Below, one piece after another: positions 1-64,000 of a stretch of 64,000 nt of DNA. The DNA is from Collinsella aerofaciens (GTDB lineage Bacteria; Actinomycetota; Coriobacteriia; Coriobacteriales; Coriobacteriaceae). Positions within the stretch are counted from its first letter, which is position 1; each line of letters opens with the position of its first letter. Under the pieces are notes generated by a model. It saw nothing but the letters and a program-made list of their open reading frames with translations, searched no databases and was not told the origin of the DNA. The translations under genes and the position numbers were made by a program. The stretch covers positions 62,001 through 126,000 of the forward strand of contig NZ_SPFO01000005.1 in assembly GCF_005845035.1 (NCBI RefSeq), read 5' to 3'.

Positions 1-27
1 TAGCGGAAACCCAAACAGGACCGCACC

Positions 28-1032
28 CTAACGCAAATCGCGTACCGTATCGCCCTCCACGAGCACGCCGGGGATCAGCATGTGCTCCACGCCAGACACA
101 ACGCCCTCGGCGCCGGCGATCTTGTCGACCGCCCACATGCCGACGCGCCTGTTGTCAAAGCGCACGGTGGCCAGGCGACGATCGGGCACGATGTCGCCCA
201 GACTGTCATCAACACCCACCACACTCACGTCCTCGGGCACGTGCTTTCCGCGCGACTCGAGTCCGCGAATGCAGCCGTAGGCCATGGCGTCGTTGGAAGC
301 ATAAATGGCCGTACAGGTCGGATCGTCCGCCAGAGCCTGACCGGCAGCATACCCGCTCTGTGCCGTCCAATCGCCACGAACGAGTCGCGGCGGCTCAATA
401 CCATGTGCGTGCAATGTCTCGCGCCAGCCTTCCTCGCGCTGCATGCCCGAAAGCGAGCGCTCGGGACACGAGATGAAATGCACGGTCTTGTGCCCCTGCC
501 TCAGCAAGTACTCGACAACCTGGCGCGAGCAATCGAACTGGTCGTTATCGACCGTTGAACAGAGCGGGTGCTCCAACATCGTAACGAGCACTGTCTGCAT
601 GCCGGGCAGTGGCTCGAAGGTTCCAAAGTCCGCCGGCATGCGATTCATGATCACGACCATGCCATCCACCGGCAGTGCGCTCATGCGCGACGATGCGCTC
701 TCGAGGGTATACGGATGCCCATCTACTTTCGTGAGGGTAATGGCGTATCCGTGCTTATCGGCGGCGGCAGCAAAGCCCTCCATACGGTCGAGGTTGCCGG
801 TGCCGGTAATGTTGAACATGGCGACGCCGACGGTCTTAAACTTACCGCGGCGCAGCGATCGACCGGCAAAATTGGGGCGATACCCCAGCTCGCGCATGGC
901 GGCACGCACGCGCTCCTTGGTCTCGGGGCGCACGCTGGGCGAATCGTGCACCGTACGCGAGACTGTCTGCTCCGAGACGCCCGCGAGACGCGCCACATCC
1001 TTAACGGAAACCGATTTTTTAACAGCGGCCAT
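28..1032 (-). CDS. LacI-family repressor of the first lactose module
   Basis: A 334-residue sugar-responsive transcription regulator. An N-terminal helix-turn-helix lies at about residues 8-28 (VSVKDVARLAGVSEQTVSR), followed by a hinge near 50-60 and a periplasmic-binding-like effector domain. It is divergent from the lacE-lacG pair at 1390-4662, and the 357-bp gap between them holds two copies of an AATGnnAACGTTnnCATT palindrome, the expected operator form for this family. The natural role is therefore local repression of that PTS operon, and possibly of itself. Ligand unknown; a phosphorylated galactoside is a guess from the neighbours. The start codon has only a weak ribosome binding site. 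A close paralogue lies at 4772-5830. Confidence 0.9.
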   Translation of the reverse strand: MAAVKKSVSVKDVARLAGVSEQTVSRTVHDSPSVRPETKERVRAAMRELGYRPNFAGRSLRRGKFKTVGVAMFNITGTGNLDRMEGFAAAADKHGYAITLTKVDGHPYTLESASSRMSALPVDGMVVIMNRMPADFGTFEPLPGMQTVLVTMLEHPLCSTVDNDQFDCSRQVVEYLLRQGHKTVHFISCPERSLSGMQREEGWRETLHAHGIEPPRLVRGDWTAQSGYAAGQALADDPTCTAIYASNDAMAYGCIRGLESRGKHVPEDVSVVGVDDSLGDIVPDRRLATVRFDNRRVGMWAVDKIAGAEGVVSGVEHMLIPGVLVEGDTVRDLR

Positions 1033-1144
1033 AGGTCGATCTTTCTATGTCGACGATGCCATTGGTGGCACCCTACGCAGTCATTTTTAACGCCTTCAAG
1101 TATATCCAACGCCTCCCCCACCATACGCTCACCACCCAAAACCT

Positions 1145-1155
1145 ACCGTTCACCG
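1145..1155 (+). promoter_or_regulatory. ACCGTTCACCG motif, possible shared PTS regulatory site
   Basis: The same ACCGTTYACCG string appears in the promoter gaps of lacE2 (5857-5867) and the aga PTS operon (24852-24862, 25070-25080 and inverted at 25051-25061). No factor is known; assignment as a regulatory site is inference from recurrence upstream of three PTS operons. Confidence 0.35.
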
Positions 1156-1190
1156 ACATTTTTGCTTCCCCGAACGGCTTTTGTCGCCCA

Positions 1191-1208
1191 AATGTTAACG
1201 TTGCCATT
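1191..1208 (+). promoter_or_regulatory. LacI-type operator, copy A
   Basis: AATGTTAACGTTGCCATT is an imperfect palindrome centred on AACGTT. It matches the reverse complement of copy B (1311-1328) at 17 of 18 bases. The two centres are 120 bp apart, which would suit a looped repressor tetramer or two independent dimers. Confidence 0.65.
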
Positions 1209-1310
1209 GTGCAAACACAGAGCCACCGGGCGGCTCAAACGTTTACGCGCAAGGAATCGACGGTTCGCAGGCACAGGAACCACCGGTTCGCGTCTTTTTT
1301 TGTGTCGCAA

Positions 1311-1328
1311 AATGGCAACGTCAACATT
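1311..1328 (-). promoter_or_regulatory. LacI-type operator, copy B
   Basis: On the minus strand this reads AATGTTGACGTTGCCATT, the partner of copy A. It ends about 60 bp before the lacE1 start codon, a position where bound repressor would block transcription or clearance. Assignment to the divergent LacI gene is inference. Confidence 0.65.
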
Positions 1329-1389
1329 TTGGCAAGCAAACGTCAAAAGCTACCATCGTTGCTAACCCACCGACTCTTAGGAGCTTTGC

Positions 1390-3156
1390 ATGGAGCAACT
1401 CATCGCCACTATCGAAAAGGGCCAGCCCTTTTTCAACGCGATCGCCCGCAACAAGTACCTCAAGGCGATCCGCGACGGTTTTATCTCCGTCATCCCCATC
1501 ATCATCTTCTCTTCCATCTTCTGCCTCGTAGCCTCGGTCCCCAACATCTGGGGTTTCTACTGGCCCGATGACATCAACAACGCCCTGTGGAAGTGCTACA
1601 ACTACTCCATGGGCATCCTGGCCATCGCCTGTGCCGCCACCACCGCCAAGCACTTCGCCGACGCTCAGAACCGTGACCTGCCCAAGAATAACCAGATCAA
1701 CTTTATCTCGTGCATGTGCGCGGCCATCATCGGCTTCTTGCTCCTTTCGAGCGACACCATCGCCACGGACGCCGCCAGCGGCTTCAACACCACCTACCTT
1801 GGTTCCAAGGGCCTGCTGACCGCCTTCATCGCTGCGTTTGTGACCGGCATCATCTACAAGTTCTTTATCAAGCGCAACATCACCGTCAAGATGCCCGAGC
1901 AGGTTCCGCCCAACATCTCGCAGACCTTTAAGGACATCATCCCCTTCTCCGTCTGCATCGCCGTCTTTTGGGTCTTTGACATCGTCTTCCGCGCTGCTTT
2001 TGGCTTCTGCTTTGCCCAGGGCGTCATCCAGGTGTTCCAGCCCCTGTTCACCGCTGCCGACGGCTATATCGGTCTCGCTGTGATCTACGGCGCCATGAGC
2101 CTGTTCTGGTTCGTCGGCGTCCACGGCCCCTCGATCGTCGAGCCCGCCATCGCCGCCGCCCTCGTTGCCAACATGACCGACAACCTGGCTGCATTCCAGG
2201 CCGGCGAGCACGCCTCCGCTGTCCTGACCCAGGGCGCCCAGTACTTCGTCGTCTGCATGGGCGGCACTGGCGCCACGCTCGTCCTGGTCTTTATGTTCTG
2301 CTTCCTGGCCAAGTCCCAGGAGATGCGCGCCGTCGGTAAGGCCGCTATCGTCCCCGTGTGCTTTGCCGTTAACGAGCCGCTGCTGTTCGCCGCGCCCATC
2401 GTGCTCAACCCCGTCTTCTTTGTCCCGTTCGTCTTTGCCCCGATCGCCAACATCTGGATCCTCAAGATCTTTATCGACTTCCTGGGCATGAACGGCTTTA
2501 TGTACACCCTGCCCTGGACCGTCCCCGGCCCCATCGGCACCATCATGGGCCTGGGCTTCCAGCCGCTCGCCTTTGTGATGCTCGCCATCATCCTGGTCGT
2601 CGACTTTGCCCTGTACTATCCGTTCTTCCGTGCCTATGACGCCCAGAAGTGCGCCGAGGAGGCCGAGATCTCCCAGGAGGAGCTCGCCGCCAAGAACGCC
2701 GCAAAGGCCGCCAAGCTCAACGATGCCTTCCAGGGCAAGGCTGACGCCAAGAGCGTTGCCGCCGGCGCTGCTGCCGAGGCTGTGAAGGCCGACGCCCCCG
2801 CCACTGCCGCCACCGAGGCTACGGCCACTAGCGACCTCAACGGCAAGCGCGTGCTCGTGCTCTGCCAGGGCGGCGGCACCTCGGGCCTGCTCGCCAACGC
2901 GCTGGCCAAGGCTGCCAAGGAGCGCGGTATTAACCTCGAGACCGCTGCTGAGGCCTATGGCAACCACGTCGACATGCTCCCCGACTTCGACCTGGTCGTC
3001 CTGGCCCCGCAGGCCGCAAGCTACCTGGCCGACCTGCAGAAGGACTGCGAACGCGTGGGCAACAAGTGCGTCGCCTGCCGTGGCAAGCAGTACATCGAGC
3101 TCTCCCAGAACGGCGATAAGTCTCTCGCCTTCGTCTCCGAGCAGCTTTCGAAGTAA
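1390..3156 (+). CDS. lacE: PTS lactose-type permease EIICB (LacE-like), copy 1
   Basis: A 588-residue membrane permease that imports and phosphorylates a beta-galactoside. Residues 1 to about 430 are the multi-spanning EIIC domain, with family signatures such as FFWFVGVHGPSIVEPAI-like (here LFWFVGVHGPS) and FAVNEPLLFAAPI. An Ala/Lys-rich linker leads to a C-terminal EIIB domain whose phosphorylated cysteine is Cys492 in VLVLCQGGGTSGLL. The overall order and length match LacE of lactic acid bacteria. An AGGAG site precedes the ATG. It forms an operon with the LacG-like enzyme downstream, separated by a hairpin. No EIIA gene is in the module. Substrate lactose or another galactoside is inferred from the LacG partner. 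Confidence 0.93.
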   Translation: MEQLIATIEKGQPFFNAIARNKYLKAIRDGFISVIPIIIFSSIFCLVASVPNIWGFYWPDDINNALWKCYNYSMGILAIACAATTAKHFADAQNRDLPKNNQINFISCMCAAIIGFLLLSSDTIATDAASGFNTTYLGSKGLLTAFIAAFVTGIIYKFFIKRNITVKMPEQVPPNISQTFKDIIPFSVCIAVFWVFDIVFRAAFGFCFAQGVIQVFQPLFTAADGYIGLAVIYGAMSLFWFVGVHGPSIVEPAIAAALVANMTDNLAAFQAGEHASAVLTQGAQYFVVCMGGTGATLVLVFMFCFLAKSQEMRAVGKAAIVPVCFAVNEPLLFAAPIVLNPVFFVPFVFAPIANIWILKIFIDFLGMNGFMYTLPWTVPGPIGTIMGLGFQPLAFVMLAIILVVDFALYYPFFRAYDAQKCAEEAEISQEELAAKNAAKAAKLNDAFQGKADAKSVAAGAAAEAVKADAPATAATEATATSDLNGKRVLVLCQGGGTSGLLANALAKAAKERGINLETAAEAYGNHVDMLPDFDLVVLAPQAASYLADLQKDCERVGNKCVACRGKQYIELSQNGDKSLAFVSEQLSK

Positions 3157-3166
3157 GTAACGCTCA

Positions 3167-3198
3167 GGGCCAGCCGACCATCCAAGACCGGCTGGCCC
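3167..3198 (+). promoter_or_regulatory. Intercistronic hairpin between lacE1 and lacG1
   Basis: GGGCCAGCCG and CGGCTGGCCC form a perfect 10-bp stem with a 12-nt loop. No U-run follows, so it is more likely a processing or mRNA-stability element, or a weak attenuator, than a full terminator. A structurally equivalent hairpin sits between lacE2 and lacG2. Confidence 0.6.
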
Positions 3199-3222
3199 TT
3201 CGATTTAGACGATTGGATCATC

Positions 3223-4662
3223 ATGTCCGTTAACCCTGCTAGCGTCACCAACCCGCCTGCGCAGTTTCCCGAGGACTTTGTCTTTGGCGGCGCCACCGCT
3301 GCCTACCAGGTAGAGGGCGAGACCCGCACCCACGGTAAGGGCAAGGTTGCCTGGGACGACTTCCTGGAGGCCCAGGGCCGTTTCTCCCCCGATCCCGCTT
3401 CCGACTTCTACAACCAGTACCCCGTCGACTTGGAGCTGTGCGAGGAGTTCGGTATCAACGGCATCCGTCTCTCCATTGCCTGGAGCCGCATCTTCCCCAA
3501 CGGCACCGGCGAAATCAACCCCGAGGGTGTGCAGTTCTACCACGACCTCTTCGCCGAGTGCCATAAGCACCACGTTGAGCCGTTCGTCACGCTGCATCAC
3601 TTCGATACGCCGCTGCCCCTCTTTGAGAAGGGCGACTTCCTCAACCGCGAGACCATCGACGCCTTTGTGGACTTTGCTACCTTCTGCTTTAAGGAGTACG
3701 CCGACCAGGTGACCTATTGGTTCACCTTTAACGAGATCTGGGCGGACGCCTCCAACACCTACATCGAGGGCACCTTCCCCGGTGGCGTCAAGGCGCATCT
3801 GGCCGAAGCCTTCCAGTGCGAGCACAACATGATGCTCGCCCACGCCAAGGCCGTGCTGGCCTTCCACAACGGCGGTTTTAAGGGCAAGATCGGCGTCATC
3901 CAGTCGCTGGAGTTTAAGTACCCGCTCAACGAGAACGACCCCGCCGACATCAAAGCCGCTAATAACGAGCACGTGTTGCAGAACCAGTTCTTGCTCGACG
4001 TCACTTTCCGCGGCGACTACGCGCCTGACACCTTGGAGTGCGCCAACCGCCTGGCTGCCGTCTCGGGCGGCACCATCGAGATTCTGGACGAGGACCTCGA
4101 GATTATGCGCGAGGCCGCGCTCTACAACGACTACCTGGGCGTTAACAACTATCAGTGCCGTTTTTTGAAGGCTTACGATGGCGAGAACGACCTGCACCAC
4201 AACGGTACGGGCGAGAAGGGCACCGGCCGCTGGCGCGTTAAGGGTATTGGCGAGCATGTGAACAAGCCTGGCATCCCCACCACCGACTGGGACTGGATCA
4301 TCTATCCCGAGGGCCTGTTCGATCTGCTCGTCTACATTAAGCAGCGCTACCCCAACTATAAGCAGATCTTCATTACAGAAAACGGCATGGGCTACAAGGA
4401 CCCCTACAAGGACGGTTTTGTGGACGACCAGCCGCGCATCGACTACATCGAGCAGCACCTGCGCTGGTTGCTCAAGGCCATGGAGGTCGGCGTCAACGTG
4501 GGAGGCTACTTCCTGTGGAGCCTGCAGGACCAGTTCTCCTGGACCAACGGCTACAACAAGCGCTACGGTTTCTTCTACGTAGACTTTGAGACCCAGAAGC
4601 GCACGCCCAAGGCAAGCGCATACTGGTATAAGCACGTAGCCGAGACCCGTCGTCTGGACTAG
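3223..4662 (+). CDS. lacG: 6-phospho-beta-galactosidase (LacG-like, GH1), copy 1
   Basis: A 479-residue cytoplasmic glycoside hydrolase of family 1 that would cleave the PTS-phosphorylated disaccharide to galactose-6-phosphate plus the aglycone sugar. The acid/base glutamate is Glu171 (TFNEIW) and the nucleophile Glu386 (FITENGMG). The loop SWTNGYNKRYG at 439-449 carries Ser439, Lys446 and Tyr448, the equivalents of the residues that bind the 6-phosphate in LacG. Family-typical segments FGGATAAYQVEG and DWDWIIYPEGL are intact. It follows lacE1 at 66 bp. The 6-phospho-galactosidase reading is favoured over 6-phospho-glucosidase by overall resemblance to LacG; activity is not shown. Confidence 0.9.
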   Translation: MSVNPASVTNPPAQFPEDFVFGGATAAYQVEGETRTHGKGKVAWDDFLEAQGRFSPDPASDFYNQYPVDLELCEEFGINGIRLSIAWSRIFPNGTGEINPEGVQFYHDLFAECHKHHVEPFVTLHHFDTPLPLFEKGDFLNRETIDAFVDFATFCFKEYADQVTYWFTFNEIWADASNTYIEGTFPGGVKAHLAEAFQCEHNMMLAHAKAVLAFHNGGFKGKIGVIQSLEFKYPLNENDPADIKAANNEHVLQNQFLLDVTFRGDYAPDTLECANRLAAVSGGTIEILDEDLEIMREAALYNDYLGVNNYQCRFLKAYDGENDLHHNGTGEKGTGRWRVKGIGEHVNKPGIPTTDWDWIIYPEGLFDLLVYIKQRYPNYKQIFITENGMGYKDPYKDGFVDDQPRIDYIEQHLRWLLKAMEVGVNVGGYFLWSLQDQFSWTNGYNKRYGFFYVDFETQKRTPKASAYWYKHVAETRRLD

Positions 4663-4708
4663 CGGCTCGCGGGGCTGCCCCGCTCACATAACCTGCTCCC
4701 CATTTCTC

Positions 4709-4754
4709 AGCCGGGGGCGGCACGTCACACGACGCGCCGCCCCCGGCTTTTTTG
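4709..4754 (+). terminator. Terminator after lacG1
   Basis: AGCCGGGGGCGGC pairs with GCCGCCCCCGGCT around a 14-nt loop and is followed by a T-run. It ends the first lac operon ahead of the convergent LacI gene at 4772. Confidence 0.85.
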
Positions 4755-4771
4755 GTTTTGGGTGGGCTGAT

Positions 4772-5830
4772 TTATGCCCGCAAGTCTCGCACGCTCAAGC
4801 GCTCGACCAACACGCCCGAGACGAGCGTACGGCTCCTGGAGCTCGGAGCCTCCAAACCTGCGACGACCTCATTGAGCGCACGGATGCCCAGCTCGCGGTG
4901 GCGAAACTTCACCGACGTCAGAATCGAGTTGGGGATCGTCTTGTAGAGCTCGTCGTCGAAGCCAATCACGGACACGTCGTCGGGCACGCTCAGTCCTTTG
5001 TCATGCAGGGCCATCATCACGCCGTTTGCCATGCAGTCGTTAGCAGCGAGGACCGCCGTGCAATCGGGCTTATCGGCAAGCACAAGGCCTGCGGCATAGC
5101 CACTATCCGCATTCCAATCGCCCTGCAGCGGGTCGGGCGGCTCAATGCCACGCGCCTCGAGCGCCGCGCGCCAGCCTTTCATACGGCACTGGCTCGACAG
5201 CGATTCTTCTTTACCGGCAACGAAGTAGACGTTCTTGTGACCATGATCCAAGAAGTACTCGCACGCCATGCGCGCACCACCCTCTTGGTCGTCACTGACG
5301 GTGGAGCAGGTAGGATGCTCCATCGGTGTGATGATTACGGTCTTGAGGTCCTTTGGCGCCTCGAACGTATCGAAGTCGTCGACCATCTGGCGCAAGTTGA
5401 AGATCATGCCATCGACAGGCAGCTGTGACATCCTGCGCGCCGCATCGGCAAGGGTCATCTTCTCCCCTGCCCGCTTCTTGATCATCGTGAGCGCAAACCC
5501 GCGCTCTTCGGCGGCATCGGCGATACCGTCGATCATGTCCACGGCACCGCCTGACAAGTGAAACAACACCACGCCAATGCACCCGTAACGGCCCAACTTG
5601 AGCGAGCGCGCGGCAAAGTTAGTTCGAAACCCAAGCGCTTCCATGGCCGCATGGACTTTATCGCGCGTCGATTCGCGCACGCTATCGGGCTCGTTGATCA
5701 CACGAGACACCGTCTTGAGGGAGACACCTGCGGCAACCGCTACATCGTTCATTGAGACGTTTTTCTTGTCCATCGTTGCCACTGCTTCTCCCGTCGGTTT
5801 CGTATCGCTTGTTTTTTTGCGTTCTAGCAT
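4772..5830 (-). CDS. LacI-family repressor of the second lactose module
   Basis: A 352-residue paralogue of the regulator at 28-1032, with the same domain order: helix-turn-helix at about residues 26-46 (MNDVAVAAGVSLKTVSRVIN), hinge, and sugar-binding domain. It is divergent from lacE2, and the 228-bp gap holds a 26-bp perfect palindrome (5933-5958) of the LacI operator type. Met1 is preceded by an AGGT; Met20 (position 5773) is a possible alternative start, since homology to the paralogue begins about there. Probable function is ligand-relieved repression of lacE2-lacG2. It converges on lacG1, separated by the terminator at 4709-4754. Confidence 0.9.
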   Translation of the reverse strand: MLERKKTSDTKPTGEAVATMDKKNVSMNDVAVAAGVSLKTVSRVINEPDSVRESTRDKVHAAMEALGFRTNFAARSLKLGRYGCIGVVLFHLSGGAVDMIDGIADAAEERGFALTMIKKRAGEKMTLADAARRMSQLPVDGMIFNLRQMVDDFDTFEAPKDLKTVIITPMEHPTCSTVSDDQEGGARMACEYFLDHGHKNVYFVAGKEESLSSQCRMKGWRAALEARGIEPPDPLQGDWNADSGYAAGLVLADKPDCTAVLAANDCMANGVMMALHDKGLSVPDDVSVIGFDDELYKTIPNSILTSVKFRHRELGIRALNEVVAGLEAPSSRSRTLVSGVLVERLSVRDLRA

Positions 5831-5856
5831 ACACTACCTGCTCAATTCTCGAATCA

Positions 5857-5867
5857 ACCGTTTACCG
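5857..5867 (+). promoter_or_regulatory. ACCGTTTACCG motif
   Basis: A member of the ACCGTTYACCG set found upstream of three PTS operons in the window. It lies between the LacI start and the lacE2 operator. Function unknown. Confidence 0.3.
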
Positions 5868-5932
5868 GACAATATCGACCGCTCACGCGTAAATCCTTGT
5901 TGCTCTTCCAAAAATGTCTTACGTTGTCATTA

Positions 5933-5958
5933 ACGAAATGACAACGTTGTCATTTCGT
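5933..5958 (+). promoter_or_regulatory. Perfect LacI-type operator of lac module 2
   Basis: A 26-bp perfect palindrome with core AATGACAACGTTGTCATT. A further partial copy (ACGTTGTCATTAACG) abuts it on the left at 5921-5935. The half-site differs from module 1 operators at the two positions flanking AACGTT, so the paralogous repressors may discriminate between them. Located about 100 bp before the lacE2 start. Confidence 0.75.
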
Positions 5959-6058
5959 AACGCCTTCCTTACGCAGGAAGGTTTCCGGGCAGTCCTGACC
6001 ATCCATCGACGACCAGTTCCATCCACATGCATCGCGCATCAAGTAGCAAAGGAGCTCT

Positions 6059-7816
6059 ATGGACGCCATCGTAAAGATGCTCGAAAAGCATCAACCGTTC
6101 TTTGAGAAGATCTCGAGGAACATCTATCTCCAGGCCATCAAGGACGGATTCCTTGGGTGCATGCCCATTGTCCTCACCTCTTCGATCTTCCTGCTCATCG
6201 CCACGCTCCCCGGCGTCGTTGGCGTCACGCTTCCCCAGCCGCTCATCGACTGGTGCAACAAGCTGTACAACTTCACCATGGGCGTCATGGGCATCATGGT
6301 TGCCGGCACCACCGCCAAGAACTTCACGGCTTCCATGAACCGTCGGATGCCCGCCGGCAAGGTGCTCAACGACGGCTCCACCATGGTTGCCGCCCAGTGC
6401 AGCATGCTTTTGCTCGCCGTTACGCAGTTCACCACCAAGCTCGACGGCTCCGAGCTTTCGGTCTTCGATTGCACCAGCATGGGCACGCGCGGGCTGTTCT
6501 CGGCCTATATCGCTGCGTTCATTACCGTGTGGGTCTACAAGTTCTGCGTCTCGCGCGATCTGACCATTAAGCTGCCCAAGGAGGTCCCAGGTGCCATCGC
6601 TCAGAACTTCCGCGACATCATCCCCTTCGGCGGTGCTGTCATCATCTGCGGCATCATCGATGTGGTTGTGCGCAACCTCATGGGCGTTCCGTTCTCCGAG
6701 CTGCTCATCAAGCTGCTCTCTCCGCTCTTCACCGCAGCAGAGACCTACCCTGGCCTCATCCTTATCCAGGCTGCCACCGCGTTCTTCTGGTTTATCGGCG
6801 TCCACGGCCCCTCGATTGTCCAGCCGGGCATCGACCCCATCCGTCTTGCCAACCAGGCCGAGAACCTGCAGGTTCTGCTGGCCGGTGGCCACCCTGCCCA
6901 CTCCCTCACCTTTAACATGTCGCTCGTGGGTGAGTTCGGCGGCACCGGCGCCACGTTCATCGTGCCGCTTCTGCTGATTCTCTTTATGAAGTCCAAGCAG
7001 CTCAAAGCCGTCGGTAAGGCCTCGATTGTTCCTGTTGCCTTCGCTGTCAACGAGCCGCTGCTCTTTGGCGCGCCCATGATCCTCAACCCCTACATGCTCA
7101 TCCCCTTTGTTGCCGCCGGCTGCGTCAACGTGAGTGTTGCCAAGTTCTTTATCGATAACGTGGGCATGAACGGCTTCTCCTTCGTGGTGCCTTGGGCCAC
7201 CCCCGCCCCCATCGGTATCTTCATCACCACGAACTTCCAGCTTATTGCCCTGGTATTTGTCGCGATCATCATCTTGCTGGACGCCGTCATCTACCTGCCG
7301 TTCTTGAAGGCATACGATAAGCTCCTCTGCGACCAGGAGGCCGAGCGCGCCGCCGAGCTGGGTCTCGAGTCCGATGGTGCTGCCACCATCGCTGCCAGCA
7401 CCCCTGCGCCCGTCATCGAGCCGACCGCCGCTGCCGTCGACAGCGAGCCTGTCGCCGATCAGCCCGAGCCCGCCGCCGACGCATCCGCCAAGAAGGATGT
7501 CGACGGTCTGAAGGTCCTCGTCCTGTGCGCCGGCGCTGGCACCTCCGCCATGCTCGCCAACGCCATTAAGGAAGGCGCCGCACAGACCGGCGAGAACATC
7601 GCCTCCTCTGCAGGCGCCTATGGCCAGCACACTGCCATCATGGACCAGTACGACGTCATCGTGCTCGCTCCGCAGGTTCGCAGCTACTACAACGACATGA
7701 AGGCCGACACCGACCGTCTGGGTATTAAGCTGCTCGCCCCGCGCGGTAAGGAATATATCGACCTTACCCGTGACCCCGCTGGCGCCATCAAGTGGCTCCG
7801 CGAGAACCTCGACTAG
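6059..7816 (+). CDS. lacE: PTS lactose-type permease EIICB (LacE-like), copy 2
   Basis: A 585-residue paralogue of the permease at 1390-3156 with the same EIIC (residues 1 to about 430), Ala/Pro-rich linker and EIIB layout. The phosphorylated EIIB cysteine is Cys490 in VLVLCAGAGTSAML. EIIC signatures FFWFIGVHGPSIVQPGI-like (here FWFIGVHGPS) and FAVNEPLLFGAPM are present. AAAGGAG lies just before the ATG. It is the first gene of lac module 2, upstream of lacG2, and controlled by the palindrome at 5933-5958 by inference. No EIIA is encoded nearby. Divergence in the linker and EIIC from copy 1 leaves room for a different beta-galactoside. Confidence 0.93.
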   Translation: MDAIVKMLEKHQPFFEKISRNIYLQAIKDGFLGCMPIVLTSSIFLLIATLPGVVGVTLPQPLIDWCNKLYNFTMGVMGIMVAGTTAKNFTASMNRRMPAGKVLNDGSTMVAAQCSMLLLAVTQFTTKLDGSELSVFDCTSMGTRGLFSAYIAAFITVWVYKFCVSRDLTIKLPKEVPGAIAQNFRDIIPFGGAVIICGIIDVVVRNLMGVPFSELLIKLLSPLFTAAETYPGLILIQAATAFFWFIGVHGPSIVQPGIDPIRLANQAENLQVLLAGGHPAHSLTFNMSLVGEFGGTGATFIVPLLLILFMKSKQLKAVGKASIVPVAFAVNEPLLFGAPMILNPYMLIPFVAAGCVNVSVAKFFIDNVGMNGFSFVVPWATPAPIGIFITTNFQLIALVFVAIIILLDAVIYLPFLKAYDKLLCDQEAERAAELGLESDGAATIAASTPAPVIEPTAAAVDSEPVADQPEPAADASAKKDVDGLKVLVLCAGAGTSAMLANAIKEGAAQTGENIASSAGAYGQHTAIMDQYDVIVLAPQVRSYYNDMKADTDRLGIKLLAPRGKEYIDLTRDPAGAIKWLRENLD

Positions 7817-7831
7817 TTACCTCCCTCTGTT

Positions 7832-7858
7832 GGTGCCCGAATCCCCAGTTCGGGCACC
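7832..7858 (+). promoter_or_regulatory. Intercistronic hairpin between lacE2 and lacG2
   Basis: GGTGCCCGAA and TTCGGGCACC form a perfect 10-bp stem with a 7-nt loop and no U-run. Its position matches the hairpin at 3167-3198 in module 1 although the sequence differs, suggesting a conserved role in setting the permease-to-hydrolase ratio. Confidence 0.6.
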
Positions 7859-7892
7859 TCTCCCTATTCGTATCCCACAGAAAGGATGACTC

Positions 7893-9314
7893 ATGACCAA
7901 TCCCATGAAGTTCCCCGACGGCTTTGTGTTTGGCGGCGCCACCGCCGCTTACCAGGTTGAGGGCGAGACCCGCACGCACGGCAAGGGCAAAGTGCCCTGG
8001 GACGATTTCCTGGCTGCTCAGGGTCGCTTCTCCCCCGACCCCGCAAGCGATTTCTACAACAAGTATCCGGTCGATATCGACCTGTGCCAGCGCTTCGGCA
8101 TCAACGGCATCCGCGTCTCCATCGCTTGGAGCCGCATCTTCCCCAACGGCACTGGTGAGATTAACCCCGAGGGCGTTGCCTTCTATCACGAGCTCTTTGC
8201 CACCTGCAACAAAGCCGGCGTTATCCCCTATGTCACGCTCGATCACTTTGACACTCCCGAGGCCTTCTACCAGGACGGTGGCGAGGGCTTCCTGACGCGC
8301 ACGACGATCGACGCCTTTGTCGAGTACGCCAAGTTCTGCTTTGCCGAGTTCACCGAGGTCAAGCACTGGTTTACCTTTAACGAGATTCCCGCGACCGCCG
8401 AGGGCAGCTTTATCGTCGGCAACTGGCCGCACGGCGAGAAGTATCGCCTGGACAAGGCCTTCCAGCTCATGCACAACATGATGGTGGCCCATGCCAAGGC
8501 CGTCGTCGCCTTCCACGAGGGCGGCTTTGAGGGCGAGATCGGCATTGTCCAGAACCTGGAGCCCAAGTATCCCCTCGATCCCAACAGTGTTGCCGACTGC
8601 GAGGCCGCCCGCATGGCCGACGTCATCAACAACCGCTGGGTACTCGACGCCACCTTTCGCGGCCACTATGCAGCCGACACCATGGAGGCTGCGACCAAGC
8701 TGGCCCATATCGCCGGCGGCGAGCTCGATGTTCGCGACGAGGACATCGCCGCGCTGACCGCCGCGCTCCCCTACAACGATTGCCTGGGCGTCAACACCTA
8801 CAAGTGCCAGTTCCTGCGTGCCGCCGAGGGCGAAAACGACATCAACCACAATGGCACTGGCGACAAGGGCTCCTCGCGCTGGTTCCTCAAGGGCGTGGGC
8901 GAGTCATGCGTGCGCAAAGGCGTACCCACCACCGACTGGGACTGGATCATCTATCCCGAGGGCCTGTACGACCTGCTGCTCCGCATTAAGAACGATTACC
9001 CCAACTATAAGAAGATCTACATCACCGAGAACGGCATGGGCTATAAGGACGACTTTGAGGACGGCTTTATCGACGACGCCCCTCGCATCGACTACATGCG
9101 CCAGCATCTCGCGTGGATCCTCAAGGCAATCGACGGCGGCGTGAACGTCGACGGCTACTTTGTGTGGTCGCTGCAGGACCAGTTCTCCTGGACCAACGGC
9201 TACAACAAGCGCTACGGTCTGTTCTACATCGACTTCGAGACCCAGAAGCGCTATCCCAAGGCGAGCGCGTACTGGTACAAGAACGTCTCGGAGACCGGCC
9301 TGCTCATGGCCTAG
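7893..9314 (+). CDS. lacG: 6-phospho-beta-galactosidase (LacG-like, GH1), copy 2
   Basis: A 473-residue GH1 enzyme closely collinear with the copy at 3223-4662. Acid/base Glu164 lies in TFNEIP and the nucleophile Glu379 in ITENGMG. The phosphate-binding loop FSWTNGYNKRYG is identical to copy 1, so a 6-phosphorylated galactoside is again the expected substrate. AAAGGATG precedes the ATG. It is the last gene of lac module 2 and is followed by a strong terminator. The main differences from copy 1 are around the aglycone side (for example the DHFDTPEAFYQ region), consistent with, but not proof of, altered aglycone preference. Confidence 0.9.
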   Translation: MTNPMKFPDGFVFGGATAAYQVEGETRTHGKGKVPWDDFLAAQGRFSPDPASDFYNKYPVDIDLCQRFGINGIRVSIAWSRIFPNGTGEINPEGVAFYHELFATCNKAGVIPYVTLDHFDTPEAFYQDGGEGFLTRTTIDAFVEYAKFCFAEFTEVKHWFTFNEIPATAEGSFIVGNWPHGEKYRLDKAFQLMHNMMVAHAKAVVAFHEGGFEGEIGIVQNLEPKYPLDPNSVADCEAARMADVINNRWVLDATFRGHYAADTMEAATKLAHIAGGELDVRDEDIAALTAALPYNDCLGVNTYKCQFLRAAEGENDINHNGTGDKGSSRWFLKGVGESCVRKGVPTTDWDWIIYPEGLYDLLLRIKNDYPNYKKIYITENGMGYKDDFEDGFIDDAPRIDYMRQHLAWILKAIDGGVNVDGYFVWSLQDQFSWTNGYNKRYGLFYIDFETQKRYPKASAYWYKNVSETGLLMA

Positions 9315-9336
9315 TTTCCGCCGCATACCCCCTGTC

Positions 9337-9378
9337 GGCCGCATGCGAATCCCCCACGGGTTCGCATGCGGCCTTTTT
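9337..9378 (+). terminator. Terminator after lacG2
   Basis: GGCCGCATGCGAA(T/C)CC-type stem pairing with GGGTTCGCATGCGGCC, followed by six T residues. Ends lac module 2. Confidence 0.88.
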
Positions 9379-9408
9379 TGTTTTTTGGTGAGCCCGAGCG
9401 GATCATTC

Positions 9409-9705
9409 GTCTCGATCTGCAACATCTAGCCGAGTATTTCGGCCCTAGTTGTTACAAATCGAGACAAACAGAACGCCCGAGCAGAAATATCTAAATCTGT
9501 AACACGTAGCCCACTTTCGACCGTCTACCTGTTACAGATCAAGACAAACGCACAGGTCAATCCGCTCAATCTCGATCTGTAACATCTAGCCGAGCTTTTC
9601 GGTCCCAGTTGTTACAGATTGAGACAAACGGAATCGGCCAGGCAGAAAATCTAAATCTGTAACATCTAACGAGCATTTGATCGCCTAGTTGTTACAGATC
9701 GAGAC
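9409..9705. repeat. Array of four palindromic 57-bp units at exactly 80-bp period
   Basis: Units start at 9409, 9489, 9569 and 9649; each is 57 bp and separated by 23 bp. Every unit is itself an inverted repeat: the left arm reads about (T)CTCGATCTGTAACA and the right arm TGTTACAGATCGAGA. Units 1 and 3 share the CTCGATCTG left arm and units 2 and 4 share CTAAATCTG, and the spacers also match in alternation, so the real period is a 160-bp dimer. Spacers are not independent, which argues against CRISPR. The array follows the lacG2 terminator and precedes the AlbA_2 gene. Function unknown: structured RNA, protein-binding array or mobile-element residue are all possible. Confidence 0.85.
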
Positions 9706-9919
9706 AATCAGATGGTCAAATCCTCACTTTCCAGGCAGCTACGAAGCGCTCCTCTTTCTTAATTATTATCGGCATCACGAACACACTTCGGTATCTTTTA
9801 ATGCCAAAATGATACCGAAAGCGTGTTCGAGAATACGGATAATTCCATGCGTTAGCCCAATCAAGCCCCAGGCTTACAAACTCCGTTATTGTTCAGAATG
9901 CCAATGCATTCGCGTTTGC

Positions 9920-10029
9920 GCGTCATTTCGCGTCACTTTGACGCGCATAATGACACGCAAATTTTTTCGTGTCATAATTTTGACGCGTAAAATGACGTGT
10001 AAAATTTTTACGTGTTATTTTTCACGTCA
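9920..10029. promoter_or_regulatory. Cluster of TGACRYG half-sites upstream of the AlbA_2 gene
   Basis: About nine copies of TGACGCG, TGACACG, TGACGTG or their complements fall in 110 bp in both orientations (for example 9939-9945, 9951-9957, 9981-9987, 9993-9999, with complements near 9920, 9931, 9969, 10011 and 10024). The stretch is AT-rich and ends 25 bp before the start codon. The natural reading is an operator or nucleoprotein array, perhaps bound by the downstream protein itself. Confidence 0.6.
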
Positions 10030-10054
10030 AATTGAAGCGAAACGGAGCATCACA

Positions 10055-11311
10055 ATGCAAGAATCCAAAGATCTTGAATTCAAGGAATGCGTCACCAATT
10101 CGTTCCTTAAAACCGTCTCCGCTTATGCAAATGGCACGGGAGGACGCGTTCTATTTGGAATTAACGACGACGGAGAAGCCGTTGGCCTCGATGACCCCAA
10201 GCAGACCTGCCTGGATATCGAAAACAAGATTAACGATTCGATCATCCCCCAGCCCGATTACTCCCTAAAGATCGACGAGCCCGATGCAACCGTGGAGCTT
10301 ACGGTCTTTCCCGGCAGATCGAAGCCTTACCTATACCGCTCGAAGGCATACAAGCGCAATGACACCGCGACCATTCCAGTTGATACCCTAGGCCTTTCGC
10401 GTCTTGTACTCGAGGGTCAAAACCTCTCCTTTGAGCAGCTCCCGGCAAACAAACAAGATTTATCTTTCACCGTTTTAGAGAATCGTCTAACAGCAAAACT
10501 TTCGCTTCAGTCATTCACAACCGATACTCTCAAAACCCTTGGCCTGCTTGATGAAACCGGAACCTACAACAACGCGGCAGAACTGCTCGCGGACGAGAAT
10601 GGCTTCCCGGGTATCGACATCGCAGTGTTTGGTGAAACTATCAACCTCATTAAGCAGCGCAAGACTCTTGAACATGCATCCGTTCTAGCGGAAATTGACG
10701 GAGCCCTTGAGCTTTTCGAAGCCCAGTACTGCTACGAAGAGATCCAGGGGATGGAGCGGATCCGCAAGGAGCTCATTCCGCTCGAAGCATTCCGCGAGGC
10801 CATTACCAATGCAGTCGTTCATAGGACTTGGGATGCGCCCGCACACATCCGCATCTCGATGTTCGACGACCGTGTGGAAGTCGCTTCGCCCGGCGGCTTG
10901 CCGGCAAGCATGACCGTCGATGAATATCTGTCCGACATGCTATCCGTTAGACGCAATCGTATTCTTGCCGAAGTCTTTTTGCGCCTGGGTCTTATCGAAG
11001 CCTTTGGAACGGGCATCATGCGAATTCGCGATACCTATAAGGACAGCGTCAGAAAGCCCCGGTTTCAAGTTTCGGATAACGCCATTGTGGTAACACTTCC
11101 CCTACTCATGGATAACCCGGGGCTCAAAGGCGACGAACTTATCGTATTCGGACTGCTGAGCGGAGTACACCCTCAATCGACAAGCGAGCTTGCGGCCAAA
11201 GTCACCTTTAGTCGCTCGAAGCTTCTTCGCATCCTCAAAAAACTCGTTGAGACAGGCCTGGCGACAGTTGAAGGCACCGGCAGAGGGCAGAAGTATCGCC
11301 TGCTACGCTAG
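10055..11311 (+). CDS. AlbA_2 (Schlafen-type) DNA-binding protein with ATPase-like domain
   Basis: A 418-residue putative regulator or nucleic-acid-binding protein. The N-terminal 120 residues carry the AlbA_2 pattern (ESKDLEFKE, then NGTGGRVLFGINDDGEAVG). Residues near 245-300 contain EAFREAITNAVVHR and IRISMFDDRVEVASPGG, the pattern of the histidine-kinase-like ATP-binding domain usual in these proteins, and the C-terminus is a winged helix. An upstream in-frame extension exists, but ATG 10055 begins exactly at the domain and follows AACGGAGC. It lies in AT-richer DNA next to two repeat arrays, and abuts the convergent DeoR gene with no gap. Family members are often annotated as regulators; a defence or mobile-element role is speculation. 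Confidence 0.8.
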   Translation: MQESKDLEFKECVTNSFLKTVSAYANGTGGRVLFGINDDGEAVGLDDPKQTCLDIENKINDSIIPQPDYSLKIDEPDATVELTVFPGRSKPYLYRSKAYKRNDTATIPVDTLGLSRLVLEGQNLSFEQLPANKQDLSFTVLENRLTAKLSLQSFTTDTLKTLGLLDETGTYNNAAELLADENGFPGIDIAVFGETINLIKQRKTLEHASVLAEIDGALELFEAQYCYEEIQGMERIRKELIPLEAFREAITNAVVHRTWDAPAHIRISMFDDRVEVASPGGLPASMTVDEYLSDMLSVRRNRILAEVFLRLGLIEAFGTGIMRIRDTYKDSVRKPRFQVSDNAIVVTLPLLMDNPGLKGDELIVFGLLSGVHPQSTSELAAKVTFSRSKLLRILKKLVETGLATVEGTGRGQKYRLLR

Positions 11312-12076
11312 TTAGCAAATGACCTGCGTGTGTTCCTCGATGGCTGCGCGATCCTCGGCGGCAATACCCGGCTCGCACACCACGGCGTCCAAATTGTCCA
11401 GACGACAGAAGGTGTAGAAGTCGCGCTTGCCGATCTTGCTGGAGTCGGCGATCAGATAGCGCGAGTCGGCCTTGCTAAAGGCGAGCTGCTGGATGCGGCC
11501 TTCATCCATGTTGGACGTGGACACGTCGCCATCCAGAATGCCGTTGGCGCCGATAAACGCCGCATCGATGCCCAGTGCACGCAGGGTATCCTCGGCTGTT
11601 GGTCCCACAAAAGCGGCAGTGCGGCGGCGATACATGCCGCCCACCAGGCACAGCTCGCAATCCTCGCGCGCCTCGAGCAGGCTAAAAACCGAAAGGGAAT
11701 TAGTCACGATGCGCAGGCGACACGCCGGCAGCATCGAGGCCATCTGCTCAACCGTGGTGCCCGTACCCAAAAAGATAGTCGAGCCCTCCTCAATAAGCTC
11801 CACGGCACGGCGCGCGATCTGCAGCTTTTCCTCGGCGTGCTTGGTGCGCTTTTCGCTATGAGAGTACTCGTGACGCAGCATGGCATGGGGACGGCTCTGC
11901 GCGCTGCGAGCGCCGCCGTGAACGCGCTCGATCTCGCCCAGGCTCGCGAGTTCCTCCAGATCGCGGCGGATCGTCATGTCCGAGACGCCCAGGGCGTCCG
12001 AGATCTCTTTAACCGAGACCGTTCCCTGCTCCTCGAGCAGCTGGCGAACCTTATCCTGTCGCTCTGCCTTAATCAC
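11312..12076 (-). CDS. DeoR-family transcription regulator
   Basis: A 254-residue sugar-metabolism repressor. The N-terminal winged helix includes VSVKEISDALGVSDMTIRRDLEELASLGEIERVHGGA, typical of GlpR/LacR-like members (shown here as family pattern), followed by a ribose-isomerase-like effector domain with GTGTTVEQMA and IGANGI motifs that sense phosphorylated sugars. It starts with GTG preceded by GAGG. It is divergent from galM (gap 205 bp) and converges on the AlbA_2 gene with adjoining stop codons. Regulation of galM or of tagatose-6-phosphate metabolism is plausible from LacR precedent but not shown; no clear operator was recognised in the gap. Confidence 0.88.
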   Translation of the reverse strand: MIKAERQDKVRQLLEEQGTVSVKEISDALGVSDMTIRRDLEELASLGEIERVHGGARSAQSRPHAMLRHEYSHSEKRTKHAEEKLQIARRAVELIEEGSTIFLGTGTTVEQMASMLPACRLRIVTNSLSVFSLLEAREDCELCLVGGMYRRRTAAFVGPTAEDTLRALGIDAAFIGANGILDGDVSTSNMDEGRIQQLAFSKADSRYLIADSSKIGKRDFYTFCRLDNLDAVVCEPGIAAEDRAAIEEHTQVIC

Positions 12077-12280
12077 GATGAGTCCTCGCTGTTCCGCGCA
12101 TACGTCAATTCAAACAATAATGAACAAATTATATCAGACTTGCGCGGACCAAAAATGAGCCTTCAACTGCGCCTTCATTACTTTTTTTGAGAAAAATACT
12201 CCCTGCTTTAGTGGGGTGTAGTGATAATCTTGCCTGTTCGCGCTACAGTTTGTCCGAAATACCTCGATGTTAGGAACCAA

Positions 12281-13333
12281 ATGATCACTTCCGAGCTTTT
12301 CGGCACCGCGCCGTGCGGCACCCCCGTTCATCGTTACACCCTCAACGGGCCCGAGATCTGCGTTCGCATTATGGACTATGGCGCCACCGTGCTTGGCATC
12401 GATGTGCCCGACATTCCCGGCAATGTGCGCGATGTGGTGCTGGGCTTCGATAAGCTCGAGGATTACTTTGACAACCCCGCCTGCTTTGGCGCGACCATCG
12501 GCCCCGTGGCAAACCGCACCGCGGGCGCCACGATCACCATCGACGGCACGGACTGGCATATGCCGGCCAACGAGGGCGTCAACAACCTGCACAGCGATCT
12601 TGAGCACGGTCTGCATAAACGCGTGTGGGACGTTGAGCTCGACGAGACTCACAACGCCGTGCGCATGACCACCTCGCTTGAGGATGGCGAGCTGGATCTT
12701 CCCGGCAACCGCACCTTTACAGCCGTGTTTACCGTGACGCGCACCGGCGTCTTTCGTATCGAGTATGGCTGCGAGAGCGACCGCGCCACCTACGTGTCCA
12801 TGACCAACCACACGTACTTTAACCTTGCCGGCCATAACGCCGGCATGGACTGCGAACATTTCTTTGTCGCCAACGCCGCCCACTACCTGCCCATCAACGA
12901 GCAGAACATTCCCACCGGCGAGATTGCTCCGGTCGAGGGCACGCCGTTTGACTTCCGTGAGCTGCGCCCCGTCGCTCCCGGCATGGAAGCCGACGACCCG
13001 CAGATTAAGCAGGCACGTGGCTACGACCACTGCCTGTGCATCGATGGCTATCAGTACGGCCGCAACCTGCGTCGCGCCCTGCATGTCGAGGAGATGTGGA
13101 CCGGCCGCGAGCTGGACTACTACACCACCGCCCCGGGCGTGCAGCTCTACACCGGCAACTGGCTTGGCGACGAGCACGCCAAGGACGACGCCAACTATGG
13201 TTGGGGCGCCGGCTTTGCCCTCGAAGCCGAGATGTACCCCGACACGCCGCACCAGCCGCTGTTCCCGCAGGGCATCGTGGGCCCGGGTCACCCCTATAGC
13301 AATGTAATCGAGTACCACTTTATGAGGCACTAA
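12281..13333 (+). CDS. galM: Aldose 1-epimerase (galactose mutarotase)
   Basis: A 350-residue enzyme interconverting the alpha and beta anomers of galactose or glucose. Recognisable signatures are NRTAGATITIDG, the HSDLEHG region that contains a substrate-binding histidine, and MTNHTYFNLAGH with the catalytic-site histidine; YTGNWL near the C-terminus also fits. ATG 12281 follows TAGGAACC and begins at the domain; an in-frame upstream extension has no support. It is divergent from the DeoR regulator. In this locus it would speed use of galactose released from lactose or mucin-type glycans. A second, LacX-type epimerase lies at 16237-17118. Confidence 0.92.
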   Translation: MITSELFGTAPCGTPVHRYTLNGPEICVRIMDYGATVLGIDVPDIPGNVRDVVLGFDKLEDYFDNPACFGATIGPVANRTAGATITIDGTDWHMPANEGVNNLHSDLEHGLHKRVWDVELDETHNAVRMTTSLEDGELDLPGNRTFTAVFTVTRTGVFRIEYGCESDRATYVSMTNHTYFNLAGHNAGMDCEHFFVANAAHYLPINEQNIPTGEIAPVEGTPFDFRELRPVAPGMEADDPQIKQARGYDHCLCIDGYQYGRNLRRALHVEEMWTGRELDYYTTAPGVQLYTGNWLGDEHAKDDANYGWGAGFALEAEMYPDTPHQPLFPQGIVGPGHPYSNVIEYHFMRH

Positions 13334-13360
13334 GCCCACAATGCGACATATCGCACAGCA

Positions 13361-13395
13361 ACGCCCGCCGACACCACCGCCGGTGGGCGTTTTTC
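13361..13395 (+). terminator. Probable terminator after galM
   Basis: AACGCCC and GGGCGTT arms enclose a GC-rich inner hairpin (GCCG...CGGT) and are followed by a T-run. It closes the galM transcript. Confidence 0.65.
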
Positions 13396-13435
13396 ATCTT
13401 TTGGGTTCATTTTCGCTGTGACTGTATGAGTGACA

Positions 13436-13596
13436 TATCAAAACTATGCCCATTTACTACGTTTAGCTCGGGATGCCCGACCATGCACCGGTTTTTGCTA
13501 AATTCGCGAGCCGCCTACCTGCGGTTTTGTTTTTCTCAAATTCGACATGCTCGGCGATAGCCGATCAAACGTAGTAAATGGGCATAGTTTTTGATA
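13436..13596. repeat. 161-bp element bounded by 29/30-bp inverted repeats
   Basis: The left end (13436-13464) and right end (13567-13596) are complementary over 29 bases with a single-base indel in an A/T run; both contain GTAGTAAATGGGCATAGTTT or its complement. The 102-bp interior is non-coding and contains smaller hairpins. No target-site duplication or transposase is visible. It has the shape of a MITE or a dispersed intergenic hairpin. Confidence 0.75.
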
Positions 13597-13658
13597 GGCG
13601 GTATCGCGCGCATCCCTCGCAAGGGCAAAATGATCCGTTTTCCTCCGTCCCCAAGGGA

Positions 13659-14141
13659 TCAGTTGAACAAATTGTCGATGGGGTCGGGATTGGAGCTGGG
13701 AAGGTAGCGGATTTCTAGCTCTATGCCGAGTTCTTGCAGCTCTTTGAAGGCAGCGATATCTGCGTCGTCTACGGCGACTGCGGGCGTTATGGGGTACTTG
13801 CCCTCCCCTGCCTGCATATGGCCAATGTTGATCTTGGTGATCGGCACACCACCCTTAACCAGCGCGAGCGCATCGACGGGTGAGTCTACCATGATCAGAA
13901 TCCATTGACGCGGCGTTGCGGTATGAATGATGTCGATGGTCCTTTGCACCGAGAAAAACCGCGTCCAAACGCCTTCCGGCGCCGCCACCCTCATGGGTGC
14001 CCATTGGCGCGAATCCGCCGCGATCTCATCGTTGACGATTAAAACAAGGTTGGAACCCACGGCTTCGTTCCACAGCTCAACGTCTTGCCCGTAAATGAAA
14101 CGGTCATCGATACGCGTGAGAAGGATCTTGGGTTGAGCCAT
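13659..14141 (-). CDS. Mannose-family PTS EIIB-like protein lacking the active-site histidine
   Basis: A 160-residue homologue of sorbose/mannose-type EIIB, closely resembling the intact EIIB at 23384-23866. In that protein the phosphorylated residue is His17 in RIDNRLVHGQV; here the same segment reads RIDDRFIYGQD, so residue 17 is tyrosine. The rest of the fold pattern (VKGGVPITKINIGHM, AFKELQELGIELEIR) is intact, and the reading frame is uninterrupted. ATG 14141 is preceded by a GGGG and fits the paralogue's start. It stands alone, without EIIA, EIIC or EIID. Normal phosphoryl transfer looks impossible; a regulatory or decoy role is inference, and early decay is the alternative. Confidence 0.82.
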   Translation of the reverse strand: MAQPKILLTRIDDRFIYGQDVELWNEAVGSNLVLIVNDEIAADSRQWAPMRVAAPEGVWTRFFSVQRTIDIIHTATPRQWILIMVDSPVDALALVKGGVPITKINIGHMQAGEGKYPITPAVAVDDADIAAFKELQELGIELEIRYLPSSNPDPIDNLFN

Positions 14142-14298
14142 GGCTGCCCCATTCTGTTTGAGACCCATACGAGCGGGACATCACGTCTCCAATATTAGTG
14201 CATTTAAAGTGAGAAAAGCCGTCAGAACACTTGCGCGGATGTGCGATGTCCCGTATCATAGACAGCCGTTGACGCCTCAGTTGCGTCACCACATGGCC

Positions 14299-14374
14299 GC
14301 CAGCGTAGCTCAGTTGGTAGAGCACCGCTCTCGTAAAGCGGGGGTCACCGGTTCGAGCCCGGTCGCTGGCTCCA
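14299..14374 (+). tRNA. tRNA-Thr (anticodon CGT)
   Basis: All four arms fold: acceptor GCCAGCG/CGCTGGC, D arm GCTC...GAGC, anticodon stem CCGCT/AGCGG with loop CTCGTAA, variable loop GGGTC region, T arm ACCGG-TTCGAGC-CCGGT, and an encoded 3' TCCA. The anticodon CGT reads codon ACG. It is followed by its own terminator. Confidence 0.97.
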
Positions 14375-14386
14375 TTGCACAAGATA

Positions 14387-14408
14387 GCCGCCTTCGGGCG
14401 GCTTTTTT
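14387..14408 (+). terminator. Terminator of tRNA-Thr
   Basis: GCCGCC-TTCG-GGCGGC with a UUCG tetraloop followed by six T residues, 12 nt after the tRNA. Confidence 0.92.
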
Positions 14409-14570
14409 GTTGCCGATTTCTGGCGAACATCCGCCAATCCAAGCACAACGCTGCCTATAACTCCCCTACTCAACAACAAGCCCCGCCAACCTCAATCCCC
14501 AAAGGAATCGCGATCGGCGGGGCTCAAACGCGCTCCCCAAGGGGAACCACGCTAGCTCACGAGCAGCGCG

Positions 14571-15044
14571 TTACTCCTCCCAGTAAGCGTCTGCAAGCAG
14601 CTTAAAGCAGATCTTCTTGACCGGCTGTGCGCCATCGCCCGGGAACTCGAGCGTGGGCATATGCGGCTCACCGGCAACGAACAGTGCAAACTTGTCGTCA
14701 GCAAGATCGCCGGCGATCGAAGCGTCGGAATCGACCAGGTCGTAGTCGTCCTTCTCGTCAAACTCCTGGACCAGCGTCAGGCTGCCCGTGGCGACCTTAA
14801 AGGCCTCGCGACCCTCGACGTCGATCTGCAGGTCGTGATAGCGCTGATGCGTCTCGTAGTGGGCCTCGGCCTCGGGACGCGTCGTGGGAGCCATGACGTT
14901 CGCAAAGACCTTATCGCCCAGAATCGGATGGCTGCCGACCTCGAGCTGCGCCGGGTCGTTCTCCTCGAGCCAGTCGATCAGCACGTCGAGGCCCTTGAGC
15001 ATTCCGCGGTACTCCTCGATATCGCCCAATGCACCGTAAATCAT
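14571..15044 (-). CDS. YhcH/YjgK/YiaL-family protein
   Basis: A 157-residue cupin-like protein of the YhcH/YjgK/YiaL (DUF386) family. The conserved segments are HYETHQRYHDLQIDVEG and the FALFVAGEPHMP histidine near the C-terminus, which together form the family's metal-binding pocket. Members are found in sialic acid and other host-sugar operons and are thought to act as sugar anomerases or to assist beta-galactosidase (EbgC). It lies in the same direction as the PfkB kinase and LacX-like gene upstream, with a nagA scar in between. Exact substrate unknown. Its start is preceded by AGGGGAT. Confidence 0.85.
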   Translation of the reverse strand: MIYGALGDIEEYRGMLKGLDVLIDWLEENDPAQLEVGSHPILGDKVFANVMAPTTRPEAEAHYETHQRYHDLQIDVEGREAFKVATGSLTLVQEFDEKDDYDLVDSDASIAGDLADDKFALFVAGEPHMPTLEFPGDGAQPVKKICFKLLADAYWEE

Positions 15045-15076
15045 CTAAATCCCCTCTCGGATCGTTTCTTTGGCAG

Positions 15077-15208
15077 CTACTCGGTAAACGCATTACCGAC
15101 GCTGTTGCCACCCACATACGTCTCGACCAGGGTAAGGTCGGGATTGAACACGACAACGTCGGCGTCGCGCCCCGGCATAATGCTACCGCACTTGTCGTCA
15201 ACATGAGC
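15077..15208 (-). pseudogene. Remnant of a second nagA (C-terminal 43 codons)
   Basis: Reading the minus strand from about 15208 to the TAG at 15077 gives a 43-residue tail containing CGSIMPGRDAD, LTLVETYVGG and SVGNAFTE. It matches the last 43 residues of the deacetylase at 17937-19106 at 36 positions, with conservative changes. No start codon or N-terminal part remains: the sequence upstream is the PfkB gene end. This is best read as the scar of a deletion or of recombination between duplicated nagA genes. Confidence 0.85.
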
Positions 15209-15241
15209 TAGCAAGCGATGCCGGGGCCGTCGCCCAAACTC

Positions 15242-16177
15242 TTACAGCTCAGTCACGACAACGCCGTTGTAGACCTCGTCCCAACGATCCATGACCAGAT
15301 GGCCGGTCATGGGATCCATGGCGTTGAGCTTGCCGCAGGTGTTGGCGGTACGCAGCACCGTCTCGTCATCCGCACCAGCAGCAATCGCATGTGCGAAGCC
15401 GGCAATGGTCGAATCGCCAGAGCCCGTAGCGTTAACGGCGGGGATATCGGGGGTCTTGGCGCGGAACGCACGGCCGTTATGGAAGCCAACTGAGCCGGCA
15501 GCGCCCATGGATACGACGACCCAGGGGATATCGGAGAAGCGGGCGTCAGAGGCGAGCGCGGAACGGAGCTCGTCCACATCGTCGGTGGTAAAGCTCGTGC
15601 CCAGAAGGCCGTTAATTTCGGTCAGGTTAGGCTTAACCAGCTCGGGCTTGACCTCGGACTTGAGCGCAGCCTCAAGCGAGGCACCCGAGGTATCGAGCAG
15701 CACCTTGGCGCCGGCGTTCTCGGCAATGCCCGTGATCTTGGCATAGTAGTCCGCCTCGACGCCGCGGGGCAGCGAACCCGAGATGGTAACGACATCGGCC
15801 TTGCTCGCAAGCTCGGTAAACTTGGCAGTAAAGGCATCGAGCTCCTCGGGGGCAATTGTCGGGCCGCTCTCGAGCAGCTCGGTCTGGTTGCCGGCGTGGA
15901 GGATGTTGAGGCAAATGCGAGTCTCGCCCTTGATGGGCACAAAGTCGTTGTTAATGCCGTTGGCGTCCATGAGCTCAGCCATGTAGGCGCCCATGTGGCC
16001 GCCGAGCAGACCGGTTGCCACAACGTCGTCACCCAGCTGACCCAGCACACGGGCCACGTTGAGGCCCTTGCCGCCGGCGGTCTTTTCGGGCGTCACACGG
16101 TTGACGTCGTCGATAACGAGCTCATCGAGCTGATAGCGCGTATCGACAGACGGGTTCATCGTAACGGTGAGGATCAT
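15242..16177 (-). CDS. lacC: PfkB-family sugar-phosphate kinase (tagatose-6-phosphate / 1-phosphofructokinase)
   Basis: A 311-residue kinase of the FruK/LacC branch of the PfkB family, which phosphorylates fructose-1-phosphate or tagatose-6-phosphate. The opening TVTMNPSVD, the substrate motif TAGGKGLNVARVL and the C-terminal NATGSGDSTIAGF, with the catalytic aspartate in GSGD, are all present. AAGGAG precedes the ATG. No fructose PTS is adjacent; instead the neighbours are galactoside and amino-sugar genes (LacX-like epimerase, AgaS, deacetylase), so tagatose-6-phosphate is the preferred substrate by context. FruK activity cannot be excluded. Its product would need a tagatose-bisphosphate aldolase encoded outside the window. 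Confidence 0.85.
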   Translation of the reverse strand: MILTVTMNPSVDTRYQLDELVIDDVNRVTPEKTAGGKGLNVARVLGQLGDDVVATGLLGGHMGAYMAELMDANGINNDFVPIKGETRICLNILHAGNQTELLESGPTIAPEELDAFTAKFTELASKADVVTISGSLPRGVEADYYAKITGIAENAGAKVLLDTSGASLEAALKSEVKPELVKPNLTEINGLLGTSFTTDDVDELRSALASDARFSDIPWVVVSMGAAGSVGFHNGRAFRAKTPDIPAVNATGSGDSTIAGFAHAIAAGADDETVLRTANTCGKLNAMDPMTGHLVMDRWDEVYNGVVVTEL

Positions 16178-16236
16178 TTTTAGCTCCTTATCTCGCAGGC
16201 TCCTTGTGCCTCGCGATACGAGTCGACAAAACGGAA

Positions 16237-17118
16237 TTACAGAATCTCAATCGTGAACGAGCGAACGATGGTCTCCTTGGGCTTGGCGACAAGGCAGCCG
16301 CGCTTATGCTCAAGTACGTCGTCCTCATCGGAGCAGGTCGAGAGGCCGCCCCAAGGTTCAACTGCCACAAAATCGCCCTCGGGCTTGCTCCACACAATGA
16401 GATATGGGAAGCCCTCAAAGCTCAGGCGGACGCCCTTGTCCTCGCCCTTTTTGGAAAGCGTGACCTGACGGCTCTCGAGCACGTCAAAGATGGTCTCCGC
16501 AAAATCGAAGAGCTCGTGCGACAGGGGCAGCGTCTTTCCCACCATGGGGTTCTTGGAGCGGTTTGCGACGTCAATCAATCCAGTCGAGGGAACGGCGGTG
16601 CAGAGCTCCGCAGCCTCGTCTTTCTCAAAGCGCAGCTCGTAGTCCGTATAGGCCTCGCCCTCATCGAGCGGACACCTAAAGCCGGGATGACCGCCGATAA
16701 AGAACGGCATGTCCTCGGTTCCCTCGTTGGTCACCTCATAGGAGACGCGCACGGCGGTATCCTCGAGCGTATAACGGGCGACAAGCTTAAACGGATACGG
16801 ATAATCGCTCAGCAGCGCGGCGTTATCCTCGGAAGCCAGGCACATCGCCAGCTCGTTCTCGCCTTGGCTCAGCAGCTTCCACTCCTGCTTGCGCGCAAAC
16901 CCGTGGCGAGCGAGCTTTACATGATGCCCGGCAAACGTCATGGCGTTGCCATCGCGCAGGCCTCCGCAAATCGGGAAGCAGATCGGCGCCTGGCCGGACC
17001 ACACTGCGGGATCACCCTGCCACAAATACTCGCGACCGTCGGCCTCAATCGAGGTAAACGAGCCGCCGGCCGTAGACACCTTAATAGAAATCGAATCGTT
17101 GGAGAGAGCGTATTCCAT
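16237..17118 (-). CDS. Aldose 1-epimerase-like protein (LacX type)
   Basis: A 293-residue galactose-mutarotase-superfamily protein. It opens with NDSISIKVSTAGGSFTSIEADG and has CFPICGGLRDG, ARHGFAR and FFIGGHPGFRCP, the pattern of the LacX/YeaD-like branch; the two histidines in these motifs are those expected at the active site. AAAGGATG precedes the ATG. It lies 60 bp upstream of the PfkB kinase in the same direction, an arrangement recalling lacX beside tagatose genes in lactose operons. It would act on a hexose or hexose-phosphate anomer in the cytoplasm; the true substrate is not determined. Confidence 0.85.
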   Translation of the reverse strand: MEYALSNDSISIKVSTAGGSFTSIEADGREYLWQGDPAVWSGQAPICFPICGGLRDGNAMTFAGHHVKLARHGFARKQEWKLLSQGENELAMCLASEDNAALLSDYPYPFKLVARYTLEDTAVRVSYEVTNEGTEDMPFFIGGHPGFRCPLDEGEAYTDYELRFEKDEAAELCTAVPSTGLIDVANRSKNPMVGKTLPLSHELFDFAETIFDVLESRQVTLSKKGEDKGVRLSFEGFPYLIVWSKPEGDFVAVEPWGGLSTCSDEDDVLEHKRGCLVAKPKETIVRSFTIEIL

Positions 17119-17276
17119 TGCCCATCCTTTCGAACAACTGCTTTTTTTGCTCGCAAGAACCCGTCTCGGCCCTGACCAAAGGACAAACCCGCACGTTCAT
17201 CGATGCGTCCGGTATCCCAGCCATGCAACGGGGTACCATACAGACATTGATGCAATTACAGCTGAAAGGCCTTCTT

Positions 17277-17861
17277 ATGCGAACCATCATCCTCTACGCC
17301 TCGCGCCATCACGGCAATACGAAAAAGCTCGTGGACGCCATCGTCGAGGCACACCCCGAGATCGATACCCTCGACGTCAAGGCGCTCGGCAAAAACGAGT
17401 ATCCCAACCTGCACGAATATCATCTGATCGGTGTCGCCACGGGCATCTATTACTCCGAGATCGACAAGGACATGGCACGCGTGCTCACTAACGTGCTGCA
17501 ACCGCAGGACAAGGTGTTTGGCCTTATGACCTACGGTGGCAAAAACAAGTGGTACGGCAAGGATATCGATGGCATCTGCCGCATGAAGCAGGCCATCTTT
17601 ATGGGTGTCTACGGCTGCCCCGGCTTTGATACGTGGGGGCCGTTCAAACTCACCGGCGGTGTCCAAAAGGGACACCCGACCGCCGAGGAAATTAAGGGCG
17701 CCGTCGACTTCTTCGACAAGATCGAAAACGAGTATGGCGACATCATCGTGGAAGAGTACGCCAAGCGCGAGAAGCGTCTAGCCTACGAAAAGGAGCATCC
17801 TGCAGGAGGCCTGGTGGCCGGCGTTAAGCGCACGGCAAAGAAGATCGCTAACAAGCTGTAA
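17277..17861 (+). CDS. Flavodoxin-family protein
   Basis: A 194-residue protein with a flavodoxin fold: TIILYASRHHGNTKKL at the N-terminus is the FMN-phosphate loop, followed by GVATGIYYSEIDKDM and LMTYGGKNKWYG, the latter forming the isoalloxazine loop. It is shorter than NADPH:FMN reductases and has a basic C-terminal tail (LVAGVKRTAKKIANKL). ATG 17277 has AAAGG upstream and sits at the fold start; the in-frame sequence upstream is non-coding. It is divergent from the LacX-like gene and convergent with nagA. It is probably an electron carrier or flavin-dependent partner; the redox partner is unknown. Confidence 0.85.
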   Translation: MRTIILYASRHHGNTKKLVDAIVEAHPEIDTLDVKALGKNEYPNLHEYHLIGVATGIYYSEIDKDMARVLTNVLQPQDKVFGLMTYGGKNKWYGKDIDGICRMKQAIFMGVYGCPGFDTWGPFKLTGGVQKGHPTAEEIKGAVDFFDKIENEYGDIIVEEYAKREKRLAYEKEHPAGGLVAGVKRTAKKIANKL

Positions 17862-17892
17862 CTGTTAAGGTGCTTTTGAGCGTTTAACCCAT

Positions 17893-17930
17893 ACGGCGGG
17901 TCCGAGCAGATTCGGGCCCGCCGTCTTTTT
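17893..17930 (+). terminator. Terminator between flavodoxin and the deacetylase gene
   Basis: ACGGCGGG pairs with CCCGCCGT and is followed by CTTTTT on the plus strand. It separates the convergent genes. Confidence 0.85.
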
Positions 17931-17936
17931 CTATCG

Positions 17937-19106
17937 TTACTCGGTAAAGGCGTTGCCGACGCTTTGGCCGCCAACATACGTCTCGACGAGGGTGAGCTCA
18001 TGGTCGAACACGACAAAGTCGGCGTCGCGACCCGGCATGATGCTGCCGCACTTATCCTCGATGTGCGCGGAGCGTGCCGGCACCTCGGTTGCCATGCGAA
18101 TGGCGATATCGGCGCTGGCGATGCCCCAGTCGACGATGTTCTTGACGCCCTGGGCAAGCGTGAGCACCGAGCCGGCAATGCTCTTGCCGTCAGCGAGCCA
18201 GCACAGGTTGTCCTTCATGATGACGTCCATGCCACCACTGGTGTAGCTGCCCTCGGGCATGCCGCCGCAACCCAGGCAGTCGGTGATGAGCACCGTGTGC
18301 TGCCAGCCCTTTGCCTGCAGCAGTGCCTTGATGGCGGCAGGGTTTACGTGCTTGCCGTCACAGATGATCTCGGCGTAGGTCTCGGGCGTGGACATGGCAG
18401 CACCCACGACACCGGGCTCACGGTGATGCAGCCCGCGCTGGCCGTTATAGGTATGCGTAAAGCAGCTGGCACCGGCGTTGATGGCGGCGATGCACTCATC
18501 GTAGGTGGCGTCGGAGTGACCGATGCTGGTCACCACACCCTTGGCGTTCAGAGCAGCCGCATAAGCAGCGGAACCGTCGCGCTCGGCCGCCATGGCGCTC
18601 TTAACGATGCGACCACCCGCAGCCTCCTGCCACTGATCGAAGACCTCCTCGGAGGGGTCGATAAGATAAGCGGGGTTCTGCGCGCCCACGTGCTTCATGG
18701 TAAAGAAGGGGCCCTCCAGGTAGATGCCCTGAATGCGAGCACCGCAGAAGTCGGGGCCGCGACCCTCGTCCGCCTTGGCGATAGCGGCGCAGGCGTCCTT
18801 GATCTGCTCAACGCCATCGGTGAACGTCGTGGGCAGCCAGCTGGTGGTACCGCGACGGGCGAGCTCGGTCGAGCTGATATCGATGCCCTCGGGATCGTTA
18901 TCGGTAGTTGAGTGGTTGTAGAAGCCATGGATGTGAGTATCGACCATACCCGGTGCGATCCACGATCCCGTGTAGTCCTTAATCTCGCAAGAGGGCTCGT
19001 CGGCCTGCCAGGCGCCAAAGACGCCATCCTCGACCATAAGATAGCCGCCCAGTTGCGGGCCTGCCGGCAAGAAGAACTTGTCAGCCTTAATTGCGTACGT
19101 GCTCAT
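17937..19106 (-). CDS. nagA: N-acetylhexosamine-6-phosphate deacetylase (NagA/AgaA)
   Basis: A 389-residue amidohydrolase that removes acetate from GlcNAc-6-phosphate or GalNAc-6-phosphate. The metal and active-site segments are GMVDTHIHGF, YLEGPFF, SIGHSDATYDE, ICDGKHVNP and the catalytic LITDC; CGSIMPGRDADFVVF closes the barrel. The ATG at 19106 has AAGGAG five bases upstream, while a GTG two codons earlier lacks that spacing. It is transcribed after agaS, behind a terminator-like hairpin. The neighbouring AgaS and mannose-family PTS suggest GalNAc-6-phosphate as the physiological substrate. A partial second copy persists at 15077-15208. Confidence 0.9.
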   Translation of the reverse strand: MSTYAIKADKFFLPAGPQLGGYLMVEDGVFGAWQADEPSCEIKDYTGSWIAPGMVDTHIHGFYNHSTTDNDPEGIDISSTELARRGTTSWLPTTFTDGVEQIKDACAAIAKADEGRGPDFCGARIQGIYLEGPFFTMKHVGAQNPAYLIDPSEEVFDQWQEAAGGRIVKSAMAAERDGSAAYAAALNAKGVVTSIGHSDATYDECIAAINAGASCFTHTYNGQRGLHHREPGVVGAAMSTPETYAEIICDGKHVNPAAIKALLQAKGWQHTVLITDCLGCGGMPEGSYTSGGMDVIMKDNLCWLADGKSIAGSVLTLAQGVKNIVDWGIASADIAIRMATEVPARSAHIEDKCGSIMPGRDADFVVFDHELTLVETYVGGQSVGNAFTE

Positions 19107-19164
19107 ATGCACTCCTTGCTTCTAAAGCAGTTGACTGTGGTGATGCTTATACCCAGCTCACGTA

Positions 19165-19205
19165 AAACAAAAAGCGCCCGCCCGCCGTTATGAGCGGACG
19201 GGCGC
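19165..19205 (-). terminator. Terminator-like hairpin between agaS and the deacetylase gene
   Basis: On the minus strand GCGCCCGTCCGC and GCGGGCGGGCGC form a 12-bp stem with one mismatch, followed by TTTTTGTTTT. It lies after agaS and before nagA, so the latter may be expressed at a lower level or from its own promoter. Confidence 0.8.
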
Positions 19206-19223
19206 CCTTACAGGGGGACGCGA

Positions 19224-20390
19224 TTAAGCGGTGAAGGGGTGAATCGTCACGCCCTTAACCACGCGGTTGACCGTGCCGGTGGGGCTCGGCGTATCGGGCG
19301 TGTTGCCCACGCGCACGGAGTTGAGCAGGCTGATAGCCTGGGCAAACATCACGAACGGCAGAGCAAGGTAACCCTCGGGAAGTGCCTCGTAGCCCTTAAA
19401 GGTGAAGGACTCACCCTCATAGACGGTGGCACCTTCCTGCTGAACGGCGATGGTGTGCTGAGCGATCTCGTCGCCACCGATCTCGTTGAGGATGTCGATG
19501 TCGTACTGACGGGTGTAGGCGTCGTTGTTGACGAACACGAAGACGAGCGTCTTATCGTCGACGAAGGACTTAGGTCCGTGACGATAGCCCATGGAGGTGT
19601 CGTAGGAAGTAGCGACCAGACCGTGAGCGAGCTCGAGGATCTTGAGCTGGCTCTCCTGAGCAAGGCCACCGAAGGAGCCAGAACCCAAGTAGGTCACGCG
19701 GTTGAAGTCGCCAGCCAGGTAATCGGCGATCTCGGGCTCACGGGAGATGACCTCCTCGCTCATCTTGGCGATGGTCTCGACCCACTCGGCCTTCTGCTCG
19801 TCAGAGGCAGTGTCGAAAATAAGGGTGGAGAGCAGGGTCATGCAGGAATAAGAACCGGTCATGGCGAAGCCCTTGTCGTTGGCGCGCGGAATGAGCAGCG
19901 TCAGCGCATTGGGATCATCGGCAGACTCGACGGCAAGCTTGCCCTCGGGAGCGCAGGTGATGTTGAGGAACTTGACGTTGTGGACGAGCTCCTTGGCAAC
20001 GGCAACGGCGGCAAGGCTCTCGGGGCTGTTGCCAGAGCGGGCAAAGGAAACCACGAGCGTGGGATCCTCGGCGCGCAGGAAGTCGCGCGGAGCGCTCACG
20101 ATGTCGGTCGTGGCGATGGGCTTAAAGTCGTAGAGATCAGTGTTGCCAGCGTGACGCAGGTACGGGGCGCAGGTATCGCCAACGTAGTCGGACGTACCGG
20201 CACCGGTGAAGACAACGGACAGACGGCCCTCGCCCATAGCGCGAGCCTCGGCCAGGAAGGCCTCGATGGCCTCCTTGTTCTCGCGATAGATGTTGAGCGT
20301 ATCACGCCAAAGCTCGGGCTGCTGAGCAATCTCGGCCGTGGTGATCTGGGCGCCGAGCTCGGTGAGCTCCTCGACACTCTTCTCGAACAT
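19224..20390 (-). CDS. agaS: Galactosamine-6-phosphate isomerase/deaminase AgaS
   Basis: A 388-residue double-SIS-domain enzyme. The first SIS domain has VFTGAGTSDYVGD and VVSFARSGNSPES; the second has YLGSGSFGGLAQES and DTSMGYRHGPKSFV. This pattern is that of AgaS, which converts galactosamine-6-phosphate to tagatose-6-phosphate and ammonia. An AGGT site precedes the ATG. It is the gene after the GntR regulator, and an operator-like CTGGTAGTAACCAG lies in its upstream gap. With the PTS and deacetylase it completes the path from imported GalNAc to tagatose-6-phosphate. A glutamine-fructose-6-phosphate-aminotransferase-like role is unlikely because no glutaminase domain is present. Confidence 0.9.
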   Translation of the reverse strand: MFEKSVEELTELGAQITTAEIAQQPELWRDTLNIYRENKEAIEAFLAEARAMGEGRLSVVFTGAGTSDYVGDTCAPYLRHAGNTDLYDFKPIATTDIVSAPRDFLRAEDPTLVVSFARSGNSPESLAAVAVAKELVHNVKFLNITCAPEGKLAVESADDPNALTLLIPRANDKGFAMTGSYSCMTLLSTLIFDTASDEQKAEWVETIAKMSEEVISREPEIADYLAGDFNRVTYLGSGSFGGLAQESQLKILELAHGLVATSYDTSMGYRHGPKSFVDDKTLVFVFVNNDAYTRQYDIDILNEIGGDEIAQHTIAVQQEGATVYEGESFTFKGYEALPEGYLALPFVMFAQAISLLNSVRVGNTPDTPSPTGTVNRVVKGVTIHPFTA

Positions 20391-20451
20391 TTCTAATACC
20401 TCTCTCTAGAAGTAATCCTCTGACGTGCAATTATACACTTCAGTTGGTTAT

Positions 20452-20465
20452 CTGGTAGTAACCAG
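20452..20465. promoter_or_regulatory. GntR-type operator between agaS and its regulator
   Basis: CTGGTAGTAACCAG, flanked by TTAT and TTAAA. It closely matches the site upstream of the PTS operon (24744-24757) and resembles known NagR/AgaR-type operators (TGGTnnnnACCA). Located 62 bp before the agaS start codon. Confidence 0.7.
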
Positions 20466-20504
20466 TTAAATGCAAAGAATCATCATATGGATACGATGCG
20501 AACA

Positions 20505-21236
20505 CTAGTCGCTACGCTGGTGGTAAACCTTGTATTTAAACTGATCGGCACGAGCAACCGAGAGTGTATACTCCACAACCTCGTTTGACTCGTTATACGT
20601 AGTCCTGACCAAATCGAGCACAGGCGAGCCCTCGACAATTCCCAAAAGGTGAGCGTCGGTGGGACGGGCTATGCTCGCATAGAACTCCTCCTCGGCCACG
20701 CGTATCTTTTGCTGAAAGTCTTGCTCAATCACATCGTAAAGCGGCTTACGCTCCAGTAGCGGTCGCTTTAGGGACAGAAATTGACGAACCGGTAGATAGC
20801 TGCGTTCGACCATCATGGGCATGTTGTCGGCGGAACGAAGGCGCTTGAGCTTAAAGATACGGTCGCCGATACGGCATCCCATATGCTCGGCCAGATTCTT
20901 ATCGGCCTCCATCTCACAAAACTCGAGAATCGTGGTCTCGGGGTCGCGACCCATCGCGCGCATCTGCTCGGTAAAGCTGTAGGACTGCATAAGATTGGTT
21001 GCCTTTGCCGAACGGTCGGTCACAAAGGTACCGCGACCGTGCTGCCGAACCACCAATCCTAAACGCTCCAGTTCCTGCAGAGCCAGGCGTACCGTAGTGC
21101 GCGAGAGACCATAGCGCTCCGATAGTTCGCGCTCGGAAGGAATCATGTCACCGGCGCGATATTCATGGTCGATCTTTTCGGTCAGAATATCGACCAGCTG
21201 ATCGTACAGCGGTTGCTTACGCGCTCCGATCGCCAT
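20505..21236 (-). CDS. GntR/HutC-family regulator of the amino-sugar locus (AgaR/NagR-like)
   Basis: A 243-residue regulator with an N-terminal winged helix (QLVDILTEKI, MIPSERELSERYGLSRTTVR, RQHGRGTFV) and a C-terminal UTRA effector domain (residues about 90-240, with LVRTTYNESNEVVEYTLS). ATG 21236 is preceded by GGGAGG; a start seven codons upstream lacks this. It sits between the PTS operon and agaS, all on the same strand. The CTGGTnnTAAC-type sites before agaS and the PTS operon are its likely targets, relieved by a hexosamine-6-phosphate as in NagR. The ligand is inferred from context. Confidence 0.9.
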   Translation of the reverse strand: MAIGARKQPLYDQLVDILTEKIDHEYRAGDMIPSERELSERYGLSRTTVRLALQELERLGLVVRQHGRGTFVTDRSAKATNLMQSYSFTEQMRAMGRDPETTILEFCEMEADKNLAEHMGCRIGDRIFKLKRLRSADNMPMMVERSYLPVRQFLSLKRPLLERKPLYDVIEQDFQQKIRVAEEEFYASIARPTDAHLLGIVEGSPVLDLVRTTYNESNEVVEYTLSVARADQFKYKVYHQRSD

Positions 21237-21320
21237 CCTATCCTCCCATTTTCTCAAACTCGGCTACTACCTTGGGTGTTTAGCATTATCTGTCTGCCAC
21301 ACCCAAATCAACAAGAAAAC

Positions 21321-21354
21321 AAAAGCCGCGCGCTCTTTCGAGCACGCGGCTTTT
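21321..21354 (-). terminator. Terminator after the aga PTS operon
   Basis: AAAAGCCGCG and CGCGGCTTTT arms with an inner CGCTC/GAGC stem, followed on the minus strand by TTTTGTTTTC. It separates EIID from the regulator gene. Confidence 0.85.
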
Positions 21355-21420
21355 AACATACACATGGCTTAAGGGGTCGGGGTGTGAGCCGCGTAGGGAC
21401 ACACCCCTCAAGCTAGAGCC

Positions 21421-22503
21421 TTACCAGATGCTCGGCCAGAGACCAAGCGGGCCAGCGCCCAGGATGCCGAGGACGAAGAGCAGCAGAATGCCCTTGGTCG
21501 GGGTCCAGCTGTGCTTAGCGAACATGTAGTAAAGCAGCAGCGTAAGCATAAGCGGGACGAGCTTCGGGACGATGGTGTTGAGGGTGTCGGCAACAGAGAA
21601 GTTGACCGGATCCTCGGTAACGGTGCCGTAGGTCACGGACTCCATGCCGTTGCCCAGATCGGTGACGCCGCACTCGACAGCGTTGCCGTCGGCATCGGAA
21701 GCGGTGAGGGCGTTGCCGTCCTCATCGGTCATGGCGATGGTACCGGCCTCAGCGGTCTCGGTATCGATGCCCTCCATACCGGTGAAGTTCTCGGCCTCCT
21801 TCTCGGAGACGATCACGGTAGTGGCGGAGAGGCCACGGGTGGTGCCGTTGGGGATCTGGAGGTTGATCTGGGTGCCACCCATGGTGACGACCAGGCAACC
21901 GACGACGAAGACGCCCATGATGGAAGCGGCACGCGTGAAGGCCTGCATGTTGGCAGTCAGAGCGTCAATAGCGCTGGTGCCAAGCTTGTAGGACCAGTTC
22001 ATGAGCCAGAAGCGCAGAGCGAACTGGACGACGTTGAAGATCACCAGGAAGATGATCGGTGCAGCGGCGTTGCCGTTGATGGCCATGTTGGAGGTGATGC
22101 CGGCCGTGATAGGCACGAGCGTCAGCCAGAACAGGGCGTCACCGATACCACCGAGCGGGCCCATTGCGGCGACGCGGACGGCGCGGATCGTGGGGATGTC
22201 AACCTTGTTCTGCTCGAGCGAAAGCACGATGCCCATAACAAAGGTGACGAGGAACGGGTGAGTGTTGAAGAACTCCAGGTTGTGGCTCATGGAAGCCGCG
22301 AGGTCGTTCTTGTTGGTGTGGATCTTCTCCAGACCGGGGATGATGGAGTAGAGCCAGCCAGCGGCCTGCATACGCTCGTAGTTGAACGAGGCCTGCAGGA
22401 AGCAGGAGCGCCAAGCCATCTTGTTGAGGGTCTTCTGGTCGAGCTGCGGAGCAGGAGTGAGATCCTCGTAGTGCTCCGGGATCACATACTCATTAGATGC
22501 CAT
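21421..22503 (-). CDS. agaD: Mannose-family PTS EIID
   Basis: A 360-residue membrane protein of the EIID family, which with EIIC forms the sugar channel. NYERMQAAGWLYSIIPGL, MGPLGGIGDALFWLT and the C-terminal hydrophobic helices match the family. ATG 22503 overlaps the end of the EIIC gene by 11 bp and has GGAGGT upstream. The protein is about 80 residues longer than usual: a hydrophilic acidic segment (roughly residues 220-300, SEKEAENFTGM through TVTEDPVNF) lies before the last membrane helices. Similar inserts exist in some actinobacterial EIID proteins, but its role here is unknown. Transport substrate GalNAc is inferred. Confidence 0.9.
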   Translation of the reverse strand: MASNEYVIPEHYEDLTPAPQLDQKTLNKMAWRSCFLQASFNYERMQAAGWLYSIIPGLEKIHTNKNDLAASMSHNLEFFNTHPFLVTFVMGIVLSLEQNKVDIPTIRAVRVAAMGPLGGIGDALFWLTLVPITAGITSNMAINGNAAAPIIFLVIFNVVQFALRFWLMNWSYKLGTSAIDALTANMQAFTRAASIMGVFVVGCLVVTMGGTQINLQIPNGTTRGLSATTVIVSEKEAENFTGMEGIDTETAEAGTIAMTDEDGNALTASDADGNAVECGVTDLGNGMESVTYGTVTEDPVNFSVADTLNTIVPKLVPLMLTLLLYYMFAKHSWTPTKGILLLFVLGILGAGPLGLWPSIW

Positions 22504-23293
22504 CTTCGAAGTCACCTCCGTCAGAAACAGCTGCACCCTTCAGCTCGGTCTGCTGCTGGAAGTCCCAGAAAGCGATGCCGAAGCCGATGAGAGCGAGGAT
22601 GAGCAGAGCAGGGGTTGCCAGAGAATCGTTGGCAACGGTGATGAGCGCGAGGCCAAAGCCCATGAAGAAGAAGCCCCACATATCGCGGTTCATCATAACC
22701 TTGAGCAGGACGGCGAAGCCGACGAAGCGCATCATGCCGCCTGCAGCGGAGAGACCGGTCTGCAGCCAAGTCGGGATGGCGGAAGCGATGGTCTGACCGA
22801 TGGTGGCGCCAGCGATGAAGAACAGGGTGACGACGACGGCGAAGATCAGGCCGAGCAGAGCCATGGCGAAGTAGTTCAGACGCTCGATACCCTTGGTGTC
22901 AGCGTTGTGAGCCATGTTGTCCGCGGAGGACATGAGCGGCGACATAAGCGTGAAGACCAGGGTAACGCCGAGCTGACCAAGCAGAGCGAACGGAATGGCA
23001 AGGCCGACTGCCGCGTTGGGCTCGAGGCCCGTGGCGATAGCGAGAATGGCTGCCATGATGCCGCCGATAACAGCGTTAGGCGGCTGAGCACCTCCGATCG
23101 GCATGTTGCCGATCGTCATGAGCTGATAAGTACCACCCACGAGAAGACCGGTGTTGAGGTCGCCAAGGATAAGACCGATGACGGCGCCGGTGACGATGGG
23201 CTGATAGAGAGACTCGAGGAAGTTAAACTGGTCGATTGCCGCGACGAACGTGACGATGAAGACCAGAGCGACCTGGAAGATCGTGTATTCCAT
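22493..23293 (-). CDS. agaC: Mannose-family PTS EIIC
   Basis: A 266-residue integral membrane protein of the mannose/sorbose EIIC family. It starts YTIFQVALVFIVTFVAAIDQFNFLE, a typical opening, and has the conserved GLILGDLNTGLLVGGTYQLM and IGGAQPPNAVIGG loops that contribute to the sugar site. About seven or eight hydrophobic segments are evident. It is translated just before EIID with an 11-bp overlap, consistent with equimolar coupling, and after EIIB. Substrate is predicted to be N-acetylgalactosamine or a related hexosamine from the adjoining deacetylase and AgaS. Confidence 0.92.
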   Translation of the reverse strand: MEYTIFQVALVFIVTFVAAIDQFNFLESLYQPIVTGAVIGLILGDLNTGLLVGGTYQLMTIGNMPIGGAQPPNAVIGGIMAAILAIATGLEPNAAVGLAIPFALLGQLGVTLVFTLMSPLMSSADNMAHNADTKGIERLNYFAMALLGLIFAVVVTLFFIAGATIGQTIASAIPTWLQTGLSAAGGMMRFVGFAVLLKVMMNRDMWGFFFMGFGLALITVANDSLATPALLILALIGFGIAFWDFQQQTELKGAAVSDGGDFEDGI

Positions 23294-23383
23294 CTTGCTC
23301 CTCCTTTCAAAATGTATGTACGCACTTTGGATATCACGTACAGAATGTCAGGGTTTCACTCCTGACAACGTGGATCACGAGGA

Positions 23384-23866
23384 TTACGAGAAGAGCTTGC
23401 TCGTGTCCTCAACAGGCGTGCTCGGAACGCGCCTGATCTCCAACTCCACCCCCAATTCCTGCAGCTCTTTAAACGCAGCGACATCCTCGTCGTTAACTGC
23501 GACGGAGGTGGCGACTTGGCGCTTTCCTTCCGACATGTGCATGTTGCCGATGTTTACCTTCTTTATAGGCACACCGCCCTTGACGAGCGTAAGCACGTCT
23601 TCCGGTGTTTCGGCCACGATGAAGATCTTCTGGCGCGGGCTCGCCTTGCCGATGACGTCGATGGTCTTCTGCAGGGAGAAGAAACGCGTAGCGACGCCGG
23701 TGGGAGCGGCCATCTTCATGAGGTTCTGGCGCATGGTGTTGGTCGACACGTCGTCGTTGGCGACGAGGATGAGGTTGGAGCCCAGAGTGGAGTTCCACTG
23801 GGTGGCAACCTGACCATGAACCAGTCGGTTATCGATGCGGGTAAGAAGAATGTTGGGTTCTGCCAT
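23384..23866 (-). CDS. agaB: Mannose-family PTS EIIB
   Basis: A 160-residue cytoplasmic phosphocarrier of the sorbose/mannose EIIB family. The phosphorylated residue is His17 in RIDNRLVHGQV, and the remainder (KASPRQKIFIVAETPEDVL, VKGGVPIKKVNIGNMH, FKELQELGVELEIRRVP) is fully conserved in pattern. It receives phosphate from EIIA at His9 and passes it to the incoming sugar. It lies in the operon EIIA-YajC-EIIB-EIIC-EIID. Its near-twin at 13659-14141 has tyrosine at the same position. Confidence 0.93.
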   Translation of the reverse strand: MAEPNILLTRIDNRLVHGQVATQWNSTLGSNLILVANDDVSTNTMRQNLMKMAAPTGVATRFFSLQKTIDVIGKASPRQKIFIVAETPEDVLTLVKGGVPIKKVNIGNMHMSEGKRQVATSVAVNDEDVAAFKELQELGVELEIRRVPSTPVEDTSKLFS

Positions 23867-23902
23867 GTTGATCAGCTTCCTTTCGTTATTTGCTGACGAC
23901 AG

Positions 23903-24184
23903 TTACTTGATCTCCTGAATCGCGTAACGCGAAACATCTACGACGGCTCCGGATCGGACTTTGATCTGGACCTTTTCGCCTTCGATGCCCTTAACGGTTC
24001 CGTAGATACCGCCGGCGAAAAGAACCTCCTGACCCGGCTTGAGCTCGGTATGCAGCTCCTTGAAGTACTTCTGCTTCTTCTTCATGTTGATTTGCGACCA
24101 GATGGTGTAAATCAAGCCCATGATGACAAGCAGGCCTAAAAGGGCGACCGAAGAGCTCAGGACGTTGGCTCCGAAATCGGCCAT
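23903..24184 (-). CDS. yajC: YajC-like protein embedded in the PTS operon
   Basis: A 93-residue protein with one N-terminal membrane helix (VALLGLLVIMGLIYTIW), a basic MKKKQKYFKE stretch and the YajC domain (LKPGQEVLFAGGIYGTVKGIEGEKVQIKV, ending in SRYAIQEI). YajC normally assists the Sec translocon. Here the start codon overlaps the EIIA stop by one base (TAATG), so it is translationally coupled to EIIA and followed by EIIB. No secDF is adjacent. YajC-like genes are known in some mannose-type PTS operons; a role in membrane insertion or in assembly of the EIIC-EIID complex is inference. Confidence 0.88.
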   Translation of the reverse strand: MADFGANVLSSSVALLGLLVIMGLIYTIWSQINMKKKQKYFKELHTELKPGQEVLFAGGIYGTVKGIEGEKVQIKVRSGAVVDVSRYAIQEIK

Positions 24185-24627
24185 TAGATGCCGTCCTCGT
24201 CGCCGAAGATATCTTCCTCGTCGGAGCCGGCAACGGATGCGACCGTCTGGGCGGTGATGCCCGTCTGACCAACGGTCACGGCCTGCTCGCCAAGCTCGGC
24301 GAGCGTGGCGTTGCCGCGAAGGAACAGAAGCTCAATAACCATGGGAAGGTTGGTGCCAGTCAGAACCTCGACGTTGTCGACATCCTGGGCAATCATCATC
24401 GACTGGTTGAACGGGGTACCACCGAGCAGGTCGGTAAAGACGAGCACGCCATCGCACTCCTCGCGCATGGCGGTAATAGCGGCGCGGAGATCCTCACCGT
24501 AGGAAGCAGCCTGGTCGCCCTCAAAAGGAACGACGGTAAAAGCGGGCTGGTCGCCGGCAACCATAGCGATAGCGCTTGCAAGGCCGGGTGCGAACTGTCC
24601 ATGACCGGTAAGAATAAAGCCAACCAT
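24184..24627 (-). CDS. agaF: Mannose-family PTS EIIA
   Basis: A 147-residue phosphocarrier of the mannose EIIA family and first gene of the operon. His9 in FILTGHGQFAPG is the residue phosphorylated by HPr; VFTDLLGGTPFNQS is the conserved dimer and EIIB-contact region. The C-terminus is acidic (SDEEDIFGDEDGI). Its gene is preceded by a roughly 700-bp gap with GntR-type operators at 24744-24757 and 25025-25038, so operon expression is probably controlled by the GntR protein at 20505-21236. The stop codon overlaps the YajC start. Confidence 0.93.
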   Translation of the reverse strand: MVGFILTGHGQFAPGLASAIAMVAGDQPAFTVVPFEGDQAASYGEDLRAAITAMREECDGVLVFTDLLGGTPFNQSMMIAQDVDNVEVLTGTNLPMVIELLFLRGNATLAELGEQAVTVGQTGITAQTVASVAGSDEEDIFGDEDGI

Positions 24628-24743
24628 TCAAATTTCCCTTCCGAAGGTGTGTACGATCTGAGTCCGATGATTTTCGGAAGCCAGCGGGCAATCGCCCTTA
24701 AAGCTTCTTGGAAAGCGTTCTTTAAAGACCAGTGGTTTCTCAA

Positions 24744-24757
24744 CTGGTAGTAACCAC
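24744..24757. promoter_or_regulatory. GntR-type operator upstream of the aga PTS operon
   Basis: CTGGTAGTAACCAC, thirteen of fourteen bases identical to the agaS-side site at 20452-20465. Located about 120 bp before the EIIA start codon. Confidence 0.7.
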
Positions 24758-24850
24758 GTGACGTATTGTTGCCACTATATCACCACAGAAGAGGTCGCTT
24801 TCGTTGATTCATACGGTAAAACGTTTTTGCACCGCTCACGGTGATAAATC

Positions 24851-25082
24851 GACCGTTTACCGGTCGTTAATACTTCTACCTGCGGTTTTGAAACCGTTTC
24901 GAAACGCTTTGGCAAAAAATCGGAACTCTTTTCGTGTCAATACAACGCAGGGCGGCTAAAAATAGCGTAAAGAAAAATTGCAGGTCATTGTGAAGATATG
25001 TGAATTGGTCTTTTTGACTTAATACCAGTTAGAACCAGTTTTGAGATTATCGGTGAACGGTAGTTTTCGACCGTTCACCGGT
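24851..25082. promoter_or_regulatory. Regulatory stretch of the aga PTS operon
   Basis: This gene-free DNA (part of the gap 24628-25328) holds a palindrome GACCGTTTACCGGTC at 24851-24865, an inverted pair CGGTGAACGGT (25051-25061) and ACCGTTCACCG (25070-25080), and near 24888-24912 a GAAACCGTTTCGAAACG stretch resembling LacI/CcpA-type sites. Promoter hexamers could not be assigned with confidence. Function of the ACCGTTYACCG boxes is unknown. Confidence 0.45.
25025..25038. promoter_or_regulatory. Third GntR-type operator-like site
   Basis: CCAGTTAGAACCAG, whose complement CTGGTTCTAACTGG fits the CTGGTnnTAACnnG pattern of the other two sites. It lies about 400 bp before EIIA and 300 bp before the divergent DUF2975 gene. 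Confidence 0.5.
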
Positions 25083-25286
25083 TACTTGCAATCGTTTGCA
25101 GTTGTTTTCCCTGATGAATTAGGGGAACCCGATGGAGCGCATGCGCGATCACGGGAAGTTTTGGCATTTGTCCTCATCCCCCGAACGCCAACTCCGGCAC
25201 CCAAAATGGGCTAATAGCTCACGCTAATCGTTTTCAATCATTACTTACTCAGTATCCGTAATTATTTATCGTTTATCGTTAATTCT

Positions 25287-25304
25287 GATATGATACAAGT
25301 ATCA
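25287..25304 (+). promoter_or_regulatory. Promoter with overlapping palindrome for the DUF2975/HTH pair
   Basis: A TATGAT -10-like hexamer overlaps TGATACAAGTATCA (25291-25304), a perfect 14-bp palindrome 25 bp before the start codon. Autorepression by the HTH protein encoded at 25977 is the simplest reading. Confidence 0.5.
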
Positions 25305-25328
25305 TCCGAATCGCCGATTGGAGGGGTT

Positions 25329-25967
25329 ATGGCCCATCGAAACGCATCTATATCGAATGAAACCATCAGCCGCGAACAGACGATAGCCAAACTGAGGAAG
25401 CTCGCTCGCATCTGCAAATGGGCCACGATCTGCATCACCACCGCGCTCGCTCAGGGACTCCTCGCAGTCATTGCGATTGACCTTCTACTCATATTGCCTG
25501 GCCTCTCCCAAGGGTCGTGTCTCCAATCCGTAGAACTTCAAGCCGGCGAAGGACCGTGCCTCGCTATCGTCGGTACTAATGCACAGGCCCCACTTATGCT
25601 CGTCGCACACGATGGTCACACTGCCATAGGGAGTCTCTTGATGACATGCCTCGCGCTCACCATCGCGCTAAGCGTGCGCAGGCTTTTCTTCAACATTGAG
25701 AAGGAAGGTAGGCCCTTTGACCTTGAATGCAACCACACACTTCGTCGAGTAGGACATTTATTCCTTATCGGCGGCGCTGCCGTGAGGCTTCTTGGTGCCG
25801 TAATCACGGGAATGATACTCTCAGGATTTGGCGGCAGCTTTACGGATGCGTTCGCCGGCCAGTTATTCGAGCCCTCCATGCTCTTTGCAGGCCTGATTAT
25901 TTGCCTGATTGCCAGCATCTTCCGCTACGGGTATATCCTGCAAAAACAAGATGACGAGTTGCTCTAG
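25329..25967 (+). CDS. DUF2975-family membrane protein
   Basis: A 212-residue integral membrane protein with about four hydrophobic segments (residues near 35-60, 100-120, 145-170 and 180-200). The layout, with FFNIEKEGRPFDLECNHTLRRVG between helices 2 and 3, is that of DUF2975. Such proteins are normally paired with a small Cro/CI-type regulator, as here: the HTH gene begins 10 bp downstream. ATG 25329 has GGAGGGG upstream; an in-frame earlier ATG does not. Function of the family is unknown; a membrane-linked sensor controlling the paired HTH protein is a common suggestion. Confidence 0.8.
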   Translation: MAHRNASISNETISREQTIAKLRKLARICKWATICITTALAQGLLAVIAIDLLLILPGLSQGSCLQSVELQAGEGPCLAIVGTNAQAPLMLVAHDGHTAIGSLLMTCLALTIALSVRRLFFNIEKEGRPFDLECNHTLRRVGHLFLIGGAAVRLLGAVITGMILSGFGGSFTDAFAGQLFEPSMLFAGLIICLIASIFRYGYILQKQDDELL

Positions 25968-25976
25968 GGGGAATCC

Positions 25977-26216
25977 ATGATTATTCTGCGGCTTGACCGC
26001 ATGCTCGCCGAACGCAAGATCTCATCCAAAGAGCTTGCGGAACGTGTGGGCATCTCCCAGGTCAATATGTCACGCATTAAGACGGGCAAGGTTTCTGCCA
26101 TACGTTTTTCAACTCTTGACGCGATATGCCGTGCACTCGACTGCCAACCGGGCGATGTGCTGGAATATATATCCGACGATGAAGCCGATAGCCTTTTTGG
26201 GCTTAAAGGTGAATAG
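25977..26216 (+). CDS. YozG-like Cro/CI-family HTH regulator
   Basis: A 79-residue single-domain DNA-binding protein. Residues 1-65 form the helix-turn-helix domain, with KELAERVGISQVNMSRIKTGK as the recognition region and ALDCQPGDVLEY as the family-typical closing helix. It follows the DUF2975 gene by 10 bp in one operon with GGGGGA before the ATG. The palindrome overlapping the operon promoter is the likely target. Partnership with the membrane protein is the rule in this family. Confidence 0.88.
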   Translation: MIILRLDRMLAERKISSKELAERVGISQVNMSRIKTGKVSAIRFSTLDAICRALDCQPGDVLEYISDDEADSLFGLKGE

Positions 26217-26249
26217 CCATAATTAAGCCGCCGATCATGCCCTCAACGC

Positions 26250-26290
26250 AAATAGCCCGCCAGAACGACTTCTGTACTGGCGGGCTATTT
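26250..26290. terminator. Bidirectional terminator
   Basis: AAATAGCCCGCCAG and CTGGCGGGCTATTT form a perfect 14-bp stem between convergent genes (HTH regulator and SurA-like protein). Confidence 0.85.
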
Positions 26291-26330
26291 GTTGTCTATC
26301 GGCTAGATGTTCGATGAGCCGTGCGACTCT

Positions 26331-27416
26331 TTACGCAAACAGGCCGTAGATGCTGATGTTGGCCTTGGCGTAGAGGCCGTTGGCGTACTCGGTCCACTTG
26401 GAGCTGGCGCTCGAAGCCTGCGAGGAATACTGCTGATAGGCGGTGTAATAGGCGGTCATGGCCTGCTTGTAGGTGGCACTATCGGCCGTAAAGGCATCGT
26501 CAGCGAAGGCCTTAGCGTAGGTGCTATCGGCGTCCTTCCAGGTGCCCTTCTCGCTATCCCACTCGTCGCCTGCAAGTTTGATGATGTAATCGGCGTAGTC
26601 CTTGCTCGCGGTCTCCTCGTTGCCGTCAGCAGGCTCGGTCGGGGCGGTCGGCATGCTTGCGGAGCTGTCGCCGACCTTCTTCTTGTAGAGCTTCTGCAGC
26701 GTCGCGGACTGACGGACGATCTGCTTGGCCTGATCCTTGGACACGCCATACTGCTTGGCCATGGTCTTGTAGTCCGAAGTGCCGATGGAATCCTCGGCGT
26801 ACTTCTTCATCTCCTTGGAAGAGACGGTGATGCCCTCGTCCTCGGCAGCATCGAGCAGAATCTTGTTGCGTACGTAGGACAGGATGATGTCGGCAGAGGG
26901 AGCGGCGTAGTTGCCATCGCCGTCCTTGACGGTATCGAGGCTGTACTGGCTCTCGATGGCCTCGCGCGCGGTGATGTCACTCTTCTTGCCGTTGTAGCTG
27001 TAGCTTGCTACGGTCGAATCGAGCTGGTCCTCGGTCAGGGTCGACGAGCCGACACCCTTGCCGCCAAAGCCGCCATTGCCAATAAAGAATCCGACCACGG
27101 CAGCGATCACGACGGCAACCACAAAGGCGGCAATCATCGTCTTCTTATGCTTGGATGCATGGTCGTCCACGTCGGAGTCGTCGTCCTCGTCCTGTTCCTC
27201 GGGCATGAGGTTCTCGTCAGCTGCGTCCGCGGCGATCTTTGCCTCCAGGCGAGCGTCCTCCTCCTCGGCGGTCGTGTCGGCGGCAATATGTTCGGCAGAC
27301 GTGCCGGCGACCAGGTCGATCTTCTCGTCCTCGTCACCGTCGGGGCCTTCGCCGCGCTCGATGATCTGGATGCCGTCGATCTCGTCCTTCTCGTCCTTCT
27401 TTTGAATCAGACCCAT
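26331..27416 (-). CDS. Membrane-anchored SurA-N-like chaperone/foldase candidate
   Basis: A 361-residue protein with a long acidic cytoplasmic N-terminus (residues 1-90, rich in Asp/Glu), one membrane helix (TMIAAFVVAVVIAAVVGFFIG, about 93-113), a Gly linker and an extracytoplasmic helical part. The segment from TLTEDQLDSTVASY through ILSYVRNKILLDAAEDEGITVSSKEMKKYAEDSIG and YGVSKDQAKQIVRQSATLQKLY has the pattern of the SurA N-terminal chaperone domain. No PPIase domain is apparent. It is therefore likely to bind exported unfolded proteins; this is inference from pattern. The Ser/Gln/Tyr-rich C-terminus is low in complexity. Confidence 0.7.
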   Translation of the reverse strand: MGLIQKKDEKDEIDGIQIIERGEGPDGDEDEKIDLVAGTSAEHIAADTTAEEEDARLEAKIAADAADENLMPEEQDEDDDSDVDDHASKHKKTMIAAFVVAVVIAAVVGFFIGNGGFGGKGVGSSTLTEDQLDSTVASYSYNGKKSDITAREAIESQYSLDTVKDGDGNYAAPSADIILSYVRNKILLDAAEDEGITVSSKEMKKYAEDSIGTSDYKTMAKQYGVSKDQAKQIVRQSATLQKLYKKKVGDSSASMPTAPTEPADGNEETASKDYADYIIKLAGDEWDSEKGTWKDADSTYAKAFADDAFTADSATYKQAMTAYYTAYQQYSSQASSASSKWTEYANGLYAKANISIYGLFA

Positions 27417-27454
27417 ATCAGTTACTCCTTGTTAGGAAACATAGTCCGCAATAG

Positions 27455-27483
27455 AATACGCCCGACAGAGCGCCGGGCGTATT
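27455..27483 (-). terminator. Probable terminator after the isocitrate dehydrogenase gene
   Basis: AATACGCCCG and CGGGCGTATT form a perfect 10-bp stem 60 bp after icd on the minus strand; the U-run is weak (TTCTATT). Confidence 0.6.
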
Positions 27484-27542
27484 GATTCTCAGGTTATACG
27501 CAAACACTTAAGTACTATTTAGGCGTTTGCAGTGTGCATACC

Positions 27543-28628
27543 TTAGGCCAGGTGCGCGATAACGGCATCGGCAAAAGCTTGCGTGCCCACAGCACCCTCA
27601 ACGGAGCCGGTCTGGGCACGACGCACGTCACCGGTAACCTGCTCGCCCTCGTCGAGCGTGGCAGATACGGCGGCGCGAATGCGATTGGCAGCGTCGTTCT
27701 CGCCCAGGTGATCGAGCATCATCGCAGCAGAGAGGATCTCGGCCGTGGGGTTGGCGATATCCTGGCCAGCGATATCGGGCGCGGAGCCGTGCGTTGCCTC
27801 GAAAATGGCGCAGTCAGCACCGATGTTGGAGCCGGGGGCCATCCCTAAACCGCCCACGAGGCCGGCGCACAGGTCGCTCACGATGTCGCCGTACAGGTTG
27901 GGCAGCACCAGGACATCGAAGTCGTTGGGGTTCTGGACCAGGCCCATGCAGGTGGCGTCGACGATCTTGTCGTTGAACTCGATATCGGGATAGTTGGCGG
28001 CCACCTCGCGCGCAACGCGCAGGAACAGACCATCGGTCGCCTTCATGATGTTGGCCTTATGCACGGCCGTCACCTTTTTGCGGCCGCAGCGGCGGGCGTA
28101 CTCAAAGGCGTACTCCACAATACGGCGGCTCTTGGCGATGGAAATCGGCTTAATTGAGATGGCGGAATCCGCGGCGAAGGTCTTCTGACCCGAGCGCTCG
28201 ACGAGCTGCGAGAGCTCCTCGACCTCGGCAGCGCCCTCATCGAACTCGATGCCGGCGTAGAGGTCCTCGGTGTTCTCGCGCACGATGACCAGGTCGACGT
28301 CGCGGAAGCGCGAGCCGTCGCCCGGCTGCGACAGGCAAGGGCGCACGCAGGCATACAGGTCGAAGTGCTTTCGCAGGGCCACATTGACGCTGCGGAAACC
28401 CGTACCGACCGGCGTGGTGATGGGGCCCTTGATAGCAACCTTGGTCTCGGCGACCGCGTCGAGCACGTGCTGAGGCAGTGGCGTGCCAAACTCGTCCATG
28501 ACGCCGGCACCGGCCTCTTGGACGTTCCAATTGATCTGGACACCGGTGGCCTCGACCACGCGGCGCATGGCCTGCGTAATCTCGGGACCGATACCGTCAC
28601 CGGGAATCAGGACTACATCGTGCGCCAT
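27543..28628 (-). CDS. icd: Isocitrate/isopropylmalate-type dehydrogenase, probably NAD-dependent isocitrate dehydrogenase
   Basis: A 361-residue beta-decarboxylating dehydrogenase. Family motifs include [12 protein letters not shown], the substrate segment [34 protein letters not shown], the catalytic [10 protein letters not shown] and the metal/NAD region [22 protein letters not shown] with GSAPDIAG. The VNVALRK segment is typical of the NAD-type isocitrate dehydrogenases, rather than LeuB (which has a Glu- and Arg-rich helix there). It would supply 2-oxoglutarate in the cytoplasm. GAGGAG precedes the ATG. It is followed upstream by a HEAT-repeat gene only 6 bp away in the same direction, so the two are probably co-transcribed. 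Confidence 0.88.
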
Positions 28629-28634
28629 AATCTG

Positions 28635-29333
28635 TTACTCCTCGTCTTCGGCGTCGTCAGCTTTTTTAACGCTAGCACGCTTCTTCTTTTTGGAGAGATC
28701 CAGGCCAAAACGTTTAACAAGCATTTCGCAAATCTCGCTCGAACGGGCCTTGAGATAGCTGCCCTTGCCGTTCTCGGCATCGAACTTAAGGCGCAGCGCA
28801 AGCTTCTCGGCGACCTCGGCGTCGATCTCGCCCTGGCCAAACTCGTACAGGCAACCGAGCATGTCGCGATACTCGAGGTCGCCGTGGTAGCACTGGATGG
28901 CCTCGTCCAGAATGGGCCAAGCCTCGCGCGAACGCTCGACGCTCGTGGCGCCCCACACGCACAGCAGGCGGAAGGCGGCATAGCGCAGCGTGGAGGAAAT
29001 CTCGTCGAACAGCGCGGTCTCGGCGCCCTCAAAGGCATCGCCCAGCTGCTCGGGGCAGGTAGTGGCGAGCGCCGCTAAGGCATCGAGAGCCTCCCAGCGG
29101 GTCTGAGCCTCGGGGCGGTCGAGTGCCTCGATCAGCGCGGGCACGCAGGGCACGACGCGCTGCGGATCGCGCTCGGCCAGCAGATGCAGCACGCGGGCGG
29201 CAAACTGGCGGATGCGGCGCGTGGGGCAGCCGAGCTCCTTGACCAGGCGGTCGACGGCGTTCTCGTTCTCCTCTACCAGCTGAAGCTGTGCCAGCTCCTC
29301 GTCGGTGAGCTGTTCTTCCTTGTTTTCTGCCAT
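28635..29333 (-). CDS. HEAT-repeat protein
   Basis: A 232-residue all-helical protein. After an acidic N-terminus, residues about 30-150 show repeating helical pairs (TRRIRQFAARVLHLLAER, RVVPCVPALIEALDRPEAQTRWEALDALAAL, STLRYAAFRLLCVWGATS), the pattern of HEAT repeats, which act as protein-binding scaffolds. The C-terminus is Lys/Asp/Glu-rich and probably disordered (KKKKRASVKKADDAEDEE). AGAGGT precedes the ATG. It lies immediately upstream of icd in the same operon. No catalytic motif is visible and no function is assigned. Confidence 0.75.
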   Translation of the reverse strand: MAENKEEQLTDEELAQLQLVEENENAVDRLVKELGCPTRRIRQFAARVLHLLAERDPQRVVPCVPALIEALDRPEAQTRWEALDALAALATTCPEQLGDAFEGAETALFDEISSTLRYAAFRLLCVWGATSVERSREAWPILDEAIQCYHGDLEYRDMLGCLYEFGQGEIDAEVAEKLALRLKFDAENGKGSYLKARSSEICEMLVKRFGLDLSKKKKRASVKKADDAEDEE

Positions 29334-29348
29334 AGTTACCTCTTCTTA

Positions 29349-29777
29349 CTATTTCTTAGCGTGCTTGCCAGCACCCTTGCTGTCATCGGTGACCGAGATG
29401 AGCTGTCGGTCGGCTGCACCATTGTGACGCGCACGGCGACGCTCCTCGGCGTCGCCCGCATCGGCGGCGGCGCGATGGGCCTTGTTGACATTAAAGACCT
29501 CGTCGTGCTTGCGCCACGGGCCGACGGACTCGCCAAAGCTCATCTTAAGGCCGGCGATAAAGCCGCCGAGCCAGCCGATCGGCGCAAACTGCACCAGCGG
29601 AAACAGCGAAAACACCCAGGTCAGTAGGACGACTGCCGCCGCGCCTGCAAAATTGGCAATCCAGTAGTCACGCTTGGTGATGACGCGCTTTTCGCACGCC
29701 CACTGGCCGCACAAAAAGCCAATGTAAATCGCAAAGATAAAGAGCACTAGCGCGAGCACCACGAACGTCCAGCTCAT
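29349..29777 (-). CDS. Small membrane protein of unknown function
   Basis: A 142-residue protein. ATG 29777 (SWTFVVLALVLFIFAIYIGFLCG) gives an N-terminal membrane helix and follows GGGGAG; a longer in-frame start would run into the preceding gene. A second hydrophobic stretch is NFAGAAAVVLLTWVFSLFPLVQF, followed by GWLGGFIAGLKMSFGESVGPWRKHDEVF. The rest is Ala/Arg/Lys-rich. It starts 5 bp after the dehydrogenase stop, so it shares that transcript. Two-helix hairpin topology is likely. No family was recognised. Confidence 0.7.
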   Translation of the reverse strand: MSWTFVVLALVLFIFAIYIGFLCGQWACEKRVITKRDYWIANFAGAAAVVLLTWVFSLFPLVQFAPIGWLGGFIAGLKMSFGESVGPWRKHDEVFNVNKAHRAAADAGDAEERRRARHNGAADRQLISVTDDSKGAGKHAKK

Positions 29778-29782
29778 GGGCG

Positions 29783-30862
29783 CTACTCCCCGTGATGGTG
29801 GCCGCAGCAGCACTCGTGGCCGTCATCGTGGCCGTGGCCGCCGCAGCACTCGTGGTCCTCGCCATGGTGGTGGCCACAACCGCACTCGTGATCGTCGCCG
29901 TGCTCGCCGCAACCGCAGCCGTCCTCGTGAGCACCGTGCTCTTCGGGACGATACTGCGACCAGTCCAGACCGGCGGCGATGGCGTCGGCCTCCTCCTTGT
30001 AGAGGACCGTGATGGCCTGGGTGCCCAGCTTGGCGCCACCGATGGCGTCGAGCATGTCGTAAAGCGTAAAGGCCACGTCGGCACCGGGCAGCGCGAGCTC
30101 GCGGTCATCGGCGTAGGCGAGCGCCAGACGCAGGTCCTTAATGAAGTGCTCGACCATAAAGCCGGGTTTGTAGTCGCCGTCGAGCGCCTTGGGAGCCAGG
30201 CTCTCCATGGCGCCGGACTTGCCGGTACCGCCCAGGATCATCTGGCGGGTCTTCTCCAGGTCAAGGCCGCTCAGCTCGGCAAATGCCATAGCGTCTGCCA
30301 TGCCGACCATGCAGGCGCCCAGCGACACCTGGTTGGCGAGCTTGGCAGCCTGGCCCTTGCCGGCGCCGTCGAAGCAGCAGATGTTGGCCGCAAAGGTGGC
30401 AAGGATGTCGCGGACCGGCGCGATATCGTTCTCGGTAGCGCCCACGATAGCCGTGAGCGTGCCGGCGATAGCACCCGACTCGCCGCCGGTGACGGGGCAG
30501 TCAAACGCCATGCGGCCGGAGACCTGGGCGGCCTCGGCAATGTCGCGGGCGAGCTCGGGCGAGCTCGTGGTGAGATCGATCAGGACCGCGCCGGGCTTAG
30601 TGCACGCGAGCAGACCGTCGCCCGCCAGGTAGAGCTCCTCGACCTCGGAGGGATAACCCACCATGGTAAAGACGACATCGGCGTTCGCCGCGGCATCTGC
30701 CGGCGTATCGGCCCAAACGGCACCGCGCTCGATAAGCGCGGCAGCCTTGGACTTGGTGCGGTTGTTGACCGTGACGGGATAGCCGGCATCCAGGATGTGA
30801 CCGGCGATGGGGGCACCCATAATTCCGGTGCCGATAAATGCGACGGAGAGCTTGTTTGCCAT
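29783..30862 (-). CDS. Beta-hydroxyacid dehydrogenase with a C-terminal His/Cys-rich tail
   Basis: A 359-residue NAD(P)-dependent enzyme of the 3-hydroxyisobutyrate dehydrogenase family. The Rossmann motif FIGTGIMGAPIAG, the substrate motif DLTTSSPELA, CPVTGGESGA and the catalytic-lysine segment GKGQAAKLANQ are all intact over about 300 residues, the normal length. Residues 307-359 are an added tail containing 14 histidines and 9 cysteines among Gly, Asp and Glu, arranged as loose repeats such as CGCGHHHGEDHECC. Such a tail suggests binding of Ni, Zn or Cu, as in nickel chaperones. A metal store or metal-regulated enzyme is inference. AAAGGAAAG precedes the ATG. Confidence 0.88.
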   Translation of the reverse strand: MANKLSVAFIGTGIMGAPIAGHILDAGYPVTVNNRTKSKAAALIERGAVWADTPADAAANADVVFTMVGYPSEVEELYLAGDGLLACTKPGAVLIDLTTSSPELARDIAEAAQVSGRMAFDCPVTGGESGAIAGTLTAIVGATENDIAPVRDILATFAANICCFDGAGKGQAAKLANQVSLGACMVGMADAMAFAELSGLDLEKTRQMILGGTGKSGAMESLAPKALDGDYKPGFMVEHFIKDLRLALAYADDRELALPGADVAFTLYDMLDAIGGAKLGTQAITVLYKEEADAIAAGLDWSQYRPEEHGAHEDGCGCGEHGDDHECGCGHHHGEDHECCGGHGHDDGHECCCGHHHGE

Positions 30863-30954
30863 GAAACCTTTCCTTTTGGGTTGGGTGTTATTACCAGGTT
30901 GAATACTCAGTGCCAGCGCTTGAGCTGCGGGGCGCCTGTGGTCGTAGCGCCTGT

Positions 30955-31908
30955 CTACTCACCACGCACACGGCGTGCGATGCGGTCGGAAAGCGAGGCT
31001 TTCTCGGCGCGGTTCTTGCCCCAAAACGCAAGTGCCACCATGCCGGGCCCCACGTGCGAGCCAATGGTAGGACCGACAGAACTACGGATAATCGTGACGT
31101 CGGCGCAACCTTCCTCCTTGCGAACGGCAGCCTCGAGCCAGTCACCATCCTTCTCGGCATCGGCCGTCATGATGGCGATGGGCATGGTGCGATCGGGCAC
31201 ATAGTTCTCGCGGAACGACTTGAGGATGGACTTGAGCGCCTTCTTGCGGCCGCGGTTGACGCCGATCAGCGACAGCGAGCCGGCAAGGTCGTAAGAGAGC
31301 TCGGGCTTGACGTCGAGCTTTGCCGTGAGCTGTGCCGCCGCAGGCGGAATGCGGCCGCCGGCAGCCAGCGCGTCAAAGCTCTCGAGCGTAAAGTAGCCGT
31401 GGACATAGGTCTTGGCCTCGTTTGCCCAGTCGACCAGCTGTTTGGCGGTGAGTCCCGCCGAGCGTTGACGGACGGCCTCGAGCGCCAAGAGCTCGCCGGT
31501 CGCACAGGGCAGAGCGTTGTCGACCACGTACAACTCAAAATCGGGATACTCGGCGCGCACGGCATCTGCCGCCTGGCACGCGGAGTTGTAGCTCGACGAC
31601 AGCGCCGAGGTAAAGCACAGGTAGACCGTGGGCGTGCCCTCTTTGGCGCACTCGGTAAAGAACTCGATATAGCGACCGAGCGACACGGCCGAGGTGGACA
31701 CGCGGGCACCGGCGCGCATGCGGTCGTAGAACTCCTTAGGGCTCATGCTCGACCAGATATCGTCCGTGCGCTCCTCACCATCGATGATAAAGGGGAAGCC
31801 CAAGATATCGACATCGAGGTTCGCGGCGACCTCGGGGCTAAAGTCGCAGCAGGTATCGACGACGATGCGGCAACGGTCCGAATGACCGGCGGATGCGGCC
31901 TTGTCCAT
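30955..31908 (-). CDS. DegV-family fatty-acid-binding protein
   Basis: A 317-residue protein of the DegV family, which binds a single fatty acid between two domains and supplies fatty-acid kinase systems (FakB). Conserved parts are RIVVDTCCDFSPEVA, MSPKEFYDRMRAGARVSTSAVS, CFTSALSSSYNSA, the VDNALPCATGELLAL segment and GPTIGSHVGPGM near the end. ATG 31908 follows GGAG; a TTG one codon earlier is less likely. No fakA-like kinase gene is adjacent. Incorporation of exogenous fatty acids is the family role, inferred here. Confidence 0.9.
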   Translation of the reverse strand: MDKAASAGHSDRCRIVVDTCCDFSPEVAANLDVDILGFPFIIDGEERTDDIWSSMSPKEFYDRMRAGARVSTSAVSLGRYIEFFTECAKEGTPTVYLCFTSALSSSYNSACQAADAVRAEYPDFELYVVDNALPCATGELLALEAVRQRSAGLTAKQLVDWANEAKTYVHGYFTLESFDALAAGGRIPPAAAQLTAKLDVKPELSYDLAGSLSLIGVNRGRKKALKSILKSFRENYVPDRTMPIAIMTADAEKDGDWLEAAVRKEEGCADVTIIRSSVGPTIGSHVGPGMVALAFWGKNRAEKASLSDRIARRVRGE

Positions 31909-31925
31909 CAAAGCGACTCCTTTCG

Positions 31926-31958
31926 TAAAAAGGCGGCCACCCGCATGGGATGGCCGCC
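31926..31958 (-). terminator. Terminator after hpf
   Basis: GGCGGCCA and TGGCCGCC arms followed on the minus strand by TTTTTAC. Confidence 0.85.
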
Positions 31959-31987
31959 AACCGTTAACTCATGCAAGTTAACGTATT

Positions 31988-32572
31988 TTACTCGTCAAGT
32001 GTTTCGATGCGGGGCTTGATGATGCCATATCCACCATTCTTACGGTGATACACCACATTGATGAGGCCAGTCGTCGCGTTCTCGAACACGTAGAAGTCGT
32101 GGCCGAGCAGATCGGTCTGCACCAGCGCCTGCTCCTCAGTCATCGGGGTGACATCGATGACCTTCTCGCGGACGAGCAGGTCGTCCTCCTCCTCGGGCAG
32201 CAGCAGGTCGGCCAGATCCTCGACGCGCTCGACCGGTGCGACATCCGCCGCGCTGGCACCGCCCTGGCGGTTGTCCACGACCTTGGTCTTGAACTTGCGC
32301 AGCTGGCGAGTGACCTTATCGGCGGAGAGGTCGATGGCGGCGTACATATCTGCACCGTGCTCGGCAACGCGAATCACCGAACCGCGGACACGAACCGTAA
32401 CCTCGACGATTGCCGGGTTGGGGTTCGAGGGGTTCTTCTCATAGCGAAGTACAACGTCGACCGTCATGGGCTCGATATCGAAAACCTTGAGCGCCTCGCC
32501 GATCTTCTCATCCACATGCGCACGCAGAGCATCGGTTACCGTCGTCTTGCGTCCAGAAACCTTGATATCCAT
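31988..32572 (-). CDS. hpf: Long-form ribosome hibernation promoting factor
   Basis: A 194-residue HPF of the long type. Residues 1-100 (MDIKVSGRKTTVTDALRAHV, VDVVLRYEKNP, DMYAAIDLSADKVTRQLRKFK) form the ribosome-binding domain. After an acidic linker, the C-terminal domain (VREKVIDVTPMTEEQALVQTDLLGHDFYVFENATTG...) mediates 100S dimer formation. ATG 32572 follows GGAG and starts the domain; the upstream in-frame extension is non-coding. A terminator follows. It stores idle 70S ribosomes during stress or stationary phase. Confidence 0.95.
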   Translation of the reverse strand: MDIKVSGRKTTVTDALRAHVDEKIGEALKVFDIEPMTVDVVLRYEKNPSNPNPAIVEVTVRVRGSVIRVAEHGADMYAAIDLSADKVTRQLRKFKTKVVDNRQGGASAADVAPVERVEDLADLLLPEEEDDLLVREKVIDVTPMTEEQALVQTDLLGHDFYVFENATTGLINVVYHRKNGGYGIIKPRIETLDE

Positions 32573-32789
32573 ACGTGGCTCCAATCTGCCTCGGGGACTT
32601 ACTGTACTGGCTATGTACCCATTGCCGTGCATTTAATCACGCGGATTCCTAAAGACCCGAATAACGATTGCTTGATACCGCATACCGAAGTCTCGTACTT
32701 TTCCACGGCAAAGTGCGCTATGGGAGAGCGACGGCGACTTTGGTTTTGCACCTAAAAAACGTATTCGACCTGCTGGTTTTATGGAAACG

Positions 32790-32823
32790 AAAAAGCCGGG
32801 CTCCCCTGTTGGGAAAGCCCGGC
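32790..32823 (-). terminator. Terminator after the solute-binding lipoprotein gene
   Basis: GCCGGGCT and AGCCCGGC arms followed on the minus strand by TTTTTCG. Confidence 0.85.
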
Positions 32824-32889
32824 AATGCGTGTTGAAACCGTGAAGAGGCCTCTCTCCTAGCGCATGTGAGACGCCACCCCTAGCAATAA

Positions 32890-33882
32890 CTAGCTATTGA
32901 GCTTGTTAATGTCGTCGTCGGTGATAGTGCCCTCCTGGCTGAACGATTTATCCTCGGAGGTTGCGCCCTCGCTGCTCGAATCGGAGGATGAGGACTCGCT
33001 GGATCCGGTGTCGGTTGACTGCACGTCGGCGCCCGAGACCGTCTTGGTGGTGAGGTCATAGGGCATCGTGCCGTACCAGACGGAGTGGACCGCCTCGAGC
33101 GTGCCGTCGACCGTGATACCGTCGAGGGCATCGCTCACGGCACGGCATAGCCCGTCGTTGGCCGCGAGGCCCGCGACGCCGAGCGTCGAGGGCGTCTCGA
33201 GCGCGCCGACGTAAGAGATCTGGCTCATCAGGCGCGCAAGGTAGCCGCCGGCCGTGGAATCGCAAATCACGTAGTCGATCTCGCCGGACTCGAGCGCCTC
33301 AAAGCACTCGTTGATGTTGGAGAAGGTCTTTTGGTTGGCCGTGATGCTCTGCTTGGCGAGCGCTTCCTGCGAGGCCGAAGAGGTCTGAACGCCCAGGGTA
33401 GCGGTGTTAAGCGTTTCGGTGGAAACGCTCAGCGACTCGCCGTCGCTCGTCTTTCCGAACACTGCCGCAGCGTCGTACAGGCAAGTACCAAGCGTGCTGA
33501 TATCACCATCCGCGGAATTGATATCGCCAATGAAGATGTCGGCCTTTTTGTCGCCAAGCGCGGAATCGGCAGAAGACGCATCGACGAAGGCAACCTTGAG
33601 GCCCATACGGCTTGCAAGGGCGCGGGCAGCATCGACCGCGTAGCCCGTGAGGTTACCATCGGCGCCCTGCATGGCCTGCGGGGCATCGGAGGTATCGAGG
33701 GCAACCGTCAGGGTACCGGGAGTGACCAGGGCATCGTCCGACACCGTAGGGGTAACGGTCTGGCGCTCGATCTGGTCAATCGTGGGCGTCGTGAACGTGG
33801 ACAGTGGGTTGAACGCGCATCCGCTCAAGCCCAATACGGCAATGACCGCCGCGGTCCCAGCACCCAACCGAGCCGCGTGCAT
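32890..33882 (-). CDS. Solute-binding (amino-acid ABC type) lipoprotein
   Basis: A roughly 330-residue extracytoplasmic binding protein. The N-terminus has a signal peptide ending in a lipobox, AVLGLSGC, giving a lipidated cysteine. The mature part has the bacterial extracellular solute-binding family 3 pattern: GTLTVALDTSDAPQAM, GNLTGYAVDAARALASRMGLKVAFV, and ECFEALESGEIDYVICDSTAG. The C-terminus is Ser/Glu-rich and probably disordered. Start 33882 has GAGGGG upstream; 33900 is possible. No ABC permease or ATPase gene adjoins it, so it may serve a remote transporter or act as a sensor. Ligand unknown. Confidence 0.85.
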   Translation of the reverse strand: MHAARLGAGTAAVIAVLGLSGCAFNPLSTFTTPTIDQIERQTVTPTVSDDALVTPGTLTVALDTSDAPQAMQGADGNLTGYAVDAARALASRMGLKVAFVDASSADSALGDKKADIFIGDINSADGDISTLGTCLYDAAAVFGKTSDGESLSVSTETLNTATLGVQTSSASQEALAKQSITANQKTFSNINECFEALESGEIDYVICDSTAGGYLARLMSQISYVGALETPSTLGVAGLAANDGLCRAVSDALDGITVDGTLEAVHSVWYGTMPYDLTTKTVSGADVQSTDTGSSESSSSDSSSEGATSEDKSFSQEGTITDDDINKLNS

Positions 33883-34331
33883 CAAGCTGCCCCTCACCAT
33901 GTCCACTACCCTGCCTTCTGTGTCGTATACAATCCGTGCGTTGCGCGGAATAACGGGTGTTCCCACCAGCTGACCTGGTATTTGACCCCACACTTGCGCA
34001 CCGGGGTGTTTGCTCGGGAGGCCATAGCCACCTTCACGACTGGCCCGCTCGCCCGCGAGGCGGTATTGCCCCAAAGAAAGTAGAACGGACGGTGCGGCTT
34101 ACATCTAGGACGCGCCATGATCGCGCCGCGCGCACGCGGTCGCTTACGTGGATCCCTTTGACCGCGTCTGTCTTGGACTAGGATGGACATTTCGTCCGTC
34201 CGCAACCACAGCCTGGCAGGAACGTAGCGCATTATAGCTAAGTTCAAGCTAAAGTTTAAGGTTAGGGGCGCCATTCGCACCGTGAGCATAGATTTTGCAG
34301 GTCGGAGCGGACCATTCGTGCCCCCATGAAG

Positions 34332-34379
34332 CCCGGAGCTCCCCTACGGGGAGCTCCGGGGCACCCGCCTCAGGGTGCC
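34332..34379. repeat. Two adjacent GC-rich hairpins in the 33883-34632 gap
   Basis: CCCGGAGCTCCCC-TAC-GGGGAGCTCCGGG (34332-34360) is a perfect 13-bp stem; GGCACCC-GCCTCA-GGGTGCC (34360-34379) follows directly. They abut the left end of the inverted-repeat element at 34381. No coding sequence was recognised anywhere in 33883-34632. Confidence 0.75.
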
Positions 34380-34380
34380 G

Positions 34381-34597
34381 TGTGCAAAAAACGGCAAATA
34401 TGAGTACTGCTATCAATTTAGTAGCAGCGTTTTTCCGCCCCGCGAGTCCTTCTTGAGTTCCGCACAGCCTGCTTGGCGCCAAGATATTCCACATTCGTTT
34501 ATTATCTCTTCAATGAATCCAGATTTTCGGCCCAAGTTTCTTTGTTTTTGCTGCCACTAATCTAGTAACAGTACTCATATTTGCCGTTATTTGCACA
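34381..34597. repeat. 217-bp element with inverted GAGTACTG ends, copy 1
   Basis: Left end 34381-34427 and right end 34551-34597 are inverted copies of each other (about 37 of 47 bases by eye) around the exact core GGCAAATATGAGTACTG. Interior is non-coding. A similar-sized element with the same ends lies at 48887-49112. The arrangement resembles a MITE. No transposase is seen in the window. Confidence 0.75.
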
Positions 34598-34632
34598 GGG
34601 CATATAAACAGACCCCCTATAAAGCCATAGTT

Positions 34633-35742
34633 TTACGCCGGCTTGAGCCCAAAGCACACTCGGAGCGTATTCAGCAGAGTATCTTGCCTCTTTCGACGCG
34701 CCTCTACGCGATTCTGATATCGCTTACCCATGCGCTGGTGAATGCGCCATGCGAGCGCTTCCATCGCTTCCATGTCGCAGAGCATCTCGTTATTGACCGT
34801 CGCGACCTCGATTCCCATAGTAATCAAGCCCGTGTTGCGTTTTTCGTCATGGACACGTCCCCTTCGAGAGGAATGACCCAGCTCACCGTTGTATTCCAGG
34901 TCAAACCGGGCTGCTTCCTGATACGCATCGCAAACTGCATGCGGCATCCCCGAGATTGCCTGCGCGCGGTCATCGAACTCGATCTTGTAGTCGGTCTTAA
35001 AGGGACCGCAGGCAAATCCGCCATAGGAAAACGGAAGCGAAAACATGGCAAGCATGATGCACTCCATGGGTGAGCGCAGGTTTTCCGACAGATAGGGACA
35101 CAGCCGCCGCAGTTGTTTGGCCGCACTCCCCTTGCATGCCGCGAGGTAATCTGTCAGGCGATCGGGCGTCAACACCGGCTCGACTTCAAAGTAGCCCACG
35201 TCTGCCGGTTGGTCCTTGTCCTTTGCGAGTCTATTCGCAACAGGTGAGGTGTAGGGAGGCAGATACTTCCCGCGATCGCTCAGTGAAATCTTGGAACACA
35301 GTTCCTGGGCCAGGGCAAACGCCTGGATACAGCCGACCTCGCGGGCGACGGCAACACAAAGGGCCTCGGGAGATAGGCTGTACACCCCCGGTTCCACCTC
35401 TAGAATCGAGCCGGCAGGCAACCCGGAACACACGGACCAGCCCACACCAGGCATGCGTCGGCGCTGCGCCGCAGATCCCACCAGCAAGCACAGATCTTCT
35501 TGCACCTCGCCGCTTTTGACTCCAATTCGCACCAGGTCGGGAAGATAGATATCCTCGGTCGAAGGCGATGACGTACACAGCACGCGGCACTCCTCCTCGG
35601 GCTCAAGGTCCTTCCAGCCGATGTAGCCCATCTGCCGGCGCTCGGCGCGCATCATGCGTAGCGCCGAGGCGCCTGTTAGGATTATGGAAGCCGCTAGCCG
35701 TTCGCCTGTCGGCTCGTTGCACCGCTCAATCTTTACCGCCAC
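34633..35742 (-). CDS. Unknown protein with a PD-(D/E)XK nuclease-like C-terminus
   Basis: A protein of about 369 residues, transcribed directly after comF. Its C-terminal third (about residues 225-320) reads SPMECIMLAMFSLPFSYGG, then FDLEYNGELGH, then a HDEKRNTGLITMGIEVATV pattern. The order D-x-E-Y-x-G ... H ... D-x-x-R-x-x-x-L-x-x-x-G recalls DUF559/Vsr-like restriction-endonuclease folds. The N-terminal part has several cysteines and no recognised domain. GTG 35742 is preceded by AGGGGT; GTG 35751 and TTG 35760, which overlap the comF stop, are alternatives. A DNA-processing, toxin or defence role is possible but unproven. Confidence 0.6.
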   Translation of the reverse strand: MAVKIERCNEPTGERLAASIILTGASALRMMRAERRQMGYIGWKDLEPEEECRVLCTSSPSTEDIYLPDLVRIGVKSGEVQEDLCLLVGSAAQRRRMPGVGWSVCSGLPAGSILEVEPGVYSLSPEALCVAVAREVGCIQAFALAQELCSKISLSDRGKYLPPYTSPVANRLAKDKDQPADVGYFEVEPVLTPDRLTDYLAACKGSAAKQLRRLCPYLSENLRSPMECIMLAMFSLPFSYGGFACGPFKTDYKIEFDDRAQAISGMPHAVCDAYQEAARFDLEYNGELGHSSRRGRVHDEKRNTGLITMGIEVATVNNEMLCDMEAMEALAWRIHQRMGKRYQNRVEARRKRQDTLLNTLRVCFGLKPA

Positions 35743-35753
35743 ATGAATCACCC

Positions 35754-36560
35754 CTACCAAACGCGTGCGATAGCGAGGCCATCAACGGTCGCGGCACCGG
35801 CGCGCTTGAGTTCCGCCGAAGCCGCTGCCATCGTCGCACCCGTGGTGATAACGTCGTCGATAAGCAGCAGGCGGCGGCCCCGCACGTCCTCAACGGTCTC
35901 GTACATGCCTCGGGCGCGTTCACGGCGTTCTTCACGACCGAGTTCACGTTGGTCGCCATGGCCGTACTTAACGAGGGCGTCGAGCAGCGGAACACCCGAC
36001 AGCTCGCAAAATGGGCGCGCGATTGCTTCCATATGATCGAACCCACGCCGCCGAAACGCTGCCGCAGTCGCGGGCACAAATACCACCGCGTCGGCGCCGG
36101 ACAGCACACTGTCGTAGCGATCGGGGGCTGCCACCTGGGCATGCAAGGCAGTGTCGTAGAGCAACTCCGCCAGATACGGTGCCAGACGGCGCTCGCCCGC
36201 ATCCTTGTACGCCTTGATGATGCGCGGCAACGGATGTGCGTAGACGGCACATGTCAGGCAGCGATCGAGCGCCTCGGCCATTGCCGAAGACGTGCCCTCG
36301 ACCGAGCACTCGGTACACAGCAAATCCCCAAACGGGGCGCCGCATCGGATGCAACTATGGCACGGATCGATGAGCGCGAATGAGGCCAGGCAATCCTGGC
36401 AAATAAGCGCACCGGAACGCTCGCAACCGGCGCATCGCGTGGGCGACAACGCCTCGAGCGCCTCGTACGTCGCGCGCTCGGCAAGCGGTAGCAATTCGTC
36501 CGCAAACGGTAGGACGTCTGCGCCCTGCAAGCGAGCCAATACGTTCAGATGTCTTTTCAT
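35754..36560 (-). CDS. comF: ComF-family phosphoribosyltransferase-like protein
   Basis: A 268-residue protein. Residues about 42-80 form a zinc finger with paired cysteines (CAGCERSGALICQDC, CIRCGAPFGDLLCTEC), and the C-terminal part is a type I phosphoribosyltransferase fold with the PRPP loop LLLIDDVITTGATM. ComF is needed for DNA uptake in naturally competent bacteria, and its homologues occur widely, including where competence has not been shown. Here the SD sequence AGGGAGGG is buried in a perfect 12-bp hairpin (36564-36599) immediately before the ATG, suggesting translational control. It is downstream of ricT in the same direction. Confidence 0.92.
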   Translation of the reverse strand: MKRHLNVLARLQGADVLPFADELLPLAERATYEALEALSPTRCAGCERSGALICQDCLASFALIDPCHSCIRCGAPFGDLLCTECSVEGTSSAMAEALDRCLTCAVYAHPLPRIIKAYKDAGERRLAPYLAELLYDTALHAQVAAPDRYDSVLSGADAVVFVPATAAAFRRRGFDHMEAIARPFCELSGVPLLDALVKYGHGDQRELGREERRERARGMYETVEDVRGRRLLLIDDVITTGATMAAASAELKRAGAATVDGLAIARVW

Positions 36561-36563
36561 GAC

Positions 36564-36599
36564 ACAACCCTCCCTACGCGAAGGCGAAGGGAGGGTTGT
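36564..36599 (-). promoter_or_regulatory. Hairpin sequestering the comF ribosome binding site
   Basis: On the minus strand ACAACCCTCCCT pairs perfectly with AGGGAGGGTTGT around a 12-nt loop. The 3' arm contains the AGGGAGGG SD, and the ATG follows 3 nt after the stem. No T-run follows, so it is not a simple terminator. Confidence 0.7.
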
Positions 36600-36661
36600 C
36601 GGTGTAGAGCCATGATACCCAAAGGTGCTGGGGTCAGGCGGGTTACATCCGCTTACGGACG

Positions 36662-38362
36662 TTATTCGCCGGCAGGCGGTTGCGGTGCGGACGAGGTGTG
36701 GGTCGAACCTTCGCCACCGTCCTGACGCGGCTTGCGAGAGCGACGGCGACGGCGACGCTTTTGGCCCTGGTCGGCCGAGCCCTCGCCACCGCGATCCTCG
36801 CGCGGCTCGCGCTCGTCGCGAGCGGCGCCGCGCGAAGCCTTGGCAGCAGCTCCCCCACCGTCTCCAGGACGACGGCGCGTGACCTTGACCTCGCCATCCG
36901 AGACCTGATCGGCCACGGAGGGCACCGAGGGCTTCTGTTGCGCGCCCGAGGAATGGCGACGGCGCGGACGCGGCGCGCGCTCCTCCTCGCCATGTGACTT
37001 GCCGCCCTTGTCGGCAGGTGCATCGGAGGCCAAGGGGCCCTTGGAAGCGGCACCAGCCTCGCGAGCAGCTGCGGCGCGGAAGGCGTCCTCGCGCTCCTCG
37101 CTCGACAGATGACGGCGGCGGCGACGTGTGGGGTTCATGCCACCGCCACGATTCTGCTGCTGGGGCTGCTGAACCTCGCGCTCGCGAGAGGCGTTCTTGC
37201 CCGCGGCTGCAGCCTCGGCAGCATCGCCCGAGCCCGCGCGCTTGCGACGACGACGTCCACCGGCGGCCTCCTCGGCCTCGGGTGCCTCGGCCTTACCACG
37301 GCCCTTTCCGCGGCCACGACCCTCGCCCTGGCTCTGAGCAGCGCGGGTATCGGAATCGGCATCGCGACGACGGCGCTTGGGCATCGACGTGCCGGCCAGA
37401 CGGTCGGCACTCGACAGGCCATCGCCCACGTCGACGCCGTTCTCGCGATCGAGTTCCATGAGCGCCAGGCGCATCTCGGGCGATTCGATGCGCTCGAGCA
37501 CGTCACGCGTCACGCAGTCGGGGCGGCAGTTGCAGCCCTGCTCGGCAGCCTTCTTTTTGCAGCCCTCCGAGCACGTCATATCGGCCAGGTTGACCTTAAA
37601 GACTTTGCCGTTCTCCAGGCGCAGCACCAGCTGCTCACGCGGCGTGTCATATTCCTGAATACGCGCTTTGCCGAGCGGCGTATCGATGAGTGTCTTCTTT
37701 TTGGGCGCACGGCTCTTAAAGTCCTTGTACGCCTCGAACTCATAACGCAGGCAGCACATCAGGCGGCCGCAAACGCCGCTGATCTTGGACGAGTTGAGCG
37801 GTAGGTCCTGCTCTTTTGCCATGCGAATCGAGACGGGCTCAAACTGTCCGCCAAAGCGCGTGCAACAGAGCTCCTGGCCGCACTGGGCATAGCCGCCCAC
37901 CAGGCGGGTCTCGTCGCGCACGCCGATCTGGCGCATGTCGACGCGAATGTGCAGCGTCGAGGACAGGTCCTTGACGAGCTGACGAAAATCGACGCGCTCC
38001 TCGGCCGCAAAGTAGAACACGGCCTTCTCGCCGCCAAACAGGTACTCGACGCCGACCGGCTTCATCTCGAGGTCGAGCTCCTTGACCAGGCGGCGGAAGT
38101 CGACCATGGCCTCGTCGCCCTGGATGGCCAGGTCGTCGGCAAGCTGCAGGTCGATGTCGCTCGCCACGCGCAACACGGGCTTGAGCGGCTGACCGATTTC
38201 GTCGAGCGGCACCTCGAAGGGGTCGGCCGTGACCAGGCCGATCTCGGTTCCGCGCTCGGTGGAGCAAATGGCATAATCGGCCTCGAGGATATCCAGATCC
38301 TGCGGGTCGAACCACAGGTCGCGCGAGGCGTAGGTAAACTTAACGGGTACGACTAACGGCAT
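36662..38362 (-). CDS. ricT: RicT/YaaT-family PSP1-domain protein with a long Arg/Gly-rich tail
   Basis: A 566-residue protein. Residues 1 to about 290 are the PSP1/YaaT domain, with GYAQCGQELCCTRFGGQFEPV, SKISGVCGRLMCCLRYE and a further CSEGC...CNC cluster; these cysteines match RicT, which in Bacillus forms the Fe-S-carrying Y-complex affecting RNase Y. The remaining 240 residues or so are low-complexity, rich in Arg, Gly, Ala and Glu, with RGRGKGRGK, GGRRRRKRAG and KRRRRRRSRK. The tail is absent from the Bacillus protein and probably binds RNA. It follows holB and tmk, overlapping holB by 10 bp, a conserved arrangement. Confidence 0.9.
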   Translation of the reverse strand: MPLVVPVKFTYASRDLWFDPQDLDILEADYAICSTERGTEIGLVTADPFEVPLDEIGQPLKPVLRVASDIDLQLADDLAIQGDEAMVDFRRLVKELDLEMKPVGVEYLFGGEKAVFYFAAEERVDFRQLVKDLSSTLHIRVDMRQIGVRDETRLVGGYAQCGQELCCTRFGGQFEPVSIRMAKEQDLPLNSSKISGVCGRLMCCLRYEFEAYKDFKSRAPKKKTLIDTPLGKARIQEYDTPREQLVLRLENGKVFKVNLADMTCSEGCKKKAAEQGCNCRPDCVTRDVLERIESPEMRLALMELDRENGVDVGDGLSSADRLAGTSMPKRRRRDADSDTRAAQSQGEGRGRGKGRGKAEAPEAEEAAGGRRRRKRAGSGDAAEAAAAGKNASREREVQQPQQQNRGGGMNPTRRRRRHLSSEEREDAFRAAAAREAGAASKGPLASDAPADKGGKSHGEEERAPRPRRRHSSGAQQKPSVPSVADQVSDGEVKVTRRRPGDGGGAAAKASRGAARDEREPREDRGGEGSADQGQKRRRRRRSRKPRQDGGEGSTHTSSAPQPPAGE

Positions 38363-39480
38363 TTCAGTGCCTTCCTGATATCGAACAGCATGACCTCGAT
38401 GGCCAGCTGGGGAGTAACGTTTCTGGCGATGTTGCGCTCGGCGGTCGCGACTGCCTCGAGCGCCCGGGTGGCACCCGCAACATTGGTCGCGGCGGCAAGC
38501 CGACCGATCGTGTCGCGCACGTCTTCGTTCACCACGTCGGCTGCCTCGTCCTGAAGCGTCAGCAGCACATCGCGCATGAGCGTCCGCGCGCTCGCCAGCG
38601 CTTCCATGATACCCGAACGCTCGCGCGCGTTGAGTTCGCGCTTGTTGCGGTCCTCAAGCTGCTTCAATGCTCCACGCGACAGGTAGTCGGCGTTTTGCTC
38701 GAGCACCTTTTCCTGCGTGGACTTGACCTCGGCGAGCGGCGCCTTAACGGCGACGATGAGTGACTTGGCGCGGCTGAGCACGTCGGCCTCGTCGGCGACG
38801 ATAAGCGAATCGATGGCGCGAACCATCTGACGGCGGGCGTCCTGGCGCTCGGCGCTCTTGAGGAACTCGATGCCACGCGTGGGGCTTCCCGCTACGGCGA
38901 CGGCCATGCGGCAACGCGCAGGGTCCTGACCGGTGGCGCGGCTCACGGCCTGCGCGGCGACGGTGGGCGATACCAGCCGAAACGGCACGCACTGGCAGCG
39001 GCTCACGATGGTGGGCAACATCACGTCTGCCGAGGTGCCCAGCAGGATGAACATAACGCCCTCGGGCGGCTCCTCGAGTGTTTTGAGCAGTGCGTTGGCG
39101 GTGTTGGCGCGCAGTTGCTCGGCACGGTCGATGATGTAGACCTTGGCCTTGGCACGGATGGGCGCCAGAGGCACGTCATCGAGCAGCTCGCGGGTCTGGG
39201 CGATGAGGTAGCCCGTGGCGCTCTCGGGCGTGTAATAGTGCACGTCGGGGTGTGTATGGCGGGCGACGCGCACGCAGCTATCGCATGAGCCGCAGCCATC
39301 CCGCTCGCACAGGAAGGCTTGGGCGAGCGCCCACGCGGCGTCGAGCTTGCCCGCGCCGGGCGCGCCCAAAAACAGGTAGGCGTGCGATGCGCGACCGCTG
39401 GCGACGGCATTGGTCAAAAAGTCGCGCACGCGCTCTTGGGTGTCGAGCTTGGCCAGTAGGCTTGCCTGAGCGGGGGCCAT
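38353..39480 (-). CDS. holB: DNA polymerase III delta-prime subunit
   Basis: A 375-residue clamp-loader subunit. The opening ATPase core has HAYLFLGAPGAGKLDAA (a P-loop-like motif lacking the final Thr, usual for the non-hydrolysing delta-prime), the four-cysteine zinc module CERDGCGSCDSC, KVYIIDRAEQL, NALLKTLEEPPEGVMFIL and SRCQCVPF. ATG 39480 follows AGGAGG and overlaps the tmk stop region; a start seven codons earlier is less supported. It works with the DnaX and delta subunits to load the sliding clamp. Operon order tmk-holB-ricT. Confidence 0.92.
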   Translation of the reverse strand: MAPAQASLLAKLDTQERVRDFLTNAVASGRASHAYLFLGAPGAGKLDAAWALAQAFLCERDGCGSCDSCVRVARHTHPDVHYYTPESATGYLIAQTRELLDDVPLAPIRAKAKVYIIDRAEQLRANTANALLKTLEEPPEGVMFILLGTSADVMLPTIVSRCQCVPFRLVSPTVAAQAVSRATGQDPARCRMAVAVAGSPTRGIEFLKSAERQDARRQMVRAIDSLIVADEADVLSRAKSLIVAVKAPLAEVKSTQEKVLEQNADYLSRGALKQLEDRNKRELNARERSGIMEALASARTLMRDVLLTLQDEAADVVNEDVRDTIGRLAAATNVAGATRALEAVATAERNIARNVTPQLAIEVMLFDIRKALKCR

Positions 39481-39481
39481 G

Positions 39482-40165
39482 CTACTCGGCCTCCTGGGCA
39501 AGCGCGGCGGTGACGGCGTCCTGGGAAATGTCGAGGCCGTAGGCGCGAACCTGCTCGACCGTCTGCGCGAAGACGTCCTCGATGGACGTGGTCGCGTCGA
39601 TGAGCTTTACGCGGTTTGGTTCCTCGGCGGCAATGGCGCAAAATCCCTGGTAGACGCGCTCTTGGAAGGCCATGCCTTTTGCCTCCATGCGATCTGCCGC
39701 GCCACGGGCTGCCATGCGTAACGCCGCCTGCTCGGGTGTGATGTGGTAGACGAGCGTGAGCGCCGGATGCGTACCGGCGACAGCCAGGTTGTTGGCATCG
39801 CGTACCATCTGACGGTCGAGGCCATCGGCAAACGCCTGATAGCAGGTTGTGGAATCGTAGAAGCGGTCGCACAGGACCACCTTGCCGGCAGCAAGGGCGG
39901 GAGCTATGACCTCGTGCACCAGCTGGGCACGCGCCGCCTCGTAGAGCAGCAGCTCGCAGGTGTCACCCATCGCCGTGTTGGCGGGGTCGAGCAGCAGAGC
40001 ACGGATCTTTTCGCTGATGGCGGTACCGCCCGGCTCGCGCAGGCTCACAACCTGGTAGCCAGCGAGTTCGAGCGCGCGGGCAAGCAGGCGCGCCTGCGTG
40101 GACTTGCCGGCACCGTCGACGCCCTCGAGCGTGATAAAGCTATGTTGAGCGGGCTCAAAAGCCAT
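39482..40165 (-). CDS. tmk: Thymidylate kinase
   Basis: A 227-residue kinase that phosphorylates dTMP to dTDP. The P-loop LEGVDGAGKSTQARLLA, the DRX motif CDRFYDSTTCYQAF and the lid region (DRMEAKGMAFQERVYQGF) are intact. It is the first gene of the tmk-holB-ricT-comF run on the minus strand. The substrate-binding EPGGTAISEKIR segment follows the P-loop. About 15 additional residues at the C-terminus are Ala-rich. A repeat hairpin (40269-40337) lies upstream of it. Confidence 0.95.
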   Translation of the reverse strand: MAFEPAQHSFITLEGVDGAGKSTQARLLARALELAGYQVVSLREPGGTAISEKIRALLLDPANTAMGDTCELLLYEAARAQLVHEVIAPALAAGKVVLCDRFYDSTTCYQAFADGLDRQMVRDANNLAVAGTHPALTLVYHITPEQAALRMAARGAADRMEAKGMAFQERVYQGFCAIAAEEPNRVKLIDATTSIEDVFAQTVEQVRAYGLDISQDAVTAALAQEAE

Positions 40166-40268
40166 GGGCGCAGCCCCTTCCTACAAGGCGCGTAAATGCG
40201 ATTTATAGCAACCAAGCCATGATACCCCAGTGCTCGGTGCGTCCCCAATGGCTAAAGGTGCCTTTCCA

Positions 40269-40337
40269 AAGTTGCGGTGAAATAGGGACTGATTGAAGCT
40301 CTGAGACCGCCAAACAGTCCCTATTTCACCGCAACTT
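40269..40337. repeat. Intergenic hairpin with perfect 23-bp arms
   Basis: Arms 40269-40291 and 40315-40337 are exactly complementary and include GGTGAAATAGGGACTG; the loop is 23 nt. It lies between the divergent tmk and zinc-ribbon genes. The arm carries a GGGAC motif like other hairpins in the window (52925, 56820, 62290), suggesting REP-type elements. Confidence 0.8.
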
Positions 40338-40405
40338 ATGATGGGGAATTTTGGACGCTGGGTATAATCGTCGTATTGCATTGAAATGTGGCGAAAGGAG
40401 TGGCA

Positions 40406-41392
40406 ATGTCTCGGTATTGCGCCTCGTGCGGCAAGCTTCTTGCAGATGATGCCAAGTTCTGCACCTCGTGCGGTGCACCCGTTGAGCAAACAACCGCGAG
40501 CGATAGCCAGCCCGCTTTTGAGCAGACCGGTTCCCTCGATACGCCGCAAGCCAAGGCGGACGACCCCCTCGCCTATCGCCCCGACCCCGCCGCAGGCCCC
40601 GCGACCGTCGAGACTACGCAGCGCGTACCCGTCGCGAGTGGCTCGCCCCAACAGCAGCCGGCTCCCGCATACGCGCCCGCTTCACCACAGACCCCCGCTC
40701 CCAAAAAGAGCGGCACCGGGCCGCTTATCGCCGTTATCGTTGTGCTGGTGGCGATCATCATCGCCCTGGTCGTTTTCTTTGTGATCAAGCCTTTCGACAA
40801 CGCCGCCACGCAGACGACCGCCGAGGTAGCTAAGCTGCACCATGACGTCGACGACGATGACCTAAAGCCTCTCGGCGATCCCAACAGCCTGTACGACAAT
40901 GATGACGATGACGACGACGAGGATGGCGGCGAAGCAACGCTCTCCGAGCAGAATCTCTACCGCCGACTAAGCGAATACTACGACTTGCTCGAAGACCTCG
41001 ACAACTACGTCCGTGGCTGCGCGCAGAACTTCAACGGCAGCTATCTGGAAGAGGATCGAACCACCCGTCAAAATCTCGCCGACGTCGCCGAGCGCACGGA
41101 GAACACCATCGAGCAGTATTACGACATCGTCGAGGACCTAGACGTCCCGACGAGCTCCAAGAACTACAGCTCCTGGAAGGACATCATCGCCCTGTACGAC
41201 GACCTGGATCACCGCATTGACGCAATCTGTGATGCCTGGGAGATCAGCCTGAAATACGCCAAGCCTGCGGACCACAAGAATGAGATCGTGGCGCCGCTGT
41301 CGCGCGACAACGTGGCGGGCACCAATGACAATAAGTACCGCCTAGACTTTGAGGAGCGCTATCCCGGCGCCAAACCCGTCGAAGTGAACTAG
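40406..41392 (+). CDS. Zinc-ribbon membrane protein with acidic extracytoplasmic domain
   Basis: A 328-residue protein. An N-terminal zinc ribbon (YCASCGKLLADDAKFCTSCGAP, four cysteines) is followed by a Pro/Ala/Gln-rich linker, one membrane helix (PLIAVIVVLVAIIIALVVFFVI, about residues 105-127), an Asp-rich stretch (NDDDDDDDEDGGE) and a helical C-terminal domain. ATG 40406 has AAAGGAG at ideal spacing, whereas the earlier in-frame GTG does not. Zinc-ribbon single-span proteins of this type are common in Gram-positive bacteria and lack a defined function. The C-terminal domain was not recognised. Confidence 0.75.
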   Translation: MSRYCASCGKLLADDAKFCTSCGAPVEQTTASDSQPAFEQTGSLDTPQAKADDPLAYRPDPAAGPATVETTQRVPVASGSPQQQPAPAYAPASPQTPAPKKSGTGPLIAVIVVLVAIIIALVVFFVIKPFDNAATQTTAEVAKLHHDVDDDDLKPLGDPNSLYDNDDDDDDEDGGEATLSEQNLYRRLSEYYDLLEDLDNYVRGCAQNFNGSYLEEDRTTRQNLADVAERTENTIEQYYDIVEDLDVPTSSKNYSSWKDIIALYDDLDHRIDAICDAWEISLKYAKPADHKNEIVAPLSRDNVAGTNDNKYRLDFEERYPGAKPVEVN

Positions 41393-41406
41393 CGCTCTGC
41401 CGGTCT

Positions 41407-41446
41407 AAAAAACGAGCGAGGATCGCGGGGTCCTCGCTCGTTTTTT
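41407..41446. terminator. Bidirectional terminator
   Basis: AAAAAACGAGCGAGGA pairs perfectly with TCCTCGCTCGTTTTTT around an 8-nt loop, between the convergent zinc-ribbon and topoisomerase genes. Confidence 0.92.
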
Positions 41447-41468
41447 GGGCATTGTTTCGACTGCGCCG

Positions 41469-44063
41469 TTACTTGTCGGCGGCTGCTTTCTTGGCAGTCG
41501 ACTTCTTCGCGGTCGTCTTCTTGGCGGCAGTGGCTTTCTTAGCCGTCGTCTTCTTGGCCGCCGTGGTCTTCTTCACCGTGCTCGCCTTAGTCGTGGTCTT
41601 ACGGCCGCGGACGGGCTTCTTCTCCTTGGTCGGGCAGTCCATGTTCACGCAGATGCGCCACGGGCCGCGTGCCGTGTTGACCACCACGATGGGAGCACCG
41701 CACTCGGGGCAGGTCTCGCCCGTCGCCTCGAGCTTGCCGCGCGCCGGTAGCGGATAGCTCACGCCGCAATCGTCGTAGTTGGTGCAGCGGATAAAGCGCT
41801 TGCCGCTCTTTTCGCTCTTATGCGCGATCAGGTCGCCATGGCGTCCGGCCTCGGCACACACCTTGCACTCGCCCACCTTAAGGTCGGGCTCGTAGTTGGT
41901 GGGGCACGTCGGGTTCACGCAAATCTCGAAGGCCTTCTGGCGGAACGGCTGACACTTGATGCGCGGCGCGCCGCACTCGGGACACACGGCCGCCTCACCC
42001 TCGAGCGGGCTCACCTTGACGCCGCTCGGCACCGGATAGGTCACGTCACAGTCGGGCCAACCCATGCAGCCAATGAAGCTGCCACGGGTCTTGGCGCTCG
42101 TCTTCATAACCAGGTCCTTGCCGCACTTGGGGCAGGCGCCCACGCGCGCATCGGCCGTGACGGCATCGCTGATGGCGTCGCCGAGCTCCTGCGTGTGCTT
42201 GAGCAGCTCGTCGAGCACGCCAGCCAGCAGCGCACGCGAGTGCGTAACGACATGCTCTTCGGTATCCTCGCCGCGCTCCACGCGGGTCATGTCGCCGTCG
42301 AGCTCACTGGTCATATCGGGGCTCGTGATGCGCGGGGCAAACTGCGACAGCGCATCGATAATGGCGATACCCAGCTGGCTCGGCTCCACGGGATCGTTTT
42401 TGAGGTAGCGCACGGCGTACAGGCGCTCGATGATGCTCGCGCGCGTGGACTTGGTACCCAGGCCGCGCTTCTCCATCTCCTGCACGAGCTTGCCCTGGCT
42501 GTAGCGCGCGGGCGGCTCGGTCTGCTTGGCCTCGAGCTTAATGTCGAACACGTCGACCGTATCGCCCTGCTCCAGCGGCGGCATCTGCTCGTCGCGCTTG
42601 AGTCCATACGGATACGCCTCGCGGAAACCCGGGGTCACGAGCACATCGCCCGAAGCCACGAACGGCTCGCCGTTCACATCGAGCTCGAGCTTGGTGTTCT
42701 CGATGGTCGCGGGACCCATAAGCGTCGCCAGGAAGCGGCGAGCGATGAGGTCATAGAGCTTGCGCTGACCGCCATCAAGCGTGGACGGATCGCCCTCGCC
42801 CGTGGGGTAGATGGGCGGGTGGTCGGTGGTCTCGACCTTGCCGCGCGTGGGCTTCATGGGACCGGCGAGCACCTTTTTGCACACGGGCGCCAGCGCCGGG
42901 TTGATCTTTGCCAGGTCACTCACCACGGCGCCCAGATCGAGCGTCGCGGGGTACACGGTGTTGTCGACACGCGGATAGCTGATAAGGCCCGCCATGTAGA
43001 GGGACTCGGCGATGCGCATGGTACGCGCAGGCGAGATGCCCTCGGCTGCGGCAGCAGCCTGCAGCGAGGTGGTCGCAAACGGCGTGGGCGGCTGCTGTTT
43101 GCGCGAGCGCTTGGTCACCGCGGCGACGGTTGCCGTCGCAACGCCGTCGACATGGCCGTACGCCGTCTCGGCAGCATCCTTGTCGGTAAAGCGCGCCGTC
43201 TTGTGAGCGATCTTAAAGCGATCATCCTCGGCAGCACCCTGAGCGGCACCCATGCCGCGGATCTGCCAATAGTCCTCGGGCACAAACGCCATGCGCTCGC
43301 GCTCGCGCTCGACCACCAGGGCAAGCGTCGGCGTCTGCACGCGGCCGGCGGAACGCACGTTGCCAAAGCCGCCAAACTTGGCGAGCGTCAGGTAGCGCGT
43401 GAGCACCGCACCCCAAATGAGGTCGATGTGCTGACGGCTCTCGCCGGCATCGGCCAGGTTCTGGTCGAGCGAGACGAGGTTATCGAAGGCCTGCGTGATC
43501 TCGGCCTTGGTAAACGAAGAATACTGGGCGCGGGCGACCGGCAGGTCGGGCGCAACCTCGCGCACCTTGTTGAGGGCATCCGAACCGATCAGCTCGCCCT
43601 CGCGATCGAAGTCCGTGGCAATGATGACGCTGTCGGACTTCTTGGCCAGGTTCTTGAGTGAGCGAATGAGCTCTTTCTCGGCCGGTAGCTTAATGACGGG
43701 TGCCCAGGTGAGGTAAGGCAGGCTCTCGAGCTTCCAGCCCTTGATGGAAATGCCATCGGCAAGGAACGGCTTGCGCTTGGTGTCGTACGGCGGGCGGGCC
43801 AGGCCATCGGGCATATCGGCCGGCAACATCTCGCCGTCCTCGGTGACCGAATACCAACCCAGCTTTTTATCGAACAGCACGCTGTCGCAAAAATCGGGCG
43901 CCAGGATGTGACCGGCAAGGCCGATGGTCACGCACTCCTCGCCTTTCCACTCAAAACGGTAGATTGCGGTGTTGTACACCTTGTCCTTTTTGGGCTTGCC
44001 CGTGGACAGACGCTCGGCGATCTGACGCGCGGCGTCGTTTTTCTCGGCGATGATGAGCTTCAA
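41469..44063 (-). CDS. topA: Type IA DNA topoisomerase resembling archaeal TopA
   Basis: An 864-residue topoisomerase. The TOPRIM domain spans the N-terminus with DFDREGE at 151-157. The catalytic tyrosine is Tyr363 in GLISYPRVDNTVYP; this wording is closer to archaeal TopA (ISYPRTDNTVYP) than to bacterial TopA (ITYMRTD). Three C-terminal four-cysteine zinc fingers follow (CPKCGKDL, CPECGAPRIKC, CPECGAPIVVV regions), then a Lys/Ala/Thr-rich tail that resembles histone H1. It starts at TTG 44063 after GGAG. It would relax negative supercoils. Whether it is the sole topoisomerase I or an additional topoisomerase III-like enzyme cannot be told from this window. Confidence 0.9.
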   Translation of the reverse strand: MKLIIAEKNDAARQIAERLSTGKPKKDKVYNTAIYRFEWKGEECVTIGLAGHILAPDFCDSVLFDKKLGWYSVTEDGEMLPADMPDGLARPPYDTKRKPFLADGISIKGWKLESLPYLTWAPVIKLPAEKELIRSLKNLAKKSDSVIIATDFDREGELIGSDALNKVREVAPDLPVARAQYSSFTKAEITQAFDNLVSLDQNLADAGESRQHIDLIWGAVLTRYLTLAKFGGFGNVRSAGRVQTPTLALVVERERERMAFVPEDYWQIRGMGAAQGAAEDDRFKIAHKTARFTDKDAAETAYGHVDGVATATVAAVTKRSRKQQPPTPFATTSLQAAAAAEGISPARTMRIAESLYMAGLISYPRVDNTVYPATLDLGAVVSDLAKINPALAPVCKKVLAGPMKPTRGKVETTDHPPIYPTGEGDPSTLDGGQRKLYDLIARRFLATLMGPATIENTKLELDVNGEPFVASGDVLVTPGFREAYPYGLKRDEQMPPLEQGDTVDVFDIKLEAKQTEPPARYSQGKLVQEMEKRGLGTKSTRASIIERLYAVRYLKNDPVEPSQLGIAIIDALSQFAPRITSPDMTSELDGDMTRVERGEDTEEHVVTHSRALLAGVLDELLKHTQELGDAISDAVTADARVGACPKCGKDLVMKTSAKTRGSFIGCMGWPDCDVTYPVPSGVKVSPLEGEAAVCPECGAPRIKCQPFRQKAFEICVNPTCPTNYEPDLKVGECKVCAEAGRHGDLIAHKSEKSGKRFIRCTNYDDCGVSYPLPARGKLEATGETCPECGAPIVVVNTARGPWRICVNMDCPTKEKKPVRGRKTTTKASTVKKTTAAKKTTAKKATAAKKTTAKKSTAKKAAADK

Positions 44064-44117
44064 AAGAGGCTCCTATCTCGTATCTCTGCGGCTACGCCCG
44101 CCCGTATGGCGGCCGAC

Positions 44118-44801
44118 TTACGCCCTTGCTTGCTCAATCTGCCCGATGAGCCAATCGCACCAGGCATCCATGCCCTCGCCCTTGCGCGCGCTCACGGCAA
44201 ACCGCGGCGCCTGTGGATTGAGGTCATCGAGTGTCTTAGTATACCTATCCATGTCAAAATCGAAAGCCGGAGCCACGTCGACCTTGTTGAGCAGCTGCGC
44301 GCCGGCGTGCTGGAAGATGCCCGGGTACTTGACGGGCTTGTCGTCGCCCTCGGGCACCGAGAGAATCATGATGGACAGGTTCTCGCCCAAGTCAAAGTCG
44401 ACTGGGCAGACCAGGTTACCCACGTTTTCGATAAAGATAACGTCGATGTTTTCCAGACCCACAGCCTTGTCGAAGGCGTCAACGGCCTCCATGATCATGT
44501 TGCCCTCGAGGTGGCACAGGCCGCCCGTGTTGATCTGGATGGCGGGCATGCCGGCTTCCTTCATGGTGATGGCATCGACATCCGAGGCGATATCGCCCTC
44601 GATGACGGCACAACGCAGGCCGGCCTTATCGCGCAGGCGCTCGTTGGTGCCCAAAATCGTGGTTGTCTTACCCGAGCCGGGGCTCGACAGCACATTGATC
44701 ACATAGGTGTTTGTCTCATTAAATCGCTGACGCAGCTGATCTGCCAGGCGCTCGTTGCGCGACAGGATCGGCGACGCGATATCAATTGTTTTCTCGGCCA
44801 T
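44118..44801 (-). CDS. hypB: Hydrogenase/urease nickel-insertion GTPase HypB
   Basis: A 227-residue GTPase. The P-loop is NVLSSPGSGKTT, with GDIASDVDA, the HLEGNMI segment, VIFIENVGNLVCP and LLNKVDVAP (guanine-specificity) all as in HypB. It lacks the His-rich nickel-storage N-terminus found in some homologues. AAGGAG lies 8 bp before ATG 44801. hypA is directly upstream, so the two are co-transcribed. They deliver Ni to NiFe hydrogenase. No structural hydrogenase genes are in the window. Confidence 0.93.
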   Translation of the reverse strand: MAEKTIDIASPILSRNERLADQLRQRFNETNTYVINVLSSPGSGKTTTILGTNERLRDKAGLRCAVIEGDIASDVDAITMKEAGMPAIQINTGGLCHLEGNMIMEAVDAFDKAVGLENIDVIFIENVGNLVCPVDFDLGENLSIMILSVPEGDDKPVKYPGIFQHAGAQLLNKVDVAPAFDFDMDRYTKTLDDLNPQAPRFAVSARKGEGMDAWCDWLIGQIEQARA

Positions 44802-44856
44802 ACTCGGCACTCCTTAACTTCTACCATTTATACCCCGTCCCCAGGTAGCTGGCGGG

Positions 44857-45213
44857 CTAATCGTCGGGGGTTTCGATTTCGATACTTGCGATGTCGAGCT
44901 CGCGGCCGTGCAGCAGACGCACGTTGGCGCCGCCGCACTGGGGGCAACGGCAATGGAATCGGTCGTGCTCAAAGACCTCACCGCAGTCCAGACACTCACT
45001 TTGTGGATGGACTTCCTCCACGGCAAGCTCGCAGCCGTATGTGAGAGGGTCCTCGTCTCGGAACGTCTCCCACGCAAAGTCGAGCGCCTCGCGCACAACT
45101 TCGGTCATATCCCCGATACGCAGCGTTACCAAAACGGCGCGCGAGGCCCCCGCCCCACGCGCCGCGCGAATCACTGTATCGAGTATGCCGTTGACAATGC
45201 CAACCTCGTGCAT
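44857..45213 (-). CDS. hypA: Nickel-insertion protein HypA
   Basis: A 118-residue nickel metallochaperone. The N-terminal Met-His-Glu, which coordinates nickel, is present (MHEVGIVNGIL), and the zinc site consists of CLDCGEVF and CRCPQCGG. The length is normal. GAGGAG precedes the ATG. It lies 55 bp upstream of hypB and 6 bp after tatC, so it may be transcribed with the tat genes; twin-arginine export of cofactor-containing hydrogenase small subunits makes that grouping sensible. Confidence 0.95.
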   Translation of the reverse strand: MHEVGIVNGILDTVIRAARGAGASRAVLVTLRIGDMTEVVREALDFAWETFRDEDPLTYGCELAVEEVHPQSECLDCGEVFEHDRFHCRCPQCGGANVRLLHGRELDIASIEIETPDD

Positions 45214-45219
45214 ACCGAT

Positions 45220-46011
45220 TTACTCCTCGTCGTCCTCGTCGTCCGAGAACAGGTCCAGACGACTCACGAACAAGCCCTCCTTGCCCTCGCGCGCGGTAAT
45301 GACCACACGGGCGATGGCAAGCGAAATCTCGTAGAGCGAGAGCAGGGCGCCATACATGAGGCCCAGCGTAACGGGCGAGCCGTCGGGCGTAATCACAGCC
45401 GAGCCCACAAGCAGGCCAACGTACACGAAACGCCAGGCACTGCGGAAGGCCGCGTAGGACACGATATGGAAGACGGACAGATAAAAGATGATGAGCGGCA
45501 GCTCAAACGCCACACCAAAGCCGATCATAAAGAGCAGCTCCATGTTGACGTAGTTCTCCAGATCGGGCAGCGCCGTGGCGACGGCCGAGGTTTCGCCGAT
45601 GAGCCACTCAAAGCCCGCAGGAATGATGATGAAGTAGCAAAAGATTGCGCCCAGGAAGAACAGCACCGTCGAGGCGAGCACCGTAGGCACGACCCACTTG
45701 CGCTCGTTGGGGCGAAGCGCCGGCAGGAAGAACGCCAAGATCTGCCAGATGATCATGGGCGTGCACATGACCACGGCCATCTTGATGGCCAGCGAGAAAC
45801 GCAGGCCAAAGCCGCCGAGCGTGGTGGTGATGTAGAACTTACCGTCCGGCACAAAGGAGCGGATGGGGTCTTCCAGAATGTCGAGCACCACAGGCGTGGC
45901 GAAATACAGCACGATAGCTGCGGCAAACACCGAAACAACCACGATGGTCAGGCGGCGACGGAGCTCTCCCAGGTGATCGAAGAGCGGCATACGCGCAGGT
46001 CCGATAGGCAT
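45220..46011 (-). CDS. tatC: Twin-arginine translocase subunit TatC
   Basis: A 263-residue integral membrane protein, the receptor of the Tat pathway for folded proteins. FDHLGELRRRL at the N-terminus and FGVAFELPLIIFYL with its conserved Glu are diagnostic; about six membrane helices are evident. The C-terminus is acidic (DLFSDDEDDEE). Its ATG overlaps the TatA/B stop (TAATG). No separate tatB gene is seen here. Confidence 0.95.
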   Translation of the reverse strand: MPIGPARMPLFDHLGELRRRLTIVVVSVFAAAIVLYFATPVVLDILEDPIRSFVPDGKFYITTTLGGFGLRFSLAIKMAVVMCTPMIIWQILAFFLPALRPNERKWVVPTVLASTVLFFLGAIFCYFIIIPAGFEWLIGETSAVATALPDLENYVNMELLFMIGFGVAFELPLIIFYLSVFHIVSYAAFRSAWRFVYVGLLVGSAVITPDGSPVTLGLMYGALLSLYEISLAIARVVITAREGKEGLFVSRLDLFSDDEDDEE

Positions 46012-46601
46012 TACTCATCGTCTCCTTTCGGGGCGTCGGCGGCAGCGGTGGCGTCGTCCTCGGCCTCGAGCTCGCGGGCGAGCTGGTCGACGACGGCCTT
46101 GCGCTTGCGGGGACGACGGGCGTAGAGGTCAGCCGTCGTGGGCTCTGTCGGCTCGGGCTCGGGCTCCGGCTCTGCAGCAGGCTCAGGCTCGGCGGCGGCA
46201 GCAGCAGGCTCGGCCTCGGCAGGCTCGGCACCCTCGGCCTCCCCAGCAGCACCCTCGCCCTCGACGGCAGCCTCACTCGCGGCCTTCTCGGCAGCAAGAC
46301 GGGCGCGACGCTCGGCAAAGGTCTCCTTCTTTGCGGGCGCAGTCGTCTCGGCAGCATCCTCGTCCGCATCGGAATCGTCATCGACGGCAGCCTTCTTGGG
46401 CTTGACCGGGGCCGACGCGGCCTCGCTCACCGGATCGATAATCTCGGACTGAACAACGGCCGTCATCTTTTCCTGCGTCTCGCGGAACTGACGAATAGCA
46501 CGGCCGATCGTGCGGCCCATCTGTGGGAGCTTATCCGGGCCAAACAGCAAAAAGCCGAAGACCACGATGATCGCGAGCTCACCCTCTCCAATACCAAACA
46601 C
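46011..46601 (-). CDS. tatA: TatA/TatB-family protein with a long acidic repeat tail
   Basis: A 197-residue Tat component. The opening FGIGEGELAIIVVFGFLLFGPDKLPQMGRTIGRAIRQF gives a membrane helix, the FGP hinge and an amphipathic helix (shown as family features in two parts: ELAIIVVFGFLLFGP and KLPQMGRTIGRA). It starts at GTG 46601, five bases after GGAGG. The tail, about 140 residues, is unusually long with Glu/Pro/Ala repeats (EPEPAAEPEPEPEPTEP) and ends in basic and acidic segments. The extra length is more like TatB than TatA. It is coupled to tatC. Confidence 0.88.
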   Translation of the reverse strand: MFGIGEGELAIIVVFGFLLFGPDKLPQMGRTIGRAIRQFRETQEKMTAVVQSEIIDPVSEAASAPVKPKKAAVDDDSDADEDAAETTAPAKKETFAERRARLAAEKAASEAAVEGEGAAGEAEGAEPAEAEPAAAAAEPEPAAEPEPEPEPTEPTTADLYARRPRKRKAVVDQLARELEAEDDATAAADAPKGDDE

Positions 46602-46753
46602 ACATACCTCCAAGGCTCGATGTGAGTCGAGCCCGCACCGCGCCATTCGGCCGGAACTCGTCTATTCATTCGGTCAAGTATAGCGCCCGGACGCCAAAAC
46701 GTCCGAGCGCATCACAAACATATGCCAAACGGCACGCCCTTTTGGGGCAGGGC

Positions 46754-47068
46754 TTATGCCGCCGTGATCGAGATCTCCTGGTCGACGCCCAGCAGCTGAA
46801 CCACGCGCATCACCTGGGGCTGCACATTGGTGCAGCTAAAGCGCTTACCATGGTCGACCGCGTGGTGCGCAGCGCCCACGAGCACGCCAATGCCCGTCGA
46901 ATCGATGTAGCTCACCTGGGCAAAATCGAGCTCAACGGCCTCAGTGGGTTGCTCGAGCGCCAGGTCGATGGCATTACGCAGACTGTCGGCGTTAGAGATA
47001 TCGATCTCGCCGGCCACCTTGATGGTGTAGAGCTCCGGCGTGGGGTTGGTGGAAATACCCAAATCCAT
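46754..47068 (-). CDS. STAS-domain anti-sigma-factor antagonist
   Basis: A 104-residue single STAS domain similar to SpoIIAA and RsbV. The conserved phosphorylation site is Ser57 in YIDSTGIGVL; phosphorylation by an anti-sigma kinase would switch partner binding. AAAGGAG precedes the ATG. No partner kinase or phosphatase gene is next to it. The neighbours are an aminotransferase upstream and the tat operon downstream. Which sigma factor or process it controls is unknown. Confidence 0.9.
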   Translation of the reverse strand: MDLGISTNPTPELYTIKVAGEIDISNADSLRNAIDLALEQPTEAVELDFAQVSYIDSTGIGVLVGAAHHAVDHGKRFSCTNVQPQVMRVVQLLGVDQEISITAA

Positions 47069-47119
47069 GTATACGCTCCTTTACGTATCGAAAGTGCGGA
47101 TAGTACGGGAAGCCGCGCG

Positions 47120-48424
47120 TTAGGCGCGCTCGGCACGCGCAAGCTCGGCAGCGACGAGCTTAACGGCCAGCACCAGCACATCGAGCGCGGCCTCCAGGTC
47201 CTCGACCGTGGGATAGCTCGGCGCGATGCGGATGTTGGTGTCGCGCGGATCCTTGCCATAAGGCCAGGTGGCACCAGCCGGCGTGAGCTTGACGCCCAGG
47301 TCGGCGCAAAGCGCGGCGACCTTCTGGGCCGAGCCCTCAGGACCATCGAAGCTCACAAAGTAGCCGCCGCGGGGATGCGTCCAGGTGGCGCAACCCGTGT
47401 CGCCCAGGCCCTCGGTGAGCTTGCGCTCGACGGCCTCAAAGCGCGGACGCAGGAACTCGGCATGCTTTTTCATGTGCTCCTTGACCGCCTCGATGGTGGG
47501 AAGGAAGCGCACGTGACGCAGCTGGTTGAGCTTGTCGGCGCTGATCAGACCGGCCTTCAGGCGCTTGGAGAACTCGGCGATGACCGCGGGGCTCGCGCCG
47601 ATAAAGCCGATGCCGGCGCCCGGGAAGGTGATCTTGGACGTCGATGCAAAGGCCACCACGCGGTCCTCGGTGCCCGCCGCGCGAGCGAGGTCAAAGATGT
47701 TTGCGAGCTCGTCGGTCTCGTCGTACAGGTCGTGCACGCAGTAGGCGTTGTCCCAGAAGATGCGGAAATCGGGCGCGGCCGTGGGCATCTCGACCAGGCG
47801 GCGCACAGTGTCCTCGCTAAAGGTGATGCCCGTGGGGTTGGAATACTTGGGCACGCACCAGATACCCTTGATGGAATCGTCGGCGGCAACGAGGCGCTCG
47901 ACCTCGTCCATGTCGGGACCATTCTCGGTCATCGCGACGGGGATGTTCTCGATACCCAGGTCGGCGGTGATACCAAAGTGACGGTCATAGCCGGGAACCG
48001 GGCACAGGAACTTGACCTTCTTGCCGTCGTGCGCGGCCTCGTAAGCCTCCCAAGGCTCGCTGCCGCACGAGCCGCAGCGCCAGAACATGCCGGCGATATC
48101 GTGCTCGATCAGCAGGCTCGACGAACCCAGCACGAGCGTCTGCTCGGCAGGGCAGCCCAAGAACTCCCCCGCTAGCTTGCGCGCCGAGGGAATGCCCTCA
48201 AAGCAGCCGTAGTTGGAGCAGTCGACGTTGCCGTCGTGCAGATCGGCATCGGCATTGAGGATATCGAGCATGGGTCGAGAGATGTCAACCTGGGAGGGCG
48301 ACGGTTTGCCGCGGGCCATGTCGAGCGCCAGGCCCTTGGCCTTGACCTCGGCGACCTCGGCCTTGAGCGCCTCGATGGCGGCATCGAGTTCGGTGGTTTC
48401 CATCTTCTGGTAGATCGTCTGCAT
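47120..48424 (-). CDS. Class I aminotransferase (aspartate aminotransferase subgroup Ic type)
   Basis: A 434-residue PLP enzyme. GKPSPSQVDISRPML, NYGCFEGIPSARKLAGEFLG, PVPGYDRHF, WCVPKYSNPTGITFS, FWDNAYCVHDLY and the PLP-lysine segment FASTSKITFPGAGIGF are all present; NIRIAPSYPT holds the carboxylate-binding arginine. This pattern belongs to the large 'Ic' group of aspartate or alternative aminotransferases found in actinobacteria. AAAGGT precedes the ATG. The amino donor and acceptor are not certain. The gene stands between the STAS protein and an unknown small gene, with no clear pathway link. Confidence 0.88.
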   Translation of the reverse strand: MQTIYQKMETTELDAAIEALKAEVAEVKAKGLALDMARGKPSPSQVDISRPMLDILNADADLHDGNVDCSNYGCFEGIPSARKLAGEFLGCPAEQTLVLGSSSLLIEHDIAGMFWRCGSCGSEPWEAYEAAHDGKKVKFLCPVPGYDRHFGITADLGIENIPVAMTENGPDMDEVERLVAADDSIKGIWCVPKYSNPTGITFSEDTVRRLVEMPTAAPDFRIFWDNAYCVHDLYDETDELANIFDLARAAGTEDRVVAFASTSKITFPGAGIGFIGASPAVIAEFSKRLKAGLISADKLNQLRHVRFLPTIEAVKEHMKKHAEFLRPRFEAVERKLTEGLGDTGCATWTHPRGGYFVSFDGPEGSAQKVAALCADLGVKLTPAGATWPYGKDPRDTNIRIAPSYPTVEDLEAALDVLVLAVKLVAAELARAERA

Positions 48425-48573
48425 GGGTGCGACCTTTCGCGAAGCGGGACGTTGCAGTTCGTCTAAGTATAGACCGCCACCGCCGCAAGGGTATGAAGCC
48501 GTGATAGATTAAGTCCATCGCAATAAATTACGAATCGCCGCGCATGCCGGCGTGGGGCGCCCAAGGAGGCACT

Positions 48574-48828
48574 ATGGAGTACGGATCGTTCCAGGCCGAG
48601 GAGTTCGGCGACCTACAGCGCCTGGTCGACGGGCTGTTTTACGACCGCCACGCCATCGACCGACTGGATCTAATCGTACAGGCCGAAATCTTGGACCTGG
48701 CGCCCGATCTCATGGAAATCGTCAACCTTTTGCCGCCCGGCTATTACGACCGCCAGTCACTTTGCGACCAACTCAACTCCGCCTTGGCCGCCCACGGCTG
48801 GGGCGCCATCTACGGCACCGTGGAATGA
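48574..48828 (+). CDS. Small conserved-looking protein of unknown function
   Basis: An 84-residue protein with an AAGGAGG site ideally spaced before ATG 48574. The sequence is helical and acidic (EEFGDLQRLVDGLFYDRHAIDRL, VQAEILDLAPDLMEIVNLLPPGYYDRQSLCDQLN) and ends in HGWGAIYGTVE. No known domain was recognised. Codon use looks like its neighbours and the strong ribosome site argues that it is real. It is divergent from the aminotransferase gene. Confidence 0.7.
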   Translation: MEYGSFQAEEFGDLQRLVDGLFYDRHAIDRLDLIVQAEILDLAPDLMEIVNLLPPGYYDRQSLCDQLNSALAAHGWGAIYGTVE

Positions 48829-48886
48829 GCCTCGAGGCCGACGATTTGGCCCGTTTCCCGACCCTGGCGAGGCTTGTTTTAGGGCT

Positions 48887-49112
48887 TGTGGCCAAAAAAG
48901 GGCAAATATGAGTACTGTTACCTTTTTAGTAGCAGCGATTAAGCCCCCAAATCGGCGTTTTTTCGCCTGGATTTTCTTTCCGAGTAGTAGCTATCGCCAA
49001 ATTGGAGTCAAGCGATTACTCGTTAACATACAGATAGCATGATTGTGTTCATTATTTTCCGCACCTAAAATGAAACGCCGTTTGTGACAGTACTCACAAA
49101 CGGCGTTTTTTG
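48887..49112. repeat. ~226-bp element with inverted GAGTACTG ends, copy 2
   Basis: The left end (48887-48935) shares the exact core GGCAAATATGAGTACTG and flanking CAAAAAA and TAGTAGCAG with the element at 34381-34597. The right end, read inverted, has CAAAAAAC then TGAGTACTGTCAC. Size and end layout match copy 1, while the interior is different and non-coding. It fills the gap 48829-49201. Confidence 0.7.
49073..49110. terminator. Hairpin terminator after nhaA, inside the repeat element's right end
   Basis: AAACGCCGTTTGTGA and TCACAAACGGCGTTT form a perfect 15-bp stem with a CAGTAC loop, flanked by T- and A-runs. It could terminate transcription from nhaA and is part of the right end of the element at 48887. 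Confidence 0.75.
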
Positions 49113-49201
49113 ACCACTGGCGTGTCTGGCAGGCGGCAAGCACCACCCGAATCCGCATTTTGAACGCGCCCGAATCGGTTCTGGAGCCGGTTTTCGCGCT
49201 C

Positions 49202-50560
49202 TTACTCGTCCTTGGGCGCGGGGTGCTTGCAGATCACACTCATGTAGATCATGCCAAGTACGGCCGCGGTAACAGAGCCGGCGAGAATAGCGGCCTTGGC
49301 GGCCAGAACCTCAAACTGGGCCGTCGGGAAGGCGAGGCCGCTAATGAGAATCGACATCGTAAAGCCGATGCCGCCCAGAATGCCCACGCCGGCAATCATG
49401 TGCCAGTTAACGTTATGCGGCAGCTCGGAGATCTTGAGCTTGACCAAGGCGAACGTCATGCCAAAGATACCAATCGGCTTGCCCAGCAGCATGCCAAAGT
49501 ACACGCCGAGCGTCACCGGGTCGGTGAGCAGCGTGCTCATATCCACGCCCACCAGGCGAACCTGTGCGTTGACGAACGCGAAAATCGGCAGGATCACAAA
49601 GTTGACCGGCGTGGAGATCAGACGCTCCATGCGGATGAGCGGCGGGGTCACGCGGTGCATGACGCGCTCGACTTTGGTGGTCGAGACGGTAAAGTCATGC
49701 TGGCCCAAGATGTGTGCCTCGTCGTCGTAGCGGTCATCGAGCAGCGGCAGGCACTCGCCCAACCAATCGGTGAGGCTATCGAGCTTGACGCCGCACTTGG
49801 CCGGGATGGTGAAGGCCAAGATGACGCCGGCAAGCGTAGCATGTACGCCGCTCTTGAACATGCAGAACCACAACAGCAGACCCAGTACCGAATACGGGGC
49901 AAGGCGGTAATGCTGCGTCTTGTTGAGCCACACGAGCGCGCAGGTCACAAGCGCGGCGGCGCCCAACCAAAACGGGTTGGGGCTCTGACCGTAGAAGATG
50001 GCAATGGCGGCGATGGAGATGAGGTCGTCGGCGATGGCGAGCGTCGAGAAGAACACGCGCACGCCGTTGGGCACGCGATTGCCCAAAAGCGACAGCACGC
50101 CCAGCGCGAAGGCAATATCGGTTGCCATGGGGATGGCCCAGCCGTTGTGGGCGCCGGCATGGTTAAAGATCAGGTAGATGCAGGCGGGAACGACGACGCC
50201 GCCCACGGCCGCCAGCATGGGAAGCATGGCCTGACGCGGATTCTTGAGCTCGCCGACCGTCATCTCGTACTTAAGCTCAATGCCCACCAACAAAAAGAAA
50301 ATCGCCATGAGGAAGTCGTTGACGAAAAGCTCAACGGTAAGACCGGCCGTAAGGTTGCCCAGACCCACATACAGCGGGGTCTCCAAAAAGTGATGGATGG
50401 CCTCGTAGGCATCGGTATTGGCGCAAATGACGGCGGCGATGGCGGCGAAGACCATGACGGCGGCGGAAATCGTGCCGTTCTCGGCGATGCGTTCCCAAAT
50501 GTCGTGACGTTCAAAGCGCTTGCGCTCACGAACGTTGAACAGCTGCTCAGTTGCTGCCAT
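49202..50560 (-). CDS. nhaA: NhaA-type sodium/proton antiporter
   Basis: A 452-residue integral membrane antiporter. Diagnostic segments are LTAGLTVELFVNDFLMAIFFLLVGIELK, PACIYLIFNHAG, GWAIPMATDIAFALGVL with the double-aspartate region further on (STLAIADDLISI), and FALVNAQVRL-like VNAQVRLVGV. Asp pairs at the ion-binding site are intact. AAAGGAG precedes the ATG. It exports Na+ at alkaline pH to maintain pH and sodium homeostasis. The C-terminus is slightly longer than that of E. coli NhaA and ends in a short cytosolic tail. Confidence 0.93.
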   Translation of the reverse strand: MAATEQLFNVRERKRFERHDIWERIAENGTISAAVMVFAAIAAVICANTDAYEAIHHFLETPLYVGLGNLTAGLTVELFVNDFLMAIFFLLVGIELKYEMTVGELKNPRQAMLPMLAAVGGVVVPACIYLIFNHAGAHNGWAIPMATDIAFALGVLSLLGNRVPNGVRVFFSTLAIADDLISIAAIAIFYGQSPNPFWLGAAALVTCALVWLNKTQHYRLAPYSVLGLLLWFCMFKSGVHATLAGVILAFTIPAKCGVKLDSLTDWLGECLPLLDDRYDDEAHILGQHDFTVSTTKVERVMHRVTPPLIRMERLISTPVNFVILPIFAFVNAQVRLVGVDMSTLLTDPVTLGVYFGMLLGKPIGIFGMTFALVKLKISELPHNVNWHMIAGVGILGGIGFTMSILISGLAFPTAQFEVLAAKAAILAGSVTAAVLGMIYMSVICKHPAPKDE

Positions 50561-50768
50561 GGGCGGCTCCTTTCACGGGAAAGCTCCCGTCTTAAAAAAG
50601 CACGGCCCGCCCAAGTGGCGGCGCCGCGCTCTAACGTATTACGCTTGCATCTAGCCTACCCTGCACGACAAGCACGCAGGCGTGGCCGAAAAGCGGAACC
50701 ACAGGTTGAACATTATTTGCTCAACGGCACAGGCACGCCTGTCCAAGAGACGACGCGGCGCCGTGCAC

Positions 50769-50808
50769 AAAAAACGACCGGAGCGCGGGACGTCCGCGAT
50801 CCGGTCGT
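50769..50808 (-). terminator. Terminator after ppaC
   Basis: ACGACCGGA and TCCGGTCGT with an inner CGCGG/CCGCG stem, followed on the minus strand by TTTTTTG. Confidence 0.88.
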
Positions 50809-50827
50809 GGCGTTTGGCCAACTAAAC

Positions 50828-51751
50828 CTAGCAGGCGGCCATAATGGGGGCAGCGACCTGCTTCTTACGGGAGAGGACGCCCGGCATCCAGACGCCATCG
50901 TGCTCGTCGGCAATGCCCAGGCCCTTCTGAGCGGCCTCGGTCTCGCCCTCGAGCAGGACCTGCGAGCCCTCCTCCATGATGTCGGTGATGCACAGGACAA
51001 TGCCGTCGGCACCCTTCTCGGCGGCGTAGGCGCGCATGGCCTCGCGGATCTCGTCGATCATGCCGAGTGCGCGGGTCTTGTCGACAGTCTCGTACTGGCC
51101 GATGAGCAGCTTCTTGCCGGCGGGCTCGAACATCTTGATGTCGTTGCCGACCATCTCGGCTGCGGTGAAGGAGCCGGACGGACGGGTGAGGAAGACCTCC
51201 ATGCCAAACTTGACCGGGTCGACGCCCACCTGCTCGCCGAGCTTGGCGGCGACAGCGCGGTCGACATCGGTGGTGGTGGGGCTCTTGAGCATGAGCGTGT
51301 CGGTCATCATGGCCGAGAGCAGCAGCTTGGCCTGGACGTCGGAAAGCTCAACGCCGAGCACGCCGGCGAGCTTGGTGACGATGGTGCAGCTGGAGCCCCA
51401 GGGCAGGCAGATGTAGTGCAGCGGGCCGGCGGTCTCGAAGTCGCCGATGCGGTGATGATCGACGACACCAAAGACCGTGGCGTCCTTAAGGCCGGCGACA
51501 GACTGGGCAGACTCGTTGTGGTCGGTGAGGACGACGAGCTGACCGGCCTCGACGGACTCGATTACGCGAGGCTCGGCAATGCCGGCATCGGCGAGCAGCT
51601 TGGCGGACTCGGCCGGAAGCTGGTCCAGAGCGCAAGCCTCGTAGGTGTTGCCGGCATACTCAACCTGGTTAAGCAGCTGGGACAGGACGACGGCGCTCAT
51701 GATGGCGTCGTTATCGGGGTTCTGGTGACCAAAGACAAGAACGTTTGCCAT
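50828..51751 (-). CDS. ppaC: Manganese-dependent (family II) inorganic pyrophosphatase
   Basis: A 307-residue DHH-family enzyme that hydrolyses pyrophosphate. The metal ligands His9, Asp13 and Asp15 are in FGHQNPDNDA, followed by LTDHNE, the DHH motif VVDHHRIGDF and the aspartate in MMTDTLML; the C-terminal substrate motif is SRKKQVAAP. GAGGATATCC precedes the ATG. It is a single-domain form without CBS regulation. The gene stands alone, with a terminator downstream. Confidence 0.95.
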   Translation of the reverse strand: MANVLVFGHQNPDNDAIMSAVVLSQLLNQVEYAGNTYEACALDQLPAESAKLLADAGIAEPRVIESVEAGQLVVLTDHNESAQSVAGLKDATVFGVVDHHRIGDFETAGPLHYICLPWGSSCTIVTKLAGVLGVELSDVQAKLLLSAMMTDTLMLKSPTTTDVDRAVAAKLGEQVGVDPVKFGMEVFLTRPSGSFTAAEMVGNDIKMFEPAGKKLLIGQYETVDKTRALGMIDEIREAMRAYAAEKGADGIVLCITDIMEEGSQVLLEGETEAAQKGLGIADEHDGVWMPGVLSRKKQVAAPIMAAC

Positions 51752-51864
51752 GGATATCCTCCACTTGATATGTGTACTTGGACGTAGCTATGGTAGCACG
51801 CTGGCGCCGAGCCTTCGCAGACGGAAGGGGCACGGCATATTTTGGGGCAGGCATGGGGGCCAAG

Positions 51865-51915
51865 GCTGTCCCTTTTGCACCGTGTTGGTGCAAAGCAACT
51901 TGACCCCCTTGCAGC
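51865..51915. repeat. Half copy of the GTGCAA...CAACYTGWCCCC intergenic repeat
   Basis: The stretch TTTGCACCGTGTTGGTGC continuing to GCAACTTGACCCCCTTGCA corresponds to the right half of the hairpin at 62290-62356. It lies in the gap between ppaC and glucokinase, ending just after the glucokinase stop codon. Confidence 0.6.
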
Positions 51916-51917
51916 AG

Positions 51918-52871
51918 CTATTTACCGGCGGCGCGCAGGGCTACGTAGGCAGCACCGATGATGCCGGCGTCGTTTCCGAGCGAAGCGACCTTAATGGGCG
52001 TCTCGCGCGAGGCGGAAAGCGCGTATTGCTTAAAGTGCTCGCGAACCTTATCGAGGTAGACATCGGCCGAAGCGGACGCGCCGCCACCGATCAGGAACAT
52101 CTCGGGGTCGACCACGTTGGCGATAAGTGCCAGAGCACGGCCGAGATAGTCAGCCATGGTATCGGCAGCTGCCAGCGCGAGTTTGTCGCCCTCGCGGCAG
52201 GCCTGGAACACGTCCTTGGAATCGGAGGGGCCGGTGAGCTCAATGGGCTCGACGCCCGCCTTCTTGCACTCGGCAAGGTAGTTGCTCACCACGCCGGTGG
52301 CGCTGGAATACTGCTCCAGATGGCCATGGCCGCCACAGCCGCAGGTGCGCTCCTCAGCCGGGTTCAGGCACATGTGGCCAATCTCGCCGCCGGCGCCCAC
52401 AACACCCGATACCACGTCGCCGTTAACGATAACGCCGCCGCCCACGCCGGTACCGATGGTGACCATCACCACGTTCTGCACGCCCTTGGCAGAACCGAGC
52501 CAGGCCTCGCCCATGGCAGCGGCGTTGGCATCGTTCTCATACTTAACGACCGCATCGGGGCAGTGCTCCTGAATGGCGACCCTCAGCTCGGGCAGGTTAA
52601 TGGCAATGTTGGCCTTGACCTTGGCATCGCCCGACGCCGGAATGGGACACGGAACGGCCAGACCAATGCCCGCCACAAAGGCACGCGGAATCTGTGCCTT
52701 GGCGACCACCTGGTCGATAGCCTCGGTCACCGCGGCAAAGCCCGCAGCGTCAACGATAGGAGGCGTGGGCACGCTGGCCTTGGCAAGCAGGTTGCCGTCC
52801 TCGTCGAACAGGCCCTCCTTAACCGAAGTGCCGCCGACGTCGATGCCGATGTAGTACTGCTTAGGTTCCAT
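51918..52871 (-). CDS. glk: ROK-family glucokinase
   Basis: A 317-residue sugar kinase. The ATP motif IGIDVGGTSVKEG, the glucose-binding region KYENDANAAAMGEAW, TIGTGVGGGVIVNG, GEIGHMCLNP and the zinc motif TCGCGGHGHLEQ are present; the third usual zinc cysteine is replaced by histidine, which may still bind. ATG 52871 follows AAAGGTGG. An upstream in-frame ATG lacks a site. It phosphorylates glucose, such as that freed by the LacG- and GH1-type hydrolases in the window. Its position downstream of the cellobiose-type PTS supports this. Confidence 0.92.
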   Translation of the reverse strand: MEPKQYYIGIDVGGTSVKEGLFDEDGNLLAKASVPTPPIVDAAGFAAVTEAIDQVVAKAQIPRAFVAGIGLAVPCPIPASGDAKVKANIAINLPELRVAIQEHCPDAVVKYENDANAAAMGEAWLGSAKGVQNVVMVTIGTGVGGGVIVNGDVVSGVVGAGGEIGHMCLNPAEERTCGCGGHGHLEQYSSATGVVSNYLAECKKAGVEPIELTGPSDSKDVFQACREGDKLALAAADTMADYLGRALALIANVVDPEMFLIGGGASASADVYLDKVREHFKQYALSASRETPIKVASLGNDAGIIGAAYVALRAAGK

Positions 52872-52924
52872 GGGAGCCCACCTTTCTCGTTTAAACATTG
52901 CCTGTATGGTACCGCTCTCAAGGC

Positions 52925-52967
52925 AAAAACCTACCAAAAAGGGACAGGTTTGTTTTGGCAGGTTTTA
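52925..52967. repeat. Intergenic hairpin of the GGGACRGGTTTG family
   Basis: AAAACCTACCAAAA pairs with TTTTGGCAGGTTTT (one mismatch) around a loop containing GGGACAGGTTTG. A related hairpin lies at 56820-56905, at the other end of the same PTS operon. Confidence 0.65.
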
Positions 52968-53015
52968 TCTGGGGTAACGCAATTGGCTGCCCAACAGGCC
53001 GCGCAAGACCATCCC

Positions 53016-53054
53016 CAAAAATAAAGGCGCCGGGAGGCGGAGGCTCCCGGCGCC
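53016..53054 (-). terminator. Terminator of the beta-glucoside PTS operon
   Basis: GGCGCCGGGAG and CTCCCGGCGCC form a perfect 11-bp stem followed on the minus strand by TTTATTTTTG. Confidence 0.88.
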
Positions 53055-53112
53055 CGTCAAAGGGACTATGTTGTCTGTTGGACCGCACGGTCCGTCGCGG
53101 CGATAACGCCGA

Positions 53113-53445
53113 CTAGGCCTGAAGTGCCTGCAGCTGCTTGTGAACCTCGATGAGCTCCGTCGCCATGACGCGCATGGTCTCGGTGCCGGCCATCTGGTCC
53201 TCGGCATGCAGCAAAATCAACGGGGCCTCGCCGTTACGCTCGCCGTTGGCCTCCTTCTTCAGAAGCCCCATGTGAACATCGTGGCCACCGTTATAGGCCT
53301 CGTCGCCCTGCTTGATAAGCTCCTCGGCGGCGTCAAAATCGCCCTCCTTGGCCTTTTGCACGGCATTGATGTACATGCTCTTGGCGGTACCGACGTAGCT
53401 GATGATCTCAAAGCAGGTCATCTGCAGTTCGTTCATATCCTCCAT
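53113..53445 (-). CDS. PTS lactose/cellobiose-family EIIA
   Basis: A protein of about 110 residues, all helical, that forms the trimeric EIIA of this family. The phosphorylated histidine is in LILLHAEDQMAGTE, with MGLLKKEAN and FEIISYVGTAKSMYINA as typical flanks. Three starts are possible: GTG directly after the EIIB stop codon (53454), ATG 53445 and ATG 53436; 53445 is used because of AGGTG spacing. Last gene of the operon GH1-EIIC-EIIB-EIIA. It is the only EIIA of the lactose family in the window and might also serve the two LacE permeases. Confidence 0.9.
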   Translation of the reverse strand: MEDMNELQMTCFEIISYVGTAKSMYINAVQKAKEGDFDAAEELIKQGDEAYNGGHDVHMGLLKKEANGERNGEAPLILLHAEDQMAGTETMRVMATELIEVHKQLQALQA

Positions 53446-53454
53446 GCGGAGCAC

Positions 53455-53757
53455 CTAGCCCATCACGCTGACGCAGTGGTCGATGATGCCGGCAGCGTTC
53501 ATGCGGCCGTAGTCGACCATGTTGATAACCTCGACCGGGAAGCGGCCGGCGGCCTCCTTCTCAAAATCGCCCTTGGTGTAGCCGATCTGCGGACCAAGCA
53601 GCAACATGTCGCACTCGTCCAGGTGATCGTGGGCCTCGTTCATGGGACGAGCCTCGACCTCAATATCCAGACCACGGTTTGCAACCTCGGCCTGCATCTT
53701 CTGGACCAGCAGGCTCGTGGACATACCGGCATTGCAGCAGAGCATGATCTTCTTCAT
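53455..53757 (-). CDS. PTS lactose/cellobiose-family EIIB
   Basis: A 100-residue phosphocarrier. The phosphorylated cysteine is expected at Cys8 in KIMLCCNAGMSTSLLV; Cys7 precedes it, an uncommon doublet. GPQIGYTKGDFEKEA is typical of the family. AAGGAGG precedes the ATG. It lies between EIIC and EIIA, and its stop codon is directly followed by the first possible EIIA start. It accepts phosphate from EIIA and transfers it to the sugar bound by EIIC. Confidence 0.93.
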   Translation of the reverse strand: MKKIMLCCNAGMSTSLLVQKMQAEVANRGLDIEVEARPMNEAHDHLDECDMLLLGPQIGYTKGDFEKEAAGRFPVEVINMVDYGRMNAAGIIDHCVSVMG

Positions 53758-53918
53758 GGTTTCCTCCTTATAACTGCGCGGCGCGCAGACGACAACTGGT
53801 TTTATTCCTTGCGGCTATTGTGCCCACCCCCCTGCATCTTTACACAAGGGAGAGAGCTGCGGGCACCGGCACCGCGTACCGGCGCCCGCAAAGGTGAAAG
53901 GGACGAACGTTAGGCGTT

Positions 53919-55262
53919 CTACTCGGCGAAAGCCTCCTGCTTGGCGATTGCCTTCTCGGAAATCTTCATAAAGGGCAGGTAGACGGCCATGCCAATGACA
54001 ATCTCGATAGCCTGCCACACGCCGGCGCGCCAGTCAAAGCCCGTAGCGAGCAGGGCATTGATGACGGGAGGCATGGTCCAGGGCACCTGGGCGATGCAGG
54101 GGCTGATGATGCCTGCGCAGGTAAGGCCATAGGTGATGCCGATGAACAGATCGGGAAGAAGAACGAACGGGATCATGAGCGGCAGGTTGTACACGATGGG
54201 GTAACCGTAGATAACCGGCTCGTTGATGTTGAACAGACCAGGCAGGATAGCCATCTTGGAAACGGTCTCGGAAGCCTTGTTCTTGGAGAACAGGAGCGTG
54301 TCGAGCAGGAGCATGAGGGTGCAGCCCGAGCCGCCGATGAGGGCGAAGCTGTTAACGATCTGCATGTTCATGTAGTGATCGGGCTGGATGGTGCCACCGG
54401 CGGCAAAGGTAGCCATGTTGTCGACGATGAGCATGGTCAGGATCGGCTCGACGGTAGCGCCAGAGATGGTGGACTGGTGAATACCGACGCAGAACAGCAG
54501 GTTAGCAAGGGTGTAGATGAGGATAACAGCCCACGGACCGGCGTTCATGATGCTCTTGAGCGGGTTGGAGATGCACGTGGAGATGATGGTGCACAGATCG
54601 GTGCCGGCGCACACGGCGAGCAGGGCTGCGGCAAGAGCGAAGACCGCGAGGTTAAGCAGCATCGGAATCATGACGTTGAAGGAGTTGGAGACCGCGGGAG
54701 GCACGCCCTCGCCCAGCTTAACCTTGAGCTTCTCGACGCCAGAAATCTTGATGAAGAGCGAGACGGAAAGCAGGGCGATGATAATAGCCGAGAACAGACC
54801 GTTGGTGCCGGTGTTGGCAGTCGAAAGGGCGCCCGTGACCTCGGCGGAGGTGATCTTGTCGGTGAGCAGTGGGCTCGTGGCGGCAAGCGAGGCGGTGATC
54901 TGCTGCGGCATCATGATGACGAAGGCAGAGATGGCGACGACCACGCAAGCGAGCGGGTTATCGAAACGCTTGTTCTTGGCGAGGCTGTAGCCAATCAATC
55001 CGGCCAAGATAATGGCAGAGACGTTGAGGGTGCCCAGCGTAATTGCCGAGCCCCACGTCTGAAGGTTGGCAAGGCCCGCCGCATCGAGCGGGAACAGAGG
55101 GAACACGACGTTGTTAATAAGAACCGCGATACCCGCAAGGATATAGAGCGGCGTGATGGTCGCGAAGGCGTCACGCAGGGAACGCAGGTGAACCTGGTTT
55201 CCCACCTTCGCAGAGACCTCGGCAAACTTGTCGAGGAAGCTCTTTCCGTTGTCACTGGCCAT
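53919..55262 (-). CDS. PTS lactose/cellobiose-family EIIC permease
   Basis: A 447-residue membrane channel. LRDAFATITPLYILAGIAVLINN, CVGIHQSTISGATVEPILT, IGGSGCTLMLLLDTLLFSKN, LPGLFNINEPVIYGYPIVYN and PWTMPPVINALLATG match EIIC of the cellobiose (CelB/ChbC) group, with about ten hydrophobic segments. It is a stand-alone EIIC, unlike the EIICB fusions at the left of the window. TAGGAG precedes the ATG. The upstream GH1 enzyme suggests a beta-glucoside such as cellobiose as substrate. Confidence 0.93.
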   Translation of the reverse strand: MASDNGKSFLDKFAEVSAKVGNQVHLRSLRDAFATITPLYILAGIAVLINNVVFPLFPLDAAGLANLQTWGSAITLGTLNVSAIILAGLIGYSLAKNKRFDNPLACVVVAISAFVIMMPQQITASLAATSPLLTDKITSAEVTGALSTANTGTNGLFSAIIIALLSVSLFIKISGVEKLKVKLGEGVPPAVSNSFNVMIPMLLNLAVFALAAALLAVCAGTDLCTIISTCISNPLKSIMNAGPWAVILIYTLANLLFCVGIHQSTISGATVEPILTMLIVDNMATFAAGGTIQPDHYMNMQIVNSFALIGGSGCTLMLLLDTLLFSKNKASETVSKMAILPGLFNINEPVIYGYPIVYNLPLMIPFVLLPDLFIGITYGLTCAGIISPCIAQVPWTMPPVINALLATGFDWRAGVWQAIEIVIGMAVYLPFMKISEKAIAKQEAFAE

Positions 55263-55382
55263 GATTGCTCCTAACTTTCAAATCCGGCCTTTTCCTATGC
55301 GCACGGTGGTCTGTCGCCCTCTGCCACCAGATGTGCCATGTGTTGCGCGCGGCGGCGCGCGGTCTGGGCGTTCGCCCGGTCG

Positions 55383-56783
55383 CTAATCAACCACGTGGGT
55401 CGTGGCGACCTGTTTGAGCCAGGCCGCCGACTTCTTAAGGCGGCGCTTGTAGCCGTCCATGAGATCGACCTCGACAAAGCCGTAACGATTCTTAAAGGCA
55501 TTGGCCCAAGACCAGTTATCGATGACGGCCCAGTAGTGATAGCCCCGGCACTTGGCGCCCTCGTCGATGGCCTTGGCCACCCACTCCAGGTGCTGACGTA
55601 CAAAGTCGACGCGGTAGTCATCCTGGATGGTTCCTTCGGCGTCACGGTTCTTGTATTCGTCCATGATGCCGATGCCGTTCTCGGAAACGAACCACTCAAG
55701 ATCGGGGTAGTTCTTAGCGCAGTCCATGCCAAAGTCGTAGAGGCCCTGCGGGTAGATCTCCCAGCCGCGGCTCTCGTTCATAACGGCGTCGGGCCACACG
55801 TACTCGTCGGCAAAGTGCGGCAGACCGTACTGGTCGATCTTGCTCGCCGGCGCCTGAACGCGCGTGGGGTGGTAGTAGTTGCAACCGAGCCAGTCGACAA
55901 CACCCTGCTTAAGAATCTCTTGGTCGCCGGCACGGAACGGAAGCTTAACGCCGCCCTCGGCCAGGCTGTCGAGCACGTCGGCGGGAAGCTCGCCCTTGGT
56001 AATGAGGTCGAGCCACCAGCGGTTGTTGATGCCGCTGGTCATACGCACGGCCTCGAGGTCCGCCTCGCTGGGGTTCTCCTTGGTGTAGACCGGGGTAAAG
56101 CAGTTGATCATGCCGATCTTGGCATCGGCGCGAACGGCGCCCTCGTCATAGGCCTTACGATAGTTGGCCACGGCCAGCGCATGTGCCAGCGAGATGTGAT
56201 ACTGCACGGTGCGAGCACGGTTGAAGTCGTGGAGTTGCGGGAACCACACGCCCTCCTGATAGCGCTGCTCGGGCTCGACGATGGGCTCGTTAAAGGTGAA
56301 CCAGTACTTGATCTCCTGGCCAAACTCGTGGAAGGCGACGTCGGCGTAATGTGCGTAAGCCTCGACAACCTCACGGCTCTCCCAGCCGCCACGGTTAAAA
56401 AGGTAGGTGGGCATGTCAAAGTGGTACAAGTTGACAAACGGCTCCAGGCCGGCTTCGCGAGAGGCGCGGAACAACTCGTGATACCACGCGGCGCCTTCCT
56501 CGTTGAGGTTGCCGTCGGCATCGAGCAGACGGCTCCACTGGATGGAAGTGCGATAGGTATCCAGGCCCAAGTCCTTCAAAATGCGAAGGTCTTCCTGGTA
56601 CTTGGCCATAAAGTCATTGCCGGCGTAAGAGCCAACGCAGTTGTAGAACGAGCCCAGATCCTGGATGGACCAGGTATCCCACAGGTTCTCGAGCTTGCCG
56701 CCCTGGTTCCACTGACCCTCAGTCTGCGGGCCGGACATAGCAGCGCCAAAGAAGAAGTCGTTGGGCAGCTGATACTGTGCCAT
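55383..56783 (-). CDS. 6-phospho-beta-glucosidase-type GH1 enzyme
   Basis: A 466-residue family 1 glycosidase and first gene of the operon. Acid/base Glu166 is in WFTFNEPI and the nucleophile Glu369 in WFVSENGIG. It differs markedly from the two LacG-like enzymes: it opens FFFGAAMSGPQTEGQW and ends in DGYKRRLKKSAAWLKQV. This is closer to the BglA/BglH-type phospho-glucosidases that pair with cellobiose PTS. ATG 56783 is preceded by GAGGAC. Hydrolysis of cellobiose-6-phosphate or an aryl-6-phospho-glucoside is predicted. An unphosphorylated substrate cannot be excluded. Confidence 0.88.
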   Translation of the reverse strand: MAQYQLPNDFFFGAAMSGPQTEGQWNQGGKLENLWDTWSIQDLGSFYNCVGSYAGNDFMAKYQEDLRILKDLGLDTYRTSIQWSRLLDADGNLNEEGAAWYHELFRASREAGLEPFVNLYHFDMPTYLFNRGGWESREVVEAYAHYADVAFHEFGQEIKYWFTFNEPIVEPEQRYQEGVWFPQLHDFNRARTVQYHISLAHALAVANYRKAYDEGAVRADAKIGMINCFTPVYTKENPSEADLEAVRMTSGINNRWWLDLITKGELPADVLDSLAEGGVKLPFRAGDQEILKQGVVDWLGCNYYHPTRVQAPASKIDQYGLPHFADEYVWPDAVMNESRGWEIYPQGLYDFGMDCAKNYPDLEWFVSENGIGIMDEYKNRDAEGTIQDDYRVDFVRQHLEWVAKAIDEGAKCRGYHYWAVIDNWSWANAFKNRYGFVEVDLMDGYKRRLKKSAAWLKQVATTHVVD

Positions 56784-56819
56784 CAAAGTCCTCGCTTTCG
56801 TGTTCTAGAGCTTCCGGTT

Positions 56820-56905
56820 GGAGACGGGTTTGCTTTGGCAGGTTATCCGGCGCGGGCGCGCACCGGTCATACCGATATCCAACCCGCCAAAACAAAACCG
56901 TCCCC
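56820..56905. repeat. Intergenic imperfect hairpin of the GGGACRGGTTTG family
   Basis: GAGACGGGTTTGCTTTGGC...GGTT pairs with AACCCGCCAAAACAAAAC...GTCCCC at about 22 of 27 positions. It lies between the GH1 gene and the divergent GntR gene, in the gap 56784-57086, which otherwise shows an AT-rich stretch with possible but unassigned promoters. Confidence 0.65.
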
Positions 56906-57086
56906 AAACGGTCGATCCTGTTCTGCGGAAAGATTCCGTTCGTTGCTTAAACTATAGCGCTCTAATTCTAAAAGTAAAGCGTCTTTTTCTTTTTTCTTTC
57001 TCGAGCTTCTTAGATAAAGGTTATATGGGTGCCTTGTTAAGGGTTATACTTACTTGCGTATTGATATATGTCGGAAAGGAGGTTCA

Positions 57087-57806
57087 ATGATTCCCAAATA
57101 CGAGGCGATAGCTGCAGATATTCGTCGAAGCATCGAGGATGGCACTCTTAAACCGGGCGACAAGCTTCCCACCGTCGTTGAGTTCTGCGAGCTCTATAGC
57201 GTTTCCAAAATCACCGTCAAACGAGCTATCGAGCAAATCACCGAGGAAGGTCTTATTACCAGCCGACGCGGATCGGGTACCTACGTTAAGGACACGGCGG
57301 GACTTCCCGGTCAGGCGTTTTTCCAGGGCAAAAACGACCGTGCCCAGGGCTTTTCGTATGAGCACCGCGGGGAGAAGGTGACCTCGGTGGTCTACGATTT
57401 CTCGATTGTTAATCCACCAGCGGACATCGCAGCCCAGCTGGGAATTGCCGAGGATGACTTTGCCTATCACATCGTGCGCGTGCGTCAGGCCGATGAGAAG
57501 CCCATCGTTATCGAGTACACCTACATGCCCCTCGAGCTGATTCCAGGCCTTAAAAAGAAGGACCTGTACGGATCGGTCTACCACTTCATCCGCGAGCAAT
57601 GTGGGCTGAAGATTTCGAGCTTCCACCGTACCATTCGCACCGTGGCAGCAACCGAGGAAGAAGCCGAGCGCTTGGACACCAAGCCTGGCTCTCCCCTGCT
57701 CGAGCTCACCCAGATTGGCTTTTTGGACAGCGGCGCCGCCTTTGAGTATTCGGTCTCGCGCAACGTTGGCGACCGCTTTGAGTTGCACAACGTAACGTTG
57801 GCATAG
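57087..57806 (+). CDS. GntR/HutC-family regulator of the beta-glucoside PTS operon
   Basis: A 239-residue regulator. The N-terminal winged helix (YEAIAADIRRSIEDGTLKPGDKLP, VSKITVKRAIEQITEEGLI, SRRGSGTYV) is followed by a UTRA effector domain (about residues 75-239; IRVRQADEKPIVIEYTYMP-like VRQADEKPIVIEYTY, and LELTQIGFLDSGAAFEYS). AAAGGAGG precedes ATG 57087. It is divergent from the GH1-EIICBA operon, which it probably controls, with a phosphorylated beta-glucoside as likely effector. manA follows at 68 bp in the same direction. Confidence 0.9.
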   Translation: MIPKYEAIAADIRRSIEDGTLKPGDKLPTVVEFCELYSVSKITVKRAIEQITEEGLITSRRGSGTYVKDTAGLPGQAFFQGKNDRAQGFSYEHRGEKVTSVVYDFSIVNPPADIAAQLGIAEDDFAYHIVRVRQADEKPIVIEYTYMPLELIPGLKKKDLYGSVYHFIREQCGLKISSFHRTIRTVAATEEEAERLDTKPGSPLLELTQIGFLDSGAAFEYSVSRNVGDRFELHNVTLA

Positions 57807-57874
57807 GTTTTTGTAGTCATCCGGGCGCTCGCTTTGAGCTGTTTTGTGCAGCGCCCGCGCAACACAATGGGGGT

Positions 57875-58813
57875 ATGAACATGTCCGATTTGATTAAGCT
57901 GACGCCGATCTTCCACGAGAAGATCTGGGGCGGTCGCCAGCTCGAAACCGTATTTGGCTACGACATTCCCGATGGACCCATCGGTGAGTGCTGGGCCATC
58001 TCGGCCCACCCCAACGGCGACTGCCAGATTGCGGAAGGCCCGTATGCAGGCCACACGCTGTCGTGGCTGTGGGCCGAGCACCGCGAGCTCTTTGGCAACT
58101 GCGAGGGCAAGGAGTTCCCACTGCTCATTAAGATTCTGGACGCCAAGGACGACCTTTCGATCCAGATTCATCCCAACGACGAGTACGCCGCCAAGCACGA
58201 GAACGGCAGCCTGGGTAAAACCGAGTGCTGGTACGTGCTGGATTGCGAGCCCGGCGCCACGATCATCGTCGGCCAGCGTGCTAAAGACCGCACCGAGGCC
58301 GCACAGATGATCAAGGACGGCCGCTGGGACGACATGCTCAACGTACTGCCGATCCACAAGGGCGACTTTTTCCAGATTGATTCCGGTACCGTTCACGCCA
58401 TCAAGGCCGGCACGCTCATTTTGGAAACGCAGCAGTCGTGCGACGTGACGTATCGCCTGTACGATTACGACCGCCCCAGCACCGACGGCAAACTGCGTCC
58501 CCTGCACATTGAGCAGAGCCTCGACTGCATAAACTTTGATGCTCAGGCTCCGACCGACGGCACGGTGACCGCGCCCGAGGTGGACGGCGTGACCGAGCTC
58601 GAGTCTTGCCCCTGCTACACCGTCGATCGCGTGCGCGTTAACGGCAGCAAGACCCTCGACCAGCGCTGGCCCTTCATGTGCCTGTCAGTCATCGACGGCG
58701 AAGGCACCGTCTGCGGCGACCCCGTCCACAAGGGAAGCCACCTGCTGGCCCCGAGCACCGTGGACAAGATTGAGCTCGAGGGCAAGATGGAACTGATCAT
58801 CAGCCACCTGTAG
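57875..58813 (+). CDS. manA: Mannose-6-phosphate isomerase (class I)
   Basis: A 312-residue zinc cupin interconverting mannose-6-phosphate and fructose-6-phosphate. The zinc ligands lie in SIQIHPNDEYA and in the following glutamate segment KTECWYVL, with a further histidine in SGTVHAIKAG; IWGGRQLETVFGY at the N-terminus is typical. It belongs to the short ManA type. GGGGGT precedes the ATG. It follows the GntR gene and is convergent with pcrA, separated by the structured 430-bp gap described below. Confidence 0.94.
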   Translation: MNMSDLIKLTPIFHEKIWGGRQLETVFGYDIPDGPIGECWAISAHPNGDCQIAEGPYAGHTLSWLWAEHRELFGNCEGKEFPLLIKILDAKDDLSIQIHPNDEYAAKHENGSLGKTECWYVLDCEPGATIIVGQRAKDRTEAAQMIKDGRWDDMLNVLPIHKGDFFQIDSGTVHAIKAGTLILETQQSCDVTYRLYDYDRPSTDGKLRPLHIEQSLDCINFDAQAPTDGTVTAPEVDGVTELESCPCYTVDRVRVNGSKTLDQRWPFMCLSVIDGEGTVCGDPVHKGSHLLAPSTVDKIELEGKMELIISHL

Positions 58814-58830
58814 GTCACCGGTCCCCAAGC

Positions 58831-58961
58831 GCTCGCCGGGACGGGGCGCGGGGTTTGGTCGCCTGCTCGGACAGTCCTGCTCGCACGGAGAGCACATTAA
58901 GTGCTCTCCGGCTCGTGCGGAACTCGCGATCGACCAAACCCCGCGCCCCGTCCCGGCGAGC
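58831..58961 (-). repeat. Structured core element with private inverted arms, copy 1
   Basis: Arms 58831-58861 and 58931-58961 are perfectly complementary over 31 nt. The 69-nt core between them (58862-58930), read on the minus strand, starts TCGCGAGTTCCGCACG, contains the hairpin GGAGAGCAC-TTAAT-GTGCTCTCC and ends GCAGGACTGTCCGAGCAGG. It matches the core of copy 2 (59143-59212) at about 56 of 70 positions, but the arms of the two copies are unrelated. It starts 17 bp after the manA stop codon. Confidence 0.9.
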
Positions 58962-58993
58962 CTCTGGCTAGTAACGACAATCAAAAAGCAACA

Positions 58994-59027
58994 AGGGGCT
59001 CCCCCGTTCATTAACGGAGGAGCCCCT
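58994..59027. terminator. Hairpin between the two core elements
   Basis: AGGGGCTCCCCCGTT and AACGGAGGAGCCCCT form a 15-bp stem with one mismatch and a CATT loop. There is no strong T-run. It may be a terminator for convergent manA and pcrA transcripts. Confidence 0.55.
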
Positions 59028-59112
59028 ACTCGTATCTATATATCAGCCCACCCGGCTCTCCAGACCAAAAAGACGAACGAGCAGAGCGACGTTCGCAAGC
59101 AACGTTATCCAA

Positions 59113-59242
59113 GGACCTGGGCGGGCGTATGGGGCAACATCGGTCGCGAGTTCCGCACGCAAAGGAGGCCACTTAATGTGGCCTCCGTCTTGCGCAGGAC
59201 TGCCCGAGCAGGCGATGTTGCCCCATACGCCCGCCCAGGTCC
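59113..59242 (+). repeat. Structured core element with private inverted arms, copy 2
   Basis: Arms 59113-59142 and 59213-59242 are perfectly complementary over 30 nt. The 70-nt core (59143-59212) starts TCGCGAGTTCCGCACG, contains GGAGGCCAC-TTAAT-GTGGCCTCC and ends GCAGGACTGCCCGAGCAGG. The central 9-bp stem has two base-pair substitutions relative to copy 1, both compensated. Orientation is opposite to copy 1. It ends 7 bp beyond the pcrA stop codon. Confidence 0.9.
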
Positions 59243-59249
59243 GCCGGGA

Positions 59250-62150
59250 TTACGACAACTTGACGATCGGCGCAAAGCCCTTCATCAGCTTTTTGGTCTG
59301 GCCGGTCTTTTCGAATTGGACCTCGATCATGTCTCCGGCGACCGAGATCACGGTGCCCGTGCCAAAGGTCTTATGACTCACGGTATCGCCCGCGGCAAAG
59401 TCCTGCGATGCGCTGGCGCGATCGACCTTGCGCTCCACCGTCGGCGACACCTTGGATGACGGCTTTTTGGCTCGCGGCGCGCCCGAGCCAAAGGTCGAGG
59501 CAACACGGCCGGCGTCGGGCGAAACCCCACGATGGCGCTCGGTGCCATAAGTGCTGCCGCCAAAGAAGTCATCGAAGCTCGATCCGCTGCGCGATCCAGA
59601 GCCGCCGGTCGAGCGCGTATGCGAGCCAAACACCTTGCCGCCATACATGTCCGAGCCCATACCCGAGCCAAACGTGCCGTGACGGTCGCCGCGCTTCTCC
59701 CAGCCCGTGCCCTCAAAACCGGCAGAACCGATACCGCTAAACTCGATGTCCTCAAACGGAATCTCGTTGAGGAAGCGCGAGCGCGGATTGGCAGAGGTCG
59801 AGCCGTAGGTGCGACGCGTGGCCGCATAGGTCAGGAACAGGCGCTTGCGAGCACGCGTGATGGCGACGTAGGCCAAGCGGCGCTCCTCCTCGAGCTTACC
59901 CGGATCGTCACTACCGCCAAAATCGTGCACGTGCGGGAAGATACCCTCCTCCATGCCGGCCACGAACACCGCCGGGAACTCCAGGCCCTTGGCGGAGTGG
60001 ATGGTCATCATGGTAATGGCATGCGTCTCGCCGGCCAGGGAATCCAAGTCGGAGCGCAGAGCCAGCCACTCCATGAGTGCCGGCAGCGCCTTGCAGGTGA
60101 GCGGGCCGTAGGTGCGCTCGATCTCGTCGGCATGCACGGCACCCGCCGGCAGCTCCGTCGGTGAGGCATAGGCGTTGCCCGCGATAGCGGCAGCCAGGGC
60201 ATCCTGCGGCGAGAGCGCCGGGGCCGCCAGGCTATCGAGCGGATTGGAACCCGCGGCATCACGCGCGCCAACGAGCGCCTCAAACGAAGACACGGGTGCA
60301 GACGGGCCGGGCTCGGGCGCGGGCGCGCTCACCACGACGGGCTCGGGCTCGGCACCGGCAGGCACATCGGCAACACCGGCTGCGCGCAGCTCTTCCAAGC
60401 TCTCGAGCGTACCCTCGATATCCTCGTGCGTCTCCTCAAATTCGGCAGCGACACCCAGGAATTCCTGGATGTTCTCGGCACGGCTCTCGGACTCCATGGT
60501 GCCCTCAGCGCGGAAGGCCTGCAGCAGGCCCGTCTTGTCGACAATCATCTCGACGACGTCCTTGAGCTCGCCGTCCATGCGGCGACCCTCGCGCACCAGC
60601 GAGACAAAGCTCGACAGGCCATTGCGCACCTTGGCGCTAAACATGCCCGTCTCGGCCGTTGCGATCTCGCAAGCCTGGAAGAACGAGCAACGGTTGTCGC
60701 GCGCCAGCTGCTCAATCTTTTGGATCGAGGTGGAGCCGATGCCGCGGCGCGGCGTGTTGATGACGCGCTTGACGCTCATCTCGTCTGCCGGGTTCACGAT
60801 CATCTTGAGGTAGGCCATGACGTCGCGGATCTCGGCACGATCGAAGAATCGCGTGCCGCCCACAATCTTGTAGGGCACGCCTGCGCGCAGGAACATATCT
60901 TCGAGGATACGCGACTGGGCGTTGGTGCGGTAGAACACGGCGATATCGTCGTAACTCGTGCCCTTGGAGTGCAGCTTTTCGATCTCGCCGGCAATCCAGC
61001 GGCCCTCGTCGCGCTCGTCGCTTGCCTGGAAGGCCTGGATCTTCTCGCCGTCGCCCTCGGCCGTAAACAGGCGCTTGTCCTTGCGCTGCGAGTTGTGACG
61101 CACCACGGCGTTGGCGGCGCTCAGGATATGGCCCGTGGAGCGGTAGTTCTGCTCCAGCTTAACGGTCTTGCAGTTTTTAAAGTCCTTCTCAAAGTCCAGG
61201 ATGTTGGTGATGTCGGCGCCGCGCCAGCTATAAATGGACTGGTCATCGTCGCCTACGACCATGAGGTTTTGGTACTTGGCGGCCAGCAGGTTGGCGATCT
61301 CGTACTGGACGTGGTTGGTGTCCTGATACTCGTCGACGCTAATGTAGCGGAAACGCTCTTGGTACTTATCGAGCACCTCGGGGCGGGTGCGCAGCAGCTC
61401 GAGCGTGCGCACGAGCAGGTCGTCGAAGTCCATCGCGTTGGCGGCGCGCAGGCGGCGTTCCAGCTCCAGGTAGACCTGCGCGGCCTTTTTGTCGTTGGGG
61501 CTGTCGGCGGATTTGAGCATGTCCTCGGGGCCGATCATGGCGTTTTTGGCCGAACTGATCTTGCTGCGGATCATATTGATGGGGAATTGCTTTTGCTCGA
61601 TACCGAGCGCCTGCATAATATCGCGCACCATGCGCTTGGAATCGTCATCATCGTAGATGGTGAACTGACCGGTGTAGCCCAGCAGGTCAGCGTCCTCGCG
61701 CAGCATGCGCACGCACATAGCATGGAAGGTGCACACCCACATGCCGCGGGTACCGCTGGGGATGAGTGCCGCCAGACGCTCGCGCATCTCGGCCGCGGCC
61801 TTGTTGGTAAACGTGATGGCAAGGATCTGCCAGGGCTTAACGCCCAGGTCGCCGAGCATATGTGCGATGCGGAAGGTCAAGACGCGGGTCTTACCCGAGC
61901 CGGCGCCGGCAAGGACCAGCAACGGACCCTCGGTGGTCAGGACCGCCTCGCGCTGGGCGGGATTAAGGCTGTCGATGTCGACGAGCGGCTTGGCGGGTTT
62001 GGGTGCCGGCGCGGGAGCGTCGTAGATGTCGAGCGGGACGAGCTCGGGTTCCGGCGCAGCGGGGGCGGCATATGCATCGAGCGGCACGGGTTCCGGCGCG
62101 GGCGGCACGGGTACCGCGGCGTTCTTTTCCCAGGGCAAGGGCTGGGTCAT
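59250..62150 (-). CDS. pcrA: UvrD/PcrA-type superfamily 1 DNA helicase
   Basis: A 966-residue ATP-dependent 3'-5' helicase. Walker A is AGAGSGKT at 81-88; SVDEYQDTNHVQYE is Walker B, with GDDDQSIYSWRGAD, LEQNYRSTGHIL, VGGTRFFDRAEIRD, MTIHSAKGLEFPAVF and VAITRARKRLFLTYA as later motifs. ATG 62150 follows AGGAG. It is longer than usual: a Pro-rich N-terminus has a twofold PVPLDAY/LVPLDIY repeat, an Ala/Pro-rich insert of about 110 residues lies near 587-695, and a Gly/Ser-rich linker precedes a C-terminal Tudor-like domain (HKTFGTGTVISVAGD) that binds RNA polymerase in PcrA. It acts in repair and replication-transcription conflict. Confidence 0.95.
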   Translation of the reverse strand: MTQPLPWEKNAAVPVPPAPEPVPLDAYAAPAAPEPELVPLDIYDAPAPAPKPAKPLVDIDSLNPAQREAVLTTEGPLLVLAGAGSGKTRVLTFRIAHMLGDLGVKPWQILAITFTNKAAAEMRERLAALIPSGTRGMWVCTFHAMCVRMLREDADLLGYTGQFTIYDDDDSKRMVRDIMQALGIEQKQFPINMIRSKISSAKNAMIGPEDMLKSADSPNDKKAAQVYLELERRLRAANAMDFDDLLVRTLELLRTRPEVLDKYQERFRYISVDEYQDTNHVQYEIANLLAAKYQNLMVVGDDDQSIYSWRGADITNILDFEKDFKNCKTVKLEQNYRSTGHILSAANAVVRHNSQRKDKRLFTAEGDGEKIQAFQASDERDEGRWIAGEIEKLHSKGTSYDDIAVFYRTNAQSRILEDMFLRAGVPYKIVGGTRFFDRAEIRDVMAYLKMIVNPADEMSVKRVINTPRRGIGSTSIQKIEQLARDNRCSFFQACEIATAETGMFSAKVRNGLSSFVSLVREGRRMDGELKDVVEMIVDKTGLLQAFRAEGTMESESRAENIQEFLGVAAEFEETHEDIEGTLESLEELRAAGVADVPAGAEPEPVVVSAPAPEPGPSAPVSSFEALVGARDAAGSNPLDSLAAPALSPQDALAAAIAGNAYASPTELPAGAVHADEIERTYGPLTCKALPALMEWLALRSDLDSLAGETHAITMMTIHSAKGLEFPAVFVAGMEEGIFPHVHDFGGSDDPGKLEEERRLAYVAITRARKRLFLTYAATRRTYGSTSANPRSRFLNEIPFEDIEFSGIGSAGFEGTGWEKRGDRHGTFGSGMGSDMYGGKVFGSHTRSTGGSGSRSGSSFDDFFGGSTYGTERHRGVSPDAGRVASTFGSGAPRAKKPSSKVSPTVERKVDRASASQDFAAGDTVSHKTFGTGTVISVAGDMIEVQFEKTGQTKKLMKGFAPIVKLS

Positions 62151-62289
62151 GGGCGACTCCTCATCTGACGGACGGCGCGCCTGCGGGCAGCGCCATAGTT
62201 TGAGCCGTACCAGTATACCGAGCCGCGCGGACACCGACGCAAATCACACCACGACTCCGTGCGTCACCGTCAGGCCCGCCCCAGCGGAT

Positions 62290-62356
62290 TTGGTGCAATG
62301 GGGTCAGGTTGGTCTGCACCATGTTGCTGCAAAGCAACCTGTCCCCATTGCACCAA
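62290..62356. repeat. Intergenic hairpin with 22-bp arms (GGTGCAATGGGGTCAGGTTG family)
   Basis: Arms 62290-62311 and 62335-62356 pair over 22 bp with a single mismatch at the T/T facing position; an inner TTGC-TGCAAA-GCAA hairpin fills the loop. A half copy lies at 51865-51915. Located between pcrA and uppP. Confidence 0.8.
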
Positions 62357-62421
62357 TCAGGGAGCCACCGATGTCACGGCAGCGGCAGCGAGCGGCGGCC
62401 AGAACGAACAAATTGGCATGA

Positions 62422-62462
62422 AAAGAGGGCGGCATAGACCTTTTGGTCATGCCACCCTCTTT
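62422..62462 (-). terminator. Terminator after uppP
   Basis: AAAGAGGG...GGCAT and ATGCC...CCCTCTTT form a long stem with an ACC/GGT inner part and a TTTT/AAAA loop, with T-runs on either side. Confidence 0.8.
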
Positions 62463-62506
62463 GAATGACAAGTTGTCGCCCTGACCGCCGCGCAGCGTCA
62501 ACCAAG

Positions 62507-63487
62507 TTACAGGCCGAGCATCGGCTCCAAGACGAAGAAGTACGCAAGCACCACGATGCCCAGAACGATGCGGTAGACGCCGAAACACTTAAAGTCGTGG
62601 CGGCGGACAAAGCCCATAAGCCACTTGATGGCGATGAGCGAAACCACAAAGGCCACAACGCAGCCCACGCCCAAAATGGCGACCTCGTTGGCGCCGAACG
62701 TGCCGCCCTTGATGAAGTACTTGACCAGCTTGAGCGCACTCGCGCCAAACATGACAGGGATGGCCAGGAAGAACGTAAACTTAGACGCCACCGAGCGCGT
62801 GCAGCCCAAAAGCAGGCCGCCGATGATGGTGGAGCCGGAGCGCGACGTGCCCGGAATCAGCGAAAGCACCTGGAAGCAACCGATACCCAGCGCGGTCTTC
62901 CAGCTCAGGTCCTCGAGCGTGGCGATGGAGCCAAAGTCCAGATTCTCGTCATCGTCCTCATCCTCAGCGGTAGCCGTGGCGGGCGCCGCAAAGTGCGCAC
63001 CGGCGGGACGTCCGCCCGACACCACAGCACGCGAACCAAACGAACCGGCAACGGCCATTTCCTCGCGCTTGCTCGCGCGCCAGTTCTCGATCACGATAAA
63101 CAGCACGCCGTACACAATGAGCGCCAGCGCCACGACGGGAGCATTGTAGAAATGCTCCTCCATCCAGTCGTTAAGCGGCAGACCGATCGCCGCAGCGGGA
63201 ATGCAGCCGAGCACAATCTTGCCCCACAGCACCCAAGTGTCGCGACGGCCTTCCTTGCCCTTGCTGGGAGAAAACGGGTTAAGGTCGTAGAAGAACAGAA
63301 CGCAGACGGCCAGAATGGCGCCGAGCTGAATCACGACTAGGAACATATTCCAGAACGTCTCGCTCACGTTCATCTTGACGAACTCGTCCACCAAGATCAT
63401 GTGACCGGTCGACGAAACGGGCAGCCATTCGGTGATGCCCTCGACCAGGCCCATGAAGGCAGATTTTAGAAGCTCGATGATATCCAA
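62507..63487 (-). CDS. uppP: Undecaprenyl-diphosphate phosphatase
   Basis: A 326-residue membrane enzyme of the BacA type that recycles the lipid carrier for cell-wall synthesis. The catalytic motifs are GLVEGITEWLPVSSTGHMIL near the N-terminus (EGxTE and PVSSTGH) and the later PGTSRSGSTI. Start is TTG 63487, five bases after GAGGGGG; the in-frame sequence upstream lacks support. A hydrophilic acidic loop of about 55 residues (SKREEMAVAGSFG through TAEDEDDDENLDFG) separates helices in the middle and makes the protein longer than the usual 265-280 residues. Confidence 0.92.
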   Translation of the reverse strand: MDIIELLKSAFMGLVEGITEWLPVSSTGHMILVDEFVKMNVSETFWNMFLVVIQLGAILAVCVLFFYDLNPFSPSKGKEGRRDTWVLWGKIVLGCIPAAAIGLPLNDWMEEHFYNAPVVALALIVYGVLFIVIENWRASKREEMAVAGSFGSRAVVSGGRPAGAHFAAPATATAEDEDDDENLDFGSIATLEDLSWKTALGIGCFQVLSLIPGTSRSGSTIIGGLLLGCTRSVASKFTFFLAIPVMFGASALKLVKYFIKGGTFGANEVAILGVGCVVAFVVSLIAIKWLMGFVRRHDFKCFGVYRIVLGIVVLAYFFVLEPMLGL

Positions 63488-63736
63488 AGGGACCCCCTCG
63501 TTAGACACCCGCCGGTAGATGTTCTGCGGACGATGCGGGCGAGGTCCCATTATCAACCGTTGGCGGTGCGACCGCGCCTGCCCTTACCAAAAAACTCGCC
63601 CGTTCACAGAATTGCGAGCGGTCAAACCGAAATCCTTGGGTATAACTGCAACAAGGTAAAGTGTCCGGCGGCCAACGCACCCGCGCCCGCCCGACGCACG
63701 AGCCCCGCGCCCGTGCGATAGACCAAGGAGGAAACC

Positions 63737-64000
63737 ATGAACGAGGGCTACACCAAGGTATTTGTTTCACTCGACGGTACTGAGCAGCAGGATTTTGTGC
63801 TCGCACGCGCCATCAAGGTCGCCGCGAACAACGGCGCCAAGCTAATCATCGGCCACGTTATCGATTCCACGGCACTCGAGAGCGCCAGTTCCTATCCGGT
63901 CGATCTGGTCAACGGCCTAGAGGAGGCGTTTAAGAACTCCATCGCCAAGCAGCTCGAAGAGGCTAAGGCCAATCCCGACATCCCCGAGGTCGAGGTCATG
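63737..64000 (+). CDS. Universal stress protein, partial (cut by window end)
   Basis: The first 88 codons of a UspA-family protein. KVFVSLDGTEQQDFVLARAIKVAANNGAKLIIGHVID is the canonical opening (nucleotide-binding aspartate region), followed by a helical stretch typical of the family. AAGGAGG lies six bases before the ATG. The rest, including the ATP-binding GxxGS motif, lies beyond the window. The gap 63488-63736 upstream holds TATAAC and TAAAGT-type hexamers near 63640-63660 but no confident promoter. Confidence 0.88.
   Translation, partial: MNEGYTKVFVSLDGTEQQDFVLARAIKVAANNGAKLIIGHVIDSTALESASSYPVDLVNGLEEAFKNSIAKQLEEAKANPDIPEVEVM

Follow-up and report, generated by a model that had tools for sequence, protein, structure and literature searches.

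What is the palindromic array that lies between two genes of Collinsella aerofaciens, and what could maintain it? We addressed this question in a 64,000-nucleotide stretch of DNA (hereafter the window), where an initial annotation had described four 57-bp units starting at 9409, repeated with an exact 80-bp period and organized as 160-bp dimers. It had offered three guesses at the nature of the array, namely a functional nucleoprotein array, a tandem structured RNA or an excision substrate resembling integron attC sites, and had linked it to a nearby gene for an AlbA_2 protein.

Architecture of the array in the window

The array spans 9410–9704 and is composed of four 55-bp units, each followed by 25 bp, with a start-to-start distance of exactly 80 bp. 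This confirms the annotated palindromic array and its period, with the unit size and first position corrected to 55 bp and 9410. Every unit follows the formula TCTCRATCTGTAACA-N25-TGTTACAGATYGAGA, in which two inverted 15-bp arms are set 25 bp apart, and since the gaps between units likewise measure 25 bp, the half-site orientation flips at each 40-bp step. Unit 1 (9410–9464) consists of the arm TCTCGATCTGCAACA (9410–9424), a loop (9425–9449) and the arm TGTTACAAATCGAGA (9450–9464), with two mismatches within the ten-base arm cores. It is followed by a 25-bp spacer beginning CAAAC (9465–9489), unit 2 (9490–9544), a second 25-bp spacer (9545–9569), unit 3 (9570–9624), a third spacer of the same length (9625–9649) and unit 4 (9650–9704).

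The dimeric structure proposed earlier is also real. Unit 3 is the closest to unit 1: the repeat at unit 1 shares 78% identity with the repeat at unit 3 and 63% with the one at unit 2, and Tandem Repeats Finder (TRF) reports 81% matches for period 160 compared to 71% for period 80. In L115 and L125, two relatives with two units here, both outer flanks are similar to those of the array in the window, which fits the gain or loss of a 160-bp block. Based on this flank similarity, the array in the window may be a duplicated two-unit block that was altered afterwards by recombination.

A 16-pair intrinsic terminator (9337–9373, + strand) lies 3′ of the upstream gene, between its transcription unit and the array, in agreement with the annotated position of the array after a terminator. 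The upstream gene (7893–9314, +), the conserved left neighbour of the array in relatives, encodes a 473-aa protein that from our reading of its sequence is presumably family 1 glycosidase-like. The slot to the right is occupied by an accessory gene (10055–11311, +) for a Schlafen AlbA_2/RecG-C-like protein. The suggested association with AlbA_2 does not hold, as the protein borders only the window array among the ~18 array groups of its own genome, and its cluster (c99) adjoins an array only in the window and in L136. At the position of the window array, L121, L124, L115 and L267 have the array without AlbA_2, and L125 and G001 have a Fic gene in its place. These arrays of relatives exclude AlbA_2 as the partner of the array; its gene is an occasional accessory neighbour, outside the array system.

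The DNA directly upstream of the AlbA_2 gene contains a palindrome that looks like an operator, TTCGGTATCTTTT...AAATGATACCGAA, and a repeat starting TTTGACGCG in two copies (9787–9819 and 9937–10009). GGTATC/GATACC palindromes recur in the same slot of L115, L125 (before Fic) and L136, which suggests that the accessory genes swapped at this slot have a common promoter region. Elsewhere in the window, Rfam searches returned a raiA RNA at 33961–34221 on the − strand (145.7 bits, gathering score 101.3) and a match to Ref55 (Enterococcus sRNA 55) at 58989–59042, also on the − strand, the latter unexpected in Collinsella and at 45.5 bits barely above its gathering score.

A dispersed family characteristic of one Collinsella clade

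A search of the genome of origin with the array as query returned 40 matches at many places. The exact unit pattern occurs 36 times in this genome, and 46 units in ~18 intergenic groups are found when up to three mismatches are allowed, compared to none for a reversed control pattern in either case. These units keep N25 loops and steps of 79–81 bp; across Collinsella loci, the N25 loop is present in 505 of 512 unit occurrences. The same genome contains 80 exact arms, and because 78 of them have an inverted partner (the remaining two being edge copies), the arm pair is the apparent functional unit.

Within the genus, exact unit matches were found in 26 of 45 genomes: 24 have 19–52 matches each, G038 and G039 one each, and the others none. 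Matches from a family-level search were confined to the genus Collinsella (25 of 67 genomes), and among the matches listed in a GTDB scan all multi-unit loci were titled Collinsella, many of them C. aerofaciens. A clpC tree of 28 genomes placed the ten array-positive genomes in one clade (support 100/100), with an array-negative sister (G014). The array is one member of a dispersed intergenic family that belongs to a single Collinsella clade, that of the C. aerofaciens group. In G017 and G039, lone units sit in clpC upstream DNA near-identical to that of the array clade, and on this basis were likely acquired by horizontal transfer.

Among the matches listed are also isolated ones from other phyla and from viral contigs, most of which look like chance. 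One viral contig match, in a Collinsella prophage from IMG/VR (L177:1–2289), was considered as phage DNA and rejected, since it falls in the host flank of the prophage, whose integrase end lies ~110 bp past an array. The literature that we searched, with partial coverage, yielded no description of the motif or of a Collinsella repeat family.

Arrays lie between genes and vary by whole units

Genes predicted around the arrays of G000, G001 and G002 by a simple hexamer gene finder do not overlap the arrays. The neighbours are unrelated core genes (glutamate synthase, Nramp, Clp ATPase, DXS, RF3, phosphorylase, aconitase and EF-Tu), and array positions recur across species. Conserved palindromic arms, invariant spacing and many divergent sites would suit operators of one transcription regulator with a regulon. 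We nevertheless regard such a regulon as distinctly unlikely: over 40 flank-pair classes convergent arrays (14) are as common as divergent ones (12), the other 14 being tandem; arrays are at least 86 bp from a gene start (median 193 bp, by site median) and often near stops (median 88 bp); and the neighbouring genes have no common function. A Noc-like, origin-proximal distribution, of the sort seen for some architectural sites, was also considered and set aside, clustering toward the replication origin being weak (Rayleigh p 0.04–0.05 with sites unmerged and 0.1–0.4 after merging close sites).

That the unit occurs in other Collinsella genomes in variable number, a point raised by the initial annotation, is evident at individual positions as well. 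Between the genes for a DAO-type oxidoreductase and a zinc-ribbon protein, seven genomes have 1, 2, 2, 4, 5, 7 and 8 units, respectively, and a position with three units in G002 (L267) has none in the window (at about 4663–4771). At the DXS spacer, one genome (L144) has lost precisely one 80-bp unit through a deletion that ends within arms, and two alternative loops occur in the third unit between identical flanks, as would be expected from arm–arm recombination.

Such events, together with the accessory genes, could indicate that recombination between arms makes arrays hot spots at which genes insert or invert. The surroundings of arrays, including segments enclosed by two of them, often hold accessory genes (those for AlbA_2, Fic, a 364-aa protein lacking a Pfam match, an AAA ATPase and a HipA-like protein that has an HTH_17 domain), one gene enclosed by two arrays is oppositely oriented in G000 and G001, and the whole-unit deletion in L144 ends inside arms. 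However, the AAA-ATPase gene insertion at L248:4053–5529 is bounded by a duplicated stretch, its right copy one unit shorter, and because the duplication takes in the 3′ portion of the preceding gene as well as the array, the ATPase gene probably entered through flanking homology and not by cutting at an arm. Other inserts adjoin one array without a second, array positions are constant across species, and the prophage junction in L177 falls outside its array. Repeats recombine passively in any case, and a role of the arrays as hot spots appears very unlikely to us.

Several features near the arrays deserve mention in their own right. The 364-aa protein at L250:11909–13003 lies between two arrays, as does a similar protein in G002 (L263); searches of Pfam, NCBIfam and PHROGs with the L250 protein gave no match, and by eye its C-terminal part looks nuclease-like. 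A homologous small membrane-like protein is found between arrays at L249:3015–3689 and L243:5113–5823, in opposite orientations in the two species, so that an inversion of the segment between the arrays is possible. A second dispersed palindrome, CCACCACAAAGGTGCCTGTCCCCTTTGTGGTGG, is present at L248, L100, L272 and DXS spacers; in 19 of 111 loci its core, GGTGCCTGTCCCC, is no more than 300 bp away from arrays, and a check of six Y1 transposase genes showed no copy of it next to them.

Sequence constraint points to a double-stranded binding site

The consensus of 387 units reads TCTCRATCTGTAACA NN TAG N6 WWW N6 CTA NN TGTTACAGATYGAGA, with unit ends of the form TCTC...GAGA and an A/T-rich stretch outside. 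Each unit is foldable into a hairpin, with a consensus energy of −12.3 kcal/mol, and the array might be a tandem structured RNA of hairpins with 15-bp stems. The pairing evidence contradicts this suggestion. First, among 45 units of the own genome the consensus stem has no compensatory pairs, and covariation in the extended stem is lower than in all 500 shuffles. Second, when the R/Y position (the purine at position 4 of the arm) is compared with its partner position, A–C (88) and G–T (81) combinations stand against G–C (102) and A–T (94), a weak excess with z of ~2. Third, several loop positions pair less than chance over all units (z about −6 to −11.5). Orthologous units are related by descent and not independent; repeating the pairing test on a reduced set of 100 dissimilar units preserved the anti-complementarity of the loops (z to −4.7), which may in part be due to long palindromes being unstable and not to recognition by a protein. 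Partner positions hardly covary, which argues against a palindrome that works as RNA or single-stranded DNA. With no Rfam match to the array at gathering threshold (sub-threshold miRNA matches only), a location after a terminator and no relation between array orientation and genes, the structured RNA was rejected as highly improbable.

The excision substrate fares no better. Units share with integron attC sites the superficial AAC...GTT ends, inverted arms and a variable centre, but they form 80-bp tandems without cassettes, and their arms read CTGTAAC/GTTACAG where attC R boxes read RYYYAAC/GTTRRRY. The integron integrase model TIGR02249 has no match above cut-off in six array-positive genomes, its weak matches there being like those in 14 control genomes. 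Both observations rule out an integron attC, and the L248 insertion, which did not occur at an arm, lends an excision substrate no support.

Substitutions between orthologous units reveal where constraint acts. The mismatch rate is 0.01–0.03 in the arms, the free positions 3 and 4 aside (0.01 for TCT and 0.03 for ATCTGTAACA), compared to 0.34 at loop positions 20–25 and 0.54 in the outer flank. The central A/T triplet has an intermediate rate of 0.11, and 390 of its 502 changes exchange A and T while none exchanges C and G. Similarly, the outer tetrad of three A/T positions and one purine shows 1930 A↔T against 10 C↔G changes. Retention of A/T with free base identity is a mark of indirect readout, here a putative one. 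Outside the arms, the strongest component of the GC profile is at 10 bp (0.93 compared to a shuffle mean of 0.06, with 0 of 500 shuffles as high); because the profile is 80-bp-periodic, only harmonics of 80 can appear, and the value of 10.0 is separable from 11.4 and 8.9 and not from 10.5. Taken together, the lack of compensatory pairs, the anti-complementary loops, the A↔T changes and the 10-bp harmonic argue for units as double-stranded, bent or wrapped putative protein-binding sites, and against an RNA hairpin or attC site.

Comparison with known repeat families

The closest parallels are the bacterial interspersed mosaic elements (BIMEs) built from REP palindromes in E. coli and others, which like the arrays are intergenic, with dispersed half-elements of alternating orientation and strain-variable number. 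A REP, however, is itself a hairpin, whereas the Collinsella arm is only a half-site and the paired stem is without compensatory change. A GTAG or CGTC end tag is part of the REP definition, and REPs favour tandem and convergent spacers (PMC3733652); the Collinsella units lack these tags, and their arrays are equally common in divergent spacers. At six Y1 loci in G000, G001 and G002, no arm lies within ~2 kb, unlike the REP-style flanking of RAYT genes, and Y1 genes are found in array-positive and array-negative genomes alike. On hairpin maintenance, end tag and RAYT flanking, membership in the REP/BIME group with RAYT was rejected.

The same data bear on whether a non-autonomous mobile repeat (REP/REPIN or MITE), having spread a single time in the ancestor of the clade, left the arrays behind as functionless remnants, their regular spacing mirroring the process that made the copies. 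Such an origin would account for arrays that are dispersed, intergenic, clade-specific and variable in presence and unit number, RAYT-like Y1 proteins are present in the genus, and half-loops from different sites resemble one another more than they do after column shuffling (232 compared to 143 pairs at ≥9 of 12). Unrelated sites nonetheless share few near-identical loops, and the Y1 genes, which occur without arrays too, are flanked by arms in none of the six cases checked. Moreover, arms stay near-invariant between orthologous arrays while loops drift, and the A/T-preserving substitutions in loops imply continued selection. We find functionless remnants rather unlikely.

BIME-2 elements are enriched in E. 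coli gyrase cleavage sites, whose extended motif is 130 bp long and degenerate, with phased 10-bp G/C variation (PMC6379681). Strong gyrase sites resemble the arrays in this phased ~10-bp G/C variation, in dyad symmetry and in signs of indirect readout (PMC6379681). The gyrase motif has no invariant arms, in contrast to the two near-invariant, sequence-specific 15-bp arms of each Collinsella unit, and a protein other than gyrase is therefore probably needed.

Pneumococcal BOX/RUP and similar small repeats are likewise short, dispersed, intergenic and lineage-specific. We know of none among repeats of this type that combines fixed 80-bp phasing with shape-constrained loops.

A proposed nucleoprotein array and a rejected candidate for its binding protein

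Of the three guesses in the initial annotation, the functional nucleoprotein array is the best supported. We consider it probable that the family forms clade-specific, BIME-like nucleoprotein arrays with an architectural or topological role, in which a dimeric protein occupies the paired arms and the DNA is bent or wrapped. Each unit would be a double-stranded binding site, whose two inverted 15-bp arms are contacted by a sequence-specific protein acting probably as a dimer, or else as an oligomer; this much we infer from sequence constraint. The DNA between the arms would be bent or wrapped, as the 10-bp phasing suggests, its minor groove facing inward at A/T triplets and outward at G/C. Repeating in tandem every 80 bp, or eight 10-bp turns, the units would present all their arms on the same face of the DNA and form a regular nucleoprotein array between transcription units. 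Its use would most likely lie in chromosome architecture or topology, comparable to that of BIME-2 gyrase sites; this role, pointed to by the position between genes and the BIME analogy, and any part played by gyrase are speculative. Less probably, the family would be a set of sequence-encoded, nucleosome-like positioning arrays, in which a clade-specific protein would wrap DNA at 80 bp (8 × 10 bp) into insulator-like blocks between transcription units.

One candidate for the binding protein emerged from gene content. An HTH_17 gene (c60) next to the EF-Tu array has a homologue in 23 of 24 array-positive genomes and in 2 of 21 others. We did not take it as the binder, because G008 has arrays without c60 and the profile follows the clade, as that of any clade-specific gene would. 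The c60 protein also resembles, as we read its sequence, a HipA-type kinase with an NSDRHxxNFG motif.

Implications for Collinsella biology

Collinsella aerofaciens is common among the bacteria of the human gut, and each genome of its group holds ~20–50 precisely spaced, selectively maintained units that are absent from sister species. The presence of such maintained palindromic units in the array clade, and their absence from its sister species, implies a putative DNA-binding system with a single origin in this clade, for which we found no match among known families. With constraints as clean as these (arms, 25-bp gaps, A/T triplets and 10-bp phase), the array family makes it possible to test directly whether wrapped nucleoprotein arrays are encoded in bacterial sequence. 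Array DNA can be used as bait for the binding protein, and the variable unit number could serve strain typing.
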